Origin: Peptostreptococcus russellii
Lineage (GTDB): Bacteria; Bacillota; Clostridia; Peptostreptococcales; Peptostreptococcaceae
Assembly (NCBI RefSeq): GCF_003012055.1
Contig: NZ_JYGE01000002.1
Coordinates: 1-64,000, forward strand
Direction of reading: 5' to 3'
Length of the DNA stretch: 64,000 bases
A program made the position numbers and the translations under genes. Below the pieces are notes generated by a model. The model did no database searches. It had not been told where the DNA came from and saw only the letters and a list, made by a program, of their open reading frames with translations. Below are positions 1 to 64,000 of this stretch, piece by piece (position 1 is the stretch's first letter; every line of letters begins with the position of its first letter).

Positions 1-32
1 GAATAGGAATAGGAATAGGAAATTTATAAAAT

Positions 33-62
33 AAAAAACAGGCCATTCTCAGCCTGTTTTTT
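33..62 (-). terminator. rho-independent terminator of the DHA kinase gene
   Basis: An 11-bp stem, AAAAAACAGGC paired with GCCTGTTTTTT, encloses an 8-nt loop about 55 bases beyond the dhaK stop codon on the minus strand. The arms carry their own A/T tracts, so it could stop transcription from both sides. Confidence 0.85.
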
Positions 63-116
63 ATTATCATGAATAAGTTTATTAATAATATGAAGATTTT
101 CTATAATAATAAGATA

Positions 117-1880
117 TTACTTGCTTAATGATTCAGAAACATCAGTAAAGATTACTCCTAATCCATATGCACCAGCATCAGGATAACCTATACTTCTTTC
201 TCCAACTGTTCCAGCTCTACCCATACGAGCAGCAATCTTTTCAGTTTCCTTAGCACCTGTAACAGCTGCCTTTGCACCTTCCTTTAGTGCATCTATTATA
301 TCTACAGAAGAATCATTATTTGCAACATCTATAATTCTATCAGCACATGGAGCTAAAGCATCTACTAGAGTCTTATCTCCAACAACAGCACCTCTACCAA
401 ATGAACGTTCGCCAGTCTTTTGAATTCCTTCAAGAGCAGCCTTCATCATCTGACCAAATTCTAGAGTAGTTAATTTCTTCTTTGATTCTGTATTTTTTCC
501 TGCTGCACGGAATGCTGATCCCCAGATTGGACCAGAAGCACCACCACAGTATTCCATAATTACCATTGAGCATGCATCTAAAAATTCACCTATATTGCTG
601 CTTGAATGTTCAACTATTTCATCCCATTCACGTCTTAATTGCTTGAAACCTTTTGCAACACTCATACCAAAGTCTCCATCACCTGCATGAGCATCTAACT
701 CACAGAAAGGAACTTCATTTTTGATTATAGATTCACTCATCTTGTCAACGATAAACTTCATATTTTCAAGAGTTATTTCGTTGTTTTTGATGATTGAGTG
801 TGAACTGTCTACAGTCATTTCATGGCTAACTTCTACATTTTGTTGATCGTTAAGTTTCATGTTTGCATATGGGATGCTTTCAACAGGACCATTTACCTTA
901 AATGTTGGAGTATCACTTTCAGAGTCTATTAAATTCTTTAACTGTTCATCCATCTTAAGTAAAGATACAGATGCTCCTGCCATATCTATACTTGTCATAT
1001 AATTTCCTACAAAAGTACGATATACCTTTATATTCTTTTCGGTAAGTACACTATTAACAGAGTTGTTTAATAGATATAGTTCCTGTAATGGAGTTGCGCC
1101 GAAACCATTTACAAGAAGAGTAGCTTCATCTCCTGATTTTAGGTTTAATTCTTCTATTAGAGAAGTAACCATTCTTTCTGCTAGTTCATCAGCAGGGATT
1201 ACTTTTTCTCTCTTTATTCCTGGTTCACCGTGTATTCCTACACCGTATTCCATTTCATCTTCAGCTATTTCAAATGTTGGAGTACCCTTTGCTGGTACAG
1301 TACAAGAAGTAAATGCAAATCCTATACTTCTTACATTTGCTATAGCATTTTCAGCTGCTGACTTAACTTCAGCAAGTTCCATTCCCTTTTCAGCTGCGGC
1401 ACCTGCTACCTTGTGAACAAGTACAGTACCAGCAACACCACGACGACCAACTGTATATAAACTATCATTTACAGCTATATCATCATCTACCTTTACATAA
1501 TCTACTTTTATTCCGTCTTCTTCAGCTAGATATGCTGCGTTTTTAAAGTTCATCATATCACCACTGTAGTTCTTTATAATCAAAAGAGTACCTTTATCAC
1601 TAGCTGTTTCCTTGATTGACTGGTAAATCTGTATCTGAGAAGGAGAAGCAAATATATCTCCGCATACTGCAGCATCCAACATTCCCTTACCTATAAATCC
1701 TGCATGTGCTGGTTCGTGACCACTTCCGCCACCGCTTATTAGACTTACTTTATTTTTATTAATTTCTTTTTTCTTTAATATTTTATATTTCTGTAAAAAC
1801 TCTAATTCTGGATGGGCCATAGCCATTCCATTACACATTTCTATTACTACCGTTTCAGGCTTATTAATTATTTTTTTCAT
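117..1880 (-). CDS. dhaK: dihydroxyacetone kinase, DhaK-DhaL fusion (ATP-dependent type)
   Basis: The enzyme phosphorylates dihydroxyacetone to dihydroxyacetone phosphate, the last step of oxidative glycerol use, in the cytoplasm. Residues 1-335 form the DhaK substrate domain with GGGSGHEP at about 50-57 and GIHGEPG at 215-221, whose histidine binds the substrate covalently in this family. From about residue 370 the DhaL nucleotide domain follows, with the metal-binding DAHAGDGDFG (396-405), GGASGP and a PDAGA motif near the end. The one-chain layout and 587 residues match ATP-dependent kinases such as that of Citrobacter; PTS-dependent systems use separate DhaK, DhaL and DhaM. AAGGAGG stands just upstream of the start. 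It lies downstream of and parallel to gldA, 403 bp away, so it may have its own promoter. All key motifs are intact. Confidence 0.95.
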   Translation of the reverse strand: MKKIINKPETVVIEMCNGMAMAHPELEFLQKYKILKKKEINKNKVSLISGGGSGHEPAHAGFIGKGMLDAAVCGDIFASPSQIQIYQSIKETASDKGTLLIIKNYSGDMMNFKNAAYLAEEDGIKVDYVKVDDDIAVNDSLYTVGRRGVAGTVLVHKVAGAAAEKGMELAEVKSAAENAIANVRSIGFAFTSCTVPAKGTPTFEIAEDEMEYGVGIHGEPGIKREKVIPADELAERMVTSLIEELNLKSGDEATLLVNGFGATPLQELYLLNNSVNSVLTEKNIKVYRTFVGNYMTSIDMAGASVSLLKMDEQLKNLIDSESDTPTFKVNGPVESIPYANMKLNDQQNVEVSHEMTVDSSHSIIKNNEITLENMKFIVDKMSESIIKNEVPFCELDAHAGDGDFGMSVAKGFKQLRREWDEIVEHSSSNIGEFLDACSMVIMEYCGGASGPIWGSAFRAAGKNTESKKKLTTLEFGQMMKAALEGIQKTGERSFGRGAVVGDKTLVDALAPCADRIIDVANNDSSVDIIDALKEGAKAAVTGAKETEKIAARMGRAGTVGERSIGYPDAGAYGLGVIFTDVSESLSK

Positions 1881-2283
1881 TTATATTACCTCCTTGCGAG
1901 ATTAAGATCTCTTTACCTAAAATAAAATTTTATTAAAATTTAAATTGGCCTTAGATATAGATATTCTATACTTTAGAATACTCAATCAAAACTCTAAGCT
2001 ATAGAATAACTTTGTCTAGATATTAAAATAGTTCTTTATAATTAAATAAAAGCATACTTTAAATAAAGTCATTTCATATAGTTTTGACAATAGCCACTAT
2101 ATTTATATCTAAAACTGACCAAGTATATATATTAGCCCAATCCATATTGATTGAGTGTTCAATACAGATCGGGCAATATATTCTATTGTTAAATGTAAAC
2201 TAAATTGTTTGTAAGATTTTGAGTAAATCTATTTAAAAATCATATTCTCATGTGATTTTTTACTATATATTACTTATTTATTC
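1881..2283. other. AT-rich gap between gldA and dhaK with an imperfect hairpin
   Basis: No gene is visible in this 403-bp gap. It should hold the dhaK leader and perhaps its promoter, but I found no convincing -35/-10 pair on the minus strand. At 2135-2174 an imperfect 16-nt inverted repeat (GCCC arms, 8-nt loop) occurs about 110 bp beyond the gldA stop. It has no U-tract on either strand, so it looks more like an RNA 3'-end structure than a classical terminator. Confidence 0.5.
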
Positions 2284-3417
2284 TTATAAAAGACCAGCCT
2301 TATATTTCTTTCCTATTTCATCAGCTGTCTTTATTGAAGCTGCAACAGATTCTACTGTTATTGGGAATGGCATTGCATAGATAGATTCTTCTGGTATACA
2401 AGCCTTTTCAGCAACTTCTAAAAGTTCTTCATCAGATACTGTGCTTACTCCGATATCTTCTAGACACATTGGAAGACCAATGGCATCGCAGAAGTCTAAT
2501 ACTTCAATTATTTCTTCCATAGGAGCATTTTCAAGAGCTAACTGGCAAAGAGTACCAAAAGCAACTTTTTCTCCGTGGAAGTAACCATGAGTTCCTTCTA
2601 ATATTGTAAGACCATCGTGAATAGCATGAGCAGCAGCTAGTCCACCACTTTCAAATCCTAAACCTGATAGGAATATATTAGTTTCTATTATATTTTCAAG
2701 AGCTGGAGTAACAACGTTCATATCACTTGCCATCTTAGCCTTTACTCCATCTTCCATTAATGATTCATAACAAGCCTTTGCCAATACAAATGCTGCATTT
2801 GTTCCCTTAGCTTCTGGGCACTTTCCTTCTCTGAATCCACAAGGAAGACCTGCATTTACCTTTGTAAATGACTGAACATTTGCTCTTGCTTCAAAGTAAG
2901 TAGATAGAGCATCTCCCATACCTGATACTAGGAAACGAGTAGGTGCATTAGCTACAACCTGAGTGTCTATTAGTATAACACTTGGGCTTTGCTTGAAGTA
3001 AGCATAATCATCAAAAGCTCCATCTGGAGTGTATAGAACTGCAGAGTGGCTAGTAGGTGCATCAGTAGCAGCTATTGTTGGAACTATGATAAGATTGTCA
3101 CCTTCAGCAACACACTTAGCAGTATCTATAGCCTTACCACCACCTAGACCGATTGTACAATCACAATTTTTTTCTTTTGCTAATTCTTGTAGACGAGCAA
3201 CTTCTTGACGAGAACACTGTCCTCCAAAACCACTTTCTACAAATGTTATATTAAAATTCTTTTCAGTTTCATCCAATTGTGCTTTAACACGCTTTACATC
3301 ATCTGGATGTGCAATAAGTAATGCAGACTTTCCATAAGTCTGAACAAAGTAACCTAAGTTTAATAATTCATCTTCACCCTGAACATATTTAGTTGGGCAT
3401 ATTAACGCTTTTCTCAT
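2284..3417 (-). CDS. gldA: glycerol dehydrogenase, NAD-dependent, zinc type
   Basis: It oxidises glycerol to dihydroxyacetone with NAD+ and so supplies the neighbouring DHA kinase. The 377-residue protein belongs to the iron-containing alcohol dehydrogenase fold. The dinucleotide-binding GLGGGKAIDTAK is at about 90-101, and PTIAATDAPTS follows at 113-123. The expected metal ligands are present: Asp in GMGDALS (about 169), His in AAAHAIH (about 264) and His in FHGEK (about 281), spaced as in Bacillus glycerol dehydrogenase. GGAGG precedes the ATG. It is divergent from the PocR-AraC regulator across a 507-bp intergenic region that should carry its promoter. An alternative substrate such as another vicinal diol cannot be excluded, but the pairing with dhaK favours glycerol. 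Confidence 0.93.
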   Translation of the reverse strand: MRKALICPTKYVQGEDELLNLGYFVQTYGKSALLIAHPDDVKRVKAQLDETEKNFNITFVESGFGGQCSRQEVARLQELAKEKNCDCTIGLGGGKAIDTAKCVAEGDNLIIVPTIAATDAPTSHSAVLYTPDGAFDDYAYFKQSPSVILIDTQVVANAPTRFLVSGMGDALSTYFEARANVQSFTKVNAGLPCGFREGKCPEAKGTNAAFVLAKACYESLMEDGVKAKMASDMNVVTPALENIIETNIFLSGLGFESGGLAAAHAIHDGLTILEGTHGYFHGEKVAFGTLCQLALENAPMEEIIEVLDFCDAIGLPMCLEDIGVSTVSDEELLEVAEKACIPEESIYAMPFPITVESVAASIKTADEIGKKYKAGLL

Positions 3418-3656
3418 TTTTTTACCTCCGAAATTTTCGAACTAATTTAATTAACTTTTTGAATAATTTTTATTAACGATTAATGATTTAAGGTCGATGT
3501 TTATCTTGTTCGAAACATTTTCCTTGACTACATAATAGCATATGAGAAAACGTTAATCATTAGAGTTAGATGTCATATAATTATACTTTAGCATCGTAAT
3601 TTATTTCCTAAAAGGCAAAAATTGTGTATTTATTACATAAAAATTGTAAAATGTTA

Positions 3657-3685
3657 TTGATTTTACAAAGTTTTATGTATATAAT
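3657..3685 (+). promoter_or_regulatory. predicted sigma-A promoter of the PocR-AraC regulator
   Basis: TTGATT (3657-3662), a 17-bp spacer and a perfect TATAAT (3680-3685) lie on the plus strand. Transcription would start near 3692, giving a leader of about 230 nt before the ATG at 3925. Confidence 0.55.
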
Positions 3686-3719
3686 GTAAACATCGTAAGT
3701 AATATAAAAAAACAAGTTA

Positions 3720-3737
3720 TGAAAAACGTTTTTTTCA
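3720..3737. promoter_or_regulatory. cre-like catabolite repression site
   Basis: TGAAAAACG followed by TTTTTTTCA resembles the CcpA cre consensus TGWAARCGYTWNCW, with a central CG and near dyad symmetry. It lies about 30 bp downstream of the predicted regulator start point and between divergent genes for glycerol use, where catabolite control is expected. A further site-like sequence, GAGAAAACGTTAATC, is at about 3544-3558. CcpA itself is not in the window. Confidence 0.4.
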
Positions 3738-3924
3738 ATAATTATACAATCAAAGCTAGTAAAATCAATGGCTCATAAGAAAACGATTTATTGAAATAAT
3801 AGCTTTTTAAGAGGGAGTTTTATCCCAATAAGAAAAAAATAATATCAAAAAATAACGATTATTATAGTATTTAAATCAAATAAGATTGATAAAGTCTTAT
3901 CACTGATGAAATGGAGGTAATTTT

Positions 3925-4980
3925 ATGTTTCAAATTGAAGATATATTTGGAAATGAAGCTTGGGAAAAGTTACAGGATGCACTTGTTGATGTAACTAAAT
4001 TGGCTATTACCATAGCTAATTATAGCGGAGAATCTGTAACAAAACATAGTGGATGTAGTAGTTTTTGTAATAAAGTAAGAAACAATGAAAAATTAGGCAA
4101 GTTCTGTGAAAAGTGTGATGCAAGAGGTGGATTTGAGGCGATGAGAATAAATCAGCCCTTTATATATAAGTGTCATTTTTCAATTGTAGATATAGCAATA
4201 CCAGTAGTTGTAGATAATAAGTATATAGGAGCTATAATGGCAGGTCAAGTCAGGCTATCAGATAGTGAAGATGATTTGTTGGAGGTAATAATGTCTCCAT
4301 CTGGCAGAGAAAATCTAGAAGAAGAAAAACAAAAGTTAATTGATGATTATAATAAGTTACCAATATTATCTATTACTCAGATACAAATGGTTGCAAATAT
4401 GCTTTATTTTATGTGTAACTATATGTGTAATGAAAAACAAAAATCAATAGAAAAAGTCCAAGAGATAATAAATGATATGTTGCCCAATAATATAGTAAAC
4501 GCTTATAAGGTAAAGTCATCAAATGAAAGCACCTTTGACGTTACAATAGAAAAGAGCAATCAAAACTATTATGATCTAGATGAAATAAATAAGTATACTA
4601 CAGGTGAATATACATATTACAGTGAAGTAGTGAAGAAGGTATTTCAGTATATATTCTCTGGCAAGGTAAATTATCCAACTCTTAAAGAAGTAGCAGATAA
4701 TTGTCATGTTAGTGTTGGTTATTTAAGTAGGATTTTTTCAAAGGAAGTTGGAGAAAGTTATTCTGAGTTTATTTCAAAATTAAAGGTAGACAGAGCAAAA
4801 AATATGTTGGAAACTAGCGATATAAGTGTATTTGAGTTAGCTGAGATGTTAGCTTATAAAGATACTGGCTATTTTATAAAAGTTTTCAAGAAACATATTG
4901 GTGTAACCCCAGCAGTATATAGAAACTTTATTAGGAAAAAAGAATTGAACAAAAAATATTGTCCGGTTCCAGTTGACTAA
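3925..4980 (+). CDS. PocR-domain AraC-family transcriptional regulator
   Basis: This 351-residue protein is a DNA-binding regulator. Residues 1-165 look like the PocR sensory domain, a PAS-like fold that in Salmonella PocR controls propanediol use. The stretch from about residue 40 to 95 has the family's clustered cysteines (CSSFC, CEKCDARGG, YKCHF) followed by IAIPVVVDNKYIGAIMAGQV. The last 100 residues are an AraC HTH pair, with LKEVADNCHVSVGYLSRIF and VFELAEMLAYKDTGYFIKVF as the two helix-turn-helices. GGAGG stands 8 nt before the ATG. Its divergent placement from gldA-dhaK suggests it activates them in response to glycerol or dihydroxyacetone. That role is inferred from position only. The gene ends at a perfect palindromic terminator at 5248. 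Confidence 0.85.
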   Translation: MFQIEDIFGNEAWEKLQDALVDVTKLAITIANYSGESVTKHSGCSSFCNKVRNNEKLGKFCEKCDARGGFEAMRINQPFIYKCHFSIVDIAIPVVVDNKYIGAIMAGQVRLSDSEDDLLEVIMSPSGRENLEEEKQKLIDDYNKLPILSITQIQMVANMLYFMCNYMCNEKQKSIEKVQEIINDMLPNNIVNAYKVKSSNESTFDVTIEKSNQNYYDLDEINKYTTGEYTYYSEVVKKVFQYIFSGKVNYPTLKEVADNCHVSVGYLSRIFSKEVGESYSEFISKLKVDRAKNMLETSDISVFELAEMLAYKDTGYFIKVFKKHIGVTPAVYRNFIRKKELNKKYCPVPVD

Positions 4981-5018
4981 AAATATAAGAGCTGCAAAAG
5001 TAGTATAGAAAAAGATGA

Positions 5019-5234
5019 TCTAGAACATCGTAATAAAAAAGAGTAAGTTGGCAAAAATAAGTTGAAAAATTATAATTAAAGAATAAATTAGTAAAAAGAT
5101 GATCTGGAAAATCGCAATAGGAAAGAGCAAGCTGATAAAAATTAAGCTAGAAAGTCGTAATAGGAAAGATCAGATTAGCAAAAATTAAGTCGAAAAATTA
5201 TAATAAGAAAGAATAGATTGGCAAAAAAAATAAG
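5019..5234. repeat. five degenerate tandem copies of a 43-bp AT-rich unit
   Basis: Copies begin near 5019, 5062, 5103, 5147 and 5190 and end with variants of GGCAAAAATAAG or GCAAAAATTAAG. Shared blocks are CTAGAAAATCGTAATA, GGAAAGA and AGATTAGCAAAAATTAAG. Copies 3 and 4 are closest, copy 2 is most decayed. The array lies between the regulator stop and its terminator, so it would be transcribed in the 3' untranslated region. No frame stays open. Confidence 0.75.
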
Positions 5235-5247
5235 ATAAAAAAGCAAT

Positions 5248-5285
5248 AAAAAAAGAGATATAAGAATTCTTATATCTCTTTTTTT
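5248..5285. terminator. bidirectional terminator, 38-bp perfect palindrome
   Basis: Two 19-nt arms meet at GAATTC (5264-5269) without a loop, and seven A and seven T flank the GAGATATAAG core. It sits between convergent genes and can serve both the PocR-AraC regulator and the DAHP synthase. Confidence 0.85.
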
Positions 5286-5345
5286 ATGTAAAAACTTTTA
5301 GCATACAATTCACTTAAATTAGTTGCCATATTTATATTTTTCTTA

Positions 5346-6152
5346 TTATAAAGCATTTTTAATTTTATTTATATTTTTTACAATTTCATCAAATTCATAA
5401 GGTGTTATAGCTTGTTCCTTATCTGAAAGAGCATCTTCTGGTGAGTTATGCACCTCAATCATTAGACCATCTGCACCACAGGCAACAGAAGCCAAAGACA
5501 TAGGCTTAACAAGAGAACTAATACCAGTGGCGTGGCTAGGGTCAACTATAACAGGTAGATGTGTCAATTCTTTTAGCAAAGCGACCGCTGATAGATCAAG
5601 CGTATTTCTAGTCATAGTTTCAAAGGTTCTAATGCCTCTTTCACATAAGATAACCTTGTTATTTCCATTAGACATAATATATTCAGCACTAAGTAAAAGT
5701 TCCTTTATAGTATTAGAAAAACCTCTCTTTAAAAGTATGGCTTTATCTGTTTTTCCAAGCTCTTTTAATAGTTCAAAGTTTTGCATATTTCTAGCACCGA
5801 CCTGAAGTATATCTACATCATCAAATAAATCCAAGTGATTTATACCAACAATTTCAGATACAATAGGAAGGCCAGTTTCTTTCTTTGCAAGTGATAAGAG
5901 ATTTATTCCATCGGCTTTTTTGCCCTGAAAATCATATGGAGATGTCCTAGGCTTAAATGCTCCACCTCTTAAAATATTAGCGCCAGACTTTTTAACTGCT
6001 TTTGCAATTTCAACAATTTGTTCTTCAGATTCTACAGAGCAGGGTCCAGCTATAATTGTAAGCTCATCTCCGCCTATAGATACATCTCCTAGAGATACTA
6101 TTGTGTCTTCAGGATGAAATTGTCTGCCTGACTTCTTTATGTTATCTATCAT
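5346..6152 (-). CDS. aroF: 3-deoxy-7-phosphoheptulonate (DAHP) synthase, short type I-beta form
   Basis: It condenses phosphoenolpyruvate with erythrose 4-phosphate to start the shikimate pathway. The start is set at the ATG four codons inside the longest frame: GGAGG lies 5 nt before it, while the upstream TTG overlaps that Shine-Dalgarno site. The 268-residue chain is only the catalytic barrel: [10 protein letters not shown] near the start, [47 protein letters not shown] and GLMIEVHN are all present. The roughly 65-residue ferredoxin-like regulatory domain of the Thermotoga enzyme is absent, and no chorismate mutase is fused, so inhibition by aromatic amino acids through that domain is not expected. 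It is monocistronic, with no other aro gene nearby. KDO-8-phosphate synthase is a relative but less likely in a Gram-positive context. Confidence 0.9.
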
Positions 6153-6312
6153 TATTTCCTCCAAATCTTAAATTTTAATTCAAAAAACTATTTTATATAT
6201 CTATATTATGAGATTATTTTTTAATAAAACTATGGATATACTATTTTAAAAGATAGTTTTTCCATAGATCTAGCAGATCTCAGAGTATATTTCATAATTA
6301 CATATTGATTTT

Positions 6313-6344
6313 ATTATAATAAGTCCATACTTTGGACAAAGTAT
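6313..6344 (-). promoter_or_regulatory. predicted aroF promoter with overlapping palindromic operator
   Basis: On the minus strand a perfect TATAAT (6318-6313) follows TTGTCC (6339-6334) with a 15-bp spacer. The -35 region is inside the palindrome ATACTTTG-TC-CAAAGTAT (6344-6327), and a second inverted pair GTCCA/TGGAC overlaps it. The geometry suggests a repressor site. The leader to aroF is about 160 nt; I saw no T-box motifs in it. Confidence 0.45.
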
Positions 6345-6444
6345 AGAGTTATTATATCATATTTTAAAGATTAATAAAAAATATTATTAATAATGTATAT
6401 TCAGAAAATATAAGAAAAGTATTGAGGGCAAGGACATAGTTTTG

Positions 6445-6474
6445 TTTACAAAATCAACAGCTATCATATATACT
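6445..6474 (+). promoter_or_regulatory. predicted promoter of the DUF5685-MATE pair
   Basis: TTTACA (6445-6450) and TATACT (6469-6474) are separated by 18 bp, about 30 bp before the ribosome binding site of the next gene. Confidence 0.4.
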
Positions 6475-6510
6475 AGAAAGTATATAGTTAAAGAAAGTTT
6501 GAGGTGATTT

Positions 6511-7353
6511 ATGTTCGGTTATGTAAGAATCAATAAAATGGATTTAACATTTAGAGAGTATGAACATTATAAGGCATATTATTGTGGACTTTGCAAAAAA
6601 TTAAAAAGTGATCATACGGAGCTTTCTAGATTGAGCATTAATTATGATATAACTTTTTTAATACTGATACTGACAAGTGTGTATCAAGCTAAATCAGATA
6701 TATACCATGAAAGATGTATAGTGAATCCAATTAAAAAGAAAAAGCATATGTCAAATGAGTTTACAGAGTATGCTGCAGCTATGAATATACTGCTTACATA
6801 CTATAAGCTAGAAGATGATGTGATGGATAGAGGAGATTTAAAGGATAAAATGGCTAGGGCTATGTTTTCTAAAAGTTTTAAAACAGCTTATGAAAAATAT
6901 CCTCAAAAGTCTGAAATTATAAAATCCAAGCTAAAAGATCTTTCAAAACTTGAAGAGGAAAACTCTAGCAGTATAGATAAAACTTCTAATACATTTGGGG
7001 AGTTGATGAAGGAAATCTTTACATATAAAGAAGATGAGTACTCTGTAAGACTGGGAGAAGTTGGTTTTAATATAGGTAAATATATCTATATTATGGATGC
7101 TTATGAAGATCTGGATAAGGATATTAAATCAGGAGACTATAATCCATTTAAGGAAGCCAGTGATGACAGGGAACTTCTTAAAAAGAGGGTAGATAAATTG
7201 ATAATGATGTGTCTTTCTAGATTGGAAAATGCAATTGTATCTTTAGATATAAAAGTTAATAATGGGATTATCAATAATATTATTTATTCAGGCGTTTATT
7301 TGAGATATAGGGGAGTTATGAATAAAAATACTAAGGAAGAAAATATGAAATAA
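6511..7353 (+). CDS. DUF5685 family protein
   Basis: I recognise the opening MFGYVRINK, the REYEHYKAYYCGLCKKL segment (about 15-33) and a late DAYEDLDKDIKSGDYNPF (about 194-211) as the signature of the uncharacterised DUF5685 family of Firmicutes. The protein is 280 residues, predicted almost all alpha-helical, soluble and lysine-rich. The CGLC pair may bind metal or form a disulfide. The acidic runs LEDDVMD (about 99) and DAYEDLDKD recall the aspartate-rich motifs of trans-isoprenyl diphosphate synthases, but this resemblance is my inference. GAGGTGA precedes the ATG. The MATE transporter starts 14 bp after its stop, so the two are almost certainly co-transcribed. The function is unknown. 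Confidence 0.75.
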   Translation: MFGYVRINKMDLTFREYEHYKAYYCGLCKKLKSDHTELSRLSINYDITFLILILTSVYQAKSDIYHERCIVNPIKKKKHMSNEFTEYAAAMNILLTYYKLEDDVMDRGDLKDKMARAMFSKSFKTAYEKYPQKSEIIKSKLKDLSKLEEENSSSIDKTSNTFGELMKEIFTYKEDEYSVRLGEVGFNIGKYIYIMDAYEDLDKDIKSGDYNPFKEASDDRELLKKRVDKLIMMCLSRLENAIVSLDIKVNNGIINNIIYSGVYLRYRGVMNKNTKEENMK

Positions 7354-7367
7354 ATAGGGGTGATTAA

Positions 7368-8747
7368 TTGGCTATTAGTCTTAAAGAAACTGAAAATAAA
7401 ATGGAAAATATGCCTATAAATAAATTAATTATGAATGTATCGGCTCCGATAATGATATCGATGCTTGTGCAGTCTTTATATAATTTGGTAGATAGCATAT
7501 TTGTATCAAAAATTAGCGAGGGAGCGATAACTGCTGTTGCCTTGGCCTTGCCGCTGCAACAGTTTATGATGGCAGTGGGGTTAGGAACTGCAGTAGGTGT
7601 TAACTCCTACTTATCTAGAAGTTTAGGAGCAAAAGATTATAACAAAGCAAATAAAGCAGCAAATAATGGTATTGTATTAGCATTTTTAAGCTTTGTAGTT
7701 TTCTTCTTTATTGGTTTGTTTTTTTCAGAAACTATAATAGGATTACAGACTAGTGATGCAGAGATAATTGCTAGGGGACCTATATATCAACAAATTTGTT
7801 GTATGGGTTCTTTGGGTATATTTATGCATCTTATGTTTGAAAGGATATTACAGTCTACTGGAAAAACTATGTACACGATGATTGCACAGTGTATAGGTGC
7901 TGTTTTAAATATCGTTTTGGATCCAATATTAATATTTGGATGGTTTGGAATGCCAAAGATGGGGCTTTCAGGTGCAGCTATTGCAACAGTTGTATCCCAA
8001 TGGATAGGCGCTATGAGTGTTATATACTTTTGTTTAAAATTTAATAAAGAAGTAAAAATTTCTCCAAAATTTATGAAGTTAGATGCAAAAATAGTAAAAA
8101 ATATATACAAAGTAGGTATCCCGTCAATTGTTATGATATCTATAGCATCAGTAACAGTATTTTGCTACAATAGAATACTTTCAAAGTTTTCAACTACTGC
8201 AATTGCACTTTTAGGAATATATTATAGATTACAAGGGTTTATTTATATGCCAATATTTGGTTTAAATAATGGTATGGTAGCAATAGTAGCTTACAATTAT
8301 GGTGCAAAAAAAATAGATAGAATGAAAGAGTGTATATTTACTGGCTTAAAATATGGAACAGTTGTGATGGTAGTAGGAACAATTATTATGCAAGTATTTC
8401 CAAGACCTCTTTTAATGATGTTTAGTGCATCAGAAAAGATGATGAGTATGGGAGTAGTATGCTTTAGAATTTTCAGTCTATCATTTATATTAGCAGGAGT
8501 AAGTATTATATGCTCTGGTGTATTTCAAGCAGTTGGAAACGGAGTACTTTCAATGCTTATATCTATTACAAGGCAGTTGTTTATATTAGTTCCTTTAGCA
8601 TATATATTTTCACTTTCAGGAAATGTAGATATGGTCTGGTGGAGTATGCCAATAGCAGAGGCTTTAGCAGTAATATTGAGTGTTTACTATCTTAGAAAAT
8701 TATTGATAGATATAGATAAAATTGAAGGAAATAAACTTCTTAATTAG
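7368..8747 (+). CDS. MATE family efflux transporter
   Basis: This 459-residue inner-membrane protein has about twelve predicted membrane helices in two halves, as expected for multidrug and toxin extrusion antiporters that export cationic compounds with Na+ or H+. Typical features are LIMNVSAPIMISMLVQSLYN in helix 1, the VDSIFVSKISEGAITAVALA segment, and the second-half repeat starting near KVGIPSIVMISIA. The chosen TTG start has AGGGGTG 5-6 nt upstream; the next in-frame ATG, at codon 12, has no ribosome binding site. It follows the DUF5685 gene by 14 bp. The substrate cannot be told from sequence. The gene ends at the terminator at 9082 after a repeat-rich spacer. Confidence 0.92.
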   Translation: MAISLKETENKMENMPINKLIMNVSAPIMISMLVQSLYNLVDSIFVSKISEGAITAVALALPLQQFMMAVGLGTAVGVNSYLSRSLGAKDYNKANKAANNGIVLAFLSFVVFFFIGLFFSETIIGLQTSDAEIIARGPIYQQICCMGSLGIFMHLMFERILQSTGKTMYTMIAQCIGAVLNIVLDPILIFGWFGMPKMGLSGAAIATVVSQWIGAMSVIYFCLKFNKEVKISPKFMKLDAKIVKNIYKVGIPSIVMISIASVTVFCYNRILSKFSTTAIALLGIYYRLQGFIYMPIFGLNNGMVAIVAYNYGAKKIDRMKECIFTGLKYGTVVMVVGTIIMQVFPRPLLMMFSASEKMMSMGVVCFRIFSLSFILAGVSIICSGVFQAVGNGVLSMLISITRQLFILVPLAYIFSLSGNVDMVWWSMPIAEALAVILSVYYLRKLLIDIDKIEGNKLLN

Positions 8748-8799
8748 ATCTTATCTTTAGATGTTAATCAAAATTAATAGATTTTTTATAAAAGAGAAG

Positions 8800-8965
8800 C
8801 AGAGAAAAATAATATAAGTAATATAAAATATATAAATATAAAAAAGTAATAGAAAAATATGAAAGCAATAAAAGACATAAATAAATAAAAGTATAAAAGA
8901 TATAAAAGCAATAGAAGACATAAAAGTAATAAAATATATAAAAGCAAGAAAAATATATGAGAATA
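8800..8965. repeat. degenerate 18-bp AT-rich tandem repeat
   Basis: Variants of AAAAGCAATAGAAGACAT recur between about 8845 and 8962, for example AAAAGTAATAAAATATAT and AAAGCAATAAAAGACATA. The 470-bp gap 8748-9217 contains this array, one terminator and no gene; the open minus-strand frame across it is low-complexity only. Confidence 0.55.
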
Positions 8966-9081
8966 ATAAAAAATCATAAAAGTAGAAGTAATCAAAAGAT
9001 AGTATATAAAAAGATATGAAAATGGCTTAAACTAGTTAAAAATATGAGAAATAATTATAGTTATAAAAAATAGAAGAAATA

Positions 9082-9113
9082 AAAAAAGAACCGATTATTT
9101 TCGGTTCTTTTTT
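9082..9113. terminator. bidirectional terminator between MATE and lipoprotein genes
   Basis: AAAAAAGAACCGA pairs perfectly with TCGGTTCTTTTTT around a 6-nt loop, with T/A tracts on both sides, between two convergent genes. Confidence 0.9.
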
Positions 9114-9217
9114 ATTTAAAAGATAAAGTTATTGAGTATAAGCACCTAGATTATATAGAAACTTTCCTACTGTATTTTTCATAAAGATATCTCAGTACCT
9201 TATTTAAAATCAAAAAT

Positions 9218-10765
9218 CTAGTGGCCTTTTCCAACTATTCTATATCCTTTATTATTGTCTAACTTTACAAGTGTTATAATAGGGGAGTCTTGTCCATTTA
9301 AAATAGATATTTCTTTTTTAAACTTTACATCAATATCTGTAGTAAAGCTTTCTATATGATCTTCAGGAGTGATAGCCTCTAGAGAAGAAGCGTCTATTTC
9401 AGATTTTTTGATATCACCTATCAATAAATATTCTACATTGTCTTTAAATTCATCAACCTCTTGATTTACTTGCTGGCTAACTTTTCCGCTCACTGCAGAC
9501 AACTCAGCTAACCATAATTTATTAGCATTATTGTCTCCCGCATCAAGCATAGTGTAGTATTTTTTTATTAAATCTACACTAGAAAGCTTTGCTAATTCTT
9601 GTGAGTCTTCATCATTTCTCATTATAGTGGACAACCAATCGGAGTAACTTTTATTAGTTACTTCCATAAGATTTTTACCATCCAATCTTACAACATCTTG
9701 TGGATAAGATATTCCATACATAAATTTTCCAATTAATTTATCATTAACTCTTATGGCTACGATTGCAGCAGGATCATTAATCTTATAATATGATTTTTTT
9801 TCATTATCATAATTTAGGCTAGAAAAATTAGCCTTACTTACATAGTATTTTTCCAGGACAATTTTTTGGTTTTTATATTTTTCCAAGCCATCTTTGCTGT
9901 CATTTTCTGTTTTTAAAAGATCGTTTACATAAGCCCAGAATAAATTGTATCTATCTCCGTAAGTATCTTCTTTAAAATCTTTTGGAAGTTTTAATTCCAA
10001 ATCTTCTCCTCGGAAGTTTATCTTTAACTTGTTTTGCTTTGCAATCTTATAAATATCACTTGAAAATTCTGTATTAATATCATCTTGATCTATTAGATTT
10101 TCAAGATAGACAGTTGCATATCTTGAAAGAGCCTTGATATTATTATCTATAAGAACCACAGATTCACTGCTGTCCAATAAAAATGGAATATCGACTTTAT
10201 TCCCATCAGAACTTTTGAGAGTAATAACAGGATTAAACTTTTCAGGCGTTATTTTTTTACTGCCATTGTAGATTGGATAGCCTTGATATTTTTTGAGCTT
10301 TTCTTTATTGGCTAACATATCTCCTTCTTTTATTTTTTTAAGGTCAGAATTTAGCCTATTAATTTCGTCATTATAATTTTTCTCACTTTTAACCTTTTCT
10401 GTATAGTTCAAGTAATATAAGATTTGATTGATAACATAAGGGTCATTACTTTTTATCTCCTTACCCCAAACTATATAGTCAGATATTGCTTTTGAGTTTT
10501 TATTATTAGAGCTTCCTTTTGAGCTACCAACAGAAGCATATCCTTGATAGTTTATTTTTATTGACTTAACATCTTTTAATCCAAAAGTTTTTGAAAGATT
10601 GATTGTATCTTTAGCTAGTTTTGAATCATCTTTAAAGTTTACAGTTTCAACTTTTGAATTCGAAGTTTTATTGCGATATTCTTCCCCCTTAAGATTGCAG
10701 GCAGACAGAACCATACAAATTGATAGAAATAATGAAAAAAAACTTAATTTCTTGAGTAGTTTCAT
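9218..10765 (-). CDS. large predicted lipoprotein of unknown function
   Basis: The first 23 residues are a lipoprotein signal: KLLKK, a hydrophobic core and the lipobox LSAC, which predicts cleavage before Cys23 and attachment to the outer face of the membrane. The remaining 490 residues are hydrophilic, rich in Lys, Asp and Asn, with no membrane helix and no cysteine. I recognise no domain. A C-terminal region around FKKEISILNGQDSPIITLVKLDNNKGYRIVGKG reads like a beta-rich module (shown here only as context, not as a family match). GGAGGTGAGAG precedes the ATG. It is downstream of and parallel to the sortase gene, 296 bp apart, so a functional tie to the envelope is plausible. Confidence 0.75.
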   Translation of the reverse strand: MKLLKKLSFFSLFLSICMVLSACNLKGEEYRNKTSNSKVETVNFKDDSKLAKDTINLSKTFGLKDVKSIKINYQGYASVGSSKGSSNNKNSKAISDYIVWGKEIKSNDPYVINQILYYLNYTEKVKSEKNYNDEINRLNSDLKKIKEGDMLANKEKLKKYQGYPIYNGSKKITPEKFNPVITLKSSDGNKVDIPFLLDSSESVVLIDNNIKALSRYATVYLENLIDQDDINTEFSSDIYKIAKQNKLKINFRGEDLELKLPKDFKEDTYGDRYNLFWAYVNDLLKTENDSKDGLEKYKNQKIVLEKYYVSKANFSSLNYDNEKKSYYKINDPAAIVAIRVNDKLIGKFMYGISYPQDVVRLDGKNLMEVTNKSYSDWLSTIMRNDEDSQELAKLSSVDLIKKYYTMLDAGDNNANKLWLAELSAVSGKVSQQVNQEVDEFKDNVEYLLIGDIKKSEIDASSLEAITPEDHIESFTTDIDVKFKKEISILNGQDSPIITLVKLDNNKGYRIVGKGH

Positions 10766-10948
10766 TTTCTCTCACCTCCAAATATAAAATTTTATACCGA
10801 CAAGCAAATTTATAAAAGGCAGTTGTATAAAATCACCTTACATAAAGAATGATTATTTATAAAAAACAATTATAATAATAGTGTACAAAAGTCATTTAAA
10901 AAAACAGTGTACAAAAATCGTTTTAAAAAATATATAAAATAATTATGT

Positions 10949-11008
10949 AAAGATAGTTATAAAGATAGTTATAAAAATAGTTATAAAAATAGTTATAAAA
11001 ATAGTTAT
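10949..11008. repeat. five tandem copies of a 12-bp unit
   Basis: AAAGATAGTTAT occurs twice and then AAAAATAGTTAT three times without interruption, in the gap between the sortase and lipoprotein genes. A pair of longer near-copies of GTGTACAAAAGTCATTTAAA lies just upstream at about 10877-10927. A tract this regular could vary in copy number. Confidence 0.9.
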
Positions 11009-11061
11009 ATAAATATTATCTATACTAATAAAATCTTTTAATAATTGAAAATTATAGATAA

Positions 11062-11754
11062 CTATTCAGTTATTCCTTCTAACATTCTAGACTCGCTATA
11101 AGGATACAGCTTTTTAAACTTACCGACAACAAAGTATCTATAGCCTTCCTCATCTTTGTAACAAGTCATCAAAGATACGATTGCTTTTCCATCTCCATAA
11201 TTGATCAAGCCGTCATTTATTAAGTCAACTCTTGAATCATCCACCTTCATTGTCTTGTAGGTTTCGTATTCATAGATATTTTTTTTGTTTGTAAGTTTAA
11301 TAACGTCTCCATTTTTTATATTAAAAAGACCTCCAAATAAAACTTTGTCATTTTTACAGTAGTGACCCGCCAAGGAATAATTACCAAGACCCATTTTTTG
11401 ATCGGGCTTCATAGTACAGGCACCGTACATCAAACTATTATTTTCCAAGCCATCAAAAATTGCAATATTTTTATTGATAGATGGAATAACTAGCTGACCG
11501 ACAACCATACTCATATCAGCCTTTTCCCTATTTAAGATTACACCGTTTATATCTATTGGCTCAATTTTAGATTGATCATAGGATTTTGCACCCTTATTTG
11601 CGTTTTTCTCAAGTTCCTGAGTTGATAGTTCGTCAATTTTAACTGATTCATTATTTTTTTCAAGAAGCATAGAAGAAATAGCAGGTAAAGAGAATATCAA
11701 AATACCGGCCAATATAAGTATAATAGATAGCTTTTTTTTCATATGTTTAGGCAT
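11062..11754 (-). CDS. sortase, class A-like
   Basis: Sortases cleave wall-sorting signals and join the protein to peptidoglycan. The 230-residue chain has an N-terminal membrane anchor (about 8-30) and a sortase beta-barrel with the catalytic triad in order: His131 in SLAGHYC, Cys198 in SLMTCY and Arg206 in GYRYFVVG. The TLxTC-like SLMTC and the N-terminal type II topology favour class A rather than pilin-type class C, which would have a lid and a C-terminal anchor. The start is uncertain: the first ATG has only a weak AGAAG, and an alternative ATG lies four codons in. The adjacent divergent gene encodes a protein with an LAKTG sorting signal, a likely substrate. Downstream lies the lipoprotein gene. 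Confidence 0.9.
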   Translation of the reverse strand: MPKHMKKKLSIILILAGILIFSLPAISSMLLEKNNESVKIDELSTQELEKNANKGAKSYDQSKIEPIDINGVILNREKADMSMVVGQLVIPSINKNIAIFDGLENNSLMYGACTMKPDQKMGLGNYSLAGHYCKNDKVLFGGLFNIKNGDVIKLTNKKNIYEYETYKTMKVDDSRVDLINDGLINYGDGKAIVSLMTCYKDEEGYRYFVVGKFKKLYPYSESRMLEGITE

Positions 11755-12254
11755 AATACTTCTAATTGATAAATATCAGCTCTATCCCCCTCTCTATTTT
11801 TAATAAAATAAATATTGTCATACTATTACATATCATTATATCATTACACAAGGCTAGCTGACTATTAAATATTTTAAATATATTATATATAAAATAAAGC
11901 CTTTGATGAAAGTTGAAAATCAATGAAGTAATATTTTTATTTAAAGGAAATTTCTTTTATAAAAGCTATAGCAATTGCCTTAAATAGTATGGATATCAAT
12001 AACTTTTATACAATAAGATATTTTAAAAAACATATTTTTATGGTATTATGTTATTAGGTATAAGTGTACGTTGTTCTTGTATTATCAATATATTAAATAA
12101 AGTCTAGAAGAGGGTAATTATATTAATTTTACAGAATATAAACATTAATACAAATTGTTAAGCACTAAAATGTATATGGATTATTTTTGCAAGATTTTAT
12201 GAAATAAAGCATTTATGATAGATTAATTTAATTGTTTGGAAGGAGATGCAAGAT
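11755..12254. other. divergent promoter region between sortase and wall-anchored protein
   Basis: This 500-bp AT-rich region should hold both promoters. I see no unambiguous -35/-10 pair, repeat or gene. The long leader before 12255 leaves room for post-transcriptional control, but nothing specific is recognisable. Confidence 0.4.
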
Positions 12255-13586
12255 ATGAAACACAAGAAGAAAATTTTAAGTTTATTGGCAGCATTGGCAA
12301 TTGCAATACCGATGACTATTCCAATGAACACTACAAATTCAGCATTTGCAGAAAGCGTTGAGTTTTTAAAGGTAGATGAGGACAACTCTGGAAATGGAGT
12401 AAAGGGTGCGGTATATGACTTTTATGAGATAAATAAAGATGGTATGTCAGATAAGAAGATATTTACAGTTACTACTAATGATAAGGGTAAGCTAGATCCT
12501 AATAGCTTTAAGAGTATAGACAAGAATTATTCAAAGAATGTTGTTGATTCAGATGGAAATTTGAATCTTCCAGTAGGCTCATATTATATTGTTGAAACTA
12601 AGGCTCCAAATAACTATATGATAAACACTTCAACAGAGTCATTTCTTGTTACTGAAGGTGGATTTTCGACTATCAATACTTCTGATAGAAAGTTCCCAAC
12701 AAGTCATGGACAGTTGATAATAAGATCATCTGATAAAAGAAATGGATCGGCAGTACCTGATGTTGAAATAGAGTTATTTAAAAAGGATTCTGATGGCAAG
12801 TATCAGAGTATAGCAACTTTCTCTTCAGATGTTGATGGATACATGATTACTGCTGATAATGTGGAGATGTATAGGGGAACAGTTGTACTTCCAGTTGGAG
12901 AATATATGATTAGAGAAAATAAAGCGGTTAAAGGTTATAAAAAGATAGAAAAGGATCAATATATTTCAATATCAAAAAAGGGAGTAGGAACAACTTATAG
13001 AGTCAACTTTGCACATGATATAGCAGACACAAATGGTGGCAATACAGGAAATGGAAACAATGGATCTCAAACTACTGGAGAAAATGATAATGAATCTATA
13101 AAAGACAGAGAAACAGGTGTAAAAATTAGAGTTATCAATAAAAAGACAGATAAGCCTTTATCTAAGCAAGGAATAGCTGTATATTTATCATCTACTGGTA
13201 AGCAGGTTTATAACGGTAAAACTAACAGTGATGGATATCTTAGTCCTAATGATGCTACTGTAGGTAAGGCTATAACTGAAAATAATGTATTATATCTAGC
13301 TCCAGGAAAATATTATTATAAGTTAAGTGAGTATTCTTCAGCAAAACATCATGATTTTACTGTTGAAAAGGGAAAAATAGGAGATCAAGTATTAAAGTTG
13401 CAAGTAAACTCTGATGGATCTCTTGCAAATTCTTCAAATACAAAAAAGGGAACAAGTAGCCCATCTTCTTCAAAGTTAGCAAAGACTGGATTTGTAAATA
13501 CAAAAGTATACGCTTTTGCAGGTATAGCTCTTGTATGTGCGGGTATAGCTTTAGCAGCCAAGAAAAAGAAAAATAATTGGAAATAA
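12255..13586 (+). CDS. LAKTG-anchored surface protein with prealbumin-like (SpaA/CnaB) domains
   Basis: The start is the second in-frame ATG, 9 nt after GGAAGGAG; the first ATG touches the Shine-Dalgarno site. A signal peptide (about 1-33, ending in NSAFA) is followed by three modules of about 90-110 residues: FLKVDEDNSGNGVKGAVYDF to ETKAPNNY, LIIRSSDKRNGSAVPDVEIE to IRENKAVKGY, and IRVINKKTDKPLSKQGIAVY to YYKLSEY. The ETKAP/RENKA glutamates and early lysines fit the intramolecular isopeptide bonds of CnaB/SpaA folds. A Gly/Asn-rich linker lies before module three. The end is KLAKTGF (sorting signal about 408-412), a hydrophobic helix and KKKK. Ala replaces the usual Pro of LPXTG. It is probably displayed on the wall as an adhesin or minor pilin by the divergent sortase. 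No ligand can be assigned. Confidence 0.88.
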   Translation: MKHKKKILSLLAALAIAIPMTIPMNTTNSAFAESVEFLKVDEDNSGNGVKGAVYDFYEINKDGMSDKKIFTVTTNDKGKLDPNSFKSIDKNYSKNVVDSDGNLNLPVGSYYIVETKAPNNYMINTSTESFLVTEGGFSTINTSDRKFPTSHGQLIIRSSDKRNGSAVPDVEIELFKKDSDGKYQSIATFSSDVDGYMITADNVEMYRGTVVLPVGEYMIRENKAVKGYKKIEKDQYISISKKGVGTTYRVNFAHDIADTNGGNTGNGNNGSQTTGENDNESIKDRETGVKIRVINKKTDKPLSKQGIAVYLSSTGKQVYNGKTNSDGYLSPNDATVGKAITENNVLYLAPGKYYYKLSEYSSAKHHDFTVEKGKIGDQVLKLQVNSDGSLANSSNTKKGTSSPSSSKLAKTGFVNTKVYAFAGIALVCAGIALAAKKKKNNWK

Positions 13587-13590
13587 TTGG

Positions 13591-13621
13591 AAATACGACA
13601 TCTAATCGGGTGTCGTATTTT
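13591..13621 (+). terminator. terminator of the wall-anchored protein gene
   Basis: AAATACGACA pairs with TGTCGTATTT around a 10-nt loop, 4 bp after the stop codon, followed by a short T-rich tail. The 530 bp that follow to sufC hold AT-rich, weakly repetitive sequence (variants of AAAATAAA and AAGCAAGAAA) and no gene. Confidence 0.8.
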
Positions 13622-13955
13622 ATTGAAATAAATATATAAAAACAAAATATAAACACCTAAAAATCCGAAAATAAATATAATATAAAATATCTAAAAGCAA
13701 GAAAGTAAATACAAAATAAAACATATCAAAACAAAAAATAAAATGTATAAAAATTAAAAAATAAACACCCTAAAAAACAAGAAATAAAAAATTTTAAGCT
13801 ATAAAAAATAAAATATTTTAATTTGTTTTTATAAAAATCCAGCTTAAATTCAAAATTATTTGCCTTTTTATATTGTAAGTAGGAAAAACAATTTCTTGTT
13901 TATAAAGAATGGAAATATAGAAATTGAAATAAAAAATTATAATAAAAACAAGTTA

Positions 13956-13970
13956 AAAATTCTGAAAATT
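13956..13970. promoter_or_regulatory. CodY-box-like sequence upstream of the suf operon
   Basis: AAAATTCTGAAAATT matches the CodY consensus AATTTTCWGAAAATT at 13 of 15 positions. It lies about 110 bp upstream of the predicted suf promoter. In AT-rich DNA such matches arise by chance, so this is only a candidate. Confidence 0.3.
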
Positions 13971-14063
13971 TAAAAAATAAAGGGCAAAAAATGATGATTT
14001 TCGGTCTTTTTTTGATGAAATAAAAAAAAATAAAATAAATCCTAGTAAATTAGTCGAGATTAA

Positions 14064-14092
14064 TTGATTTTTTTGGGTAATCATAGTAATAT
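14064..14092 (+). promoter_or_regulatory. predicted suf operon promoter
   Basis: TTGATT (14064-14069), a 17-bp spacer and TAATAT (14087-14092) precede sufC by about 60 bp. No IscR/Rrf2-type regulator gene is next to the operon, unlike in many clostridia. Confidence 0.4.
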
Positions 14093-14154
14093 AGTCTTGT
14101 ATAAAACTTAAATTAAAATAAATTTATAATATAAATGAAAGGGATGTGAATTTA

Positions 14155-14919
14155 GTGAGCGATATTTTATTAGAAATAAAAGACCTTAGCGTAAAGGTAG
14201 GGGAAAAAGATATATTAAAAAATGTAAACCTTGTAATAAGAAAAGGGGAGACTCACGTAATAATGGGACCAAACGGTTCTGGTAAGTCTACTCTTGTAAA
14301 TACGATAATGAGTAATCCAAAGTATAAAGTAACATCAGGACAGATAATATTTGAAGGAGAGGATGTAACAGCTCTTGCTGCTGACGAAAGAGCCAAAAGA
14401 GGTATCTTTATGTCATTCCAGTCTCCAATAGAAGTACCAGGTATAAGTGTTGAAAACTTTATAAGAACTTCAAAGTCTTCAGTTGATGGAAAGCCAGTTT
14501 CTGTGCTTAGATTTAATATGGATTTATCAAAGAGAATGAATGAGCTTCAGATGAAGCCAGAATATGCTGCTAGATATATGAACTACGGTTTCTCTGGTGG
14601 TGAAAAGAAAAAGACTGAAATACTTCAGATGCAGGTTCTTAATCCAAAGCTAGCTATGCTAGACGAAACAGATTCAGGACTAGATGTAGATGCTGTTAGA
14701 GTTGTTTCAGAAGGTATCAAAAACTATAAGAGTGATGATAATGCAGTTCTTATAATTACTCATCACAAAGAAATAATAAGCAACGTTGTACCAGAATTCG
14801 TGCATGTTATTATAGACGGAAAGATAGTAAAAGAAGGAGATGCATCTTTAATAAACAGAATCGAAGAAGAAGGTTATGGTTGGATTAGAGATGAGGTGAA
14901 TTCATCTAATGGAAACTAA
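14155..14919 (+). CDS. sufC: Fe-S cluster assembly ATPase SufC
   Basis: SufC is the ABC-type ATPase of the SufBCD scaffold complex that builds iron-sulfur clusters in the cytoplasm. It carries Walker A GPNGSGKST (about 36-44), the signature GFSGGEKKK, Walker B LAMLDETDSGLD and the switch histidine in ITHHKE. Two GTG codons compete as start. The second (14155) is preferred because the first leaves only 2 nt after the AAAGGG Shine-Dalgarno site; the preferred spacing of 11 nt is a little long. Length (254 residues) is normal. The 3' end overlaps sufB by 11 nt, which implies translational coupling. It is the first gene of sufCBDSU. Confidence 0.95.
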   Translation: MSDILLEIKDLSVKVGEKDILKNVNLVIRKGETHVIMGPNGSGKSTLVNTIMSNPKYKVTSGQIIFEGEDVTALAADERAKRGIFMSFQSPIEVPGISVENFIRTSKSSVDGKPVSVLRFNMDLSKRMNELQMKPEYAARYMNYGFSGGEKKKTEILQMQVLNPKLAMLDETDSGLDVDAVRVVSEGIKNYKSDDNAVLIITHHKEIISNVVPEFVHVIIDGKIVKEGDASLINRIEEEGYGWIRDEVNSSNGN

Positions 14920-16330
14920 AGATTTAAAAAAGAGAACACAGATTGAAGAACAAGATCGTGGTGTTTATGATGTAAAGAATGAATTTAAGTATAAGTCTAA
15001 GACAGAAAAGGGACTTACAGAAGAAATCGTTACTCAGATAAGTAAAGAAAAGAATGAACCAGATTGGATGTTAGAGATTAGACTTGCTTCTTTAAAGAAG
15101 TTCTATGAACTATCAAACCCTACTTGGGGTCCAAATCTTGATGAAGTAAACATAGATGATATAACAACTTATATCAGACCAGATGCTGAATTGGTTGGAG
15201 ACTGGGAAGAAGTTCCAGAAGATATCAAAAATACATTTGATATGCTAGGTATACCAGAAGCTGAAAGAGAAAAAAATCTATCAGGTGTTGGTGCTCAGTA
15301 CGATTCAGAAGTTGTATATCACAATATACAGCAAAACCTACTAGATCAGGGAGTAATATACACAGACTTTGAAAGTGCTGTTAGATTATATCCAGATATA
15401 GTGAAAAAGTACTTTATGAAGTGTATATCAAATGCAGATCATAAGTATGCAGCTCTTCACTATGCAGTATGGTCAGGTGGATCATTTGTTTATGTTCCAA
15501 AGGGAGTAAATGTTGATGTTCCACTACAGTCTTATTTCAGACTTAACGCTCCAGGAGCAGGTCAGTTTGAACATACATTGATAATAGTAGAAGAAGGGGC
15601 ATATTGCCACTTTATAGAAGGTTGTTCAGCTCCAAAATACAATGTAGTCAATGTCCATGCAGGTGCAGTTGAACTATTTGTAAAAGAAGGTGCGACTCTT
15701 AGATATTCTACAATAGAAAACTGGTCAAGAAATATGTACAATCTAAATACTAAGAGATGTATAGTAGAAAAAGATGGTAGTATAGAGTGGGTATCTGGAT
15801 CATTTGGTTCAAAGGTATCTTGTCTATATCCAATGAGTATACTAAAGGGAGAAAATGCAAAATCAGAATTCACTGGTATTACATTTGCAGGAGCAGGTCA
15901 GTATCTAGATACTGGTACAAAGGTTGTTCACGCAGCTCCTAACACATCTTCAACAGTAAACTCTAAGTCTATATCAAAGGGTGACGGTGTAGCTATTTAC
16001 AGAGGTCTTGTAAAGGTTACAAAGGATGCTGTAGGATCTAAGTCAACAGTAAGCTGTGAGTCACTTATGCTAGATCAAGAGTCTAGATCAGATACTATAC
16101 CAGTAATTGATATAGCTACACAGGATGTGGATCTAGGACATGAGGCAAAGATTGGTAGAATAGATGATGAAGTAATATTCTATCTAATGAGTAGAGGTAT
16201 TAGTGAAGCTGAAGCAAAATCAATGGTAGTTAGAGGATTTGCAGAGCCAATAGCTAAGGAATTACCACTAGAGTATGCAGTAGAAATGAATAACTTAATA
16301 AATCTAGAGCTTGAAGGTACAATAGGTTAG
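14909..16330 (+). CDS. sufB: Fe-S cluster scaffold protein SufB
   Basis: SufB forms the scaffold with SufC and SufD and receives sulfur from SufS-SufU. The 473-residue protein has the typical long N-terminal helical part and a right-handed beta-helix core, with landmarks YEAxSNPTWGP-like ELSNPTWGP, GGSFVYVPKGV, EGAYCHFIEGCSAP and the conserved cysteine region TVSCESLMLD. The C-terminal SufC-binding helices include GRIDDEVIFYLMSRGIS. Length is standard. The ATG lies inside the end of sufC, with GAGGTGA 10 nt upstream. sufD starts 10 bp after its stop. Confidence 0.96.
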   Translation: METKDLKKRTQIEEQDRGVYDVKNEFKYKSKTEKGLTEEIVTQISKEKNEPDWMLEIRLASLKKFYELSNPTWGPNLDEVNIDDITTYIRPDAELVGDWEEVPEDIKNTFDMLGIPEAEREKNLSGVGAQYDSEVVYHNIQQNLLDQGVIYTDFESAVRLYPDIVKKYFMKCISNADHKYAALHYAVWSGGSFVYVPKGVNVDVPLQSYFRLNAPGAGQFEHTLIIVEEGAYCHFIEGCSAPKYNVVNVHAGAVELFVKEGATLRYSTIENWSRNMYNLNTKRCIVEKDGSIEWVSGSFGSKVSCLYPMSILKGENAKSEFTGITFAGAGQYLDTGTKVVHAAPNTSSTVNSKSISKGDGVAIYRGLVKVTKDAVGSKSTVSCESLMLDQESRSDTIPVIDIATQDVDLGHEAKIGRIDDEVIFYLMSRGISEAEAKSMVVRGFAEPIAKELPLEYAVEMNNLINLELEGTIG

Positions 16331-16340
16331 GAGGATACAG

Positions 16341-17171
16341 ATGATAGCAAATACATTACCACTTATAACTTGGAGATGGCTAAAGGTAAATGAATCCCTA
16401 ATCGAATTACCTGAAGTGAAGGACCAAGTAAGTGAAATAATAGCAAAAGAAAATGATAAAGTATCTACTTTATTCGATATAAATGATGTGGAAGAGGGAT
16501 TCTCTTCTAGACATACAGTAATAAATGTAAAGGCAATGAAAAACTCAACAGTTGATTTATACTATGTTGCAAGATGTCATGAGGAAAACTCAGCTCTAAC
16601 AGATATCAATGTAGATGTAGAAGAGGGAGCTGTTGTAAACTTTATTCAGATAGAAGCTGGAGCTAAGCGTTCAGTAACTAACTATAGAGCAAATCTTAAT
16701 GGATACAAGTCTCAGACTAATGTAGAATCAGTATACTTTGTAGACAATGATAACAACTTGGATATATTCTACCATGTTAATCATATAGGAAAAGAAACTG
16801 ACTCAAATATATTAGTTAATGGTGCTTTAAAGGATAAGGCAAGAAAAACATTTAAGGGTACTATAGACTTTAAAAGAGGTTCTTCAAAGTCTACTGGTAG
16901 TGAAGAAGAGTTCGCTACACTTTTAGATGAAAACGTAAGAGCAATTGCAGTACCAGTTCTTCTTTGTCAGGAAGATGACGTAGAAGGTATACATGCAGCA
17001 AGTGCTGGTAAGATAGATCAAGATATGCTATTTTACATAATGAGTAGAGGTTTAGATGAAAATGAAGCTAAGAAAATGATAGTGGAAACTAGATTATCTC
17101 CAACAATACACAAACTTCCAGACAGTCAATTAAGTAAGGAAGTATGGGAAGATATAGAAAAGAGAATATAA
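16341..17171 (+). CDS. sufD: Fe-S cluster assembly protein SufD, short form
   Basis: SufD pairs with SufB in the SufBCD complex and aids iron acquisition. The 276-residue protein has only the beta-helix core (about 50-210) and the C-terminal SufC-contacting region with VEGIHAASAGKIDQDMLFYI and MSRGLDENEAKKM. The N-terminal helical domain of the roughly 420-residue enterobacterial SufD is mostly missing, leaving about 45 residues that begin with LPLITWRWLKVN, the clostridial counterpart of the usual PTRRWEDWKYT-like segment. The H in GIHAASAG corresponds to a residue needed for cluster assembly in E. coli SufD. GGAGG lies upstream of the ATG. Confidence 0.92.
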   Translation: MIANTLPLITWRWLKVNESLIELPEVKDQVSEIIAKENDKVSTLFDINDVEEGFSSRHTVINVKAMKNSTVDLYYVARCHEENSALTDINVDVEEGAVVNFIQIEAGAKRSVTNYRANLNGYKSQTNVESVYFVDNDNNLDIFYHVNHIGKETDSNILVNGALKDKARKTFKGTIDFKRGSSKSTGSEEEFATLLDENVRAIAVPVLLCQEDDVEGIHAASAGKIDQDMLFYIMSRGLDENEAKKMIVETRLSPTIHKLPDSQLSKEVWEDIEKRI

Positions 17172-17182
17172 ATTAATAATTT

Positions 17183-17218
17183 TACAAATTTCTAAGGCCT
17201 ATGTCTTAGAAATTTGTA
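17183..17218 (+). other. 14-bp stem-loop between sufD and sufS
   Basis: TACAAATTTCTAAG pairs perfectly with CTTAGAAATTTGTA around GCCTATGT. There is no U-tract after it, so full termination is unlikely. It could protect the sufCBD 3' end after processing or tune expression of sufSU. Confidence 0.7.
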
Positions 17219-17286
17219 TTAATTAAATATATTATATATTGAAAAAATTATAAAATGCTCGGAAGATTATATGTGAGGTGTAAAAA

Positions 17287-18522
17287 ATGAACAAGGACAC
17301 AATAATGGAAATAAGAAAAGAATTTCCTTATCTTGATGAAGAAAAGATAGGAAGAAAGATAGTTTATTTAGACAATGGGGCTACTTCTCAGAAACCTCAG
17401 TGTGTGATAGATGCATTGTCTAACTACTATAGCTACCAATGTGCCAACCCACATAGAGGTGCACATTATTTAGGTATGCTATCTACTGATCTATATGAAG
17501 GTGCAAGAGAAAAAGTAAGAAAGTTCATAAATGCAAAGTCAGTTAATGAAGTAATATTTGTTAGAAATACTACGGAAGCTTTAAATCTTATAGCTTATTC
17601 ATATGCAATAGATAAGCTGAAAGAAGGGGACGAAATAGTAATATCAATATATGAACACCACAGTAATCTTGTTACATGGCAGTATGTTGCAGAAAAGACA
17701 GGTGCTGTGTTGAGATATGTATATCTTGATGATAATAATGAAATGGATATGAAGCAGTACAAAGACATTTTAAATGAAAAGACTAAATTGGTTGCACTTG
17801 CAGGGGCATCAAATACTGTAGGTGGAGTAATAGATGTTAAGGAAGTGACAAGATTAGCTCATGAAGTAGGTGCAGTAGTATCTATTGACGCAGCTCAACT
17901 TGCTCCTCATTTAATAATGGACGCTCAAGACTGGGATGTTGACTTTTTATCTTTCTCAGGTCATAAGATGTATGCTCCTATGGGAATAGGCGTGCTATAT
18001 GGGAAGAAGGAAATACTTGATTCTATGACTCCATTTATGTATGGTGGAGATATGATAGAATATGTATATGAGCAGGAAACTACATTTGCAGCAGCACCAG
18101 CTAAGTTTGAGGCAGGTACTCAAAATGTTGGTGGAGCAATAGCTTTAGGTGCAGCGATAGATTTTATGGAAAGAGTGGGCATAGAAAATATTCATCAGCA
18201 CGAATTAGAGTTGACAGAGTATGCTCATAAGAAGATGAGTGAATTAGATTTTATAGAAATTTATTCTACTCCAAACTATCTTAGATCTCCATTGATAGAT
18301 TTTAATGTCAAGGATATACATTCACATGATGTATCAACTGTACTTGATAGCTTTGATATAGCTATAAGAACTGGTCATCATTGTGCAATGCCTCTACATA
18401 GTTTTATACATCAAAATTCTACATGTAGAGCAAGTTTTGCGATATACAATACATTTGAAGAAATTGACTTCTTCGTTGAAAAGTTAAAAGAAGTAAGAAA
18501 GGTGATGGGATATGGATCTTAA
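17287..18522 (+). CDS. sufS: cysteine desulfurase SufS
   Basis: SufS is a PLP enzyme of the class II desulfurase group that removes sulfur from cysteine as a persulfide for cluster assembly. The 411-residue chain has YLDNGATSQKP near residue 28, the PLP-contacting EHHSNLVTWQ, SIDAAQLAPH, the Schiff-base lysine in SFSGHKMYAPMGIG (about 227-240) and the active-site cysteine in RTGHHCAMPL (about 365-374). GAGGTG precedes the ATG. Its last codons overlap sufU by 11 nt, consistent with the tight SufS-SufU partnership seen in Firmicutes. Confidence 0.96.
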   Translation: MNKDTIMEIRKEFPYLDEEKIGRKIVYLDNGATSQKPQCVIDALSNYYSYQCANPHRGAHYLGMLSTDLYEGAREKVRKFINAKSVNEVIFVRNTTEALNLIAYSYAIDKLKEGDEIVISIYEHHSNLVTWQYVAEKTGAVLRYVYLDDNNEMDMKQYKDILNEKTKLVALAGASNTVGGVIDVKEVTRLAHEVGAVVSIDAAQLAPHLIMDAQDWDVDFLSFSGHKMYAPMGIGVLYGKKEILDSMTPFMYGGDMIEYVYEQETTFAAAPAKFEAGTQNVGGAIALGAAIDFMERVGIENIHQHELELTEYAHKKMSELDFIEIYSTPNYLRSPLIDFNVKDIHSHDVSTVLDSFDIAIRTGHHCAMPLHSFIHQNSTCRASFAIYNTFEEIDFFVEKLKEVRKVMGYGS

Positions 18523-18955
18523 AAGTTTATATACAGATATGTTGCTTCAAGAAAGCAATAATAAATCTAACAGAAGAGAATTAGATGATCCGACTTTTAA
18601 AGAATTAGGACACAATCCAAGCTGTGGGGATGAAATCACACTTGAGGTTGAAATGGATGGAAATACAATTAAAGATGCAAGTTATGTAGGAGAAGGTTGT
18701 GCTATATCAAGAGCATCTGCTTCTATGATGATTGATCTTATTAAGGGTAAGGATATACATGAAGCAAAGAAGTTGACTGAAAAGTTTATAGGTATGATTA
18801 AGAAAGAAGTAGATGTTGATGATAGCCTAATAGACGAATTAGGGGATGCTGTTGTATTAGAAAATGTTTCAAATATGCCTGCTAGAGTAAAATGTGCAGT
18901 ACTAGCTTGGCACACACTATCTAATATAATAGATAGCAACTTTGAAGAAAAATAA
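18512..18955 (+). CDS. sufU: zinc-dependent sulfurtransferase SufU
   Basis: SufU accepts persulfide sulfur from SufS. The 147-residue protein has the three family cysteines in NPSCGDEI (about 31-38), VGEGCAIS (about 61-68) and RVKCAVLAW (about 126-134), plus an aspartate after the first cysteine that completes the zinc site. The insert of about 20 residues that separates SufU from IscU is present between the second and third cysteines. With no IscU in the locus, this marks the Gram-positive SUF type. The ATG overlaps the end of sufS and has AAAGGTG upstream. Confidence 0.94.
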   Translation: MDLKSLYTDMLLQESNNKSNRRELDDPTFKELGHNPSCGDEITLEVEMDGNTIKDASYVGEGCAISRASASMMIDLIKGKDIHEAKKLTEKFIGMIKKEVDVDDSLIDELGDAVVLENVSNMPARVKCAVLAWHTLSNIIDSNFEEK

Positions 18956-19064
18956 TAACATATTGCTAAAAGTTATTAATAAAATAATAAACTGAAAATT
19001 TACTATTTTTTATTTGATAAAGAAAAAATATGCTAAAATATAAATATATTTAAAAAAAATAGTT

Positions 19065-19105
19065 AAAAAGGCGGACATCAAAGATTTATATAGATGCCCG
19101 CTTTT
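19065..19105 (+). terminator. suf operon terminator
   Basis: AAAAAGGCGGACATC pairs with GATGCCCGCTTTTA with one bulge and one mismatch, about 110 bp after sufU. Confidence 0.7.
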
Positions 19106-19195
19106 AGCTATTATGGATTTTTTATTTAAATTGGGGTATAATATACTAGAGATATTTTATGGTTAAGGGGTTTATTATTTCTAAGAGGTGGTATT

Positions 19196-20011
19196 ATGGT
19201 TTATAATAAGGATAAAAGATTACTTGAATTTGATGAAGAAATAGCTTCTGTTGACGAAGAAATAGAAGCGAGTAGCAATGGAGAAATAGATTCTAATGAA
19301 GTTGATAATAGTGATTATGATGAAAAACTAGACTTAGTTGAGGAAGAAGATGACGAAGATGCTGGATTTGAACTCGATGATTCAGGAATGATTCCAATGC
19401 TAGAGGAATTAAAGGCTTTGGGAAACGACAATTCTGCTGATAAGGACAAATTTATTGATAATGAAGAGAAATTTTTAGAAGAAAAACCTGTTTTAAATCT
19501 AGATTTTGAAGATGAAAGTGAAGAAGTTACAAGAAAACTTGAAATAATGTCAGATGATAACAGTGATGATTTGCTAGAAGATGATGATGTTTTAATGGAT
19601 AGTTTTGACAAAGATGAAATAATAGAAAAAAACACCCCTGATGAAAAGATAGTTGATGACTATGAAAGTATGTATGATTTTAATTATTTAGATCAATTAG
19701 ATGATGATTTAGATATAGACAAACAGACTATATTTGCTGAAGATGATTTTTTGCCAGATACTTCAGATGTTAAGGTTAAGTTTTATGATGATGCAAATAT
19801 AAGTGATAGCACAAATATATTAGAAGCACTTGATAAAATTGCTGATAAATCAGAGATATTAGATGAATTAGAGCGTTTATCAGACAATACCGAAGCGTTA
19901 GAGCTATTAGAAGAGGGAATGGATGATTTTCAGGATTATTTAAAGACAATGAAAAGAATAGCAAATTCATTGGAGAGAATAGCCGATTCATTAGAGAAAA
20001 AAGATATATAA
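19196..20011 (+). CDS. highly acidic protein of unknown function
   Basis: I do not recognise a family. The 271-residue product is extremely rich in Asp and Glu and lacks cysteine, membrane helices and a signal peptide. Residues 1-200 look disordered with scattered LDDDLDID-like runs. Residues 205-271 are predicted helical, ending in an amphipathic repeat RIANSLERIADSLEKKD that resembles a coiled-coil oligomerisation tail. AGAGGTGG lies 5 nt before the ATG and a TATAAT stands about 60 bp upstream, so it is probably its own transcription unit. A convergent operon ends at the same terminator. It may bind cations or basic partners, but that rests on composition alone. Confidence 0.7.
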   Translation: MVYNKDKRLLEFDEEIASVDEEIEASSNGEIDSNEVDNSDYDEKLDLVEEEDDEDAGFELDDSGMIPMLEELKALGNDNSADKDKFIDNEEKFLEEKPVLNLDFEDESEEVTRKLEIMSDDNSDDLLEDDDVLMDSFDKDEIIEKNTPDEKIVDDYESMYDFNYLDQLDDDLDIDKQTIFAEDDFLPDTSDVKVKFYDDANISDSTNILEALDKIADKSEILDELERLSDNTEALELLEEGMDDFQDYLKTMKRIANSLERIADSLEKKDI

Positions 20012-20018
20012 ACATATA

Positions 20019-20048
20019 AAAAAAGTAGGATTAATTTCCTACTTTTTT
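20019..20048. terminator. bidirectional terminator
   Basis: AAAAAAGTAGGA pairs with TCCTACTTTTTT around TTAATT. The stop codon of the convergent minus-strand membrane protein gene (20039-20041) is inside the right arm, an unusually tight arrangement. Confidence 0.9.
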
Positions 20049-20569
20049 ATTATTTTATATCTTATTTTTTCATGATAGTATTTAATAAACAAAGTAAAAA
20101 AATAGTCATAAAGCAAAAAAATAAATAAAAGAGCCAATACAAGTAGTAGCATAACAAAGTTATCAGCATTTATGGCCTTATAATCAAGAAATAAACTATA
20201 AAAATAGTATATTAGTGAAAAGGATATAGATGCATATATTAGCTTTACAATATATTGAAGATATCTTTTTTCTATATTTTTTTCTATAAGAGCCTTTGAA
20301 AGTGCATATATCGAAAATAAAAAACAATATGTAAAAAAGTGTCCTTTATTTGAAATTATAAAAAAGGCTAAAATTATAGAAGCTAGGCTGTATATAAAAC
20401 TATATTTTATACCAAGTTCAATTACAATAATAGAAGGGAATAAAGATGCTAGAGCCATAAGAAATATGGTATTGCTAGGTATTATATTTATTAAAATAAA
20501 TACAAGACAATTAAAGGCAAGTAGGACTCCAGAAAATGAAATCGCTCTTGCCTTGTTGTTTAGCAGCAT
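20039..20569 (-). CDS. six-helix integral membrane protein, unknown function
   Basis: The 176-residue protein has six predicted membrane helices with short loops and a basic C-terminus (KYYHEKIRYKIIKK). The start is placed at the second in-frame ATG, because GGTGGAG lies 10 nt before it; the first ATG lies upstream of that site. The gene overlaps the end of the cysteine-rich TPR gene by 10 nt, which suggests coupled translation and a joint role. The size and topology are like small ECF-type substrate subunits or DUF2232 proteins, but I see no diagnostic motif. Confidence 0.7.
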   Translation of the reverse strand: MLLNNKARAISFSGVLLAFNCLVFILINIIPSNTIFLMALASLFPSIIVIELGIKYSFIYSLASIILAFFIISNKGHFFTYCFLFSIYALSKALIEKNIEKRYLQYIVKLIYASISFSLIYYFYSLFLDYKAINADNFVMLLLVLALLFIFLLYDYFFTLFIKYYHEKIRYKIIKK

Positions 20570-20964
20570 GGTATAAGATCTCCACCCATACATTCACAGC
20601 ATGAATCACAACACCATAGAGTACAACAAGTGTTGCAACAATCGCCACCACAACAGCAGCAACCACTATTATCTAGGTTGTTTCTACTTCTATTATAATA
20701 ATCTGCCCTATCATTATATCCATTTCTATATTCTACATAATGATTAAAAGCTCTTTCATATTCCTTATTTTCAGGATCCATAAACTTTGCTCTTTTTATA
20801 AAGTCTTCACCCTCTTCATAGTAACCGAGGTTCATAGCTGATACACCTCTTAAAAAATACCATTCAGCAGCTCTATAATCAAAACTGCTAAGTTTGTCAT
20901 AGCATCCTTTAAAGTTGCCCTTACTAAATAAATCTCTTGCACAAGAATAGTCTGCATAGCTCAT
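20560..20964 (-). CDS. TPR-like protein with a cysteine-rich C-terminal tail
   Basis: Residues 1-85 read as two tetratricopeptide-type helix pairs (ARDLFSKGNFKGCYDKLSSF, AAEWYFLRGVSAMNLGYYEE, then AKFMDPENKEYERAF), a scaffold for protein contacts. A Tyr/Asn/Arg-rich linker leads to a tail of about 34 residues containing sixteen cysteines in CC and CxxC groups, ending ECMGGDLIPCC. I have seen this ending in clostridial proteins coded near DnaJ-like genes, but no function is established to my knowledge. The tail should bind several metal ions or Fe-S clusters, or form disulfides. AAAGGAGTGA precedes the ATG. It is the middle gene of a minus-strand operon after the HAD phosphatase. Confidence 0.8.
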   Translation of the reverse strand: MSYADYSCARDLFSKGNFKGCYDKLSSFDYRAAEWYFLRGVSAMNLGYYEEGEDFIKRAKFMDPENKEYERAFNHYVEYRNGYNDRADYYNRSRNNLDNSGCCCCGGDCCNTCCTLWCCDSCCECMGGDLIPCC

Positions 20965-21046
20965 ATTATCACTCCTTTAAATATAAATATATGTATTTCA
21001 CAGCATATAGTTTAGTGGTCTTTATAAAATTTAAAGATAATAAACT

Positions 21047-21784
21047 TTATTTACAACAATCTTCTATATGCATTACTTTTGGGGATAGTTGATATATAAC
21101 ATCTTTTCTTTCAACCATTACCTTTGCATTTTCTCTCAAGAAAAGGTCGCTACTCATATATGTCAAGAGTTCTCTGGTAGGGTTGATAGCTATAGGATTT
21201 CCAACTCTTTTTAACATTGAAATATCACCATTAGTATCTCCATATGCGAAAGATTTAGACATATCTATATCATATTTTTTTATAAAAATATCCATAGCTT
21301 TATCTTTACTCTTAGAATCCCACATTGGAATAACTTTCCCTGTCATCTTTCCATCTTCAACTATATAATTACTTCCCATATTATCATCAACATCATATTT
21401 TTCAGCCATTCTCTGAACTAGATAGTCAGGAGATCCAGATATAAATATAACTTTATGGCCTTGTTCCTTATGCCACTTTATTCTAGAACGAGTATATTTA
21501 TATACTCTGTCAGCCTTTAGCTTTATTACTTGTCTACTAGCAAAATCTATATCCGATTTTTTTAGACCTACGATAGCACTTACATATTGATCTGATATTT
21601 CATACATATAATCATCGTAGTTACCCTGTCTTTTATCCCAGTTATTGTATGTAGTCTGAAGGTGGTCTGACCACTCTCCTTCATCAATTAATTCATACTT
21701 AATTAGTTTTCTAAAATGTTCTATAAGTAATGAGTCTCTATAAAGAGTTCCATCAATATCAAAAAATGCTGCTGTGTTATTCAT
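21047..21784 (-). CDS. HAD-IB family phosphatase
   Basis: The 245-residue protein has all haloacid dehalogenase motifs: FFDIDGTLYRDS (nucleophile and acid Asp, 8-19), FISGSPDYL (motif II, about 115-123), a motif III lysine near KSKDKAMD and FAYGDTNGDISML (about 179-191). A helical cap sits between motifs I and II, as in subfamily IB with SerB-like phosphoserine phosphatases and CicA/YfbR-like members. Substrate could be phosphoserine, a lipid-head phosphate or a nucleotide. It ends HIEDCCK, cysteines unusual for this family and echoing the cysteine-rich protein coded 82 bp downstream. GGCGGTGA lies upstream of the ATG. It leads a three-gene operon. Confidence 0.88.
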   Translation of the reverse strand: MNNTAAFFDIDGTLYRDSLLIEHFRKLIKYELIDEGEWSDHLQTTYNNWDKRQGNYDDYMYEISDQYVSAIVGLKKSDIDFASRQVIKLKADRVYKYTRSRIKWHKEQGHKVIFISGSPDYLVQRMAEKYDVDDNMGSNYIVEDGKMTGKVIPMWDSKSKDKAMDIFIKKYDIDMSKSFAYGDTNGDISMLKRVGNPIAINPTRELLTYMSSDLFLRENAKVMVERKDVIYQLSPKVMHIEDCCK

Positions 21785-21984
21785 ATTTCACCGCCTTTTA
21801 TAATATTATGTTCATTATATCAGAAAAAACAGTCATATTCATTAACTTTAAGTAAAAAAACCAGATAGTTAAGCTAAATTAATATAGATTTACATATTTA
21901 CGTGACAAGATATGAAACTGTGGTATAATAATATGTTGAGAAAATAAATTCTAATTAACAGTTAGTTTGAACTAAGGAGGGTGT

Positions 21985-23247
21985 ATGAATTTTAAAAAAT
22001 CTTTTTGTACTAATACTAGATTAATGGGTACTATGATGCTTTTAATAGAGTGGGTAATAGACAATAAGATAATTTCACATATTTTCATGTTAGATGCTGA
22101 AGGTCTTGGTATTTCAGACTTTTATATAATGGAAGATGCATCTGAACATGATAGAGAAAGTTTTTATAGACAAAAGTATGGTGGTTTAGGTGGTATAAAT
22201 ATTACTATGAGCGAAGAGGAAGCTTGTTTTTTGGTATATGAATATATGAATAAAAATATTAGATATGAAAAACCGCTACCAGAAAGTTTTAGCAAGGACA
22301 TAAAAAGTAAATATAGTGAGTTATATAATAAATTGAATATTTTACAAGAACACTCAGATAACGGAAATCTTAAATCAGGCTTAGATCTAGAAAGTGGTAT
22401 GGATAAAAAACATTCTATTGAAGACAAGAGTTCTTCTGAAAGAATTTTATATAGAGATATGAAAAAGGCTGTTTTTAATAAGATATGTAAGAAGCTAGAA
22501 ACAGATAATGAGTTTGTAAATTATATGATAATGAGGCTTGTAGCTAGAGATAAAGAATCTTTGCTGTATTATTCAGGAAATGAAGATGTTGCCAATTTAC
22601 ATATTAGCGATATAAACGGTGCACTTTTATATAATGAAATAGAAAAAAAGAAAGACGATAAGTTTGTCTGCAACTGTGTATATGAAGACAGTGATGGATA
22701 CTATGAAGCAAAAATAGTTGTTATGATAGACAAGGAAGTTGACAAAGATGAAGAAGATATAATACATGAAAATGAAAAAATTAAGTATTCTTTGAGATCT
22801 TTCATGATAATGGACAAAAATGCTATATATGATTTTGAAGTATTTGATATTATATCAAAGGAAGAGATGATTGATATTTATAATATAGCTGATAAGTCTA
22901 AGGAAAATATGGATTTAATTGAAAACAAAATTTACAATGCGTATCCAGCTATACAAGGTATCCAATTTGAAAGTGGGGGCTTATATATACAGTATTACTT
23001 TGATAATACTCATTTGGACAGTGATGTATATGTTATAAATAATGACATAATGTTTATAATTTATTTAAATGAAGATAGGCTATTTCTTGCAACTTATAAC
23101 GAAAGATCAAGAGAACTAATAGAAGAGTCATTATCAAATGAGTTAGGAAATTTAGTAAATAAGGAAAATGTATATAAATTTGAGCAAAATGTCTTATTTG
23201 ACTTTGTTGAATCTGGAAATGATGATTTTTATGACTTTATAGACTAG
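21985..23247 (+). CDS. hypothetical protein, 420 residues
   Basis: I do not recognise a family. The protein is soluble, acidic and has no signal peptide. Its N-terminal 90 residues (FCTNTRLMGTMMLLIEWVID, then GISDFYIMEDASEHDRE) look ordered, followed by a charged variable linker (about 115-150) and a C-terminal half of alternating strands and helices. A GTGACA/TATAAT promoter with 16-bp spacing is at 21902-21929, and AAGGAGG stands 5 nt before the ATG, so it is surely expressed. It is a single-gene unit closed by the terminator at 23372, divergent from the HAD operon. Confidence 0.75.
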   Translation: MNFKKSFCTNTRLMGTMMLLIEWVIDNKIISHIFMLDAEGLGISDFYIMEDASEHDRESFYRQKYGGLGGINITMSEEEACFLVYEYMNKNIRYEKPLPESFSKDIKSKYSELYNKLNILQEHSDNGNLKSGLDLESGMDKKHSIEDKSSSERILYRDMKKAVFNKICKKLETDNEFVNYMIMRLVARDKESLLYYSGNEDVANLHISDINGALLYNEIEKKKDDKFVCNCVYEDSDGYYEAKIVVMIDKEVDKDEEDIIHENEKIKYSLRSFMIMDKNAIYDFEVFDIISKEEMIDIYNIADKSKENMDLIENKIYNAYPAIQGIQFESGGLYIQYYFDNTHLDSDVYVINNDIMFIIYLNEDRLFLATYNERSRELIEESLSNELGNLVNKENVYKFEQNVLFDFVESGNDDFYDFID

Positions 23248-23371
23248 TTTGGAATTTTATAATTGATTTATTTAATAGTATTTACTTGTATTTAAGGCTA
23301 ATATAATAGATTAATTTAACATATAAAGAAAAAAGATTTATTTCTAATACTTTAAAAATAAATCTTATAGA

Positions 23372-23400
23372 AAGCATACAGTTTAAACTGTATGCTTCTT
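23372..23400 (+). terminator. terminator of the 420-residue protein gene
   Basis: A 26-bp perfect palindrome, AAGCATACAGTTT and its complement meeting at TTTAAA, is followed by TTCTTTTTATTTT. Confidence 0.88.
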
Positions 23401-23594
23401 TTTATTTTATAAAAAAGAGCAAAGTCTATTTGTAAATATTAGAAAAATATCAACAATTTTTTTATTAAAAAGTTTTTTGATATATTTCTTCAAAAAATAA
23501 GATTAAAGGCAAGAAAGTGTTCTAAAATAATAGAAAATTGAGAAAATTAATAGATTGATAAATTGTGTAAAAAAATTACAAAATAAACAATGTG

Positions 23595-23622
23595 TTGACA
23601 TAAAAGCTGTAAGTGATATAAT
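23595..23622 (+). promoter_or_regulatory. consensus sigma-A promoter of iorAB
   Basis: A perfect TTGACA (23595-23600) and a perfect TATAAT (23617-23622) are separated by 16 bp. The leader to iorA is about 88 nt. A weak CodY-like match, AAAATTGAGAAAATT, is 50 bp upstream at 23534. Confidence 0.85.
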
Positions 23623-23660
23623 TATAGTTATAGATGCGTGTTGATTAATAGCGTATCATT

Positions 23661-23674
23661 TGAAAACGTTTTAA
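23661..23674. promoter_or_regulatory. cre-like site downstream of the iorAB promoter
   Basis: TGAAAACGTTTTAA agrees well with the CcpA cre consensus and lies about 32 bp after the expected start point, where bound CcpA would act as a roadblock. It suggests that keto acid oxidation is lowered when sugar is available. Confidence 0.5.
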
Positions 23675-23716
23675 AATAAATTTATGTTTTTTATTAAATA
23701 CTTAGGAGGTAGTATT

Positions 23717-25504
23717 ATGAAGAAATTAATGACAGGCGATGAAGCCATCGCTAGAGGTGTATTTGAGGCCGGTGCAAGATTTGCAGCAGCATACCCAGGT
23801 ACTCCGAGTACTGAGATTTTAGAGAATCTATCAAATTATGACAGAAAATATCTATATGCAGAGTGGGCTCCTAATGAAAAGGTTGCTTTAGAATCTGCTA
23901 TTGGTGCCAGTGTTGCAGGTGCAAGATCTTTTGCATCCATGAAGCACGTTGGATTAAACGTTGCAGCTGACCCATTCTTTACAGCATCTTACTCTGGTGT
24001 AAGTGGTGGTCTTGTTATTGTGTCTGCAGATGAGCCAGGACAGTTTTCTTCACAAAATGAGCAGGATAATAGACATCTTGCAAGAGCAGCTTTTGTACCT
24101 ATGTTTGAACCTTCTGATAGCCAGGACTGTAAGATTATGGTTAAAGAAGCATATGAACTAAGTGAAAAGCATGATACTCCAATAATGATAAGAATGACTA
24201 CTCGTGTATGTCACTCAAAGGGACTAGTTGAACTTGAAGATAGAGAAGAAGTAGCTATCAAGAAGTGGAAAAAAGAACCTACAAAGTATGTAATGGTTCC
24301 AGCAAATGCTAAGGTAAGAAAGCAGCATGTATTTAAGAGAATGGATGATCTTTATGAATACTCAAATAACTGTGAGTTCAACTTTACTGAGTACAATGAT
24401 ACAAAGATAGGTGTTGTTGCATCAGGTGATTGTTACTTATATGCAAAGGAAGTATTCGGTGATGACGCATCATATCTAAAGGTTGGTTTCTCTAACCCAC
24501 TACCAGACAAATTGTTTAAGGAATTTGCTGAAAAGGTAGATAAAATATATGTAATAGAAGAAAATGATCCAATAATGGAAGAACATATAAAGGCTCTAGG
24601 AATTGCATGTCATGGTAAGGATATATTCCCAAGATATGGTGAGATGATTCCTGAAGTTATTAGAAAGTCAGTTTACGGTAAGGACGTTGAAATATTTGAA
24701 GAAGCTAAGGAAGTAATGATCAACCGTGCTCCTACTTTCTGTGCAGGATGTCCACATAGAGGATTTTTCTATACTCTAGGAAAGAGAAAGAATGTTATGA
24801 TTTCAGGAGATATAGGATGTTATACTCTAGGATTTGGTGCTCCTTATAATGCTATGGATATGACACTATGTATGGGTGCAAGTGTAAGTATGGGTCATGG
24901 TGCAGCACAGGTATTTGGTATGGATGATGATCAGGATGTAAGAGTTGTATCTGTAATAGGTGACTCAACATTCTTCCACTCAGGAATTACATCTTTAATT
25001 GATGCTGTGTATAACAACAGTAGTGCAGTTACTTGTATACTAGACAATAGAATTACAGGTATGACAGGTCAGCAGCAAAACCCTGGTACAGGATTTACAG
25101 CTCAGGGAGAAACTGCTAGTGAAATAGATATAGAAACACTTGTTAGAGCAATAGGTGTTAAGAATATAAAGAGGGTAAACCCAAATAATTTAGATGAAGT
25201 AAATGCTGCATTTGATTGGGCTTTAGCTCTTGATGAACCATCTGTAATACTTACTTGGTGGCCATGTGCTCTAAAGGTACAGTCTGAAGAAGATAAGCAG
25301 AACTTCCCAGGATCATTCCAAGATAGATATGAAGTAGATGAAGAAAAATGTATAGGATGTAAGAAGTGTACAAAGACTGGATGTCCAGCAATATCATTTA
25401 AGACTAAAAAGAAGAAATCTTCAATAGATATTAATAAGTGTGTAGGTTGTAGTGTGTGTGCACAGGTATGTCCTGTAGGTGCAATAGGAAAGGTGGTAAA
25501 ATAA
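23717..25504 (+). CDS. iorA: indolepyruvate ferredoxin oxidoreductase, alpha subunit
   Basis: It is the large subunit of the oxygen-sensitive enzyme that decarboxylates aryl pyruvates (from Trp, Phe, Tyr) to aryl-acetyl-CoA and reduces ferredoxin. The start is the ATG after TAGGAGG; the longer upstream frame lacks a binding site. In the 595 residues, an N-terminal domain with AAYPGTPSTEI and HVGLNVAADP is followed by a thiamine diphosphate domain with GDSTFFHSGITSLIDAV and the C-terminal tail of two 4Fe-4S sites, CIGCKKCTKTGCP and CVGCSVCAQVCP. CAGCPHRGFFY is also characteristic. iorB begins 1 nt after the stop. A branched-chain preference is possible, but motif order and size match IorA. Confidence 0.95.
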   Translation: MKKLMTGDEAIARGVFEAGARFAAAYPGTPSTEILENLSNYDRKYLYAEWAPNEKVALESAIGASVAGARSFASMKHVGLNVAADPFFTASYSGVSGGLVIVSADEPGQFSSQNEQDNRHLARAAFVPMFEPSDSQDCKIMVKEAYELSEKHDTPIMIRMTTRVCHSKGLVELEDREEVAIKKWKKEPTKYVMVPANAKVRKQHVFKRMDDLYEYSNNCEFNFTEYNDTKIGVVASGDCYLYAKEVFGDDASYLKVGFSNPLPDKLFKEFAEKVDKIYVIEENDPIMEEHIKALGIACHGKDIFPRYGEMIPEVIRKSVYGKDVEIFEEAKEVMINRAPTFCAGCPHRGFFYTLGKRKNVMISGDIGCYTLGFGAPYNAMDMTLCMGASVSMGHGAAQVFGMDDDQDVRVVSVIGDSTFFHSGITSLIDAVYNNSSAVTCILDNRITGMTGQQQNPGTGFTAQGETASEIDIETLVRAIGVKNIKRVNPNNLDEVNAAFDWALALDEPSVILTWWPCALKVQSEEDKQNFPGSFQDRYEVDEEKCIGCKKCTKTGCPAISFKTKKKKSSIDINKCVGCSVCAQVCPVGAIGKVVK

Positions 25505-25505
25505 T

Positions 25506-26078
25506 ATGACTAAAAATGTATTATTAACTGGAATAGGTGGTCAGGGAACAATAACTGCGAGTAAACTATTGACAATTGGACTAATGAGCGCAGGTTATGA
25601 CGTTAAGATGAGTGAAGTCCATGGAATGAGCCAGAGAGAAGGTCAGGTTCTTACTCATTTGAGATATGGAGATAAGGTTTATTCACCAGTTGTTCCACTA
25701 GGTGAAGCAGATATAATTATGGGATTTGAAGAATTAGAAGTTCTTAGAAATATAGATTACTTAAAGCCAGATGGTGTAGTGGTATTAAATACTGTTAGAT
25801 TTAATCCAATAGGAGTTCTTAGTGGTAAGGATAAGTATCCAGACAATACTGTTGAACTTATAAAGGAAAAAGCAGGAACACTTCACGCTTTCAATGCGAC
25901 TGCAGAGGCTGAAAAACTAGGAAATCAAAAGGTTATGAATATAATCTTACTAGGTACTATAATAAAGAGTATGAAGTTAGAAGATATCGACTGGGACAAG
26001 ATAATAGAAGAAAATGTCAAGCCTAAATTTATTGATGTAAATAAGAAGGCTTTAAGAGTTGGTATGGGATTAGTATAA
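25506..26078 (+). CDS. iorB: indolepyruvate ferredoxin oxidoreductase, beta subunit
   Basis: The 190-residue gamma-type subunit completes the IorAB enzyme. LLTGIGGQGTITASKLL (about 6-22), the VHGMSQREGQVLTHLRYG segment that contacts CoA, and ADIIMGFEELEVLR are typical. Length matches the family. AAGGTGG in the last codons of iorA serves as its ribosome binding site, so the subunits are made in step. The gene is followed by a structured intergenic element and ptb. Confidence 0.95.
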   Translation: MTKNVLLTGIGGQGTITASKLLTIGLMSAGYDVKMSEVHGMSQREGQVLTHLRYGDKVYSPVVPLGEADIIMGFEELEVLRNIDYLKPDGVVVLNTVRFNPIGVLSGKDKYPDNTVELIKEKAGTLHAFNATAEAEKLGNQKVMNIILLGTIIKSMKLEDIDWDKIIEENVKPKFIDVNKKALRVGMGLV

Positions 26079-26112
26079 TAATATAACTCCTTAAGTAATT
26101 AAATAATATGAT

Positions 26113-26184
26113 GCTAGCTATATAGAGAGTTGTGTGTGCCAATCTTCAACTCTATAGGTACGGGCAATGATTTGTATAGCTAGC
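26113..26184 (+). ncRNA. candidate structured RNA element between iorB and ptb
   Basis: A perfect 10-bp outer stem, GCTAGCTATA (26113-26122) with TATAGCTAGC (26175-26184), encloses an inner hairpin AGAGTTG/CAACTCT (26126-26132 with 26147-26153). The inner loop TGCC (26137-26140) can pair with GGCA (26163-26166), which would make a compact pseudoknot. No U-tract follows, so it is not a simple terminator. It may be a cis-acting regulator or processing site 150 nt before ptb. I match it to no known riboswitch class. Confidence 0.5.
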
Positions 26185-26331
26185 GAATTATTAAAATTAT
26201 TTATAAACTAAAATATATTATCCAAAATAGTATATAATATATTTAGAGACTAGTTACTTATAATTTTTAACTAATCTGCTAAAATTTATAAAATGAATAT
26301 ACAAGAAGATTACTTGTATTGGGGGTATGGT

Positions 26332-27228
26332 ATGTTAAGAAATTTTGATGAAGTAATAGAAAAAGTAAAAGCATTTCACGAGATGAAACGTTGTGGAGTC
26401 TGCATGGCAGATGAAGCAGCAATAGGTGGTGCTTTGGCAGGTGAAGAGTTAGAGCTTGCAAAGCCTATATTTGTAGGTCATGAAGATGAAATACGTAAGA
26501 TTTTAAAAGAAAAAGGTGCCAATAAGGACTATGAGATAATAAATGTTGAGTCTGATTCAGAAGGTGCTGAGAAGGTAGTAGAACTAGTTAGAGAAGGCAA
26601 GATAGACTTTATATTGAAGGGTCATATAGAAACTGCAGTGCTTATGAAGGCTGTTGTTGATAAAGAAAAGGGCTTGAGAACAGATAGACTTATGAGTCAT
26701 ATGTCATTTGAGCAGGTTCCTACATATCACAAATTGATTACCATTACAGATGGTGGAATGTGTATGTACCCAGATGTTGAACAAAAGCAAAAAATCATAG
26801 AAAATGCAGTTGAAATATACCATAAGTTGGGATATGAATGCCCTAAGGTAGCTTGTTTATCTGCTATAGAAAAGGTCAATCCAAAGATGCCTTCAACAGT
26901 TGATGCAGGCGAGTTAAAGGCTAGAAATCAAAGAGGAGAAATCAAGGATTGTTTAGTTGAGGGTCCAATATCTTTTGACCTTGCATATTCAAAGAGAGCG
27001 AAAGAAATTAAGGAATATGACAGTGAAGTGGCAGGAGATCCAGATATATTATTAGCTCCAGATATTCAGGCAGGAAATATATTAGATAAGACATTTAATT
27101 TTGCTGCACAAGGTAAGATGGCTGGCTTTATAGTTGGAGCCAAGTGTTTGATTCTGCTTACATCAAGAAGTGCTTCAGCTGAAGAAAAATATTTATCAAT
27201 AGCTATGGCAGCACTTGTCAACAAATAA
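26332..27228 (+). CDS. ptb: phosphate butyryltransferase
   Basis: It exchanges CoA for phosphate on a short-chain acyl-CoA to give acyl-phosphate. The chosen ATG has GGGGG about 6-11 nt upstream; a longer frame starting at 26293 adds 13 residues without support. The 298-residue product belongs to the phosphate acetyl/butyryltransferase family, with FILKGHIETAVLMKAVVDKE, ITDGGMCMYPD, VEGPISFDLAYSK, GDPDILLAPDIQAGNIL and KCLILLTSRSASAEEK. Length and the last motif separate it from Pta. It lies between iorAB and buk, which suggests that the acyl group may come from indolepyruvate-type oxidation as well as from butyryl-CoA. No butyryl-CoA synthesis genes are in the window. Confidence 0.93.
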   Translation: MLRNFDEVIEKVKAFHEMKRCGVCMADEAAIGGALAGEELELAKPIFVGHEDEIRKILKEKGANKDYEIINVESDSEGAEKVVELVREGKIDFILKGHIETAVLMKAVVDKEKGLRTDRLMSHMSFEQVPTYHKLITITDGGMCMYPDVEQKQKIIENAVEIYHKLGYECPKVACLSAIEKVNPKMPSTVDAGELKARNQRGEIKDCLVEGPISFDLAYSKRAKEIKEYDSEVAGDPDILLAPDIQAGNILDKTFNFAAQGKMAGFIVGAKCLILLTSRSASAEEKYLSIAMAALVNK

Positions 27229-27331
27229 AAAGTAATTTAGCCATGAAAATTCTTTGTTGAGAGATTTATTGAAATAAAAAAGAGATATTAAATAGAAACT
27301 GTTAAGATAAATAAAATTATAAACCTAATAA

Positions 27332-27376
27332 AGGCAGCTTTTAGATCCCCTAATTTTGTGGGGTCTGAGACTGCCT
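27332..27376 (+). other. two-part hairpin between ptb and buk
   Basis: AGGCAG (27332-27337) pairs with CTGCCT (27371-27376), and inside it AGATCCCC pairs with GGGGTCT with one bulge. A short AATTTTG follows, just before the buk ribosome binding site. It resembles an attenuator or weak internal terminator that could set the Ptb:Buk ratio. Confidence 0.6.
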
Positions 27377-27396
27377 AATTTTGAAAGGTGGTATTT

Positions 27397-28452
27397 ATGA
27401 AAATACTGATTATTAACCCAGGTTCAACCTCTACAAAGGTTGCTATATATGAAGATTTAGAAGAAAAAATTATAGAAAATATTACGATTGATGCAAGTGT
27501 ATTAAAGCAATTTGATGACTTGTATGATCAGACAGATATGAGATATAAGCAAGTGATTAAATTTTTAGATGACAATAATATAAAACTTTCTGATTTGGAT
27601 GTTATAGTATCAAGAGGTGGTATGCTTCCACCTCTACACACAGGTGCATATGTAGTTGATGATGAGTTGTGCGACATTATGAGGAATCATCCAGCTCAGA
27701 TACATGCATCGAATTTGGGAGCCCTTGTAGCCAGAATGATATCCAAAGAAGCTGATATACCAGCATATATATACGATGCTGTATCAGTTGATGAGTTATC
27801 TGATCTAGCAAGATTATCTGGGGTAAAGGAATATCCTAGAAGAAGTTTCTCTCATGCTCTTAATACTAGAGCTGTTGCAATGAAATATTGTGAGGATAAG
27901 GGATTAGATTATTATAATTCGTCTATAATAGTAGCTCATCTAGGTGGAGGAATATCTATGAATTTCCAGAAAAATGGTCATCTAGTAGATATATCATCAT
28001 CTGATGAAGGACCATTTTCTACAAATAGAGCAGGATTTTTACCGATATACAGCTGTATTACAATAGCTGATAAGGGTGGTGCCCAGGCCCTACAAAGATA
28101 TGAGGATAGCACAGGTGGACTTATATCATACTTGAACACAAATGACGCTAGAGAGGTTGAGAAGATGATTGAAGAGGGCAACGAGGAAGCCCTTATGGTC
28201 TATAAAGCTATGGCTTATCAGATAGCAAAGACGATAGGTTCATTGGCTGTAGTTGATGATGGTAAAATAGATGGAATATTATTAACTGGTGGTATGGCAT
28301 ATTCAAAGATGCTTACTCAGTGGGTTATAGATAAGGTATCTTTTATAGCTCCAGTAACTCTTTATCCAGGTGAATTTGAGATGAAGGCTCTTGCATCTGG
28401 AGGATATAGAGTGATGAAGGGTGAAGAAAAGGCAGATTATTTAAGATTGTAA
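27397..28452 (+). CDS. buk: butyrate kinase
   Basis: It converts butyryl-phosphate (or a related acyl-phosphate) and ADP to the free acid and ATP. The 351-residue protein has the ASKHA kinase fold: LIINPGSTSTKVAIYED at the start, VSRGGMLPPL, the conserved AHLGGGISM (about 186-194), SSSDEGPFSTNRAG and ILLTGGMAYS. Length and motifs match Buk rather than the 400-residue acetate kinase. The start is the ATG with AAAGGTGG 5 nt upstream; a GTG three codons earlier overlaps that site. With ptb it makes a substrate-level phosphorylation step. Isobutyrate, isovalerate or aryl-acetate are possible additional substrates given iorAB upstream. Confidence 0.94.
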   Translation: MKILIINPGSTSTKVAIYEDLEEKIIENITIDASVLKQFDDLYDQTDMRYKQVIKFLDDNNIKLSDLDVIVSRGGMLPPLHTGAYVVDDELCDIMRNHPAQIHASNLGALVARMISKEADIPAYIYDAVSVDELSDLARLSGVKEYPRRSFSHALNTRAVAMKYCEDKGLDYYNSSIIVAHLGGGISMNFQKNGHLVDISSSDEGPFSTNRAGFLPIYSCITIADKGGAQALQRYEDSTGGLISYLNTNDAREVEKMIEEGNEEALMVYKAMAYQIAKTIGSLAVVDDGKIDGILLTGGMAYSKMLTQWVIDKVSFIAPVTLYPGEFEMKALASGGYRVMKGEEKADYLRL

Positions 28453-28454
28453 TT

Positions 28455-28493
28455 AAAATACCCCCACACAGAAGTAATGTGTTGGGGTATTTT
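28455..28493 (+). terminator. terminator of the ior-ptb-buk cluster
   Basis: AAAATACCCCCACACA pairs with TGTGTTGGGGTATTTT with one mismatch around a 7-nt loop, 2 bp after the buk stop. Confidence 0.88.
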
Positions 28494-28863
28494 GTTAATC
28501 AAAGTATAAAACTATTAATAGAAAACTATATATAATACAGAGTTATAATTAAATATAATGTAGAAATATGTATATAATACAAACTATAATAAGAGTTGTG
28601 CGTACAATATAAAACTATATATTGTTTAAAACGAGAGGTCTAAAAGATTAAATGCTAGATTAAAATATATCTGAAATATAATTAGAGTAAATTATAGATA
28701 GAAAGCAATTCTTATTTTAATAAATTTATTATAAAAAGTAATCTATTGCTTGAAAAAAATATAAAAATTGGTTATTATAAGAATTGGTGAAAACGTTTTG
28801 GAAGGAGGAAGGGCAATTCCTCCCCAACTATGTAATAGATTGGGTATACTTGCCCTAATTAAT
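28494..28863 (+). promoter_or_regulatory. AT-rich leader region of the YheO-like regulator with an SD-masking hairpin
   Basis: The first 130 bp hold loose repeats of TATAATACAAACTATAAT-like sequence. At 28801-28820 the strong ribosome binding sequence GGAGGAA pairs with TTCCTCC across a 6-nt loop, and the cre-like GTGAAAACGTTTTGG (28787-28801) overlaps its edge. No ATG follows at the right distance in the regulator's frame, so either the hairpin is regulatory or the start codon is unusual. Confidence 0.4.
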
Positions 28864-29526
28864 ATGCAATTTGGAGAATATAAAGGAACAGTAAATGATT
28901 ACGAAACTTTTATGGTATTTTTAAATACTTTAGCTGTTATCATTTCAGAAATGTTTGGAAATAATTGTGAAGTGGTAATTTCAGATCTAGATAATCCTGA
29001 GAATTCCGTGCTTTCTATATATAACGGACATGTTACAGATAGAAAAGTAGGAGATCCTCTAAATACTAGATCTGGAGAGTTGATAGAAAGAAGTAAGGGC
29101 GGCTATAATATCAATTATAAGAAAGCAAATAAAAAAATAAGGAAAGAAATTAAATCTTCTACAATAGTAACAAGAGCTTTTGGAAGAAATATATCTTTTT
29201 GTATAAATTATGATTGTGATGATTTGACAGCGATCCAAAAGACATTAAAGAAATTTTTATCTATGGGGGATGAGGTATACGATGAGTACGATGCCTTTGA
29301 TAATGGGGAATTGGTAGAGCATAAGTTTATGATAGAGCTTGAAAAGATGGATAAGCCTATAGTGAATATGAATAAAAAAGATAGAATAAGTCTTATTAAA
29401 AATTTAAAAGATTCTGGTGTATTTAAGATTCAAAAAAGTGTTCCCTATATAGCAGAACAGCTAGGATTATCCAGATATACTATATATAATTATTTAAATG
29501 AAATAGAAAATAGTGACTCTGAATAA
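28864..29526 (+). CDS. YheO/DauR-like PAS and helix-turn-helix regulator
   Basis: The protein resembles the YheO/DauR family of amino-acid-responsive transcription factors. It has a PAS-like N-terminal domain with MFGNNCEVVISDLDN and SIYNGHVTDRKVGDPL, a middle variable part and a C-terminal helix-turn-helix VPYIAEQLGLSRYTIYNYLN. The start is uncertain. I use the ATG at 28864 (220 residues), which fits the family; the open frame extends to a TTG at 28768 and a later ATG is at 28912, and none has a well-placed ribosome binding site. It follows buk in the same direction but behind a terminator. It might regulate the ior-ptb-buk cluster, by position only. Confidence 0.72.
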   Translation: MQFGEYKGTVNDYETFMVFLNTLAVIISEMFGNNCEVVISDLDNPENSVLSIYNGHVTDRKVGDPLNTRSGELIERSKGGYNINYKKANKKIRKEIKSSTIVTRAFGRNISFCINYDCDDLTAIQKTLKKFLSMGDEVYDEYDAFDNGELVEHKFMIELEKMDKPIVNMNKKDRISLIKNLKDSGVFKIQKSVPYIAEQLGLSRYTIYNYLNEIENSDSE

Positions 29527-29611
29527 AAAAGATTTTAAAAAATGTTTAAAAAGTTTTTTATTGGGCAAACATATAATACAAACATAATAAATTAAAATAC
29601 TCAATCTCCCC

Positions 29612-29650
29612 AAATAAGAACCTTACCCCCTAAGGTTCTTATTTATTTTT
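29612..29650 (+). terminator. terminator 1 after the YheO-like gene
   Basis: AAATAAGAACCTTA pairs perfectly with TAAGGTTCTTATTT around CCCCC, followed by ATTTTT. Confidence 0.9.
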
Positions 29651-29676
29651 GAGAAAAAGATTTAAAAAAACATTTT

Positions 29677-29705
29677 AAATCAGCTTTTTAGCTGATTTTT
29701 TTATT
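29677..29705 (+). terminator. terminator 2, tandem to the first
   Basis: AAATCAGCT pairs with AGCTGATTT around a TTTT loop, with a run of seven T. Two terminators in series insulate the fatty acid operon from upstream transcription. Confidence 0.85.
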
Positions 29706-29868
29706 TATATAAATAAAAAAACTAAAGTAAAGATTATCTGAAAAAAGTATCTAAGAAATAGTGTCTAAGCTTCAAAACTAAAAAAACTTTATTAATAAAT
29801 AAATTGAAAAAGACTTATAAAGGTTAGATAATCTAACTTTATTTTGTATTACAAAATAAAATAAGTTG

Positions 29869-29897
29869 TTGACATATAAAAAACAGTGGACTATAAT
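29869..29897 (+). promoter_or_regulatory. consensus promoter of the fatty acid synthesis operon
   Basis: Perfect TTGACA (29869-29874) and TATAAT (29892-29897) have 17-bp spacing. Two short palindromes are upstream: GTTAGAT-A-ATCTAAC (29823-29837) and ATTTTGTA-T-TACAAAAT (29841-29857). Confidence 0.9.
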
Positions 29898-29907
29898 ATA
29901 AAAAGAT

Positions 29908-29924
29908 ACTTTGACAATCAAAAT
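29908..29924. promoter_or_regulatory. predicted FabT operator
   Basis: ACTTTGACAATCAAAAT has dyad arms TTTGA and TCAAA separated by 3 bp, matching the streptococcal FabT box ANTTTGATTATCAAATT in both arms. It covers about +4 to +20 of the predicted transcript, and a FabT-like MarR protein is coded inside the operon. Repression at this site is the simplest model. Confidence 0.65.
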
Positions 29925-29946
29925 AATAAATTGAAGAGGTAAAAAA

Positions 29947-30495
29947 ATGGAGATTGAATTTATAAAAGAATTGGCTTTAACAATGAAAGAAATAGATATA
30001 AACGAATTGGAATACAGCGAAAAAAACGGTGAAAGAATAAAACTTAAAAGAAATAATAGATTCAAGAGTGATTTTGAAGGTCAAAAAAATATAAGAGAGT
30101 ATAATGATTTAGATAATTGTCAAAGTAGTTATGAAAAAAAGGATTATACAGATAATACTATAAAAAATATTGATAATCAAAATGATGTTGAATTGGAAAG
30201 AAATGAAAAAAATAAGCAGGAAGCTAGTGAAAAATTAGAAGAAGAAAAAAATACTAGTATAAAATCAAATATGATTGGAACTTTTTATAGTAGCTCATCA
30301 CCCGGAGAAGAAAGCTTTGTAAAAGAAAATAGCAAGGTGAAAAAGGGAGATGTTATATGTATTATTGAATCTATGAAGTTGATGAATGAGATTAAGGCAC
30401 CTTTTGACTGTGAAATTTCTAAATGCTTGATTCAGGACGAAGAAATAGTAGAATTTGGTCAGGATTTGTTTGAAGTGAGGGGATTTGATGACTAG
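29947..30495 (+). CDS. accB: biotin carboxyl carrier protein of acetyl-CoA carboxylase
   Basis: AccB carries the carboxylated biotin between biotin carboxylase and carboxyltransferase. The 182-residue protein has a charged, Asn/Lys-rich central linker and a C-terminal biotinyl domain (about 105-180) with GTFYSSSSPGEESFV, the biotinylation motif ESMKLMNEI and GQDLFEV. The linker replaces the usual Pro/Ala-rich hinge, as expected in AT-rich genomes. GAAGAGG precedes the ATG. It is the first gene of the operon and overlaps accC by 8 nt. Confidence 0.94.
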   Translation: MEIEFIKELALTMKEIDINELEYSEKNGERIKLKRNNRFKSDFEGQKNIREYNDLDNCQSSYEKKDYTDNTIKNIDNQNDVELERNEKNKQEASEKLEEEKNTSIKSNMIGTFYSSSSPGEESFVKENSKVKKGDVICIIESMKLMNEIKAPFDCEISKCLIQDEEIVEFGQDLFEVRGFDD

Positions 30496-31852
30496 AAAGA
30501 TAAATAAAGTTCTAATAGCAAATAGAGGAGAAATAGCTGTAAGAATAATTAGAACTTTAAAAGATATGAATATTAAAAGTGTGGCTATATTTTCAGATGT
30601 TGATAGGGACTCTCTACATGCAAAAATGGCAGATGAATCAATATGTATTGGACCCAGAAGTGTAAATGATAGCTATCTAAACAAAATGCAGATAATAAAT
30701 GCAGCGATTGTTACAGGCGCAGATGCTATACATCCTGGATTTGGCTTTCTATCAGAAAATCCAAGCTTTGCAAAAATGTGTGAGATCTATAATATAAAAT
30801 TTATAGGACCAAGTAGTAAGGTTATGGAGTTGATGGGAAACAAAGATGCATCAAAACAAATTATGAAGTCAAAGTCTATACCTGTGGTTCCTGGATCAGA
30901 TGGGGTGGTAGAAAGTATAGATATGGCAAAAAAATTGGCAAATGACATAGCTTATCCAGTAATAATCAAGGCAAAATCTGGTGGCGGTGGAAAGGGTATG
31001 AGAGTTGTAAATTGTGAAAGAGAGCTTGAGGGATCTTTTAAATCTGCTCAGAAGGAGGCTGAAAATGCTTTTGCTGATAGGGATGTCTATATAGAAAAAT
31101 ATATAGAATCTCCAAGACATATAGAAGTTCAAATTATGGCAGATGAATTTGGAAATGTAATACACCTAGGTGCTAGAGATTGTTCTATGCAGATGAACCA
31201 TCAAAAAATAATTGAAGAAGCCCCTGCCAAATATGTTGATGAAGATACACTTAATAGTCTTTATGAAATGTCTATTAATGCTACGAAAGAGCTAGGATAT
31301 ACAAATGTAGGAACCATAGAATATCTAGTATCAAAGGATAATCAAATATATTTTATGGAGATGAATACTAGAATTCAGGTAGAGCATCCTGTAACAGAGA
31401 TGATAACTGGGATTGATATTGTAAGGGAGCAAATAAATATAGCATCTCAAAAGAAATTATCTTATAAGCAGGAAGATATAGATATTAAGGGACATGCAAT
31501 TGAATGCAGAATAAATGCTTATGATTCAGAAAATAACTTTTTACCAAGTGTTGGTAAGATAGAAGGAATTAACTTTCCAGGCGGATATGGTGTGAGAATA
31601 GATAGTGCAATCTATCAAGGTTATGAGGTGTTACCATTTTATGACTCTATGCTGGCAAAGATAATTACATTTGGAAAAGATAGAGATGAGGCAATAAGTA
31701 TAATGTTGAGAGCTTTAAGTGAGTTGGCAATAGATGGTTTAAAGACAAATATAAAATTTAATAAAGATATTATTGGAGGCAATGATTTTATATCTGGAAA
31801 TTTCTCTACATCATACTTAGAAGATAATTTTAAAAAAAGTATAGCCGAATAG
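30488..31852 (+). CDS. accC: acetyl-CoA carboxylase, biotin carboxylase subunit
   Basis: AccC carboxylates biotin on AccB with ATP and bicarbonate. The 454-residue ATP-grasp enzyme has KVLIANRGEIAVRIIRTL at the start, IHPGFGFLSENPSFA, the Gly-rich KAKSGGGGKGMR, RDCSMQMNHQKIIEEAPA, EMNTRIQVEHPVTEMITG and FLPSVGKIEG. It stops after the biotin carboxylase C-domain, so it is the single-function subunit. Of two adjacent start codons, the ATG is preferred over the TTG before it because GAGGGG has better spacing to it. It overlaps accB. Confidence 0.96.
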   Translation: MTRKINKVLIANRGEIAVRIIRTLKDMNIKSVAIFSDVDRDSLHAKMADESICIGPRSVNDSYLNKMQIINAAIVTGADAIHPGFGFLSENPSFAKMCEIYNIKFIGPSSKVMELMGNKDASKQIMKSKSIPVVPGSDGVVESIDMAKKLANDIAYPVIIKAKSGGGGKGMRVVNCERELEGSFKSAQKEAENAFADRDVYIEKYIESPRHIEVQIMADEFGNVIHLGARDCSMQMNHQKIIEEAPAKYVDEDTLNSLYEMSINATKELGYTNVGTIEYLVSKDNQIYFMEMNTRIQVEHPVTEMITGIDIVREQINIASQKKLSYKQEDIDIKGHAIECRINAYDSENNFLPSVGKIEGINFPGGYGVRIDSAIYQGYEVLPFYDSMLAKIITFGKDRDEAISIMLRALSELAIDGLKTNIKFNKDIIGGNDFISGNFSTSYLEDNFKKSIAE

Positions 31853-31881
31853 AGATTATCTAGATCATAGGAGAAGTATAG

Positions 31882-32727
31882 ATGATATTAGAACATTTTA
31901 AAAGAAAAAAATATAAAGCTGCAAACTCTATAAATATACAGGCTAATTTTGCTGTAAAATGTCCAGAGTGTGAGGGTATATTTTTTAAAAATGATATAGA
32001 CAAAAAAAATAAGATATGTCCATCATGTGGAAAGTATCTAAAAATGAGTGCAAGAGAAAGAATTGAAAGTATAGTAGATAAAGATAGCTTTACAGAGTAT
32101 TTCAAGGAAAGAAAGATAAGAGATCCACTAGAATTTCCAGAATATAAAGAAAAGCAAGCTAATTTAAGAAAAAAGCTTAAAGAAGATGAAGCTTTGATAT
32201 GTGGAGTAGCAAAGATAGATGACATTAAAGTAGTGATAGCGGTGATGGATACTAGATTTATGATGGCAAGTATGGGATCTACTGTTGGAGAAAAGATTAC
32301 TAAAAGCATAGAGTTATCTATTAAAAAGAAATATCCGCTTGTGATATTTACTGCATCAGGAGGAGCTAGAATGCAAGAGGGGATGTTTTCTTTGATGCAA
32401 ATGGCAAAGACCTCACAGGCAATAGCAAAGCATAATCAAAAGGGACTTCTCTATATTACAGTATTAACTGATCCAACTACTGGAGGGGTGAGTGCAAGCT
32501 TTGCAAGTTTAGGAGATGTAATAATTGCAGAAAAAGGAGCTTTGATAGGATTTGCAGGGCCGAGAGTGATACAACAGGTGACAGCTAGTAAACTACCTGA
32601 AGGTTTTCAAAGAGCTGAATTTCTATTGGAGCATGGCTTGGTAGATATGGTGGTTCAAAGAGAGATGATGAGAGATACAATCTCCAATATATTGAAGATA
32701 CACTCTAAGATAAAAAGGAGGGGCTAA
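31882..32727 (+). CDS. accD: acetyl-CoA carboxylase carboxyltransferase, beta subunit
   Basis: AccD with AccA transfers the carboxyl group from biotin to acetyl-CoA, giving malonyl-CoA. The N-terminal four-cysteine zinc ribbon, KCPECEGIF and ICPSCGKYLKM (about 29-52), is typical. The crotonase-type core has TASGGARMQEGMFSLMQMAK and LTDPTTGGVSASFASLGDV. Length (281 residues) is normal. ATAGGAGAAG precedes the ATG. accA begins 4 bp after the stop, supporting an equimolar complex. Confidence 0.96.
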   Translation: MILEHFKRKKYKAANSINIQANFAVKCPECEGIFFKNDIDKKNKICPSCGKYLKMSARERIESIVDKDSFTEYFKERKIRDPLEFPEYKEKQANLRKKLKEDEALICGVAKIDDIKVVIAVMDTRFMMASMGSTVGEKITKSIELSIKKKYPLVIFTASGGARMQEGMFSLMQMAKTSQAIAKHNQKGLLYITVLTDPTTGGVSASFASLGDVIIAEKGALIGFAGPRVIQQVTASKLPEGFQRAEFLLEHGLVDMVVQREMMRDTISNILKIHSKIKRRG

Positions 32728-32731
32728 TACA

Positions 32732-33472
32732 TTGGAAGCAATTGATATAGTTAGAAAGGCAAGAGATGTCAATAGGCTCAAGGCGATGGATTATATTGAG
32801 TATTTATGTGAACCATTTGTGGAGCTTCATGGTGATAGACTATTCTCAGATGATGAAGTGATAGTTGCTGGCATTGGTATGATTGAGGAATATTCTGTAA
32901 TGATAATAGGTCATCAAAAAGATCGTAACTTTGGCATGGCTAAACCTGAAGGATATAGAAAGGTTCTTAGACTGATAGAATATGCACAGAAACATAAAAT
33001 GCCTGTAATTACTCTAATAGATACGCCTGGTGCTGATTGTGGTATTGAAGCAGAACAAAGAGGACAGTCAAGTGCAATAGCAAATTGTATATGCAATTTC
33101 TCGCAACTAAAAATACCGACTCTATCAATAGTAATAGGAGAAGCTGGAAGCGGTGGAGCCCTTGCACTTGGAGTTACAGATGAGATATGGATGCTAGAAA
33201 ATGGTGTGTATTCTATCTTATCACCTGAAGGATTTGCGAGTATTTTATGGAGAGATACTAATAGAAAAGATGAAGCAGCAAAACTTATGAGATTGACAAG
33301 TAAGGAACTTATGGAAGATGGTTTTGTAGATAAAATAATAAAAGAAGATGGTGGAGAATTATATCATCTTAAAAATGAAGTTTTAAAATTCCTCGAGAAA
33401 AACTATTTACTTTCTACGGATAAAATTCTAAAGAAAAGACATAATAAATATAGGAAAATACTCGGGGGATAG
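32732..33472 (+). CDS. accA: acetyl-CoA carboxylase carboxyltransferase, alpha subunit (short)
   Basis: It is the partner of AccD. The TTG start has AGGAGGGG 8 nt upstream and no better codon nearby. The 246-residue chain has VMIIGHQKDRNFGMAKPEGY, LIDTPGADCGIEAEQRGQS, VIGEAGSGGALALGV and the SPEGFASILWRD segment. Compared with the roughly 319-residue E. coli protein it lacks about 50 N-terminal residues and a short loop after HQK. The active-site glycine-rich loops are kept, so it should work; short AccA proteins are usual in clostridia. Confidence 0.94.
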   Translation: MEAIDIVRKARDVNRLKAMDYIEYLCEPFVELHGDRLFSDDEVIVAGIGMIEEYSVMIIGHQKDRNFGMAKPEGYRKVLRLIEYAQKHKMPVITLIDTPGADCGIEAEQRGQSSAIANCICNFSQLKIPTLSIVIGEAGSGGALALGVTDEIWMLENGVYSILSPEGFASILWRDTNRKDEAAKLMRLTSKELMEDGFVDKIIKEDGGELYHLKNEVLKFLEKNYLLSTDKILKKRHNKYRKILGG

Positions 33473-33473
33473 T

Positions 33474-33494
33474 ATGAAAGAATTGAGTGCATGA
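33474..33494 (+). other. six-codon leader frame overlapping the fabT start
   Basis: CGGGGGAT lies 4 nt before an ATG that opens MKELSA and a TGA. The stop overlaps the fabT ATG as ATGA. fabT has no other ribosome binding site at a good distance, so ribosomes finishing this mini-frame may restart on fabT. This is a reading of the sequence without direct support. Confidence 0.35.
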
Positions 33495-34066
33495 AAACTA
33501 TGGAAGAGACAAACAAAAAAATAATTAATAAAAATTCTATGGAAGATAGTAGTGATGATAGGTTTGAAAAGAACAATAAATCTCTAAACTCTGTGGAGGA
33601 GTTGGACTATGATGATACAAGAAAGATTATAAATGATATCATAGTAGATTTATTTAAAAATATACTGATGATTGAAGAAACATCATTGAAATCAAGAGGG
33701 ATAAAAGATTTATCTCTTACAGAAGTACATGCAATAGAGGCAGTTGGAAATAATGGTGGAAAGAGAATGTCAAAGCTTGCTAGTGATCTAGGTATATCAT
33801 TGGGAACTTTGACTAGCACTATGGATAAGTTAGAAAAGAAGAATTATGCCCAAAGAATAAGAAGTGAAAAAGATAAAAGGGTAGTAATTGCAAGGCTTAC
33901 TAATAAGGGTGAGCTGGTATATAAAATTCATAGAAATTTTCATGATGAGATGATTGAAAATTTGATGATAGATTTAAAATTAAAAGAAGATAAGGATTTG
34001 ATACATATATTAAAAAATATAAATAAATTCTTACTAAAAGAATATGGAGGTAACAATGTCTATTAG
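33491..34066 (+). CDS. fabT: FabT-like MarR family repressor of fatty acid synthesis
   Basis: The protein has a winged-helix MarR domain from about residue 45, with ILMIEETSLKSRGIKDLSLTEVHAIEAVG, the recognition region MSKLASDLGISLGTLTSTMDKLEKK and the wing RIRSEKDKRVVIARLT. The segment KDLSLTEVHAIEA is characteristic of FabT, which in streptococci represses fab genes with acyl-ACP as co-repressor. The N-terminal 44 residues are a charged extension not present in typical FabT (about 145 residues), so the true start could be later, although no in-frame start there has a ribosome binding site. It lies inside the operon, between accA and fabH, and probably controls it through the operator at 29908. 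Confidence 0.88.
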   Translation: MKTMEETNKKIINKNSMEDSSDDRFEKNNKSLNSVEELDYDDTRKIINDIIVDLFKNILMIEETSLKSRGIKDLSLTEVHAIEAVGNNGGKRMSKLASDLGISLGTLTSTMDKLEKKNYAQRIRSEKDKRVVIARLTNKGELVYKIHRNFHDEMIENLMIDLKLKEDKDLIHILKNINKFLLKEYGGNNVY

Positions 34067-35117
34067 CATAATTTCGACAGGAAGTTACGCCACAGATGAA
34101 ATTCTTGATAATGAATCACTTTCAAAAATGGTAGATACAAACAATGAATGGATATTGGAAAGAACAGGGATAAAGACAAGACATATAGCAAATGATATGA
34201 CAACAGAAGAGCTTGCTAAAAAGGCTTGTGAGAAGGCTATAGAAAAATTGGATATAAATAAAGAAGATATTAGTCTTTTAATATTTGCGACAATATCATC
34301 TGATACAAAAGTTCCTTCTTCATCTTATACATTGGCAGGTGGTCTTGGCATAGAAAAAGCGGTTTGCTTTGATGTAAACGCAGCATGTAGTGGATTTGTA
34401 TACTCAATGACGATAGCAAAATCAATGATGAGGGATATGAATTGCAAATATGCACTAGTTATAGGTTCAGAAAGACTATCAAAGTATGTTGACTGGACAG
34501 ATAGATCAACTTGTATATTATTTGGAGATGGGGCAGGCTGTGTACTATTAGAAAACAGTGAATATCAAGCTAACTTGGATGAAGAAGATAGCTTGTATAA
34601 AGAAGAAAATTTAAAAGTCAATGAATATCAAAACTCGGAAGTAAAAGCTTTAGATCTTCCAGTAAAACTTGAAATAAAAGATAGTATTTTAGCAGGAAAA
34701 TATGATGAGAAAAAATATCTGACAGTGGACTCTAAGAATAAACTTACAGATGAGAGTTCGCCTTTTATAGAGATGAATGGTAGGCAGATATACAAGTTTG
34801 CTACGGATGTTGGTGTAAAAGTTATAGATAGACTTTTGAAAAGAAACAATATAAGTAGTGAAGACATAGTAATGGTGGTAGCACATCAAGCAAATAAAAG
34901 AATAATACAAACTCTTGCAGAAAAGAGCAGTTTGAAAATTGAAAAATGGTTTATCAATTTGGATAAATATGGAAACACATCATCGGCTAGTGTAGCACTT
35001 GCACTGGATGAAGCTTTAGAGAAGACAGATTTTGAAGAATATAAAGGAAAGTATCTTTTATCTCTAGCATTTGGTGGGGGCTTAAGCTATGGTGGAATCC
35101 TATTTAATATAAAATAA
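34056..35117 (+). CDS. fabH: 3-oxoacyl-ACP synthase III with an enlarged insertion
   Basis: FabH condenses an acyl-CoA primer with malonyl-ACP to start fatty acid chains. The start is the ATG with GGAGG 5 nt upstream, 11 nt inside fabT. The Cys-His-Asn triad is intact: Cys111 in NAACSGFVY, His277 in VAHQANKRI and Asn307 in YGNTSSASV. The cysteine-to-histidine distance is about 166 residues, against 132 in E. coli FabH. The extra 34 or so residues lie in a charged, Asp/Glu/Lys-rich insert (about 167-237) placed where the family has a short surface loop before the MNGRQIYKFA helix. Total 353 residues. The primer specificity cannot be told; FabH of related anaerobes may use branched or straight short acyl-CoA. 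Confidence 0.92.
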   Translation: MSISIISTGSYATDEILDNESLSKMVDTNNEWILERTGIKTRHIANDMTTEELAKKACEKAIEKLDINKEDISLLIFATISSDTKVPSSSYTLAGGLGIEKAVCFDVNAACSGFVYSMTIAKSMMRDMNCKYALVIGSERLSKYVDWTDRSTCILFGDGAGCVLLENSEYQANLDEEDSLYKEENLKVNEYQNSEVKALDLPVKLEIKDSILAGKYDEKKYLTVDSKNKLTDESSPFIEMNGRQIYKFATDVGVKVIDRLLKRNNISSEDIVMVVAHQANKRIIQTLAEKSSLKIEKWFINLDKYGNTSSASVALALDEALEKTDFEEYKGKYLLSLAFGGGLSYGGILFNIK

Positions 35118-35147
35118 TAAAATGAAGGTAAAAAAGGAGAATTAAAA

Positions 35148-35372
35148 ATGTTATCAAAGGTTAAAGAAATATTAGCAGAACAGTTAGATGTAGAATTAGA
35201 TTCAATAAAGGATGATAGTGATATACAAGAAGATTTAGAGGCAGATTCACTAGATGTAATGGATATAATGACAGAAATAGAGGAAGAGTTTGATATAGAA
35301 GTAGAAGATGAAGACATTGAAACACTTAGAACTCCTAAGAAAATAGCTGACTATATATCTAATAAGGCATAG
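35148..35372 (+). CDS. acpP: acyl carrier protein
   Basis: The 74-residue acidic helical protein carries growing acyl chains on a phosphopantetheine arm. The attachment serine is in EADSLDVMDIM (about 36). Four-helix layout, length and the following IEEEFDIEVEDEDIE are typical. AAAGGAG lies upstream of the ATG. Its position between fabH and fabK is standard for Gram-positive FAS II operons. Confidence 0.96.
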   Translation: MLSKVKEILAEQLDVELDSIKDDSDIQEDLEADSLDVMDIMTEIEEEFDIEVEDEDIETLRTPKKIADYISNKA

Positions 35373-35454
35373 TAATTTAAGCTTTAAAGGTAATAAAGTC
35401 AAATCAATATCATAAAACTGTGTATTGAAAATCATGTTATAGAAGGATAAGATT

Positions 35455-36393
35455 ATGAAAAAAAACAATATTTGTGATTTATTAGGAATAGAATATCCTA
35501 TCTTTCAGGGAGGTATGGCTTGGATTGCGGATGCTAATTTGGCATCTGCAGTATCCAATGCAGGAGGCCTTGGAATTATAGCGGCTGGTAATGCTCCAAA
35601 GGAATGGGTTGTAGAAGAGATTAGAAAAACAAAAAATATGACAGACAAGCCATTTGCTTTGAATATAATGTTACTAAGTCCATTTATAGAGGATATTATA
35701 GATGCAGTAATAGAAGAAGATATAAAAATAGTAGTGACTGGAGCAGGTAATCCAGGTAAGTATTTTAAGAAGTTAAATGAGTATGGTGTAAAAATAATAC
35801 CTGTTGTACCATCAGTAGCACAGGCCATAAGGATGCAAAGAAATGAAGGTGTAGTAGCTGTAATAGCTGAGGGTGCAGAGGCTGGAGGTCATATAGGTGT
35901 TACAAATACTATGTCTTTAATACCTCAAATTGTCGATAGTATAGATCTTCCTGTAATTGCAGCTGGAGGAATAGCTGACGGAAGAGGTATGAGTGCGGCA
36001 TTTTGTTTAGGTGCATCAGGAGTACAGCTAGGGACTAGATTTTTATTGGCAAAAGAGTGTAAGGTTTCTGATGGATATAAAGAAAAGGTAATAAAAGCCA
36101 AGGATACATCAAGCACAGTGACTGGTCAATCTACAGGACATCCAGTAAGAGTACTTAAAAATAAGTTTGCTAAAAACTTTAAAAAGTTAGAAGAGGCAAA
36201 TGCAAGTATTGAAGAGTTGGAAAAGTTTGGATCAGGAAGTTTGAGATCGGCAGTAGTAGACGGTGATGTTGAAAATGGTTCTGTTATGGCAGGTCAAGTA
36301 GCAGGGCTTGTGAATAAAGAAGAAAGTTGTAAAGAAATAATTGATGATTTGATGCAAGGATATGAAAGGACGGTAAGGTCTATATATGAGTAA
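35455..36393 (+). CDS. fabK: enoyl-ACP reductase II, FMN-dependent
   Basis: FabK makes the last reduction of each elongation cycle, using NAD(P)H and FMN. It is a TIM barrel of the nitronate monooxygenase-like group. Landmarks in the 312 residues are YPIFQGGMAWIADANLASAV, GGLGIIAAGNAP, EGAEAGGHIG (about 141-150), PVIAAGGIADGRGMSAAF and LGTRFLLAKEC. It replaces FabI, so the pathway should be naturally less sensitive to triclosan (established for FabK in Streptococcus). Its end overlaps fabD by 8 nt. Confidence 0.95.
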   Translation: MKKNNICDLLGIEYPIFQGGMAWIADANLASAVSNAGGLGIIAAGNAPKEWVVEEIRKTKNMTDKPFALNIMLLSPFIEDIIDAVIEEDIKIVVTGAGNPGKYFKKLNEYGVKIIPVVPSVAQAIRMQRNEGVVAVIAEGAEAGGHIGVTNTMSLIPQIVDSIDLPVIAAGGIADGRGMSAAFCLGASGVQLGTRFLLAKECKVSDGYKEKVIKAKDTSSTVTGQSTGHPVRVLKNKFAKNFKKLEEANASIEELEKFGSGSLRSAVVDGDVENGSVMAGQVAGLVNKEESCKEIIDDLMQGYERTVRSIYE

Positions 36394-37330
36394 GAAAATA
36401 GCGATACTATTTCCTGGTCAGGGATCCCAGTATGAGGGTATGGGAAAGGATATACTAGAGAGTAAATCCTGTGAAGATATATATAATATATTTGAAAAAA
36501 TAGTAGATAAAGAGACTTTTGAAATAGTAAAAGAGGCTTCACTTGAAAGTTTATCAAGAACTAGATATGCTCAGCTAGCTATTTTTTTGAACAGTATGTG
36601 CTTATACTCTATAATAAAAGAAGAGATACTTGATAAAGACAATATTCAAGTTGAATCAATGGCAGGGCTTAGCCTTGGAGAGTACAGTGCCTTGTGTGCA
36701 TCATCTATAATTGATTTAGAGTCAGCTATAGAATTGGTATATAATAGAGGTATTATTATGGAGAAGGGAGCAGCAAACAAAGGATCTATGATGGCTATTT
36801 TAAAGTCTGATATGGATACGGTTAGTTCTTTGGTTGAAGAAGCAAGAAAAGAGCAAGTGCTGTCTATATGTAATCTAAACTCACCTTCTCAAATAGTGGT
36901 AGGTGGAGAGTACTCAGCCTTGGATAGACTTGAAAAACTATGCAAAGAAAATAAAATAAAAAGGACAGTAAGACTAGATGTAGAAGGTCCTTTTCACACT
37001 GAGATTTTGAGGGAATCATCAAATGAGTTTGAAGATTATCTAAAAAGAGTTACTTTTAAAAATAGTAATCTAGATGTATTTTCAAATCTAGATGCAAAAG
37101 TATATACAAAAGACAGTGATATAGTAGCTAAGCTCAAGGAACAAATGTGTTCAACAGTTTTATTTGAAGAATGTATTTTAAATATGATATCTCAGGGATG
37201 TGATACATTTATAGAGATTGGACCTGGAAAAACATTGACAGGATTTGTAAAAAAAATAGATAAAACAGTAGAAGTATTAAATATAGAAAAATTATCTGAT
37301 ATGGATAAAATAAAAAGATATGAGGTGTAA
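36386..37330 (+). CDS. fabD: malonyl-CoA:ACP transacylase
   Basis: FabD loads malonate onto acyl carrier protein. The 314-residue protein starts with AILFPGQGSQYEGMGKDI, holds the nucleophile serine in AGLSLGEYSALCAS (about 92) and the catalytic histidine in EGPFHTEILRESS (about 208), and ends with EIGPGKTLTGFVKKI. Length is normal. The start overlaps fabK, with TAAGG 8 nt upstream; fabG begins 3 bp after the stop. Confidence 0.95.
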   Translation: MSKKIAILFPGQGSQYEGMGKDILESKSCEDIYNIFEKIVDKETFEIVKEASLESLSRTRYAQLAIFLNSMCLYSIIKEEILDKDNIQVESMAGLSLGEYSALCASSIIDLESAIELVYNRGIIMEKGAANKGSMMAILKSDMDTVSSLVEEARKEQVLSICNLNSPSQIVVGGEYSALDRLEKLCKENKIKRTVRLDVEGPFHTEILRESSNEFEDYLKRVTFKNSNLDVFSNLDAKVYTKDSDIVAKLKEQMCSTVLFEECILNMISQGCDTFIEIGPGKTLTGFVKKIDKTVEVLNIEKLSDMDKIKRYEV

Positions 37331-37333
37331 AGT

Positions 37334-38080
37334 ATGAGTGTTGACAATAGACTTGCCTTTGTAACAGGAGGATCAAGAGGGATAGGAAGAGCAATAGTAG
37401 AAAAACTAGCAAATGATGGATACATAGTAGGTTTTAGCTATGTAAGTTCTGATGAAAAGGCAAATTCTATAGTTAAAGAGTTAGAAAGCAAGGGAATGAA
37501 GGCATTTTGCGTAAAGTTTGATGTAAAGAATTTTTGCGAAACAGAACACGCTATCTCAGAAATACAAGATAGATATGGAAGTATTGACGTATTAGTTAAT
37601 AATGCTGGTATTACAAGAGATAAAATGTTTGTGAGAATGAAAGAAACTGATTTTGATGATGTTATTGATACAAACTTAAAAGGCGTATTTAACTGTACTA
37701 AGCAAGTAGCTAGAAAAATGACTAAGCAAAAATATGGAAGAATAATAAATCTTTCTTCACTAGCTGGAGTTGTAGGAAATGTAGGTCAAGCGAACTATTC
37801 TGCATCTAAGGCTGGTGTAATAGGAATTACAAGAACTTTAGCAGCAGAATTGGGTTCTTATGGAGTTACGGTAAATGCAATCGCACCAGGATTTATAAAA
37901 ACAGATATGACAGATGCTGTTCCAGATAATATCAAAGAAAATATAGTGAATATGATTCCTTTAAAAGAAATTGGATGCCCAGAGGATGTTGCAAATCTTG
38001 TATCTTTTCTTGCAGGTGATTCGGGAAGATATATTACTGGCCAAGTAATCAGTGTAGATGGAGGTCTCTCAGCTATATAG
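37334..38080 (+). CDS. fabG: 3-oxoacyl-ACP reductase
   Basis: FabG is the NADPH-dependent short-chain dehydrogenase that reduces the 3-oxo group in elongation. The 248 residues have the cofactor motif TGGSRGIGRAI (about 12-22), NNAGITRDKM, the catalytic serine in INLSSLAGVVGN and YSASKAGVIG, and the C-terminal GQVISVDGGLSAI. GAGGTG precedes the ATG. All four catalytic residues are present. Confidence 0.96.
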   Translation: MSVDNRLAFVTGGSRGIGRAIVEKLANDGYIVGFSYVSSDEKANSIVKELESKGMKAFCVKFDVKNFCETEHAISEIQDRYGSIDVLVNNAGITRDKMFVRMKETDFDDVIDTNLKGVFNCTKQVARKMTKQKYGRIINLSSLAGVVGNVGQANYSASKAGVIGITRTLAAELGSYGVTVNAIAPGFIKTDMTDAVPDNIKENIVNMIPLKEIGCPEDVANLVSFLAGDSGRYITGQVISVDGGLSAI

Positions 38081-38092
38081 AGGAGGAAAATT

Positions 38093-39328
38093 ATGAAAAA
38101 GAGAGTTGTAATTACTGGAGCAGGTGTAATTAGCCCAGTTGGAAATAATGTATTAGATTTCATATCAAATATAAAGGGATGTGTAAATGGGGTTGGAGAA
38201 ATAAGTGCATTTGATAATTCTCTGTATAAAACCAAGCTAGCAGCTGAGGTAAAAAACTTTAATCCTAAAGATTTTAATATAGAGGGAAGTAGAAAAAAAG
38301 ATAGATTTTTACAATTTGCAATTGCAGCGGCCAAGGAAGCCTGTAAAAATAGTGCTTATGTCATTAATGAAGAAAATGAATTTAAAACAGGAGTGGTTGT
38401 TGGAAGTGGTATAGGTGGAATAATAAGTATAGAAGAAGAGCATAAAAAGTATTTGAATAAGGGACCTAAGAGAGTTTCATCTCATTTTATACCAAAATCA
38501 ATCATAAATATGGCGGCTGGTCATGTGTCTATAGAGCTTGGGACAAGGGGTGTTTGTATATCTGATGTATCGGCCTGTGCAACAGGAACAGATTGCATAG
38601 GACACGCTTATAGACTGATAAAGGATGGATATCAAGATGCAGTATTTGCCGGTGGTTGTGAAGCATCAATATGTGAGCTTGCAATATCTGGATTTGAATC
38701 TATGACAGCTCTTTCATTTTCAGATGATATTAACAGAGCCTCAATACCTTTTGACAAGGAGAGAAATGGATTTGTTATGGGAGAGGGTTCTGCAATACTT
38801 CTCTTGGAATCACTAGATTCAGCACTTAAAAGAGATGCAAATATCATATGCGAAATAGTAGGTTATGGTCAGACAAGTGATGCCTACCATATAACAGCAC
38901 CAAATCCAGATTGTAAGGGTGTAGTTAAGTCTATGCAGGACTCAATAAATGAGGCTGAGATAGATATAAGTGAAATAGATTATATAAATGCACATGGAAC
39001 AAGCACAGCTTTAAATGATGAAGTGGAAACAAATGCAATCAAAAAATTATTTGAAGAACACAGCAAAAACCTAGCTGTTTCATCAACAAAGAGTATGACA
39101 GGACATATGTTGGGAGCTGCTGGATCTGCAGAAGCGTTAATATGTGCATATGCTCTAAGAGACGGTTTTATTCCATCTACTATCAACTACAAGCACAAGG
39201 ATGAAAACTGCGATTTAGATTATGTAGTAGAAGGAACTAGATATGAAAAAATAGAATATGCCATGAGCAATTCATTAGGATTTGGTGGACATAATTCAAC
39301 TATAGTTTTAAAAAAATATAATAAATAA
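38093..39328 (+). CDS. fabF: 3-oxoacyl-ACP synthase II
   Basis: FabF elongates acyl-ACP with malonyl-ACP. The 411-residue condensing enzyme has RVVITGAGVISPVGN at the start, the active-site cysteine in VSACATGTDCIGHA (about 163), NAHGTSTALND and the histidine in STKSMTGHMLGAAGSAE, and the end NSLGFGGHNST. FabB is not in the operon, so FabF and FabH are the only condensing enzymes coded here. GAGGAGG lies upstream of the ATG. Confidence 0.96.
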   Translation: MKKRVVITGAGVISPVGNNVLDFISNIKGCVNGVGEISAFDNSLYKTKLAAEVKNFNPKDFNIEGSRKKDRFLQFAIAAAKEACKNSAYVINEENEFKTGVVVGSGIGGIISIEEEHKKYLNKGPKRVSSHFIPKSIINMAAGHVSIELGTRGVCISDVSACATGTDCIGHAYRLIKDGYQDAVFAGGCEASICELAISGFESMTALSFSDDINRASIPFDKERNGFVMGEGSAILLLESLDSALKRDANIICEIVGYGQTSDAYHITAPNPDCKGVVKSMQDSINEAEIDISEIDYINAHGTSTALNDEVETNAIKKLFEEHSKNLAVSSTKSMTGHMLGAAGSAEALICAYALRDGFIPSTINYKHKDENCDLDYVVEGTRYEKIEYAMSNSLGFGGHNSTIVLKKYNK

Positions 39329-39356
39329 AAATTTATATATTTAGGAAGGGAAAAAT

Positions 39357-39782
39357 ATGTTAAATATAGAAGAAATTAAGGAAATAATACCTCACAGATA
39401 TCCCTTTTTACTAATAGATAAGATATGTGATATGGAGATAGGAAAAAGTGCCCATTCAATAAAATGTGTAACAGCAAATGAACCCTTCTTTCAGGGACAT
39501 TTTCCAGAGCATAATGTAATGCCAGGTGTACTTTTGGTAGAGGCAATAGCTCAAACGGGGGCTGTATCAATACTATCTATGGAAGAAAATAAAGGTAAAA
39601 TAGCATTTTTTTCGTCTATTAAAAATGCAAAATTTAGAAGAGAAGTTAGGCCAGGAGACAAGTTGGATATTTTTGTTGAAATATCTAAAATGAGAAGAAA
39701 CTTTGGCGTAGGATTGGGAAAAGTTCTATGTGATGGAGAGATTTGTGTAGAGGCAGAGGTATCATTTTTTATAGAACAATAA
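39357..39782 (+). CDS. fabZ: 3-hydroxyacyl-ACP dehydratase FabZ
   Basis: FabZ removes water from 3-hydroxyacyl-ACP. The 141-residue hot-dog protein has PHRYPFLLIDKI (about 11-22), the catalytic histidine in FQGHFPEHNVMPGVL and the glutamate in LLVEAIAQTGA. AGGAAGGG lies upstream of the ATG. It is the last gene of the operon. No FabM/FabA-type isomerase is present, so how unsaturated chains are made is not answered in this window. Confidence 0.96.
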   Translation: MLNIEEIKEIIPHRYPFLLIDKICDMEIGKSAHSIKCVTANEPFFQGHFPEHNVMPGVLLVEAIAQTGAVSILSMEENKGKIAFFSSIKNAKFRREVRPGDKLDIFVEISKMRRNFGVGLGKVLCDGEICVEAEVSFFIEQ

Positions 39783-39783
39783 T

Positions 39784-39833
39784 AAATCATTATATAAGCC
39801 CTTGCATCGATGCAAGGGCTTATATAATGATTT
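39784..39833. terminator. 50-bp perfect palindrome at the end of the fatty acid operon
   Basis: Two 25-nt arms meet at ATCGAT (39806-39811) with no loop and no mismatch; the GC-rich part is GCCCTTGCATC. It starts 1 nt after the fabZ stop codon. The arms include short A/T ends, so it can act as a bidirectional terminator toward the convergent small gene at 39893. Confidence 0.8.
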
Positions 39834-39892
39834 TAAATAATCTATAAATTTTAAATATAACTTAAAATATACTCAATAGTATATTTTTATAA

Positions 39893-40147
39893 TTATCTTC
39901 TGTTTTTTGCAACAAATGATGCTCCAAGATATTTTTTGATTTCATCTACTGGAGAAAAATCATCTATTAAAAATTCTTTTCCTGTATCTTCAAATATGAC
40001 CAATACCTCGCAATCACCTTGTAAAAATGCTTTTTTGACAGTTTCTTCTCGAACTTCTCTAACCTTGATGATATCTTTTTTTTCTTTCTCAAAATCTCTT
40101 GTATAATAGCTACCCATCATAGTTATTATTTTTGTATAACGATTCAT
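39893..40147 (-). CDS. small hypothetical protein, 84 residues
   Basis: I do not recognise the family. The product is basic and soluble. Part of it (KKAFLQGDCEVLVIFEDTGK, then EFLIDDFSPVDEIKKYLGAS) reads as a small alpha/beta domain, and it ends in KNRR. AAAAGGAGGATCT directly before the ATG is a strong ribosome binding site, which argues for a real gene despite its size. It converges on the fatty acid operon and has a palindrome in front of it. Confidence 0.65.
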   Translation of the reverse strand: MNRYTKIITMMGSYYTRDFEKEKKDIIKVREVREETVKKAFLQGDCEVLVIFEDTGKEFLIDDFSPVDEIKKYLGASFVAKNRR

Positions 40148-40181
40148 AGATCCTCCTTTTAAAACTAAACTTTATGTGATT

Positions 40182-40205
40182 ATATTTCAGAAAATACTGA
40201 AATAT
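40182..40205. promoter_or_regulatory. palindrome upstream of the 84-residue gene
   Basis: ATATTTCAG-AAAATA-CTGAAATAT is a perfect 9-bp inverted repeat 35 bp before the minus-strand gene. Its left half, TATATTTCAGAAAAT, is also CodY-like. It could be an operator. Confidence 0.4.
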
Positions 40206-40451
40206 ATGCAATACAATCCAATATCTTTGCTACTATATAATACCAAGAAAATTGATTATAGTAAATAATAAATTATTATAAATAAAAAAATCGTAAAATT
40301 AAATAGTATAATCGTGAAATCTATATTTATTTTGTTATTTATAGGCAAACTATGGTAAAATAAAGGTGGTGATGTAACTATGAAGAGATTGAAAAAGGTT
40401 AGTGACGATGTAACTATTAAAAGGTTAAAAAATACAATTGGTGGTATAATT

Positions 40452-41408
40452 ATGATGAAGTTAAAAAATATTAAAGGCAATACTTTCTGGATTAGGGGAG
40501 GTACCAATACAGGAGTGTATATTTTCGAGGATAGATCTGCTCTATTAATAGACACGGGTCTAGGCGGAGAAAGACAAGAAAGAATGATCGAAATATTAGA
40601 TGATAACAATATCACAGTTAAGTATATTATCAGTACTCATGAGCATGAAGATCACAGTGGTGGAAATCATCAAATAAAAGAAAGATACAAGGACGTGAAG
40701 ATATTTTCTTCATATAAGTCTAAATTATATATTGAGAATCCTGATATATATATGGATTTCTTAACTGGGGGGAGAAGAACCCAGATACTAGAAAAAGAAC
40801 TGAGTAAGTATATACTTCATCCAAATAAAATAGATGAAGTAATTTATCCAGGGCAGACTTTAAAGCTCAATGGACACGACTTTGAGATTGTAGATTGTTC
40901 AGGTCATACGGAAGGCTGTATAGCTGTAATCACAGATGATAAGGTTGCTTTCTTTGCAGATTTAATGATTTCAAAGAATTCTTTAGAGAAGTTTGAGTTT
41001 TTATTTATGAGTGACTATTCAAGTCAGATAAAGTCTTTGGACAGAGTAAGAATACTAGATTTTGAACTGGGAATATTAGGACACTCTAGTAAGATTTATT
41101 CAAAAAAAGAGATGATGGAAGTAGCAGATTATAACTATGAAGCTTTGATGGGCTTAGTTGAATTTGTACTCAATTTTCTAGAAGAACCAAGAACATTTGA
41201 TGAGCTTATTAAAGAGTTTTTGGATAGAAGGAAGTTGACTTGTAATTATATAGCATATCTTGAATATAGAAATTCTCTAAATGCTACTATTTCATATTTA
41301 CTTGATACTGATGTTATTGATTACAGACTTGACAACAATATACTGAAATATGTTATCAATAAAGATGTTTTAAAGGGAAAAGATGGTCTACTTTACTGCG
41401 ATGTGTAG
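40452..41408 (+). CDS. MBL-fold metallohydrolase
   Basis: The metallo-beta-lactamase fold is clear: the metal motif STHEHEDHSGGNH (H-x-H-x-D-H), a later histidine in DCSGHTEGCIAV, the aspartate in FFADLMIS and a histidine in ILGHSSKIY. A helical C-terminal part of about 100 residues follows, as in several Rv/clostridial MBL proteins of unknown substrate. The start is uncertain. I choose the first of two consecutive ATGs with GGTGG 7 nt upstream (319 residues), where the conserved sequence begins; an in-frame ATG at 40380 with its own AAGGTGGTG would add 24 residues made of two near-copies of a 12-residue unit. Confidence 0.8.
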   Translation: MMKLKNIKGNTFWIRGGTNTGVYIFEDRSALLIDTGLGGERQERMIEILDDNNITVKYIISTHEHEDHSGGNHQIKERYKDVKIFSSYKSKLYIENPDIYMDFLTGGRRTQILEKELSKYILHPNKIDEVIYPGQTLKLNGHDFEIVDCSGHTEGCIAVITDDKVAFFADLMISKNSLEKFEFLFMSDYSSQIKSLDRVRILDFELGILGHSSKIYSKKEMMEVADYNYEALMGLVEFVLNFLEEPRTFDELIKEFLDRRKLTCNYIAYLEYRNSLNATISYLLDTDVIDYRLDNNILKYVINKDVLKGKDGLLYCDV

Positions 41409-41594
41409 GGATATGTTTAAATTTTAAAATTATAATCTATAAGCCTATTTATCAAAGTATTAATGTTATAATATAAAAAATAAAACAGAAACTGTTTTTA
41501 TAAAGTTTCAAAAATATACTAAATAATGCAAAATATTTACTACTTTAAAAGCAATTATTTAATAAAATCAAAGAAATTGAAAGTGGGTGAGACT

Positions 41595-42410
41595 ATGGAT
41601 TATAGGAGTTGGACAAGAATAATCGCTCCATATTCAAATGCCGTTGAAGAATTAAAGATTAAATTTAAAAATATTAGAAAAGACTATCTTGAGCAAGGAC
41701 AATACTCTCCAATAGAGTTTGTAACGGGGCGCACGAAGAAGATATCTTCCATTATGGCCAAAATGAAGAAGTTGAACACTACAAATATTGAAGAGGATAT
41801 AGAAGATATCGCAGGCATTAGAATAATGTGTCAGTTTGTAGAAGACATATATGCTATAGTTGAAATTATTAAGAAAAGAGCGGATATGAGAATAATAAAT
41901 GAAAAAGATTATATAAATAACGTTAAAAAAAGCGGTTATAGAAGCTATCATTTAATAATTATGTATCCTATAGAGACTATAGATGGTCCAAAAGAATTGC
42001 AGTGTGAGGTTCAGATAAGGACTTTGGCAATGAATTTTTGGGCAACAATAGAACACTCTTTGAAGTATAAGTATGACCATTATATTCCTGATGAGTTGGC
42101 AAAAAGATTAAAACGTGCTGCAGATGCGGCATTTAGACTTGATCAGGAAATGGGAGAGATAAGAGAAGATATAATAAAGGCTCAGGAGTTATTTACTGAA
42201 AAAGAATATGCAACAACAGATGTATATGCAAGAGTAGATAAACTAAAAGAGCTAGGAGACAGTGAAAATTATTTTTATTACAAACATCAAATGGATAAAA
42301 TGTCTCAGACAAATGATATAGCAGGCCTTATTGATTTGAAGGCAGAGATTGATCATGTGTTAAAAGATGTTAAAATGAGTAGAATACTTGATGATAATGA
42401 AATAAGGTAA
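41595..42410 (+). CDS. relQ: small alarmone synthetase, RelQ/SasB type
   Basis: It makes (p)ppGpp from ATP and GDP or GTP, a stress signal. The start is the ATG 4-5 nt after GTGGGTGAG; a frame extending to 41526 has no ribosome binding site. The 271-residue chain is a stand-alone synthetase domain with GRTKKISSIMAKMK, DIEDIAGIRIMCQF, SGYRSYHLII and EVQIRTLAMNFWATIEH, and no hydrolase, TGS or ACT domain. The C-terminal helices fit the tetramerising RelQ group. RelP is the alternative, but the residues after the RelA_SpoT core are closer to RelQ. Confidence 0.9.
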   Translation: MDYRSWTRIIAPYSNAVEELKIKFKNIRKDYLEQGQYSPIEFVTGRTKKISSIMAKMKKLNTTNIEEDIEDIAGIRIMCQFVEDIYAIVEIIKKRADMRIINEKDYINNVKKSGYRSYHLIIMYPIETIDGPKELQCEVQIRTLAMNFWATIEHSLKYKYDHYIPDELAKRLKRAADAAFRLDQEMGEIREDIIKAQELFTEKEYATTDVYARVDKLKELGDSENYFYYKHQMDKMSQTNDIAGLIDLKAEIDHVLKDVKMSRILDDNEIR

Positions 42411-42438
42411 GAAGATAAAAATAATATGGAGGAAAAAT

Positions 42439-43137
42439 ATGAAGATTTTTGCAATAGGAGATTTGCATCTTTCTACTGCAGTAAATAAACCAATGAATGT
42501 ATTTGGTATGAATTGGGATGACCATGAAGAAAAGATTTTTGCTGATTGGAAAAAAAGAGTATCAGAAGATGATATAGTATTTATTGTGGGCGATATATCT
42601 TGGGCGAGCAAGGTAAAAGAGGCAAAAGCAGATTTGGATATAATAGCATCTATGCCTGGAAATAAATATATGATACGTGGAAATCACGACTACTGGTGGA
42701 GTACAGCATCTGCTTTAAATAAAATATTTAAAGAAGAAGACAAGATGAATTTTATGAATGTAAACTATCAAGTAGTGGGAGATTATGCGGTATGTGGTAC
42801 TAGAGGCTGGATATGTCCAAATGATATGAGATTTGAAGAAAAAGATGAAGTAATATATAAAAGAGAAGCGAATAGATTGAAGATATCTCTAGAAGAAGCA
42901 GATAAAGCTGGATATGAGAAAAAAATAGTATTATTACACTATCCGCCTAGTAATGAAAGTATGGAAAAAACTTTATTTTTAGATGTGATTAATGAATATA
43001 GACCAGAACATGTAATATATGGTCACTTACATGGAGAAGAAAGCTTTGGACTAGGTATAAAAGGCGAAATTGATGGAATAAATTATCACCTAGTATCATG
43101 TGATTATTTAGATTTTAAGTTGAAAGAAATAAAATAG
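42439..43137 (+). CDS. calcineurin-like metallophosphoesterase
   Basis: The 232-residue protein has the full dimetal motif set: IGDLHLS (6-12), VGDISWAS (about 50-57), GNHDYWW (about 80-86), LLHYPP and YGHLHG (about 189-194). It is a cytoplasmic single-domain phosphoesterase like those annotated UCP033094 in Firmicutes. The tryptophan-rich NHDYWW is typical of that group. Substrate is unknown. TGGAGG precedes the ATG, and it follows relQ by 28 bp, so the two may form an operon. Confidence 0.88.
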   Translation: MKIFAIGDLHLSTAVNKPMNVFGMNWDDHEEKIFADWKKRVSEDDIVFIVGDISWASKVKEAKADLDIIASMPGNKYMIRGNHDYWWSTASALNKIFKEEDKMNFMNVNYQVVGDYAVCGTRGWICPNDMRFEEKDEVIYKREANRLKISLEEADKAGYEKKIVLLHYPPSNESMEKTLFLDVINEYRPEHVIYGHLHGEESFGLGIKGEIDGINYHLVSCDYLDFKLKEIK

Positions 43138-43252
43138 TATATAATAAACATTTCTAGACTTGTAATAGACTGTAAAGTATATTACAATCATTAATAATGT
43201 AAAGGTTTAAATACCTTTAATGAATAACTAATATTGATGATGAGGTGATATT

Positions 43253-43954
43253 TTGAGTAAAAAGAGTAGAAATATTTGTATAGATATAGATGGTACTATG
43301 ATAGACCCATATTTTTTTATACCCTATCTAAATGAATTAACAGGTGAAAATGTAAAGGAAGAAGAATATACTTCTATAGATTGGAATGATACTTATGGAC
43401 CACAGTATCAAAATATATATGAGAATTTTGATGTGGAGTACTCACACATATATAAAGAAGCAAATATACTGGATGGAGCAAAAGAAGTAGTTGATAAGTT
43501 ATTAGAAAATGGCAATCAGGTATATTTTGTAACAGCTAGAAGTAAAGACATAGATGAAATAACAAAGTCTTGGATAGAAAAGCAAGGTCTTGATTCTTCT
43601 AGAGTGTATTCTTTAAGTGGTAATTCTGGAAAAGTAAAGATGGCTGAAAAGCTTCAGTGTGATTATTTTATAGAAGATGATCCAAACAATGTTAAGAATC
43701 TTTTAAAGGCAGGATACAAAGTGCTTTTGATGGATACTAACTACAATAAAGAAGTATTGCCAGAATTAGAAAATGAACTAGAAAAAGAAAAAAATATTAA
43801 AAAAGAAGATAAAACCAAGATGAAAACTTATAATCTTGAATCAAAATTAGATTATAAAAAGTATACAAAAGAATTTATGAGTGTGCTTGAAAATAATCTT
43901 ATAAGAGTTAATAGTTGGTGTGAAATAAAAAAAATACTTGAAATTGTTATATAA
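43253..43954 (+). CDS. HAD-superfamily 5'(3')-nucleotidase-like protein with extra C-terminus
   Basis: Residues 1-165 resemble NT5C-type deoxyribonucleotidases: CIDIDGTMIDP (motif I, about 9-19), FVTARSKDIDE (motif II, about 92-102), a lysine in SGKVKMAEKL and FIEDDPNN (motif III, about 138-145). The phosphate of a nucleotide is the likely substrate. The last 50 residues (after NKEVLPELENELEKEKNIKK) are charged and do not belong to the domain. Start is TTG with GAGGTGA 5 nt upstream. A coding-like fragment follows the stop (43968-44075), so the C-terminal part may come from a decayed neighbour. Confidence 0.78.
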   Translation: MSKKSRNICIDIDGTMIDPYFFIPYLNELTGENVKEEEYTSIDWNDTYGPQYQNIYENFDVEYSHIYKEANILDGAKEVVDKLLENGNQVYFVTARSKDIDEITKSWIEKQGLDSSRVYSLSGNSGKVKMAEKLQCDYFIEDDPNNVKNLLKAGYKVLLMDTNYNKEVLPELENELEKEKNIKKEDKTKMKTYNLESKLDYKKYTKEFMSVLENNLIRVNSWCEIKKILEIVI

Positions 43955-43967
43955 AATTTCAACATGA

Positions 43968-44075
43968 TATAAAATAGCCCTAGATAAAAAGATAGAAGGA
44001 AATATAGGAATAGATTTTTCATCATACTATGATAAAACAAGGTATGAATTTTCTTTTGAGGGTAAGATAAGTTAA
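43968..44075 (+). pseudogene. possible gene remnant
   Basis: One frame is open from 43968 to a TAA at 44073 and reads like protein (KKIEGNIGIDFSSYYDKTRY, then EFSFEGKIS), with no start codon or ribosome binding site. It looks like the tail of a lost gene. I cannot name the parent family. Confidence 0.3.
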
Positions 44076-44079
44076 TAGG

Positions 44080-44114
44080 AAAACAGCTGTTAATTTTAGC
44101 AGCTGTTTTTTTAT
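44080..44114 (+). terminator. terminator after the nucleotidase-like gene
   Basis: AAAACAGCTG pairs with CAGCTGTTTT around a 10-nt loop, followed by TTTTATTT. The rest of the gap to 44316 shows no gene. Confidence 0.88.
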
Positions 44115-44316
44115 TTGGAAATTATAGTTTGTAGTATTTTCTATTTGGAAAAAATAAAATGCTAGTTCCTGATTCAAAATCAAAATAAAATAATTGATTT
44201 CTTAAAATAGAGTTTCTTTTGTTTGAAATTACAGCTATATGTTATGATAGAAAGGGAGTATGGTGATTTATTTTTATTTAGAAATAGGTCATTACAGGAA
44301 GGTGAGGTAAAATTTA

Positions 44317-44934
44317 TTGGAAGAAAGAGTTCATAGTATAAGTTTATACAGGATAGTAATATATCTTATAGGTCTGAGTGGAACTTGTTTAGGAGTAGCA
44401 CTTATAATTGAGAGCAAATTAGGGTTAGATGCTTGGAATGCTGTAATGGCTGGTTTAGATATGCAGACAAGTATATCTTTGGGATTATGGTCGGTGATAG
44501 TTCAAAGTAGTTTTTGGATTATAGCATCCATTTTGGATAAAAAAATGAATTTATTATGTATATTTCCAATCCTTTGGAAGGGATTTATGCTTGATGTTTC
44601 TAAAGCCTTTGTAAGTTATTTGCCACTTGGGAGCGGACTTGGATTTAATATAGTATTATTTTTTATAGGATATATTATAGTTGGTATGAGTACTGGTATT
44701 TATGTTTCAACGGGCTATCCGAAGATGCCAATAGACGGTCTAATGCTTGCAATTTCTAATTTCTTCTCTTGGAAAATGAAGTGGGCAAGGCTATTAATTG
44801 AAGTGACAGGTTTTATTGTTATGATTTTAGTTTCAGGACCTTTTGGAGTAGGAACTATAATAATAACATTTACAATTGGATACTTTATATCAATTAGTAA
44901 GAAGTTTTCAGAAAAATATATAGTATCTATTTAG
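44317..44934 (+). CDS. YczE/YitT-like integral membrane protein
   Basis: The 205-residue protein has five or six predicted membrane helices. GLSGTCLGVALIIESKLGLD at the start, DAWNAVMAGL and the late GYPKMPIDGLMLAISNF match the YczE/YyaS group of Firmicute membrane proteins, sometimes found with regulators or transporters; a function is not established. The start is a TTG with AAGGTGAGG about 9 nt upstream. It stands alone, closed by the terminator at 44964. Confidence 0.78.
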   Translation: MEERVHSISLYRIVIYLIGLSGTCLGVALIIESKLGLDAWNAVMAGLDMQTSISLGLWSVIVQSSFWIIASILDKKMNLLCIFPILWKGFMLDVSKAFVSYLPLGSGLGFNIVLFFIGYIIVGMSTGIYVSTGYPKMPIDGLMLAISNFFSWKMKWARLLIEVTGFIVMILVSGPFGVGTIIITFTIGYFISISKKFSEKYIVSI

Positions 44935-44963
44935 CAATAGATATTCTAAATTATAGTAAATAA

Positions 44964-44996
44964 AAACAGGACTGTTTAATTAAACAGCCCTGTTTA
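44964..44996. terminator. bidirectional terminator between YczE-like gene and fba
   Basis: AAACAGGACTGTTT pairs with AAACAGCCCTGTTT around AATT with one mismatch. It lies between convergent genes. Confidence 0.85.
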
Positions 44997-45018
44997 TTAT
45001 AAATTTATATCGTATCAA

Positions 45019-45942
45019 TTAAAGAGAATCTTTAGATCCTAAAACATTGTCTATCTTGTCTTCTACAACACTCTTTATAGAATCTCTACCAGCACCTATG
45101 TACTTTCTTGGGTCAAACTGCTTTGGATTTTCTGCCATATACTTTCTAACAGCAGCAGTCATAGATAATCTTAGGTCAGTATCCATATTTATCTTACAAA
45201 CTGCCATTGAAGATGCCTTTCTTAGCATTTCAACTGGAATACCTTTTGCACCAGCAATATCTCCACCAAATTCATTACAAGTAGCAACAACATTTTGATC
45301 AACTGCTGAAGCACCATGAAGTACTATTGGGAAGTTTGGAAGCTTACTTTGAATATCTTCAAGTATATCAAATCTTAACTTAGCTTCTCCCTTGAACTTA
45401 AATGCACCATGTGAAGTACCGATAGCTATTGCTAATGAATCAACACCAGTTCTAGTAACAAAGTCAACTGCCTGTTCTGGATCAGTATATTTGTGTACAT
45501 CTGAAGTTACATCATCTTCAGTACCAGCTAAAACACCTAGCTCAGCCTCTACTGAAACATCAAATTTGTGTGCATATTCAGCAACTTTCTTAGTTAATGC
45601 TACATTTTCTTCATAGTCTAGGTGAGATCCATCTATCATAACTGAAGTGAAACCAGCATCTATACAAGTCTTAGCCATATCAAAGTTTGGACCGTGATCC
45701 AAGTGAAGTGCACAATCTACACCTATTTCATCAGAAGCAGCCTTTACTAGAGCTACTAAAGTATTTATACCTGCATATTCGATAGCAGACTTAGAAGCCT
45801 GTATTATAACAGCAGAATTTCTTTCCTTACAAGCCTGAAGAACACCCTGAAGTTGTTCTAAGTTACTTATATTGAAAGCTCCTATAGAGTAGCCACCTTC
45901 ATATGCCTTTTTAAACATTTCCTTAGTATTAATTAATGCCAT
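45019..45942 (-). CDS. fba: class II fructose-bisphosphate aldolase
   Basis: It cleaves fructose 1,6-bisphosphate to dihydroxyacetone phosphate and glyceraldehyde 3-phosphate. Zinc and catalytic motifs are present in the 307 residues: GAFNISNLEQLQ, ALHLDHG (about 77-83), VMIDGSHLDYEEN, EAELGVLAGTED, IAIGTSHGAFKF, VLHGASAV and KINMDTDLR. Length and motifs match the class IIA/IIB type of Firmicutes. AAGGAGG lies 6 nt before the ATG. It is apart from the main glycolytic locus and also processes the DHAP made by the dhaK module. Confidence 0.96.
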   Translation of the reverse strand: MALINTKEMFKKAYEGGYSIGAFNISNLEQLQGVLQACKERNSAVIIQASKSAIEYAGINTLVALVKAASDEIGVDCALHLDHGPNFDMAKTCIDAGFTSVMIDGSHLDYEENVALTKKVAEYAHKFDVSVEAELGVLAGTEDDVTSDVHKYTDPEQAVDFVTRTGVDSLAIAIGTSHGAFKFKGEAKLRFDILEDIQSKLPNFPIVLHGASAVDQNVVATCNEFGGDIAGAKGIPVEMLRKASSMAVCKINMDTDLRLSMTAAVRKYMAENPKQFDPRKYIGAGRDSIKSVVEDKIDNVLGSKDSL

Positions 45943-46165
45943 AATATCCTCCTTATGAACTTTTAAAACTTACCCATCAACCTTATTATACCAAAAAAAA
46001 TATAAATATCTACTATTTTGGTGTAATTTTTGCTATAATTTTGTTGATATTATGATTTTTTTATAGAAAAACAAGTTATTTACTATGAAAACGATATTAA
46101 ATAAGTATATATATTTAAATAATTGAAAATGCTAGATATTCTGACTATTTTATGATGAACTTTAA

Positions 46166-46202
46166 AATAATATTCAATATTTAGAAAATATTGAATATTA
46201 TT
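46166..46202. other. 17-bp AT-rich inverted repeat before the NfeD-like gene
   Basis: AATAATATTCAATATTT pairs perfectly with its complement around AGA and lies 10 bp before the GGGGGTGG ribosome binding site. It may be an operator or an upstream terminator. The rest of the 285-bp gap 45943-46227 holds the fba promoter region and no gene. Confidence 0.6.
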
Positions 46203-46227
46203 GGTATTTTGAGGGGGTGGGTGTGCT

Positions 46228-46716
46228 ATGAATTTTAAAAAAATGAGGGCTAAGGATTTTTTAACATTATTGTTGATGACGGCTATTTCATCAATTATTT
46301 ATTTATTGCTTAAAAATAACATTGACGATAAGTCTATTATTACATTATTTTCTTATATTTCAATAGTTGCTGGAATTATAGTTTTAATCTTTGCTTTTTT
46401 AGAAAGCTATAATGGAGATCCATTTGTAACAGGAAAAACACAGACTATAGGAGTGGTTAATAGTTTTGTTGGTGCAGGTTTTGTCATTTTTTTAGCTGCC
46501 TTTAAATATGGTTTAATACAAAGTATAATAATTGTAAATATTTTTATGATAGTTAGTCGAGAATATGGTAGATTTTTAAAAAAAAGTTTTTTAAAAAAAT
46601 ATTTATATAAAGTTGGAACTATCATTAAAGTTTTAAATAACAATAAATATATAATATTATTTGACAATAAGGAAAAAAAGTATATTCAAAAAAAGGTGAA
46701 AAAAACGTATCAATAG
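46228..46716 (+). CDS. NfeD-like membrane protein, zero-frame product
   Basis: The 162-residue zero-frame product has an N-terminal hydrophobic part with four predicted helices (about 12-30, 40-60, 72-90, 94-110) and a basic region, then the start of an OB-fold, YKVGTIIKVLNNNKYIILFD. It stops with VKKTYQ. The rest of a typical NfeD C-terminal domain is coded in the -1 frame and ends at 46775. NfeD proteins act with stomatin/flotillin-type membrane proteins. GGGGGTGG precedes the ATG by 8 nt. As annotated the OB-fold would be incomplete, so this is either a frameshifted gene or one using recoding. Confidence 0.65.
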   Translation: MNFKKMRAKDFLTLLLMTAISSIIYLLLKNNIDDKSIITLFSYISIVAGIIVLIFAFLESYNGDPFVTGKTQTIGVVNSFVGAGFVIFLAAFKYGLIQSIIIVNIFMIVSREYGRFLKKSFLKKYLYKVGTIIKVLNNNKYIILFDNKEKKYIQKKVKKTYQ

Positions 46717-46775
46717 GTGATATGGTAAAAATAGTTGAAGTAAAAGGTAAGTATCTATATGTAGAAAAAATATAA
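46689..46775 (+). other. -1 frameshift heptamer and C-terminal extension of the NfeD-like gene
   Basis: A AAA AAG (46689-46695) lies in the exact phase for -1 slippage, since the zero-frame codons are AAA AAG. From G46695 the -1 frame adds 26 residues, GEKNVSIGDMVKIVEVKGKY and LYVEKI, before TAA at 46773. This ending has the GDxVKVVEVEG-like pattern of NfeD OB domains. An AAGGAAAA purine tract is about 13 nt upstream. The product would be 182 residues. The alternative is a one-base loss in a run of eight A. Confidence 0.6.
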
Positions 46776-46848
46776 AAGGTTTATGAGAGATAAAAAATAA
46801 AAGTTTTCAAAAGATGATAAATAGTGTACTTTTATATAAGTCAAATAA

Positions 46849-46986
46849 ATATTCAATAAGTATAATTATATTTTTAAAATTATACAGGGGATTATTCCTG
46901 CAATATTATTGTTACAAAAAACTGAAACATTAGATTTAGAGGATTGTGAAAATCCTGAAGTATATGATATTATTAATAGAGCTTAA
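46849..46986 (+). pseudogene. possible gene remnant after the NfeD-like gene
   Basis: A 45-codon frame without start codon reads like the end of a protein (GIIPAILLLQKTETLDLEDC, then ENPEVYDIINRA) and stops at 46984. The 746-bp gap 46776-47521 has no intact gene; it holds this fragment, a 15-bp tandem repeat and a terminator. Confidence 0.3.
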
Positions 46987-47134
46987 ATGCAAGAAAGAGA
47001 AGGAATATTGATTTGCGTTAATAACTATTTAAAGATATTTAAAGAATTTATAACAGTTTTTAGCACAATAATTGATAATATTAAATTTTAATAAAATTAT
47101 ATTTTCAATAATAATTGTTGTACCTATTATAGAA

Positions 47135-47199
47135 TATATTAAGTTCTAGTATATTAAGTTTTAGTATATTAAGTTCTAGTATATTAAGTTCTAGTATAT
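47135..47199. repeat. four tandem copies of TATATTAAGTTCTAG
   Basis: The 15-bp unit repeats four times without gap (copies at 47135, 47150, 47165, 47180), with one T-for-C change in copy 2, and a partial fifth. No coding frame crosses it. It could vary in copy number between strains. Confidence 0.95.
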
Positions 47200-47287
47200 A
47201 ATAGGGAGCTATTATAAGAAATTAATATTTAGAGTTATTAATTTGATTTTGAAAAATACTATTAAAGTAAAAGGTATAAAAATTATG

Positions 47288-47314
47288 AAAGGGGAGCTAT
47301 TAGCTTCCCTTTTT
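47288..47314 (+). terminator. terminator-like hairpin
   Basis: AAAGGGGAGCT pairs with AGCTTCCCTTT with one G-U, loop ATT, followed by TT. No intact gene precedes it closely, which fits a decayed gene in the gap. Confidence 0.7.
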
Positions 47315-47521
47315 ACTTGTTTAGCAATCAATTAAAATAAGAGAATTTAATAATCCTAGTTAGCTCTATATCAAATATTAAAATCAGTATATAAAATTTA
47401 AAAATTAAATTCTTTATAAAAACTTAAGAATTTTATACGCTATATATTTAGTTTTGCAAGGTATAATAAGTTAAGATAGAAAATTAGTTAGAAAATATTT
47501 TATTTTGAAAGGGGTGGCATT

Positions 47522-48667
47522 ATGAAAGTATTGATCTTGACAGCCAAGTTTGGTATGGGTCATTTATCTGCATCAAACTCAATAAGGCAAGATATATTAA
47601 AATTTGATAGAAATGCTGATATAAAAGTTATAGACTTATTTGAATACTCTATGCCAGCACTATCAGGATATATATATAAAGGCTTTAATTTAATTGTAAA
47701 GTATGCTAAAAATCTTTATGGTTCATATTATTCAGCGAATGACAAAAAGATTGAAAGCAAAGATTTAATAACAAGAAAATTTGCAGCTGATTGCGAGAAA
47801 CTTTTTGAAGAAGAAAAGCCAGATATAGTAGTTTCAACTTTTCCAGTAGTATCTCAAGGAGTGAGTTATTACAAGGAAAAAACATCTTCTAAAGTTGCCT
47901 TGATTACTTGTATAACAGATGTTAGCAGCCATTATGAATGGATTGCAGATCATACAAATAAGTATATGGTTCCTTGTCTAGAAAGTAAAAAAGGATTGAT
48001 TGAAAAGGGTGTAACAGAGGATAAAATAGTAGTATATGGAATTCCTGTATCAGAGAAGTTTAAAGAAAACTACTATAGCCTATCACATCCAGCAGTAGCA
48101 GAAAAGAACTCTAAAATATTGGAGATGTCCAATTACAGAAGGAAAAAAGAACTACTAATAATGGGTGGAGGTCTTGGAGTACTACCTGATAATAGGGAAT
48201 TTTATGAAAAGCTAAATGAACTTGATGGTGTTCACACAACTATTGTGGCAGGGAATAATAAAGATTTATACAATATCTTATATAATAATTATGAAAATAT
48301 AACAGTGTTAGCTTATACTGACAGAGTGAGTGAATTGATGCAAGATGCGGACTGTGTAGTAACTAAGCCGGGTGGCATAACAATGTTTGAGGCAATATAC
48401 TCACTGACACCAATAGTATCATTTTCTACTAAACTTCCAAATGAACTAAAAAATATTGATTTTATACAGGATAATAATTTAGGCATAGTATTAAATGAAA
48501 GTGCAGAAAAGAGTATAGAAAGAATAGTTAGGTTCGTAAACAACGATAAAAGGACGGATGAAGTTAGAAAATCAATGAACACATTTGTTCAAAGTCTAGA
48601 TTCTAGATATTTTGATGAATATGTTAGTGATTTACAGCTTATTGATAAAAAGATAGATAACTTATAG
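47522..48667 (+). CDS. GT28-family diacylglycerol glycosyltransferase-like protein
   Basis: The protein resembles UgtP and MGDG synthase, which move glucose or galactose from UDP-sugar to diacylglycerol in the inner leaflet. Landmarks in the 381 residues: ILTAKFGMGHLSASNSIR at the N-terminus (the family's GxGHxxAA region), YKGFNLIVKYAKNLYGSYY, PDIVVSTFPVVS, MGGGLGVLPDNREFYEK and the nucleotide-sugar site VVTKPGGITMFEA. It is a peripheral membrane enzyme without membrane helices. GGGGTGG precedes the ATG. The envelope genes downstream suggest glycolipid or lipoteichoic-acid anchor synthesis. The sugar donor is not determined. Confidence 0.85.
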   Translation: MKVLILTAKFGMGHLSASNSIRQDILKFDRNADIKVIDLFEYSMPALSGYIYKGFNLIVKYAKNLYGSYYSANDKKIESKDLITRKFAADCEKLFEEEKPDIVVSTFPVVSQGVSYYKEKTSSKVALITCITDVSSHYEWIADHTNKYMVPCLESKKGLIEKGVTEDKIVVYGIPVSEKFKENYYSLSHPAVAEKNSKILEMSNYRRKKELLIMGGGLGVLPDNREFYEKLNELDGVHTTIVAGNNKDLYNILYNNYENITVLAYTDRVSELMQDADCVVTKPGGITMFEAIYSLTPIVSFSTKLPNELKNIDFIQDNNLGIVLNESAEKSIERIVRFVNNDKRTDEVRKSMNTFVQSLDSRYFDEYVSDLQLIDKKIDNL

Positions 48668-48718
48668 TATAAATAACTAGTTAGATGGCCGTTGATAAAG
48701 AAATCTTTAATATAAGAA

Positions 48719-48756
48719 AAAAGGTTGCCCGATACATCAGGCAACCTTTTATTTTG
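48719..48756 (+). terminator. terminator of the glycosyltransferase gene
   Basis: AAAAGGTTGCC pairs perfectly with GGCAACCTTTT around a 10-nt loop, followed by ATTTTG. The downstream gap to 49087 is AT-rich and repetitive. Confidence 0.9.
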
Positions 48757-48968
48757 CACTTTTTAAATTAACTATAAGCTTTATATGAAACTATATAAAT
48801 AAAGAAGATATTTATATGACTTCTTTATTGAATTGATATGTAGTAGACTAGGTATTGAAGTATAGATCTATTGGCAAAGATAATATTTAGTATATGATGA
48901 CTTTTGGGCAATTAAAAGTAAATAGGAATAAAAATAAAAAATGCTCTATAAGTAAAAATTAACAGCAG

Positions 48969-49069
48969 AAAAGAATAAAATGTAGAAGTGAAAAAAGCAA
49001 AAGTAAAAGAAATATTATAGAAGTGAAAAAAAATTTATAAAAATAAAAGCAAATATTATAGAAGTGAAA
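48969..49069. repeat. 41-bp degenerate tandem repeat abutting a ribosome binding site
   Basis: The 19-mer AAATATTATAGAAGTGAAA occurs exactly at 49010 and 49051, 41 bp apart, with a diverged copy (AAAATGTAGAAGTGAAA) 32-41 bp before. The last copy runs directly into TAAGGAG, the ribosome binding site of the deacetylase gene. Confidence 0.85.
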
Positions 49070-49087
49070 GTAAGGAGATGTTGTGAT

Positions 49088-49780
49088 ATGTTTATTTTGA
49101 AAATTATATTGGGAGTTTCTTCCCTATTTATATTACATTCGATAATACCAACTTATTATAATAAAAAAATAAATAAAAAGGCAATTAGAAAGACAAAAAA
49201 TAAAAATGAAATAATGTTGACCTTTGATGATGGACCAGACGAAAGATATATATATAAGCTTGCGAAAGTTCTAGAAGATAATGATGTGCATGCAACTTTT
49301 TTTATGGTTGCTCAAAATGCTCAAAAAAATCCTGAAATAGTAAAGTTTCTTCAAAAAAAGGGACACAAGATAGGGCTTCATTCTTGGCAACATAAAAATG
49401 CTATGCTATATAGTTATTTTTATACAAAAAAAGATTTTGAAAACAGTACATATATAATGAAAAAACTAGGTGTAGAGGATTTATTTTATAGACCTCCTTG
49501 GGGTCATACTAATATATTTTCATTAAATTTTGTCAAAAAATATAATATGAAACTGATATACTGGGATGTTATGGCAGAAGACTGGAGCTCTAAGAGTACT
49601 CCAGACATGATTTATGAAAAGTTGATGCTAAGAACAAGCTCAAATAGCATAATTTGTTTACATGATGCAGGAGAGAATTCAGGTGGAGCAAAAGATGCAC
49701 CTTTAAATACTATTGAAGCTTTAAAAAAGGCAATACCAAGTTTAAAGGAAAAGGGATACAAGTTTGTTTTACCAGAATAA
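49088..49780 (+). CDS. membrane-anchored polysaccharide deacetylase (NodB fold)
   Basis: The family removes acetyl groups from peptidoglycan or other N-acetylated glycans outside the membrane. The ATG is the one 10 nt after AAGGAG; a GTG eight codons upstream lies before it. Residues 3-22 form a signal anchor. The NodB domain follows: LTFDDGPDE (motif 1 with the Asp pair), HSWQH (metal histidines), RPPWG (motif 3), WDVMAEDWS and ICLHDAGENSGG (motif 5, catalytic His). All five motifs are intact in about 230 residues. It is co-directional with the flippase-like gene 16 bp after. Confidence 0.9.
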   Translation: MFILKIILGVSSLFILHSIIPTYYNKKINKKAIRKTKNKNEIMLTFDDGPDERYIYKLAKVLEDNDVHATFFMVAQNAQKNPEIVKFLQKKGHKIGLHSWQHKNAMLYSYFYTKKDFENSTYIMKKLGVEDLFYRPPWGHTNIFSLNFVKKYNMKLIYWDVMAEDWSSKSTPDMIYEKLMLRTSSNSIICLHDAGENSGGAKDAPLNTIEALKKAIPSLKEKGYKFVLPE

Positions 49781-49796
49781 AAAATAAGGAGAAAAT

Positions 49797-50813
49797 ATGG
49801 AAGGATTACAGAATAAAAAAAGTCAGCTATTAGGTATAGGATTTATACTTATATTAATGATAGCCTCTATAATGTATGTCTTAAAAGATGAGTCTATAAA
49901 TAGTGTTATGGCAGCAATACATTCTGTTAAGGCAGGCTATATATTAATTGCCATAGCCTTGATGTTGGGATATATAATTTGTGAAGGAATAAATATCTGG
50001 ATAACAATGAGGGCTTTGAACAAAAAAACTAGTATAAAAGATTGTATTGAGTATGGTTTTGTAGGATTTTACTTTAGTTCAATCACACCCTCATCTTCTG
50101 GAGGTCAACCAGCTCAGGTATATTTTATGAATAGAAAAGGAATATCTATCACTTCCTCATCTTTAGGCTTGATGATATTACTTTTTGCCCATCAATTAGT
50201 TGTTATGCTATATGGTTTAATAGCACTTTTTATTAAACCTGAATTTATGGTTTCGCACAAGGCAGGTTTTCACTTGCTTTTAGCATATGGATTAATATCA
50301 AATGCAATAATTTTATTTGGTATATTGTTTTTAATATTTTCACCAAAAGTAGTCTTTAAAATATTAAATACAATGGGAAAACTTCTTTATAAGATTAGAA
50401 TCATAAAAAATAAAGATAAGTTAAGAGAAAAGATTTCTCAGTCTTTAGAGGAGTACGAGCGTGGTGCTATATATATGAAAGAAAATCCAAAGATATTACT
50501 TTATGTGATATTAGTGACTATATTACAAATAACTATGTTGTTTGCTATACCTTATGTAATATATTTAGGTTTTGGACTTAGAAAATTTTCTATGATGGAT
50601 TTAATATTGACTCAGGCAATCTTAAATATTGCAGTTTCATCACTTCCTCTTCCAGGAGCGGTAGGAGCAAGCGAATCAGTTTTTGTAGATATGTTTAGAA
50701 ATTTCTTTGGAAGTTTAGTAGTTCCAGGTATGCTTTTAACCAGAATTGCAAACTTCTACATTGTTTTGATAATAAGTGGAATAGTGTCCTTAATTTCTTA
50801 TATTAGAAAGTAG
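49797..50813 (+). CDS. LPG-synthase-TM (YbhN/UPF0104) family membrane protein
   Basis: The 338-residue protein has about eight predicted membrane helices and the family's conserved segment FSSITPSSSGGQPAQVYFM (about 93-111), plus SSLPLPGAVGASESVFV near the end (about 279-295). This is the flippase-like domain found in MprF without the synthetase part; relatives are thought to move lipids or lipid-linked sugars. TAAGGAG precedes the ATG. Its place after a glycolipid glycosyltransferase and a deacetylase suggests a role in moving a glycolipid across the membrane. Confidence 0.85.
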   Translation: MEGLQNKKSQLLGIGFILILMIASIMYVLKDESINSVMAAIHSVKAGYILIAIALMLGYIICEGINIWITMRALNKKTSIKDCIEYGFVGFYFSSITPSSSGGQPAQVYFMNRKGISITSSSLGLMILLFAHQLVVMLYGLIALFIKPEFMVSHKAGFHLLLAYGLISNAIILFGILFLIFSPKVVFKILNTMGKLLYKIRIIKNKDKLREKISQSLEEYERGAIYMKENPKILLYVILVTILQITMLFAIPYVIYLGFGLRKFSMMDLILTQAILNIAVSSLPLPGAVGASESVFVDMFRNFFGSLVVPGMLLTRIANFYIVLIISGIVSLISYIRK

Positions 50814-51438
50814 ATAGAAGTATATTTTTAAAAGTGAGCTTCTAATATGACAAGAGTTATTCTATATTAAAAAACAAACAGAAAGCAACTTAAAAATATA
50901 ATAAAAGATAAAAAAAGAGTGTATTAATATATAAATTAAAGTATTATAAATTTAATAATCTAAAAACTTGATAAGCTATTGTAAGAACCAAGCAATATTA
51001 GTATAATATTGCTTGGAACTAAGTAGCGATATTTTATCTATTTAAAAATTGGCAAGCTTCATCACTAAGAAAGTGTGGGAGCTATTTTTATATGTATGGC
51101 AAGCCTAATATAGAGAATCTTTTTAACAAAATGATAGATAAATATAGATGAAATTTATATATTAAGAGCTTTAGTTATTTATAAAACATATAAGATATCT
51201 ATTAATATTATAAATATTGATTAGTTATGTTATAATAAATTGTGTATAAAAATATTATGAATAAGAAAAAAACGAGCTATTATAAGTAAATTTGAGTATA
51301 TTTGTATATTATAAAATTTTAAAACATAAAAACAAAAAAATATAAAAGTGTTGATAAGTAATAAAAAAAAGTTGAGTTCATAAAAAAGTTTGTTTAAATG
51401 ATAATTAACGAAAATTTTAGTAGAAGGAGAGTGATTAA
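50814..51438. other. 625-bp gap before rpoN with a hairpin
   Basis: No gene is supported. CCAAGCAATATTA (50988-51000) pairs with TAATATTGCTTGG (51004-51016) around GTA; it lacks a U-tract and may be an RNA end or an operator. A 19-codon frame at 51092 (MYGKPNIENLFNKMIDKYR) with GGGAG about 11 nt upstream is too short to call. The rpoN leader is at the end of the gap. Confidence 0.45.
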
Positions 51439-52782
51439 ATGGCGTTGGAAAATAAAATTAGTCAAACCTTAGCACAAAAAATGACAATTTCAAATAACTT
51501 GGTTCAATCGCTAAAGGTGCTGAATATGGGACGTCATGAATTGGAAGAGGCTGTAGAGTTGGAATCTGAGTCGAATCCTCTACTGGATGTAAGTATAGAC
51601 AAAAATGAGGTAGACTGGGAAAAGTACTTTAAAGATGAAAGAGGATCTTTTAGATTTGACAAAAATGAAGTTGCCTACAATGCAGACGATGAGTTTGATT
51701 TTGAAAATATGACGATGAGTGTAGATACTCTCTATGACAGTTTATATGCTCAAATTAGTATGATGAAAGTATCTTTCTATCAAAAAAATATTTGTAAATA
51801 TCTTATTGATAGCTTGGATAGAGATGGTTATCTTAGAGAAGACGAAGAAATAATAAAAAAGAAACTTCATATTAGCAGTGATTTTTTTAGGGAGTGTTTA
51901 GAAATAATACAGTCCCTAGAGCCTGCAGGGATAGCTGCTAGAAATCTCCAAGAATGTATAATACTTCAGATGAGAAGAAATGGAATATATAGTGAAACTT
52001 TTGAAGAGATGATAACAAAAGATTTGAATCTAATTGCAAATATGAATATACAGCAGCTTTCATCTAGATATAGATTGAAAAAAGATGAGGTAATTGAATT
52101 TATTAAATATATTAAGAGTTTGGATCCTAAGCCTACTGGAGATTATTATGACGAGACTACAGTATATGTATATCCTGATGTTATAGTAAAAAAGATTGAT
52201 GGGAAGTCAGTTGCAGTGGCTTATAATGAAAAGAGAATGAGCTTGAGTGTCAATCCTTATTACAAAGATTTATTAATGAATACTGATGATAAGGAAGCAA
52301 AGCAGTATATAAAAGAAAAACTTAATTCAGCAAAAAAAATGATGAATGATGTTTCTGAGAGAAATACAACTGTAGTAAATATTGCTAATATGATAATAGA
52401 TGCCCAGAGAGGATTTTTTGATAATGATGAAGATCTAAAACCTCTTATGATGACAGAAATAGCAGAAATATTAGATTGTCATGTCTCTACAATAAGTAGA
52501 GGAGTAAGTGACAAGTATATGATTACAGAAAAGGGAATGTTTGAATTAAAATATTTCTTTACAAATGCATATGTTAAAGAAGATGGTAATACAGTATCTT
52601 CAAATTCAATAAAGGACAAAATAAAGCATATAATTGATAATGAAGATAAAAAGAAACCACTTAGTGATAAAAAGATAGAAGACTTACTTAAAGAAAAAGG
52701 CGTCGATATAGCTAGAAGAACAGTTGCAAAGTATAGAGAGGAACTAGGATATTTAGGATCTTCAAAAAGAAAAGAGCTTTAA
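51439..52782 (+). CDS. rpoN: RNA polymerase sigma-54 factor
   Basis: RpoN directs polymerase to -24/-12 promoters with an AAA+ activator. In the 447 residues, region I starts at ISQTLAQKMTISNNLVQSLKVL with the typical glutamine/leucine pattern; an acidic region II follows; the core-binding domain has LEPAGIAARNLQECIILQ; the HTH region is MTEIAEILDCHVSTISRGVSDKY and the RpoN box is ARRTVAKYREELG near the end. AAGGAGAG precedes the ATG. Its place before cggR is common in clostridia. No sigma-54 activator gene is in the window. Confidence 0.95.
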   Translation: MALENKISQTLAQKMTISNNLVQSLKVLNMGRHELEEAVELESESNPLLDVSIDKNEVDWEKYFKDERGSFRFDKNEVAYNADDEFDFENMTMSVDTLYDSLYAQISMMKVSFYQKNICKYLIDSLDRDGYLREDEEIIKKKLHISSDFFRECLEIIQSLEPAGIAARNLQECIILQMRRNGIYSETFEEMITKDLNLIANMNIQQLSSRYRLKKDEVIEFIKYIKSLDPKPTGDYYDETTVYVYPDVIVKKIDGKSVAVAYNEKRMSLSVNPYYKDLLMNTDDKEAKQYIKEKLNSAKKMMNDVSERNTTVVNIANMIIDAQRGFFDNDEDLKPLMMTEIAEILDCHVSTISRGVSDKYMITEKGMFELKYFFTNAYVKEDGNTVSSNSIKDKIKHIIDNEDKKKPLSDKKIEDLLKEKGVDIARRTVAKYREELGYLGSSKRKEL

Positions 52783-52831
52783 AACTTTTAAAAAATACAA
52801 GAATTATAAAAAAACAAAAAATATTTCATTT

Positions 52832-52867
52832 AATAGCAAGTATATGACAAATATACTTGCTATTTTT
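52832..52867 (+). terminator. rpoN terminator
   Basis: AATAGCAAGTATAT pairs with ATATACTTGCTATT around GACAA, followed by TTTTT. It separates rpoN from the cggR promoter 170 bp on. Confidence 0.92.
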
Positions 52868-53039
52868 TTATTAAAAGTGTATTATTTACATATAGGGACT
52901 TATAGCGACCCTGTATTTGATTAAAAAACACAAAAAATATAAAAATGGTGAAATGATTGAAATAACGGGTATATATATGATATATGGGATAGATTTAACT
53001 TTCATTTAACAAAAAAATGAAAAAAATTCAAAAAAGGTA

Positions 53040-53105
53040 TTGAACTTTTTGTCCCACAAGTATATAATCATAGATGTGGGACAGATAATGAATATCTGGG
53101 ACACA
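53040..53105 (+). promoter_or_regulatory. glycolytic operon promoter with CggR operator
   Basis: TTGAAC (53040-53045), 17 bp, TATAAT (53063-53068). TGTCCCACA (53050-53058) is in the spacer, its exact complement TGTGGGACA (53075-53083) lies at the start point, and a direct copy TGGGACACA (53097-53105) follows 22 bp, two helical turns, later. The GGGAC/TGTC elements match the B. subtilis CggR operator pattern. Repression relieved by fructose 1,6-bisphosphate is expected. Confidence 0.8.
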
Positions 53106-53139
53106 TAACAACCCGTATTTTTTAGAAAAGAGGGCGAGA

Positions 53140-54189
53140 ATGAATAGTTTGATAGAGGTTCAGAAAAAAATTATTCCTCAAGCGATAGAGTTGATGGAAA
53201 AAAGATATGCAATACTAAGGCAAATATCAATTAGTCAACCTATTGGAAGAAGAATGTTATCTAATATACTTGATTTGAGTGAGAGAACTACAAGAACAGA
53301 AATTGACTTTCTAAAAGAGAAGAAGCTTATAGATATAGCAGTATCTGGTATGACTATCACAGATGAAGGAAAAGAAATATTAGAAAAGTTGGATTCAGTG
53401 ATGGGAGAAATCATGGGAATATCTGACTTGGAGATTAAGTTGAGGGACAAATTAGGAATAAATTATGTGGTAATATCCAAAAAAGTAAATGAATCAAAGG
53501 ATATGATTACAGATGGAGTTGCAAAATCAGCAGCAAAGTATATTTTAAAAAATCTAAACCCTCACGACAAGATAGCTATAGCGGGTGGTACTACAATGAG
53601 ACAAGTTGCATATAATCTTAAAAGTGATAAAGCTTATGAAGTAGATTATAGTAATTTAATAGTAATGCCTACTAGAGGAAGCGTTGGATCCGATATAGAA
53701 ATTCAGGCCAATAGTATAGCAGCATCATTTGCAAAAAACTTAGGTGCACAAGTAGAATTTTTATACGTACCAGATGAACTAGATGGAAGTGCCAGAGAAA
53801 CACTGATGTCTATACCAGATGTGAAAAGAACTCTTGATCATTTAAGAGTATCGGACAAGGTGATATTTAGTATAGGTAGAGCAGATGTTATGGCAAAAAG
53901 AAGAGGAATGTCTTATGAAGATATTGAAAAGCTTAAAGCAAAAGGTGCAATAGGAGAGGCCTTTGGATACTATTTTGATAAAAATGGTGAAATTGTAATG
54001 AAGCTAAATACAGTAGGAATTGATATAGACATGTATAAAAATGCAAAAGACTCTATAGTAGTATTTGCAGGTAGTGATAAGGTTGATTCTTTCTTAGCAC
54101 TTTATAAACTCAACAAAAATCTAACTTTGATAACAGATGAGGATAGTGCAAAAGAAATATTAAATAAATTATCAGAAGAAACAATATAA
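53140..54189 (+). CDS. cggR: central glycolytic genes regulator CggR
   Basis: The 349-residue SorC-family repressor controls the gap operon and senses fructose 1,6-bisphosphate. An N-terminal winged HTH (about 25-75) has IGRRMLSNILDLSERTTRTE. The sugar-phosphate-isomerase-like effector domain has IAIAGGTTMRQVAYNL, VMPTRGSVGSDIEIQANSIA and FSIGRADVMAKRRGMS. GAGGGCGAG precedes the ATG. It lies 55 bp before the gap start, with no terminator between, so it controls its own operon. Confidence 0.94.
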   Translation: MNSLIEVQKKIIPQAIELMEKRYAILRQISISQPIGRRMLSNILDLSERTTRTEIDFLKEKKLIDIAVSGMTITDEGKEILEKLDSVMGEIMGISDLEIKLRDKLGINYVVISKKVNESKDMITDGVAKSAAKYILKNLNPHDKIAIAGGTTMRQVAYNLKSDKAYEVDYSNLIVMPTRGSVGSDIEIQANSIAASFAKNLGAQVEFLYVPDELDGSARETLMSIPDVKRTLDHLRVSDKVIFSIGRADVMAKRRGMSYEDIEKLKAKGAIGEAFGYYFDKNGEIVMKLNTVGIDIDMYKNAKDSIVVFAGSDKVDSFLALYKLNKNLTLITDEDSAKEILNKLSEETI

Positions 54190-54244
54190 GAAAGCAAACA
54201 ATATTTTAAATTTTAAATAAAACAAATTTTTGGAGGTATTAGAT

Positions 54245-55252
54245 ATGGTAAAGGTAGCAATCAATGGATTTGGTAGAATAGGTAGATTAGCATTAAGAAA
54301 GATGATAGAACAAAGTGATAAGTTTGAAGTTGTTGCAATAAACGACTTAACAGATGCACATACACTAGCACATTTATTTAAGTATGATACAGCACAGGGT
54401 AGATTCGATGGTGAAATAACTGTTGAAGAAGGTGCTTTTATAGTAAACGGTAAGGAAATAAAGGTTATATCAGAAAGAAATCCTGAAAATCTTCCATGGG
54501 GAGAATTAGATATTGATATAGTACTAGAATGTACAGGTCTATTTGCTTCAAAGGAAAAGGCTGAAGCACATATAAAGGCAGGTTCAAAGAAGGTTCTTAT
54601 ATCTGCACCAGCTACAGGAGATCTTAAGACTATAGTATACAATGTAAACTCTGATATAATAGATGGAAGTGAAACAGTAGTTTCAGGTGCATCTTGTACT
54701 ACAAACTGTCTAGCTCCAATGGTTAAGGTATTAAATGATAAGTTTGGTATAGCTGAAGGTCTTATGACTACTATCCACGCTTACACAAATGACCAGAATA
54801 CTCTAGATGGCCCACACAAGAAGGGTGATTTAAGAAGAGCTAGAGCAGCTGCAGAAAATATAGTTCCTAACACAACAGGTGCTGCAAAGGCAATAGGCCT
54901 TGTAATACCAGAATTAGCAGGTAAGCTTGACGGTGCTGCACAGAGAGTTCCAGTTCCAACAGGTTCAATAACTGAATTGGTTTGTGTACTAGATAAGAAC
55001 ACTTCAGTAGAAGAAATCAATGCTTTAATGAAGGAAGCTTCAAATGAATCTTTCGGATATACTGAAGAGCAGTTAGTATCAAGTGATATAGTAGGTATTA
55101 GCTATGGTTCATTATTCGATGCAACACTAACAAAGGTACTAGAAGTAGGTGGAAAGCAGTTAGTTAAGACTGTTGCTTGGTATGACAATGAAATGTCTTA
55201 TACTTCTCAGTTAATAAGAACATTAGGATTATTAGGAAGCTTAGCTAAGTAA
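54245..55252 (+). CDS. gap: glyceraldehyde-3-phosphate dehydrogenase
   Basis: It oxidises glyceraldehyde 3-phosphate with NAD+ and phosphate. The start is the ATG after TTGGAGG; the frame's upstream TTG is part of that Shine-Dalgarno site. The 335 residues open with [17 protein letters not shown], hold the active-site cysteine in [12 protein letters not shown] (about 151), the histidine in [10 protein letters not shown] and end with [11 protein letters not shown]. An acidic residue follows the first beta strands (AINDLTD), consistent with NAD preference. A terminator-like hairpin follows the gene. Confidence 0.97.
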
Positions 55253-55327
55253 TAATAAGCAAAATTAAAATTAATCTGGACTAAAGTTTATATTTAAATA
55301 TATAAGCCTTGATAAAATCCAGTAATT

Positions 55328-55370
55328 AAAAGTCCGAGAATATAGATTTCTATTGCCTCGGACTTTTTTT
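55328..55370 (+). terminator. terminator between gap and pgk
   Basis: AAAAGTCCGAG pairs with CTCGGACTTTT around an 18-nt loop, with a T-run. It should end many cggR-gap transcripts and reduce readthrough. The 337-bp gap also has a TATAAT at 55460-55465 without a good -35, a possible separate pgk promoter. Confidence 0.85.
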
Positions 55371-55589
55371 AAAAGATTAATTAAAAATTATTTTTTAAAC
55401 ATAACTTATTTTATAAATGATATTTTTATATGTGCTATGCTAATATCGTAAAAATATGATATAATTACTCATATATGCGCTTTAGTATATCTAATGAGGC
55501 TTTTGGAAGCTTTTTAAAAATATATAGTATGTAATATAGTAGATAATATAATAAATAATATGTTTAACATAATGTGAAGGAGATTTTTT

Positions 55590-56789
55590 ATGACAATGCT
55601 TAACAAAAAAACTATTGAAGATATTAATGTGAAAGGTAAAAAATGCTTAGTAAGATGTGATTTTAATGTGCCACTAAAGGACGGAGAAATAACAGACGAA
55701 AATAGATTAGTAGGTGCAATGCCAACAATTAAGTACTTGGTAGAAAATGGGGCAAAAGTTATTCTTTGCTCACACCTTGGAAAGCCAAAGGGAGAAGCTA
55801 AGCCTGAACTTACTCTTGCTCCAGTAGCCAAGAGACTATCTGAAATGCTTGATAAAGATGTAGTCTTTGCGGCTGATGATAATGTTGTAGGAGAAAATGC
55901 TAAAAAGGCTGTTTCAGAAATGAAAGATGGCGATATAGTACTTCTAGAAAACACTAGATATAGAATAGAAGAAACTAAGAATGAAGAAAACTTCTCAAAA
56001 GAACTTGCTTCATTGGCAGATGTATTTGTAAATGACGCATTTGGTACAGCACATAGAGCTCACTGCTCAACTGTAGGTGCTGGAGAATTTTTAGATGAAA
56101 GAGTTTGTGGATATTTAATTCAAAAGGAAATAGATTTCTTAGGATCAGCTGTTGAAAATCCAAAGAGACCTTTCTTGGCAATATTAGGTGGTGCAAAGGT
56201 TAGCAGCAAGCTTGGAGTTATCAACAACCTTCTTGAAAAGGTGGATACTTTGATAATAGGTGGAGGTATGGCATATACATTCATCAAGGCACTAGGTCAT
56301 GAAATAGGAACTTCTTTATTAGAAGAAGATAAAATAGATTATGCAAAGGAAATGATGGCAAAAGCTGAAGAAAAGGGTGTAAAGCTATTATTACCAGTAG
56401 ATGTAGTATATGCAGATAAGTATGCTGAAGATGCTACAGCTCATATATCTGAAGGAAGAGATATACCAGCAGATTGTATGGGATTAGATATAGGACCAAA
56501 GACAAGAGAAATATTTGCAGAAGCAATAAAATCATCAAAGACAATAGTTTGGAATGGACCTATGGGAGTATTTGAATTTGAAAACTTTGCAAAGGGAACA
56601 AAGGCTATAGCAGAAGCTATGGCAAGTACTGATGCGACTACTATAATAGGTGGAGGAGACTCTGCAGCAGCTGTAAATCAGATGGGATTCGGTGATAAGA
56701 TGAGCCATATATCAACAGGTGGTGGAGCTTCACTAGAATTTTTAGAAGGAAAAGAACTTCCTGGAATAGCAGCACTTGACAATAAATAA
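55590..56789 (+). CDS. pgk: phosphoglycerate kinase
   Basis: It transfers the acyl phosphate of 1,3-bisphosphoglycerate to ADP. The 399-residue two-domain enzyme has [52 protein letters not shown] in the N-domain, and [36 protein letters not shown] and [12 protein letters not shown] in the C-domain. GAAGGAG is 6 nt before the ATG. tpi and gpmI follow at 40 and 24 bp. Confidence 0.97.
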
Positions 56790-56829
56790 TAAAAAATAAG
56801 AATTAGTATATAGATGAAGGAGACTTGAT

Positions 56830-57570
56830 ATGAGAACAGCAATAATAGCAGGAAACTGGAAAATGAATAAAACTATAAAGGAAGGTCTTGAATTTATAGA
56901 AGGAATCAAGGGTAAAACAGAAGGTAATGCAGAAGTTTTGATATGTGCACCTTTTACTTTACTAAAAGATTTAAAGGAAGCTACAAAGGGTACTAATATA
57001 AAGATAGGAGCTCAGAATATGCACTATGAAAATTCAGGAGCTTTTACAGGTGAAGTAGCAGCAGCAAACCTTGTTGAGTTAGAAATGGACTATGTAATTA
57101 TAGGACATTCAGAAAGAAGACAGTATTTCAATGAAACTGATGAAAGCTGTAACAAGAAGGTTTTAAAGGCTATAGAAGTAGGAATAAACCCAATACTTTG
57201 CTGTGGTGAGACTCTTGAAGAAAGAGAAGCAAATAAGACTATAGAAAAGGTAAAGGGACAAATAGAAAAGGGTCTAGCAAATGTAGACTCAAAAGATATA
57301 GAAAAAGTAGTAATTGCTTATGAACCAATATGGGCAATAGGAACAGGTAAGACTGCTACAGCTGAACAGGCAAATGAAGTTATTTCTGAAATAAGAAATG
57401 TTGTAAGAGCTATGTTTGGTGATTTAGCAGATAAGGTTAGAATTCAGTATGGTGGAAGTGTAAAGCCTGCAAATGTAGCTGAAATAATGGGACAGTCTGA
57501 TATAGATGGAGCATTAGTAGGTGGAGCATCATTGAAGGCAGAAGATTTCTTAGGATTATTAAAGTTTTAA
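56830..57570 (+). CDS. tpiA: triose-phosphate isomerase
   Basis: It interconverts DHAP and glyceraldehyde 3-phosphate, so it also joins the DHA kinase route to glycolysis. The 246-residue barrel has the catalytic lysine in GNWKMNKT (about 8-15), histidine in IIGHSERRQYF (about 91-101), glutamate in AYEPIWAIGTGKTA (about 160-173) and the phosphate loop RIQYGGSVKPAN. GAAGGAG lies before the ATG. Confidence 0.97.
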   Translation: MRTAIIAGNWKMNKTIKEGLEFIEGIKGKTEGNAEVLICAPFTLLKDLKEATKGTNIKIGAQNMHYENSGAFTGEVAAANLVELEMDYVIIGHSERRQYFNETDESCNKKVLKAIEVGINPILCCGETLEEREANKTIEKVKGQIEKGLANVDSKDIEKVVIAYEPIWAIGTGKTATAEQANEVISEIRNVVRAMFGDLADKVRIQYGGSVKPANVAEIMGQSDIDGALVGGASLKAEDFLGLLKF

Positions 57571-57594
57571 ATTAAGTTGTAAAGGAAGATTATT

Positions 57595-59121
57595 ATGAAA
57601 AAACCAGTAGTTTTAACAATAATGGATGGTTTTGGATATACAGCAGAAACAGAAGGTAATGCAATAGCACTTGCTGGAACACCTAATTTGGATGCTTTGT
57701 GTAAAGAGTATCCACACACGCTAATAAATGCAAGTGGATTAGACGTTGGTTTGCCAGACGGTCAGATGGGAAACTCTGAAGTAGGTCATACCAACATAGG
57801 TGCTGGTAGGGTTGTATATCAAGAGCTAACAAAGATATCAAAAGCAATAGTAGATGGAGATTTCTTTACAAATTCAGTGTTATTATCAGCAATGGAAAAT
57901 GCAAAGGATAAAAATCTTCATATATTAGGACTTTTATCAGATGGTGGTGTCCATTCACATATAGATCATCTGAAGGCTGTATTAGATATGGCAAAGAAGA
58001 ATAATGTTTCTAATGTATATGTACATGCATTTATGGATGGTAGAGATACAGATCCTCAAAGTGGGAAGACTTACATAGAAGAACTTCAGGCATATATGGA
58101 TCAGATAGGGTTAGGTAAATTTGCCAGTGTATCTGGAAGATATTATGCAATGGATAGAGATAAGAGATGGGATAGAGTTGAAAAGGCCTATGAAGCAATA
58201 GCAGATGGCAAGGGGAACTATTCAACATCGGCACTTCAGTGTATAAATGATTCTTATGCAGAAGGTGTAAATGACGAATTTGTAGTACCTACAGTTATTA
58301 CAGAAGATGAAAAGCCAGTAGCAAAGCTTGAAGAAAATGATTCAGTAATATTTTTTAACTTTAGACCAGATAGAGCAAGAGAAATCACTAGAGCAATAAC
58401 AGATAGAAAGTTTGATGGTTTTAAGAGAAATTTAATTACTACTAAGTTTGTTTGTATGACTACATATGATGCAACTATGGAAGATGTAAGTGTTGCTTTT
58501 GGACCAGAGAGCATAGTAAATACTCTAGGAGAGTATCTATCTGAAAATAATAAAAATCAGCTAAGAGCTGCAGAAACAGAGAAGTATGCTCATGTTACTT
58601 TCTTCTTCAATGGAGGTAAGGAAGAGCCATACAAGGGAGAAGATAGGATATTAATTCCTTCTCCAAAGGTAGCTACGTATGATATGCAACCAGAAATGTC
58701 TGCATACGAACTTCTTGAAAAGCTACTAGCAGCACTTGATGAAGATAAGTATGACTTTATAGCAGTGAACTTTGCAAACCCTGATATGGTAGGTCATACA
58801 GGTGATATAGCTGCAACAGAAAAAGCAATAAAGACAGTGGATGAATGTGTAGGAAAATTATTTGAGAAAGTTCTTAGCTTGGGAGGCAGCGGTATAATAA
58901 CAGCTGATCACGGTAATGCAGAACTTATGATAGATAGATTAACAAAAAGACCTATAACATCACATTCTACTAATCCTGTTCCATTTATAGTAGTTGGTGA
59001 AGAGTTTAAAAATCATAAACTACTAACAGATGGTAGATTATCTGATATTGCTCCAACAGTTTTATCTATGATGAATTTAGATAAGCCTGAGGAAATGACA
59101 GGTCACAGTTTAATAAAATAA
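57595..59121 (+). CDS. gpmI: phosphoglycerate mutase, 2,3-bisphosphoglycerate-independent
   Basis: It converts 3- to 2-phosphoglycerate with two manganese ions. The 508-residue alkaline-phosphatase-fold enzyme has TIMDGFGY (first metal site), the phospho-serine in GQMGNSEVGHTNIGAG (about 61-76), DGRDTDPQSG, FNFRPDRAREI, NFANPDMVGHTG and ITADHGNAELM. GAAGG precedes the ATG. A 247-bp AT-rich space follows before eno; it contains no terminator that I can see, and a weak promoter may exist there. Confidence 0.97.
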   Translation: MKKPVVLTIMDGFGYTAETEGNAIALAGTPNLDALCKEYPHTLINASGLDVGLPDGQMGNSEVGHTNIGAGRVVYQELTKISKAIVDGDFFTNSVLLSAMENAKDKNLHILGLLSDGGVHSHIDHLKAVLDMAKKNNVSNVYVHAFMDGRDTDPQSGKTYIEELQAYMDQIGLGKFASVSGRYYAMDRDKRWDRVEKAYEAIADGKGNYSTSALQCINDSYAEGVNDEFVVPTVITEDEKPVAKLEENDSVIFFNFRPDRAREITRAITDRKFDGFKRNLITTKFVCMTTYDATMEDVSVAFGPESIVNTLGEYLSENNKNQLRAAETEKYAHVTFFFNGGKEEPYKGEDRILIPSPKVATYDMQPEMSAYELLEKLLAALDEDKYDFIAVNFANPDMVGHTGDIAATEKAIKTVDECVGKLFEKVLSLGGSGIITADHGNAELMIDRLTKRPITSHSTNPVPFIVVGEEFKNHKLLTDGRLSDIAPTVLSMMNLDKPEEMTGHSLIK

Positions 59122-59281
59122 TCTGTGAATTATAAAGCTAATAATATTTTAATATATAAATTAGAATTAATCATATAAAAAATAATATGGATAGCTAGGA
59201 ATCAAATAAACTTTATAAAAAATATAAAAATAAAAATAATTTTATTACTTTTACAAATTTACCCATCATTTATTTGTATAA

Positions 59282-60661
<1,380 letters not shown>

Positions 60662-60683
60662 TATATAATAAAATATATAAATA

Positions 60684-60718
60684 AAAACAGACCCTTAAAA
60701 ATTTTAAGGGTCTGTTTT
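60684..60718 (+). terminator. enolase terminator
   Basis: AAAACAGACCCTTAAAA pairs perfectly with TTTTAAGGGTCTGTTTT around a single A, 22 bp after eno. Confidence 0.92.
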
Positions 60719-60825
60719 AGTGTATAAAAGTTTAGCACATAAAGATTTAGTACATAAAAACTATTAGATAAAGTCTAGCGGACAAAATCTAGTATATAAG
60801 GAACTAGTATGTAAAAGTTATAACT
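60719..60825. repeat. about seven degenerate copies of a 15-bp unit
   Basis: Variants of AGTATATAAAAGTTT follow each other directly after the enolase terminator: AGTGTATAAAAGTTT, AGCACATAAAGATTT, AGTACATAAAAACT, AGATAAAGTCT, AGCGGACAAAATCT, AGTATATAAGGAACT, AGTATGTAAAAGTT. No coding frame is present. The rest of the 316-bp gap to 60977 holds the promoter region of the next gene. Confidence 0.7.
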
Positions 60826-60977
60826 TTATATATCTATATCCTAGCCTTATTAAAATTAAATCTAAAATTAGAAGTGAGAAAGTATAATTATTGAGAATTT
60901 ATAGAAAATTACCACAAATAGTGCTATGATTAAATTATAAATATAGCTTGAAGAAAAGACTTAACAGGAGGTAGCTT

Positions 60978-61613
60978 ATGAATAATAAATTTAAAAATCC
61001 TTATTCTAGGAATGGAAAGACTATTTTATTTACCACTCAGGACAAAAAATCTTGGGATATACTAAATGAAACTGGAAGATTTATAAATAAAAAACAATAT
61101 ATAAGGAATCATTTTGAAGATATATCAGAACACTTTATTAAAAGCTATGATTGGTTTGTTAAAGAGACCTCTAAGCGAACACAAAAGCCTAGTGATGTCG
61201 AATATCAGATATGGTGTTCAGTAAGTGCTAGAAACTGTATGAGACCATCTGAAGGGGAAATTTGTTATATAATCGAGGTTCCAGATGATGAGATTATGTA
61301 TTTCAGCGGAATGAAGTGGGATTATGTATTAAATCTTCATTACGTTCCAATAAATGATGAAGATTTAGCATCTTATCAAAAAGAAATAAAAGAAAAGGGT
61401 TTTAATAACTCCTATGAATTTATAGAAGGAAGATATTCTAGAATGTTTCCTAAGGAGGTAGAAAAAATAAAAGCTAGTTGGCCTAGAATTTTTGACATAG
61501 ATGAGTGGAATATATTTGATGTTCAGGCAAACATTTGGCAAATAAAAAAAGAATGGATTAAATCTATTGTCGAAGTTGGTGATAGGATAGCAGATGAATA
61601 TATACTGGATTAA
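60978..61613 (+). CDS. DUF3841 family protein
   Basis: The 211-residue protein matches my memory of the DUF3841 family: an opening TILFTTQDKKSWDILNETG, a central SYDWFVKETSKRTQKPSDVE, followed by YQIWCSV, and repeated tryptophans (IWCS, MKWDYVL, SWPRIFD, EWNIFD, ANIWQIKKEWI). It is soluble and mixed alpha/beta. The family has no established function. AGGAGG lies 8 nt before the ATG. It stands between eno and secG and appears to be transcribed alone. Confidence 0.75.
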   Translation: MNNKFKNPYSRNGKTILFTTQDKKSWDILNETGRFINKKQYIRNHFEDISEHFIKSYDWFVKETSKRTQKPSDVEYQIWCSVSARNCMRPSEGEICYIIEVPDDEIMYFSGMKWDYVLNLHYVPINDEDLASYQKEIKEKGFNNSYEFIEGRYSRMFPKEVEKIKASWPRIFDIDEWNIFDVQANIWQIKKEWIKSIVEVGDRIADEYILD

Positions 61614-61641
61614 AAATAGCTATGTATAGCTAGTGAGCTTA

Positions 61642-61670
61642 TTGTATTTTAGATAATTTTGTGTTATAAT
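61642..61670 (+). promoter_or_regulatory. predicted secG promoter
   Basis: TTGTAT (61642-61647) and a perfect TATAAT (61665-61670) with 17-bp spacing, about 45 bp before the secG start. Confidence 0.6.
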
Positions 61671-61716
61671 TATGTTTGAATTTTTATGAGAAAGTAATTG
61701 TAACGAGGAGGATATT

Positions 61717-61947
61717 ATGTTAGGAAATGTATTGATGGCTATTCAGGTAGCTTTGAGTATAATAATGATTATAGTAGTATTGCCACAAGAGAGCAAACAA
61801 ACTCAAACACAGGTATTTATAGAGGATTCATCTTCACAGGCATACTTTAAGCCAAAGGGTAAAGAAGCATTCTTGAATAGAATGACTAAGATAGTGTCTG
61901 TTCTGTTTTTTATAAATGCAATAGCCTTGGTAATCGTAATGAAATAA
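61717..61947 (+). CDS. secG: preprotein translocase subunit SecG
   Basis: SecG assists the SecYE channel and SecA cycle in protein export. The 76-residue protein has two membrane helices (about 3-23 and 55-75) joined by a polar loop with DSSSQAYFKPKGKEAFLNRM, which corresponds to the FG-rich loop of the family. GAGGAGG lies 5 nt before the ATG. secG beside eno and rnr is a widely kept Gram-positive order. Confidence 0.92.
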   Translation: MLGNVLMAIQVALSIIMIIVVLPQESKQTQTQVFIEDSSSQAYFKPKGKEAFLNRMTKIVSVLFFINAIALVIVMK

Positions 61948-61954
61948 TAATGCT

Positions 61955-61995
61955 AAACATCCTTGCAATCTCTTGATTGTTTGGGTGTTTTTTTA
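61955..61995 (+). terminator. secG terminator
   Basis: CAATC/GATTG form the inner stem around TCTT; the flanking AAACATCC and GGGTGTTT extend it with an internal loop, followed by TTTTT. Confidence 0.75.
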
Positions 61996-62065
61996 TATAT
62001 TTATACTTTTGAAATTTTAAAATATAAATAGAGCTTTATAAACAGGTTAAGAAAAGAAAGAAAAG

Positions 62066-62094
62066 TTGTAAATACTAAAAATAGTAGGTATAAT
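62066..62094 (+). promoter_or_regulatory. predicted rnr promoter
   Basis: TTGTAA (62066-62071) and a perfect TATAAT (62089-62094) with 17-bp spacing, about 28 bp before the rnr start. Confidence 0.6.
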
Positions 62095-62121
62095 TTAATT
62101 ATATGGAAGAGGAGGTAAGAT

Positions 62122-64000
62122 ATGTTACCGAATGATATTAAAGAAAATATATTGGGGCTGATCAATGAAGAGGCTTATAAGCCAAGTAAAAAGGATGAAT
62201 TAGCCAATATATTTGTTGAAGAAGAAAATGATAGGGAAGAATTTTTCTCTATTTTAGATGAGCTAGCAGAAAATGGAGATATATTTATAAATAAAAGAGG
62301 AAAAGTAGGAACTCTAGAAGACTATGAGATGAAGAGGGGAAAGTTCCGTTCTACAAAAAGAGCCTTTGGATTTGTTGAATCTGAAGGGGAAGAAAAAGAT
62401 GTATTTATTCCTGAAGAGGATAGAAATGGAGCTTTTGAGGGAGATATAGTAATAGCTAAATTGACTAAAGAAGCTACTGAAACGAAAAGACCTGAGGGAG
62501 TAATAGTAAAAATATTAAAAAGAGAAAACAAGACTGTTGTTGGATTATTCCAAAAGAGCAAGGCATTTGGATTTGTGCTGCCTGACAATAAAAAATTTGA
62601 CCAAGATATTTTTATACCAAAGAGTGCTATAAATGGAGCTAAAAACAATGATAAAGTAGTGTGTGAGATTGAAGTATGGCCAAAGGATGGTAAGAAACCA
62701 GAAGGAAAAATAATAGAAGTAATAGGTCAATCTGGAGAAAGATATGTAGAGATTGACTCTATAGTTAGAGCACATGGATTAAAAGAAGAATTTCCAAAAA
62801 AAGTATTTAATCAAACATCAAAAATACCTGATCATATTTTAGATGAAGAAAAAAAGGGAAGACTAGATCTTACAGAAGAAATCACATACACAATAGATGG
62901 AGATGATTCAAAGGATTTTGATGATGCTATTGGAGTAGAGTTATTAGACAATGGAAATTATAGATTGGGAGTCCATATAGCAGATGTAACTCATTATGTA
63001 ACAGAGCATTCTCCCCTAGATAGAGAAGCACTAGATAGAGCAACATCAGTATATCTTGTGGACAAAGTAATACCTATGCTTCCAAGGGAGTTATCGAATG
63101 GTATATGTTCCTTAAATCCGAATGTAGAGAGACTGACGGTGTCTTGTATAATGGATGTGAACCCTAAAAATGGAAGTGTGGAAAGTCATGTAATAAAAAA
63201 ATCTGTTATAAAATCAAAAGCCAGAATGACATATACTGAAATAAGTAATCTTTTGGAAAATGATGATCCAGAAATGATAGAAAAGTATTCTGATTTTATA
63301 GATAATCTTAAAAATGCAGAGAAATTAGCAGAAATACTCAGAGAAAGAAGAGAAAAAAGAGGAGCAATTGATTTTGATTTCCCAGAATCTAAAATTGTGC
63401 TAGATTCAAAAGGATATCCTTGCAAAATCGAAGAATATGAAAGAAGAACTTCAAATAAAATGATAGAAGAGTTTATGCTATTAGCAAATGAAACGATAGC
63501 AGAACATTTTTATAATTTAAAATTACCGTTTGTTTACAGAGTTCATGAGGATCCATCAGAAGAGAAACTTATGAGGCTAAAAAACTTTATTAGTGAATAT
63601 GGATACAAAATGCCAAATAGCAAGGGTAATGTAAAACCAAAGGATCTCCAAACAGTATTGGAAAGTATAGAAGATAGGGAAGCCAAACAAGCAATCGGTA
63701 TGATTATGTTAAGAACTTTAAAGCAAGCAAGATATTCCCCAGAATGTCTAGGACACTTTGGTTTAGCGGCACGATATTACTCTCATTTTACTTCACCTAT
63801 TAGAAGGTACCCAGATCTTCAGATACATAGAATAATAAAGGAAAGTATAGATGGAAAACTGTCAAGCAAGAGAATAAAGCATTTTTCTGAGATATTAGAA
63901 GGGGTGTGCAATCAATCGTCTACTCAGGAGAGAGAAGCAGAATTAGCTGAAAGAGATGTTGATGATTATTACAAGGCAGTATTTATGAGTGATTATATAG
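62122..64000 (+). CDS. rnr: ribonuclease R, 5' part (runs off the window)
   Basis: RNase R is a processive 3'-5' exoribonuclease that degrades structured RNA. GAGGAGG lies 6 nt before the ATG. The 626 residues in the window include the N-terminal helical domain (1-65), two cold-shock RNA-binding domains (FRSTKRAFGFVESEGEEKDV and FQKSKAFGFVLPDN) and the RNB catalytic domain from about 235, with DGDDSKDFDDAIGVE supplying the metal-binding aspartates, GVHIADVTHYV, SLNPNVERLTVSC and YYSHFTSPIRRYPDLQIHR. The C-terminal S1 domain lies beyond base 64000, so the gene is cut by the window and shows no defect. tmRNA-binding smpB often follows rnr, but this is outside the window. Confidence 0.96.
   Translation, partial: MLPNDIKENILGLINEEAYKPSKKDELANIFVEEENDREEFFSILDELAENGDIFINKRGKVGTLEDYEMKRGKFRSTKRAFGFVESEGEEKDVFIPEEDRNGAFEGDIVIAKLTKEATETKRPEGVIVKILKRENKTVVGLFQKSKAFGFVLPDNKKFDQDIFIPKSAINGAKNNDKVVCEIEVWPKDGKKPEGKIIEVIGQSGERYVEIDSIVRAHGLKEEFPKKVFNQTSKIPDHILDEEKKGRLDLTEEITYTIDGDDSKDFDDAIGVELLDNGNYRLGVHIADVTHYVTEHSPLDREALDRATSVYLVDKVIPMLPRELSNGICSLNPNVERLTVSCIMDVNPKNGSVESHVIKKSVIKSKARMTYTEISNLLENDDPEMIEKYSDFIDNLKNAEKLAEILRERREKRGAIDFDFPESKIVLDSKGYPCKIEEYERRTSNKMIEEFMLLANETIAEHFYNLKLPFVYRVHEDPSEEKLMRLKNFISEYGYKMPNSKGNVKPKDLQTVLESIEDREAKQAIGMIMLRTLKQARYSPECLGHFGLAARYYSHFTSPIRRYPDLQIHRIIKESIDGKLSSKRIKHFSEILEGVCNQSSTQEREAELAERDVDDYYKAVFMSDYI

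Follow-up and report, generated by a model that had tools for sequence, protein, structure and literature searches.

Does the NfeD-like gene at the centre of this analysis make two proteins by programmed -1 ribosomal frameshifting, or has its reading frame been broken by mutation? The gene lies in the window, by which we mean the whole stretch of 64,000 nucleotides analysed here, part of a Peptostreptococcus genome of 2.08 Mb. A sequence-only reading had described a zero-frame protein that is cut within an OB fold and whose remainder is encoded in the -1 frame, had placed the join at a slippery A_AAA_AAG heptamer at 46689-46695, and had listed mutation and a phase-variable A-run as alternatives. 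The basic arrangement is as described. The zero-frame ORF encodes the transmembrane helices and the first part of a five-stranded OB-like domain, inside which it ends. From position 46671, directly after a TAA codon (46668-46670), the -1 frame has no stop until the TAA at 46773-46775 and codes for ...IGDMVKIVEVKGKYLYVEKI. Mutation, however, is now the reading that we favour: the gene is probably a dispensable and decaying NfeD paralogue that carries a frameshift mutation in a homopolymer. The features on which the argument rests are collected in the table.

Features of the broken NfeD-like gene and of its surroundings, in window coordinates
Feature	Position	Strand	Remarks
Zero-frame ORF of the NfeD-like paralogue	46228..46716	+	ATG start, 162 aa; aligned with six relatives
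-1 frame continuation with the remaining OB-like domain (GKKVYSKKGEKNVSIGDMVKIVEVKGKYLYVEKI)	46671..46775	+	HMM gain 23-34 bits; 54-57% identity to the closest relatives
A-run where the homology changes frame; most likely indel site	46673..46679	+	Peak of the crossing scan; in-phase A_AAA_AAG at 46674-46680
A_AAA_AAG heptamer of the sequence-only reading	46689..46695	+	In phase; downstream of the homology switch; 11.5 bits below the first run
Candidate 7-bp stem-loop 3' of the heptamers	46706..46724	+	-5.9 kcal/mol; 10 nt 3' of the second site
ABC-transporter N-terminal remnant with in-frame stop	46879..47082	+	tblastn E=2e-12, 38% identity over 58 aa

The assignment to the NfeD family, also proposed from the sequence, is supported by the relatives of the gene as well as by structure prediction. 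PF01957 (NfeD) is matched by five of six Peptostreptococcus relatives (best E 3.2e-7), and the AlphaFold2 model of the protein of a P. russellii relative (mean pLDDT 80.6) shows membrane-type helices followed by a five-stranded barrel. The top seven PDB matches of this model, none of which reaches an E value of 0.001, include the solved NfeD C-terminal domains 2exd, 3cp0, 2k5h and 3wwv as well as 8z5g, the E. coli NfeD-family protein YbbJ. In their transmembrane helices and subsequent five-stranded OB-like C-terminal domain the relatives thus resemble the NfeD proteins, which are short, carry an OB domain, are anchored in the membrane and act as partners of SPFH proteins; different from these, the gene in the window is a divergent paralogue that has no SPFH neighbour and is cut in the OB domain. 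Searched against PF01957, the window copy matches weakly, at E values of 0.049 for the whole protein and of 0.0041 for its C-terminal 59 aa, the latter below the curated cut-off, when the two frames are joined at the first A-run, whereas neither the copy joined at 46689-46695 nor the zero-frame product alone yields an NfeD match. That the family becomes detectable once the frames are joined at the first A-run speaks for the mutation reading.

In the intact relatives the protein of approximately 180-200 aa is encoded wholly in one frame, and this holds for seven of seven, namely six other Peptostreptococcus species and one metagenome-assembled genome (MAG); a split frame or frameshift site is found in none of them. 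The relatives from the same genus, among them the P. anaerobius type strain and strains of P. russellii, P. faecalis, P. canis and P. porci, share 33-43% identity with the window protein (six relatives). When the genome contigs were scanned with the read-through protein alone, no relative came up, whereas the scan with the alignment returned six loci, five of them in genomes already known as relatives. We favour mutation both over an assembly error and over recoding. Frame transitions that lack a conserved site have been attributed to pseudogenes or errors (PMC3711429), and the break in a homopolymer that is confined to one lineage, with intact orthologues elsewhere, is the pattern of a pseudogene.

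Where exactly does the frame change? We scored every possible -1 crossing with an HMM built from the six relatives. The zero frame alone scores 123.3 bits, the site at 46689-46695 scores 146.1 bits, and the maximum of 157.6 bits is reached by crossings at 46674-46680. The best crossing falls at the first A-run because the motif V-Y-S/T, which stands just before the last two strands in the relatives (VCS in the MAG), is encoded in the window as VYS in the -1 frame at 46680-46688 and hence upstream of 46689-46695. The crossing is therefore bounded on the left by the -1 frame TAA and on the right by the conserved VYS. The heptamer at 46689-46695 is indeed in phase with the zero frame, as had been pointed out, yet as a join it had to be rejected, since the homology switches 15 nt upstream of it. 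Likewise, the purine-rich 'AAGGAAAA', which had been taken for an upstream stimulator, turns out to be the 5' edge of the first A-run. Directly after VYSK the window protein contains three residues (KGE region) that are absent from all relatives, so that the length of this A-rich stretch has been altered more than once.

The -1 frame tail is clearly homologous to the C-terminal part of the relatives, as it adds its 23-34 bits to the match with the HMM of the six relatives. At the sequence level it is no less conserved than the head and free of additional decay: it shares 57% identity with P. anaerobius and 54% with P. russellii as compared to 43-45% for the zero-frame head, it contains no further stop, and its GC content by codon position (45/16/10) is coding-like. 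An undecayed tail counts against the mutation reading and implies that the break is very recent, that it is an assembly error, or that it is partly compensated.

Other signs nevertheless point to relaxed constraint on the gene. With a GC content of 22.2% the ORF is the lowest of 359 sampled ORFs (median 32.7%), and with six runs of at least seven A, corresponding to 12.3 per kb, it has the highest density of such runs in the sample; the six Peptostreptococcus relatives contain 0-1 such runs at a GC content of 25-32%. The sample covers 460 kb of the genome, and its 359 ORFs add up to 379 kb. Downstream of the gene lies the ABC-transporter remnant, whose aligned core (46900-47073) spans a stop codon. 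In P. anaerobius, too, the nfeD-like gene is followed by an ORF homologous to it, which is itself short. An intact canonical NfeD gene is present on another contig, where it immediately precedes the sole Band_7/SPFH gene of the genome, while the gene in the window has no SPFH/flotillin neighbour. The presence of an intact NfeD-SPFH pair elsewhere makes it probable that the paralogue in the window is dispensable.

A few further observations concern this neighbourhood. The ABC remnant sits in a gap of approximately 750 nt that contains no ORF of at least 40 aa on either strand. Between the remnant and the next gene, at 47135-47199, there is a 15-bp tandem repeat (TATATTAAGTTCTAG) of 4.3 copies with 96% matches, and well downstream of the broken gene, at 47287-47313, there is a strong terminator-like hairpin of 12 pairs with a 3-nt loop and a T-rich 3' arm. 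In P. anaerobius DSM 2949 an IS30-like transposase ORF, named by inspection only, abuts the short ABC-transporter ORF beside the nfeD-like gene, so that the neighbourhood looks disturbed there too. Scanning the window for Rfam families and tRNA genes yielded no matches.

Given this, how much can be said for programmed -1 frameshifting, by which one or both A_AAA_AAG heptamers would direct synthesis of the 162-aa and a full-length form? The gene shares with E. coli dnaX an in-phase A_AAA_AAG, and possible counterparts of the dnaX stimulators are a purine-rich sequence upstream (AAGGA at 46669-46673, which abuts the first heptamer and lies 15 nt before the second) and a small hairpin downstream. 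Moreover, it has two in-phase heptamers (46674-46680 and 46689-46695) 15 nt apart, and no other gene among the 359 sampled ORFs has two within 30 nt; this peculiarity, like the undecayed tail, favours recoding and has to be counted against mutation. However, the site is not conserved, the relatives need no shift, and the homology switch lies upstream of the site originally proposed. In-phase A_AAA_AAG heptamers are common in this genome, with 91 occurrences in 73 of the 359 sampled genes (20%). Their phasing is not independent evidence either: loss of one base from NAA AAA AAA G, of which the sampled ORFs contain 12 in phase, would leave an A_AAA_AAG phased for -1 slippage. The 7-bp stem-loop is weak and unconvincing as a stimulator, since the structure z score is -1.6 in windows of 80-100 nt and reaches -3.4 only when a window of 45 nt is tailored to the hairpin, and no significant or conserved structure was found 3' of the heptamers. 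Finally, the shiftiness of the dnaX site in E. coli has been ascribed by Atkins et al. to a sole tRNA-Lys that pairs weakly with AAG, and the same authors note that T. thermophilus may rely on polymerase slippage because it has two tRNA-Lys species (PMC5009743). Different from E. coli, the host genome encodes three copies of tRNA-Lys(CUU) in addition to tRNA-Lys(UUU). Taken together, these findings make programmed frameshifting, as it had been proposed for 46689-46695, very unlikely at either heptamer. Its narrower form, in which a recent, lineage-specific double signal yields truncated and full-length forms of an orphan NfeD paralogue despite an AAG-reading tRNA-Lys, is more improbable still.

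If the A-run had been misread in sequencing or misassembled, the gene would be intact in the organism; the position of the break in a homopolymer, the undecayed tail and the intact relatives speak for this. We regard such an error as a serious, if unlikely, alternative. Against it stand the ABC remnant and the AT enrichment, which are independent signs of relaxed constraint, and the quality of the assembly elsewhere. In a local search for split orthologues across the 460-kb sample, which recovers the window gene (a first scan was too insensitive for it), this gene was the only shifted one among the orthologues tested. The 109 loci (118.6 kb) confirmed as single-frame against their orthologues hold 81 A/T runs of at least 7 and 12 of at least 8, so that homopolymer errors are evidently not pervasive. 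Phase variation, in which slipped-strand mispairing at replication would switch the full-length protein on and off, fits a membrane protein with an undecayed tail and six runs of at least seven A in its gene. Runs of seven A are short and common, however (304 runs of at least seven A in the sampled ORFs), the relatives lack runs of this length with one exception, and NfeD presumably faces the cytosol and is no typical phase-variable surface antigen. We found nothing relevant in the literature on phase variation in Peptostreptococcus and rate this reading marginally below programmed frameshifting. Transcriptional slippage, which other bacteria are known to show at A/T tracts (PMC1088944, PMC3017870), could generate a mixed mRNA pool that includes the full-length message. 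Yet in many genomes selection against slippage becomes evident at tracts of about 9 A/T (PMC1088944), and the run in the window has only 7 A. Of all the alternatives this one appears the least likely.

The homopolymer mutation remains the best account of the locus because the relatives are single-frame, the crossing peak lies at the first A-run, the gene is enriched in AT and in A-runs, an ABC remnant lies next to it and an intact NfeD exists elsewhere in the genome. We envisage that an indel in the A-run at 46673-46679 has shifted the frame of a second, divergent NfeD paralogue. With the sequence as it stands, the product of this gene would lack the end of strand 3 as well as strands 4 and 5 of the OB-like domain and would be expected to be non-functional. 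The slippery heptamer would then be a by-product, as one-base loss from ..AA AAA AAA G leaves A_AAA_AAG, at which a -1 slip would lead back into the old frame. Such adventitious slippage may still yield some full-length protein, but no more than a little. We thus infer a mutation that is fixed in the DNA, a recent loss of function and dispensability of the paralogue. Indels in A/T tracts have been discussed as possible initial events of gene erosion (PMC3017870), and the gene resembles the homopolymer-frameshifted genes of other AT-rich bacteria, such as those of Blochmannia (PMC3017870) and of the GeneTack pseudogene and H-pseudogene classes (PMC3711429), in its single A-run break, its otherwise undecayed frames, its intact orthologues and its AT-rich context. 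It differs from them in that its run is shorter (7), which makes transcriptional correction less likely, and in that the host is a Peptostreptococcus and not an endosymbiont.

The locus illustrates that in AT-rich genomes an indel in an A-run of lysine codons yields a perfectly phased dnaX-like heptamer. As a phased heptamer can arise in this way, programmed frameshifting cannot be concluded from its presence together with overlapping frames, and placing the frame switch by means of orthologues is a simple and decisive filter.

Two minor observations were made beyond the window. ARAGORN called tRNA-Pyl(cta) genes within tRNA clusters in five stretches (in one case at 604-679 of its stretch); the loop CTTCTAA indicates that these are ordinary tRNA-Arg(UCU) with a misplaced anticodon. 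At approximately 161603-161914 of contig C4 of the genome analysed here, a minus-strand ORF made up of YFYTSILL repeats reflects a short tandem repeat in the DNA, which lies upstream of an intact gene.
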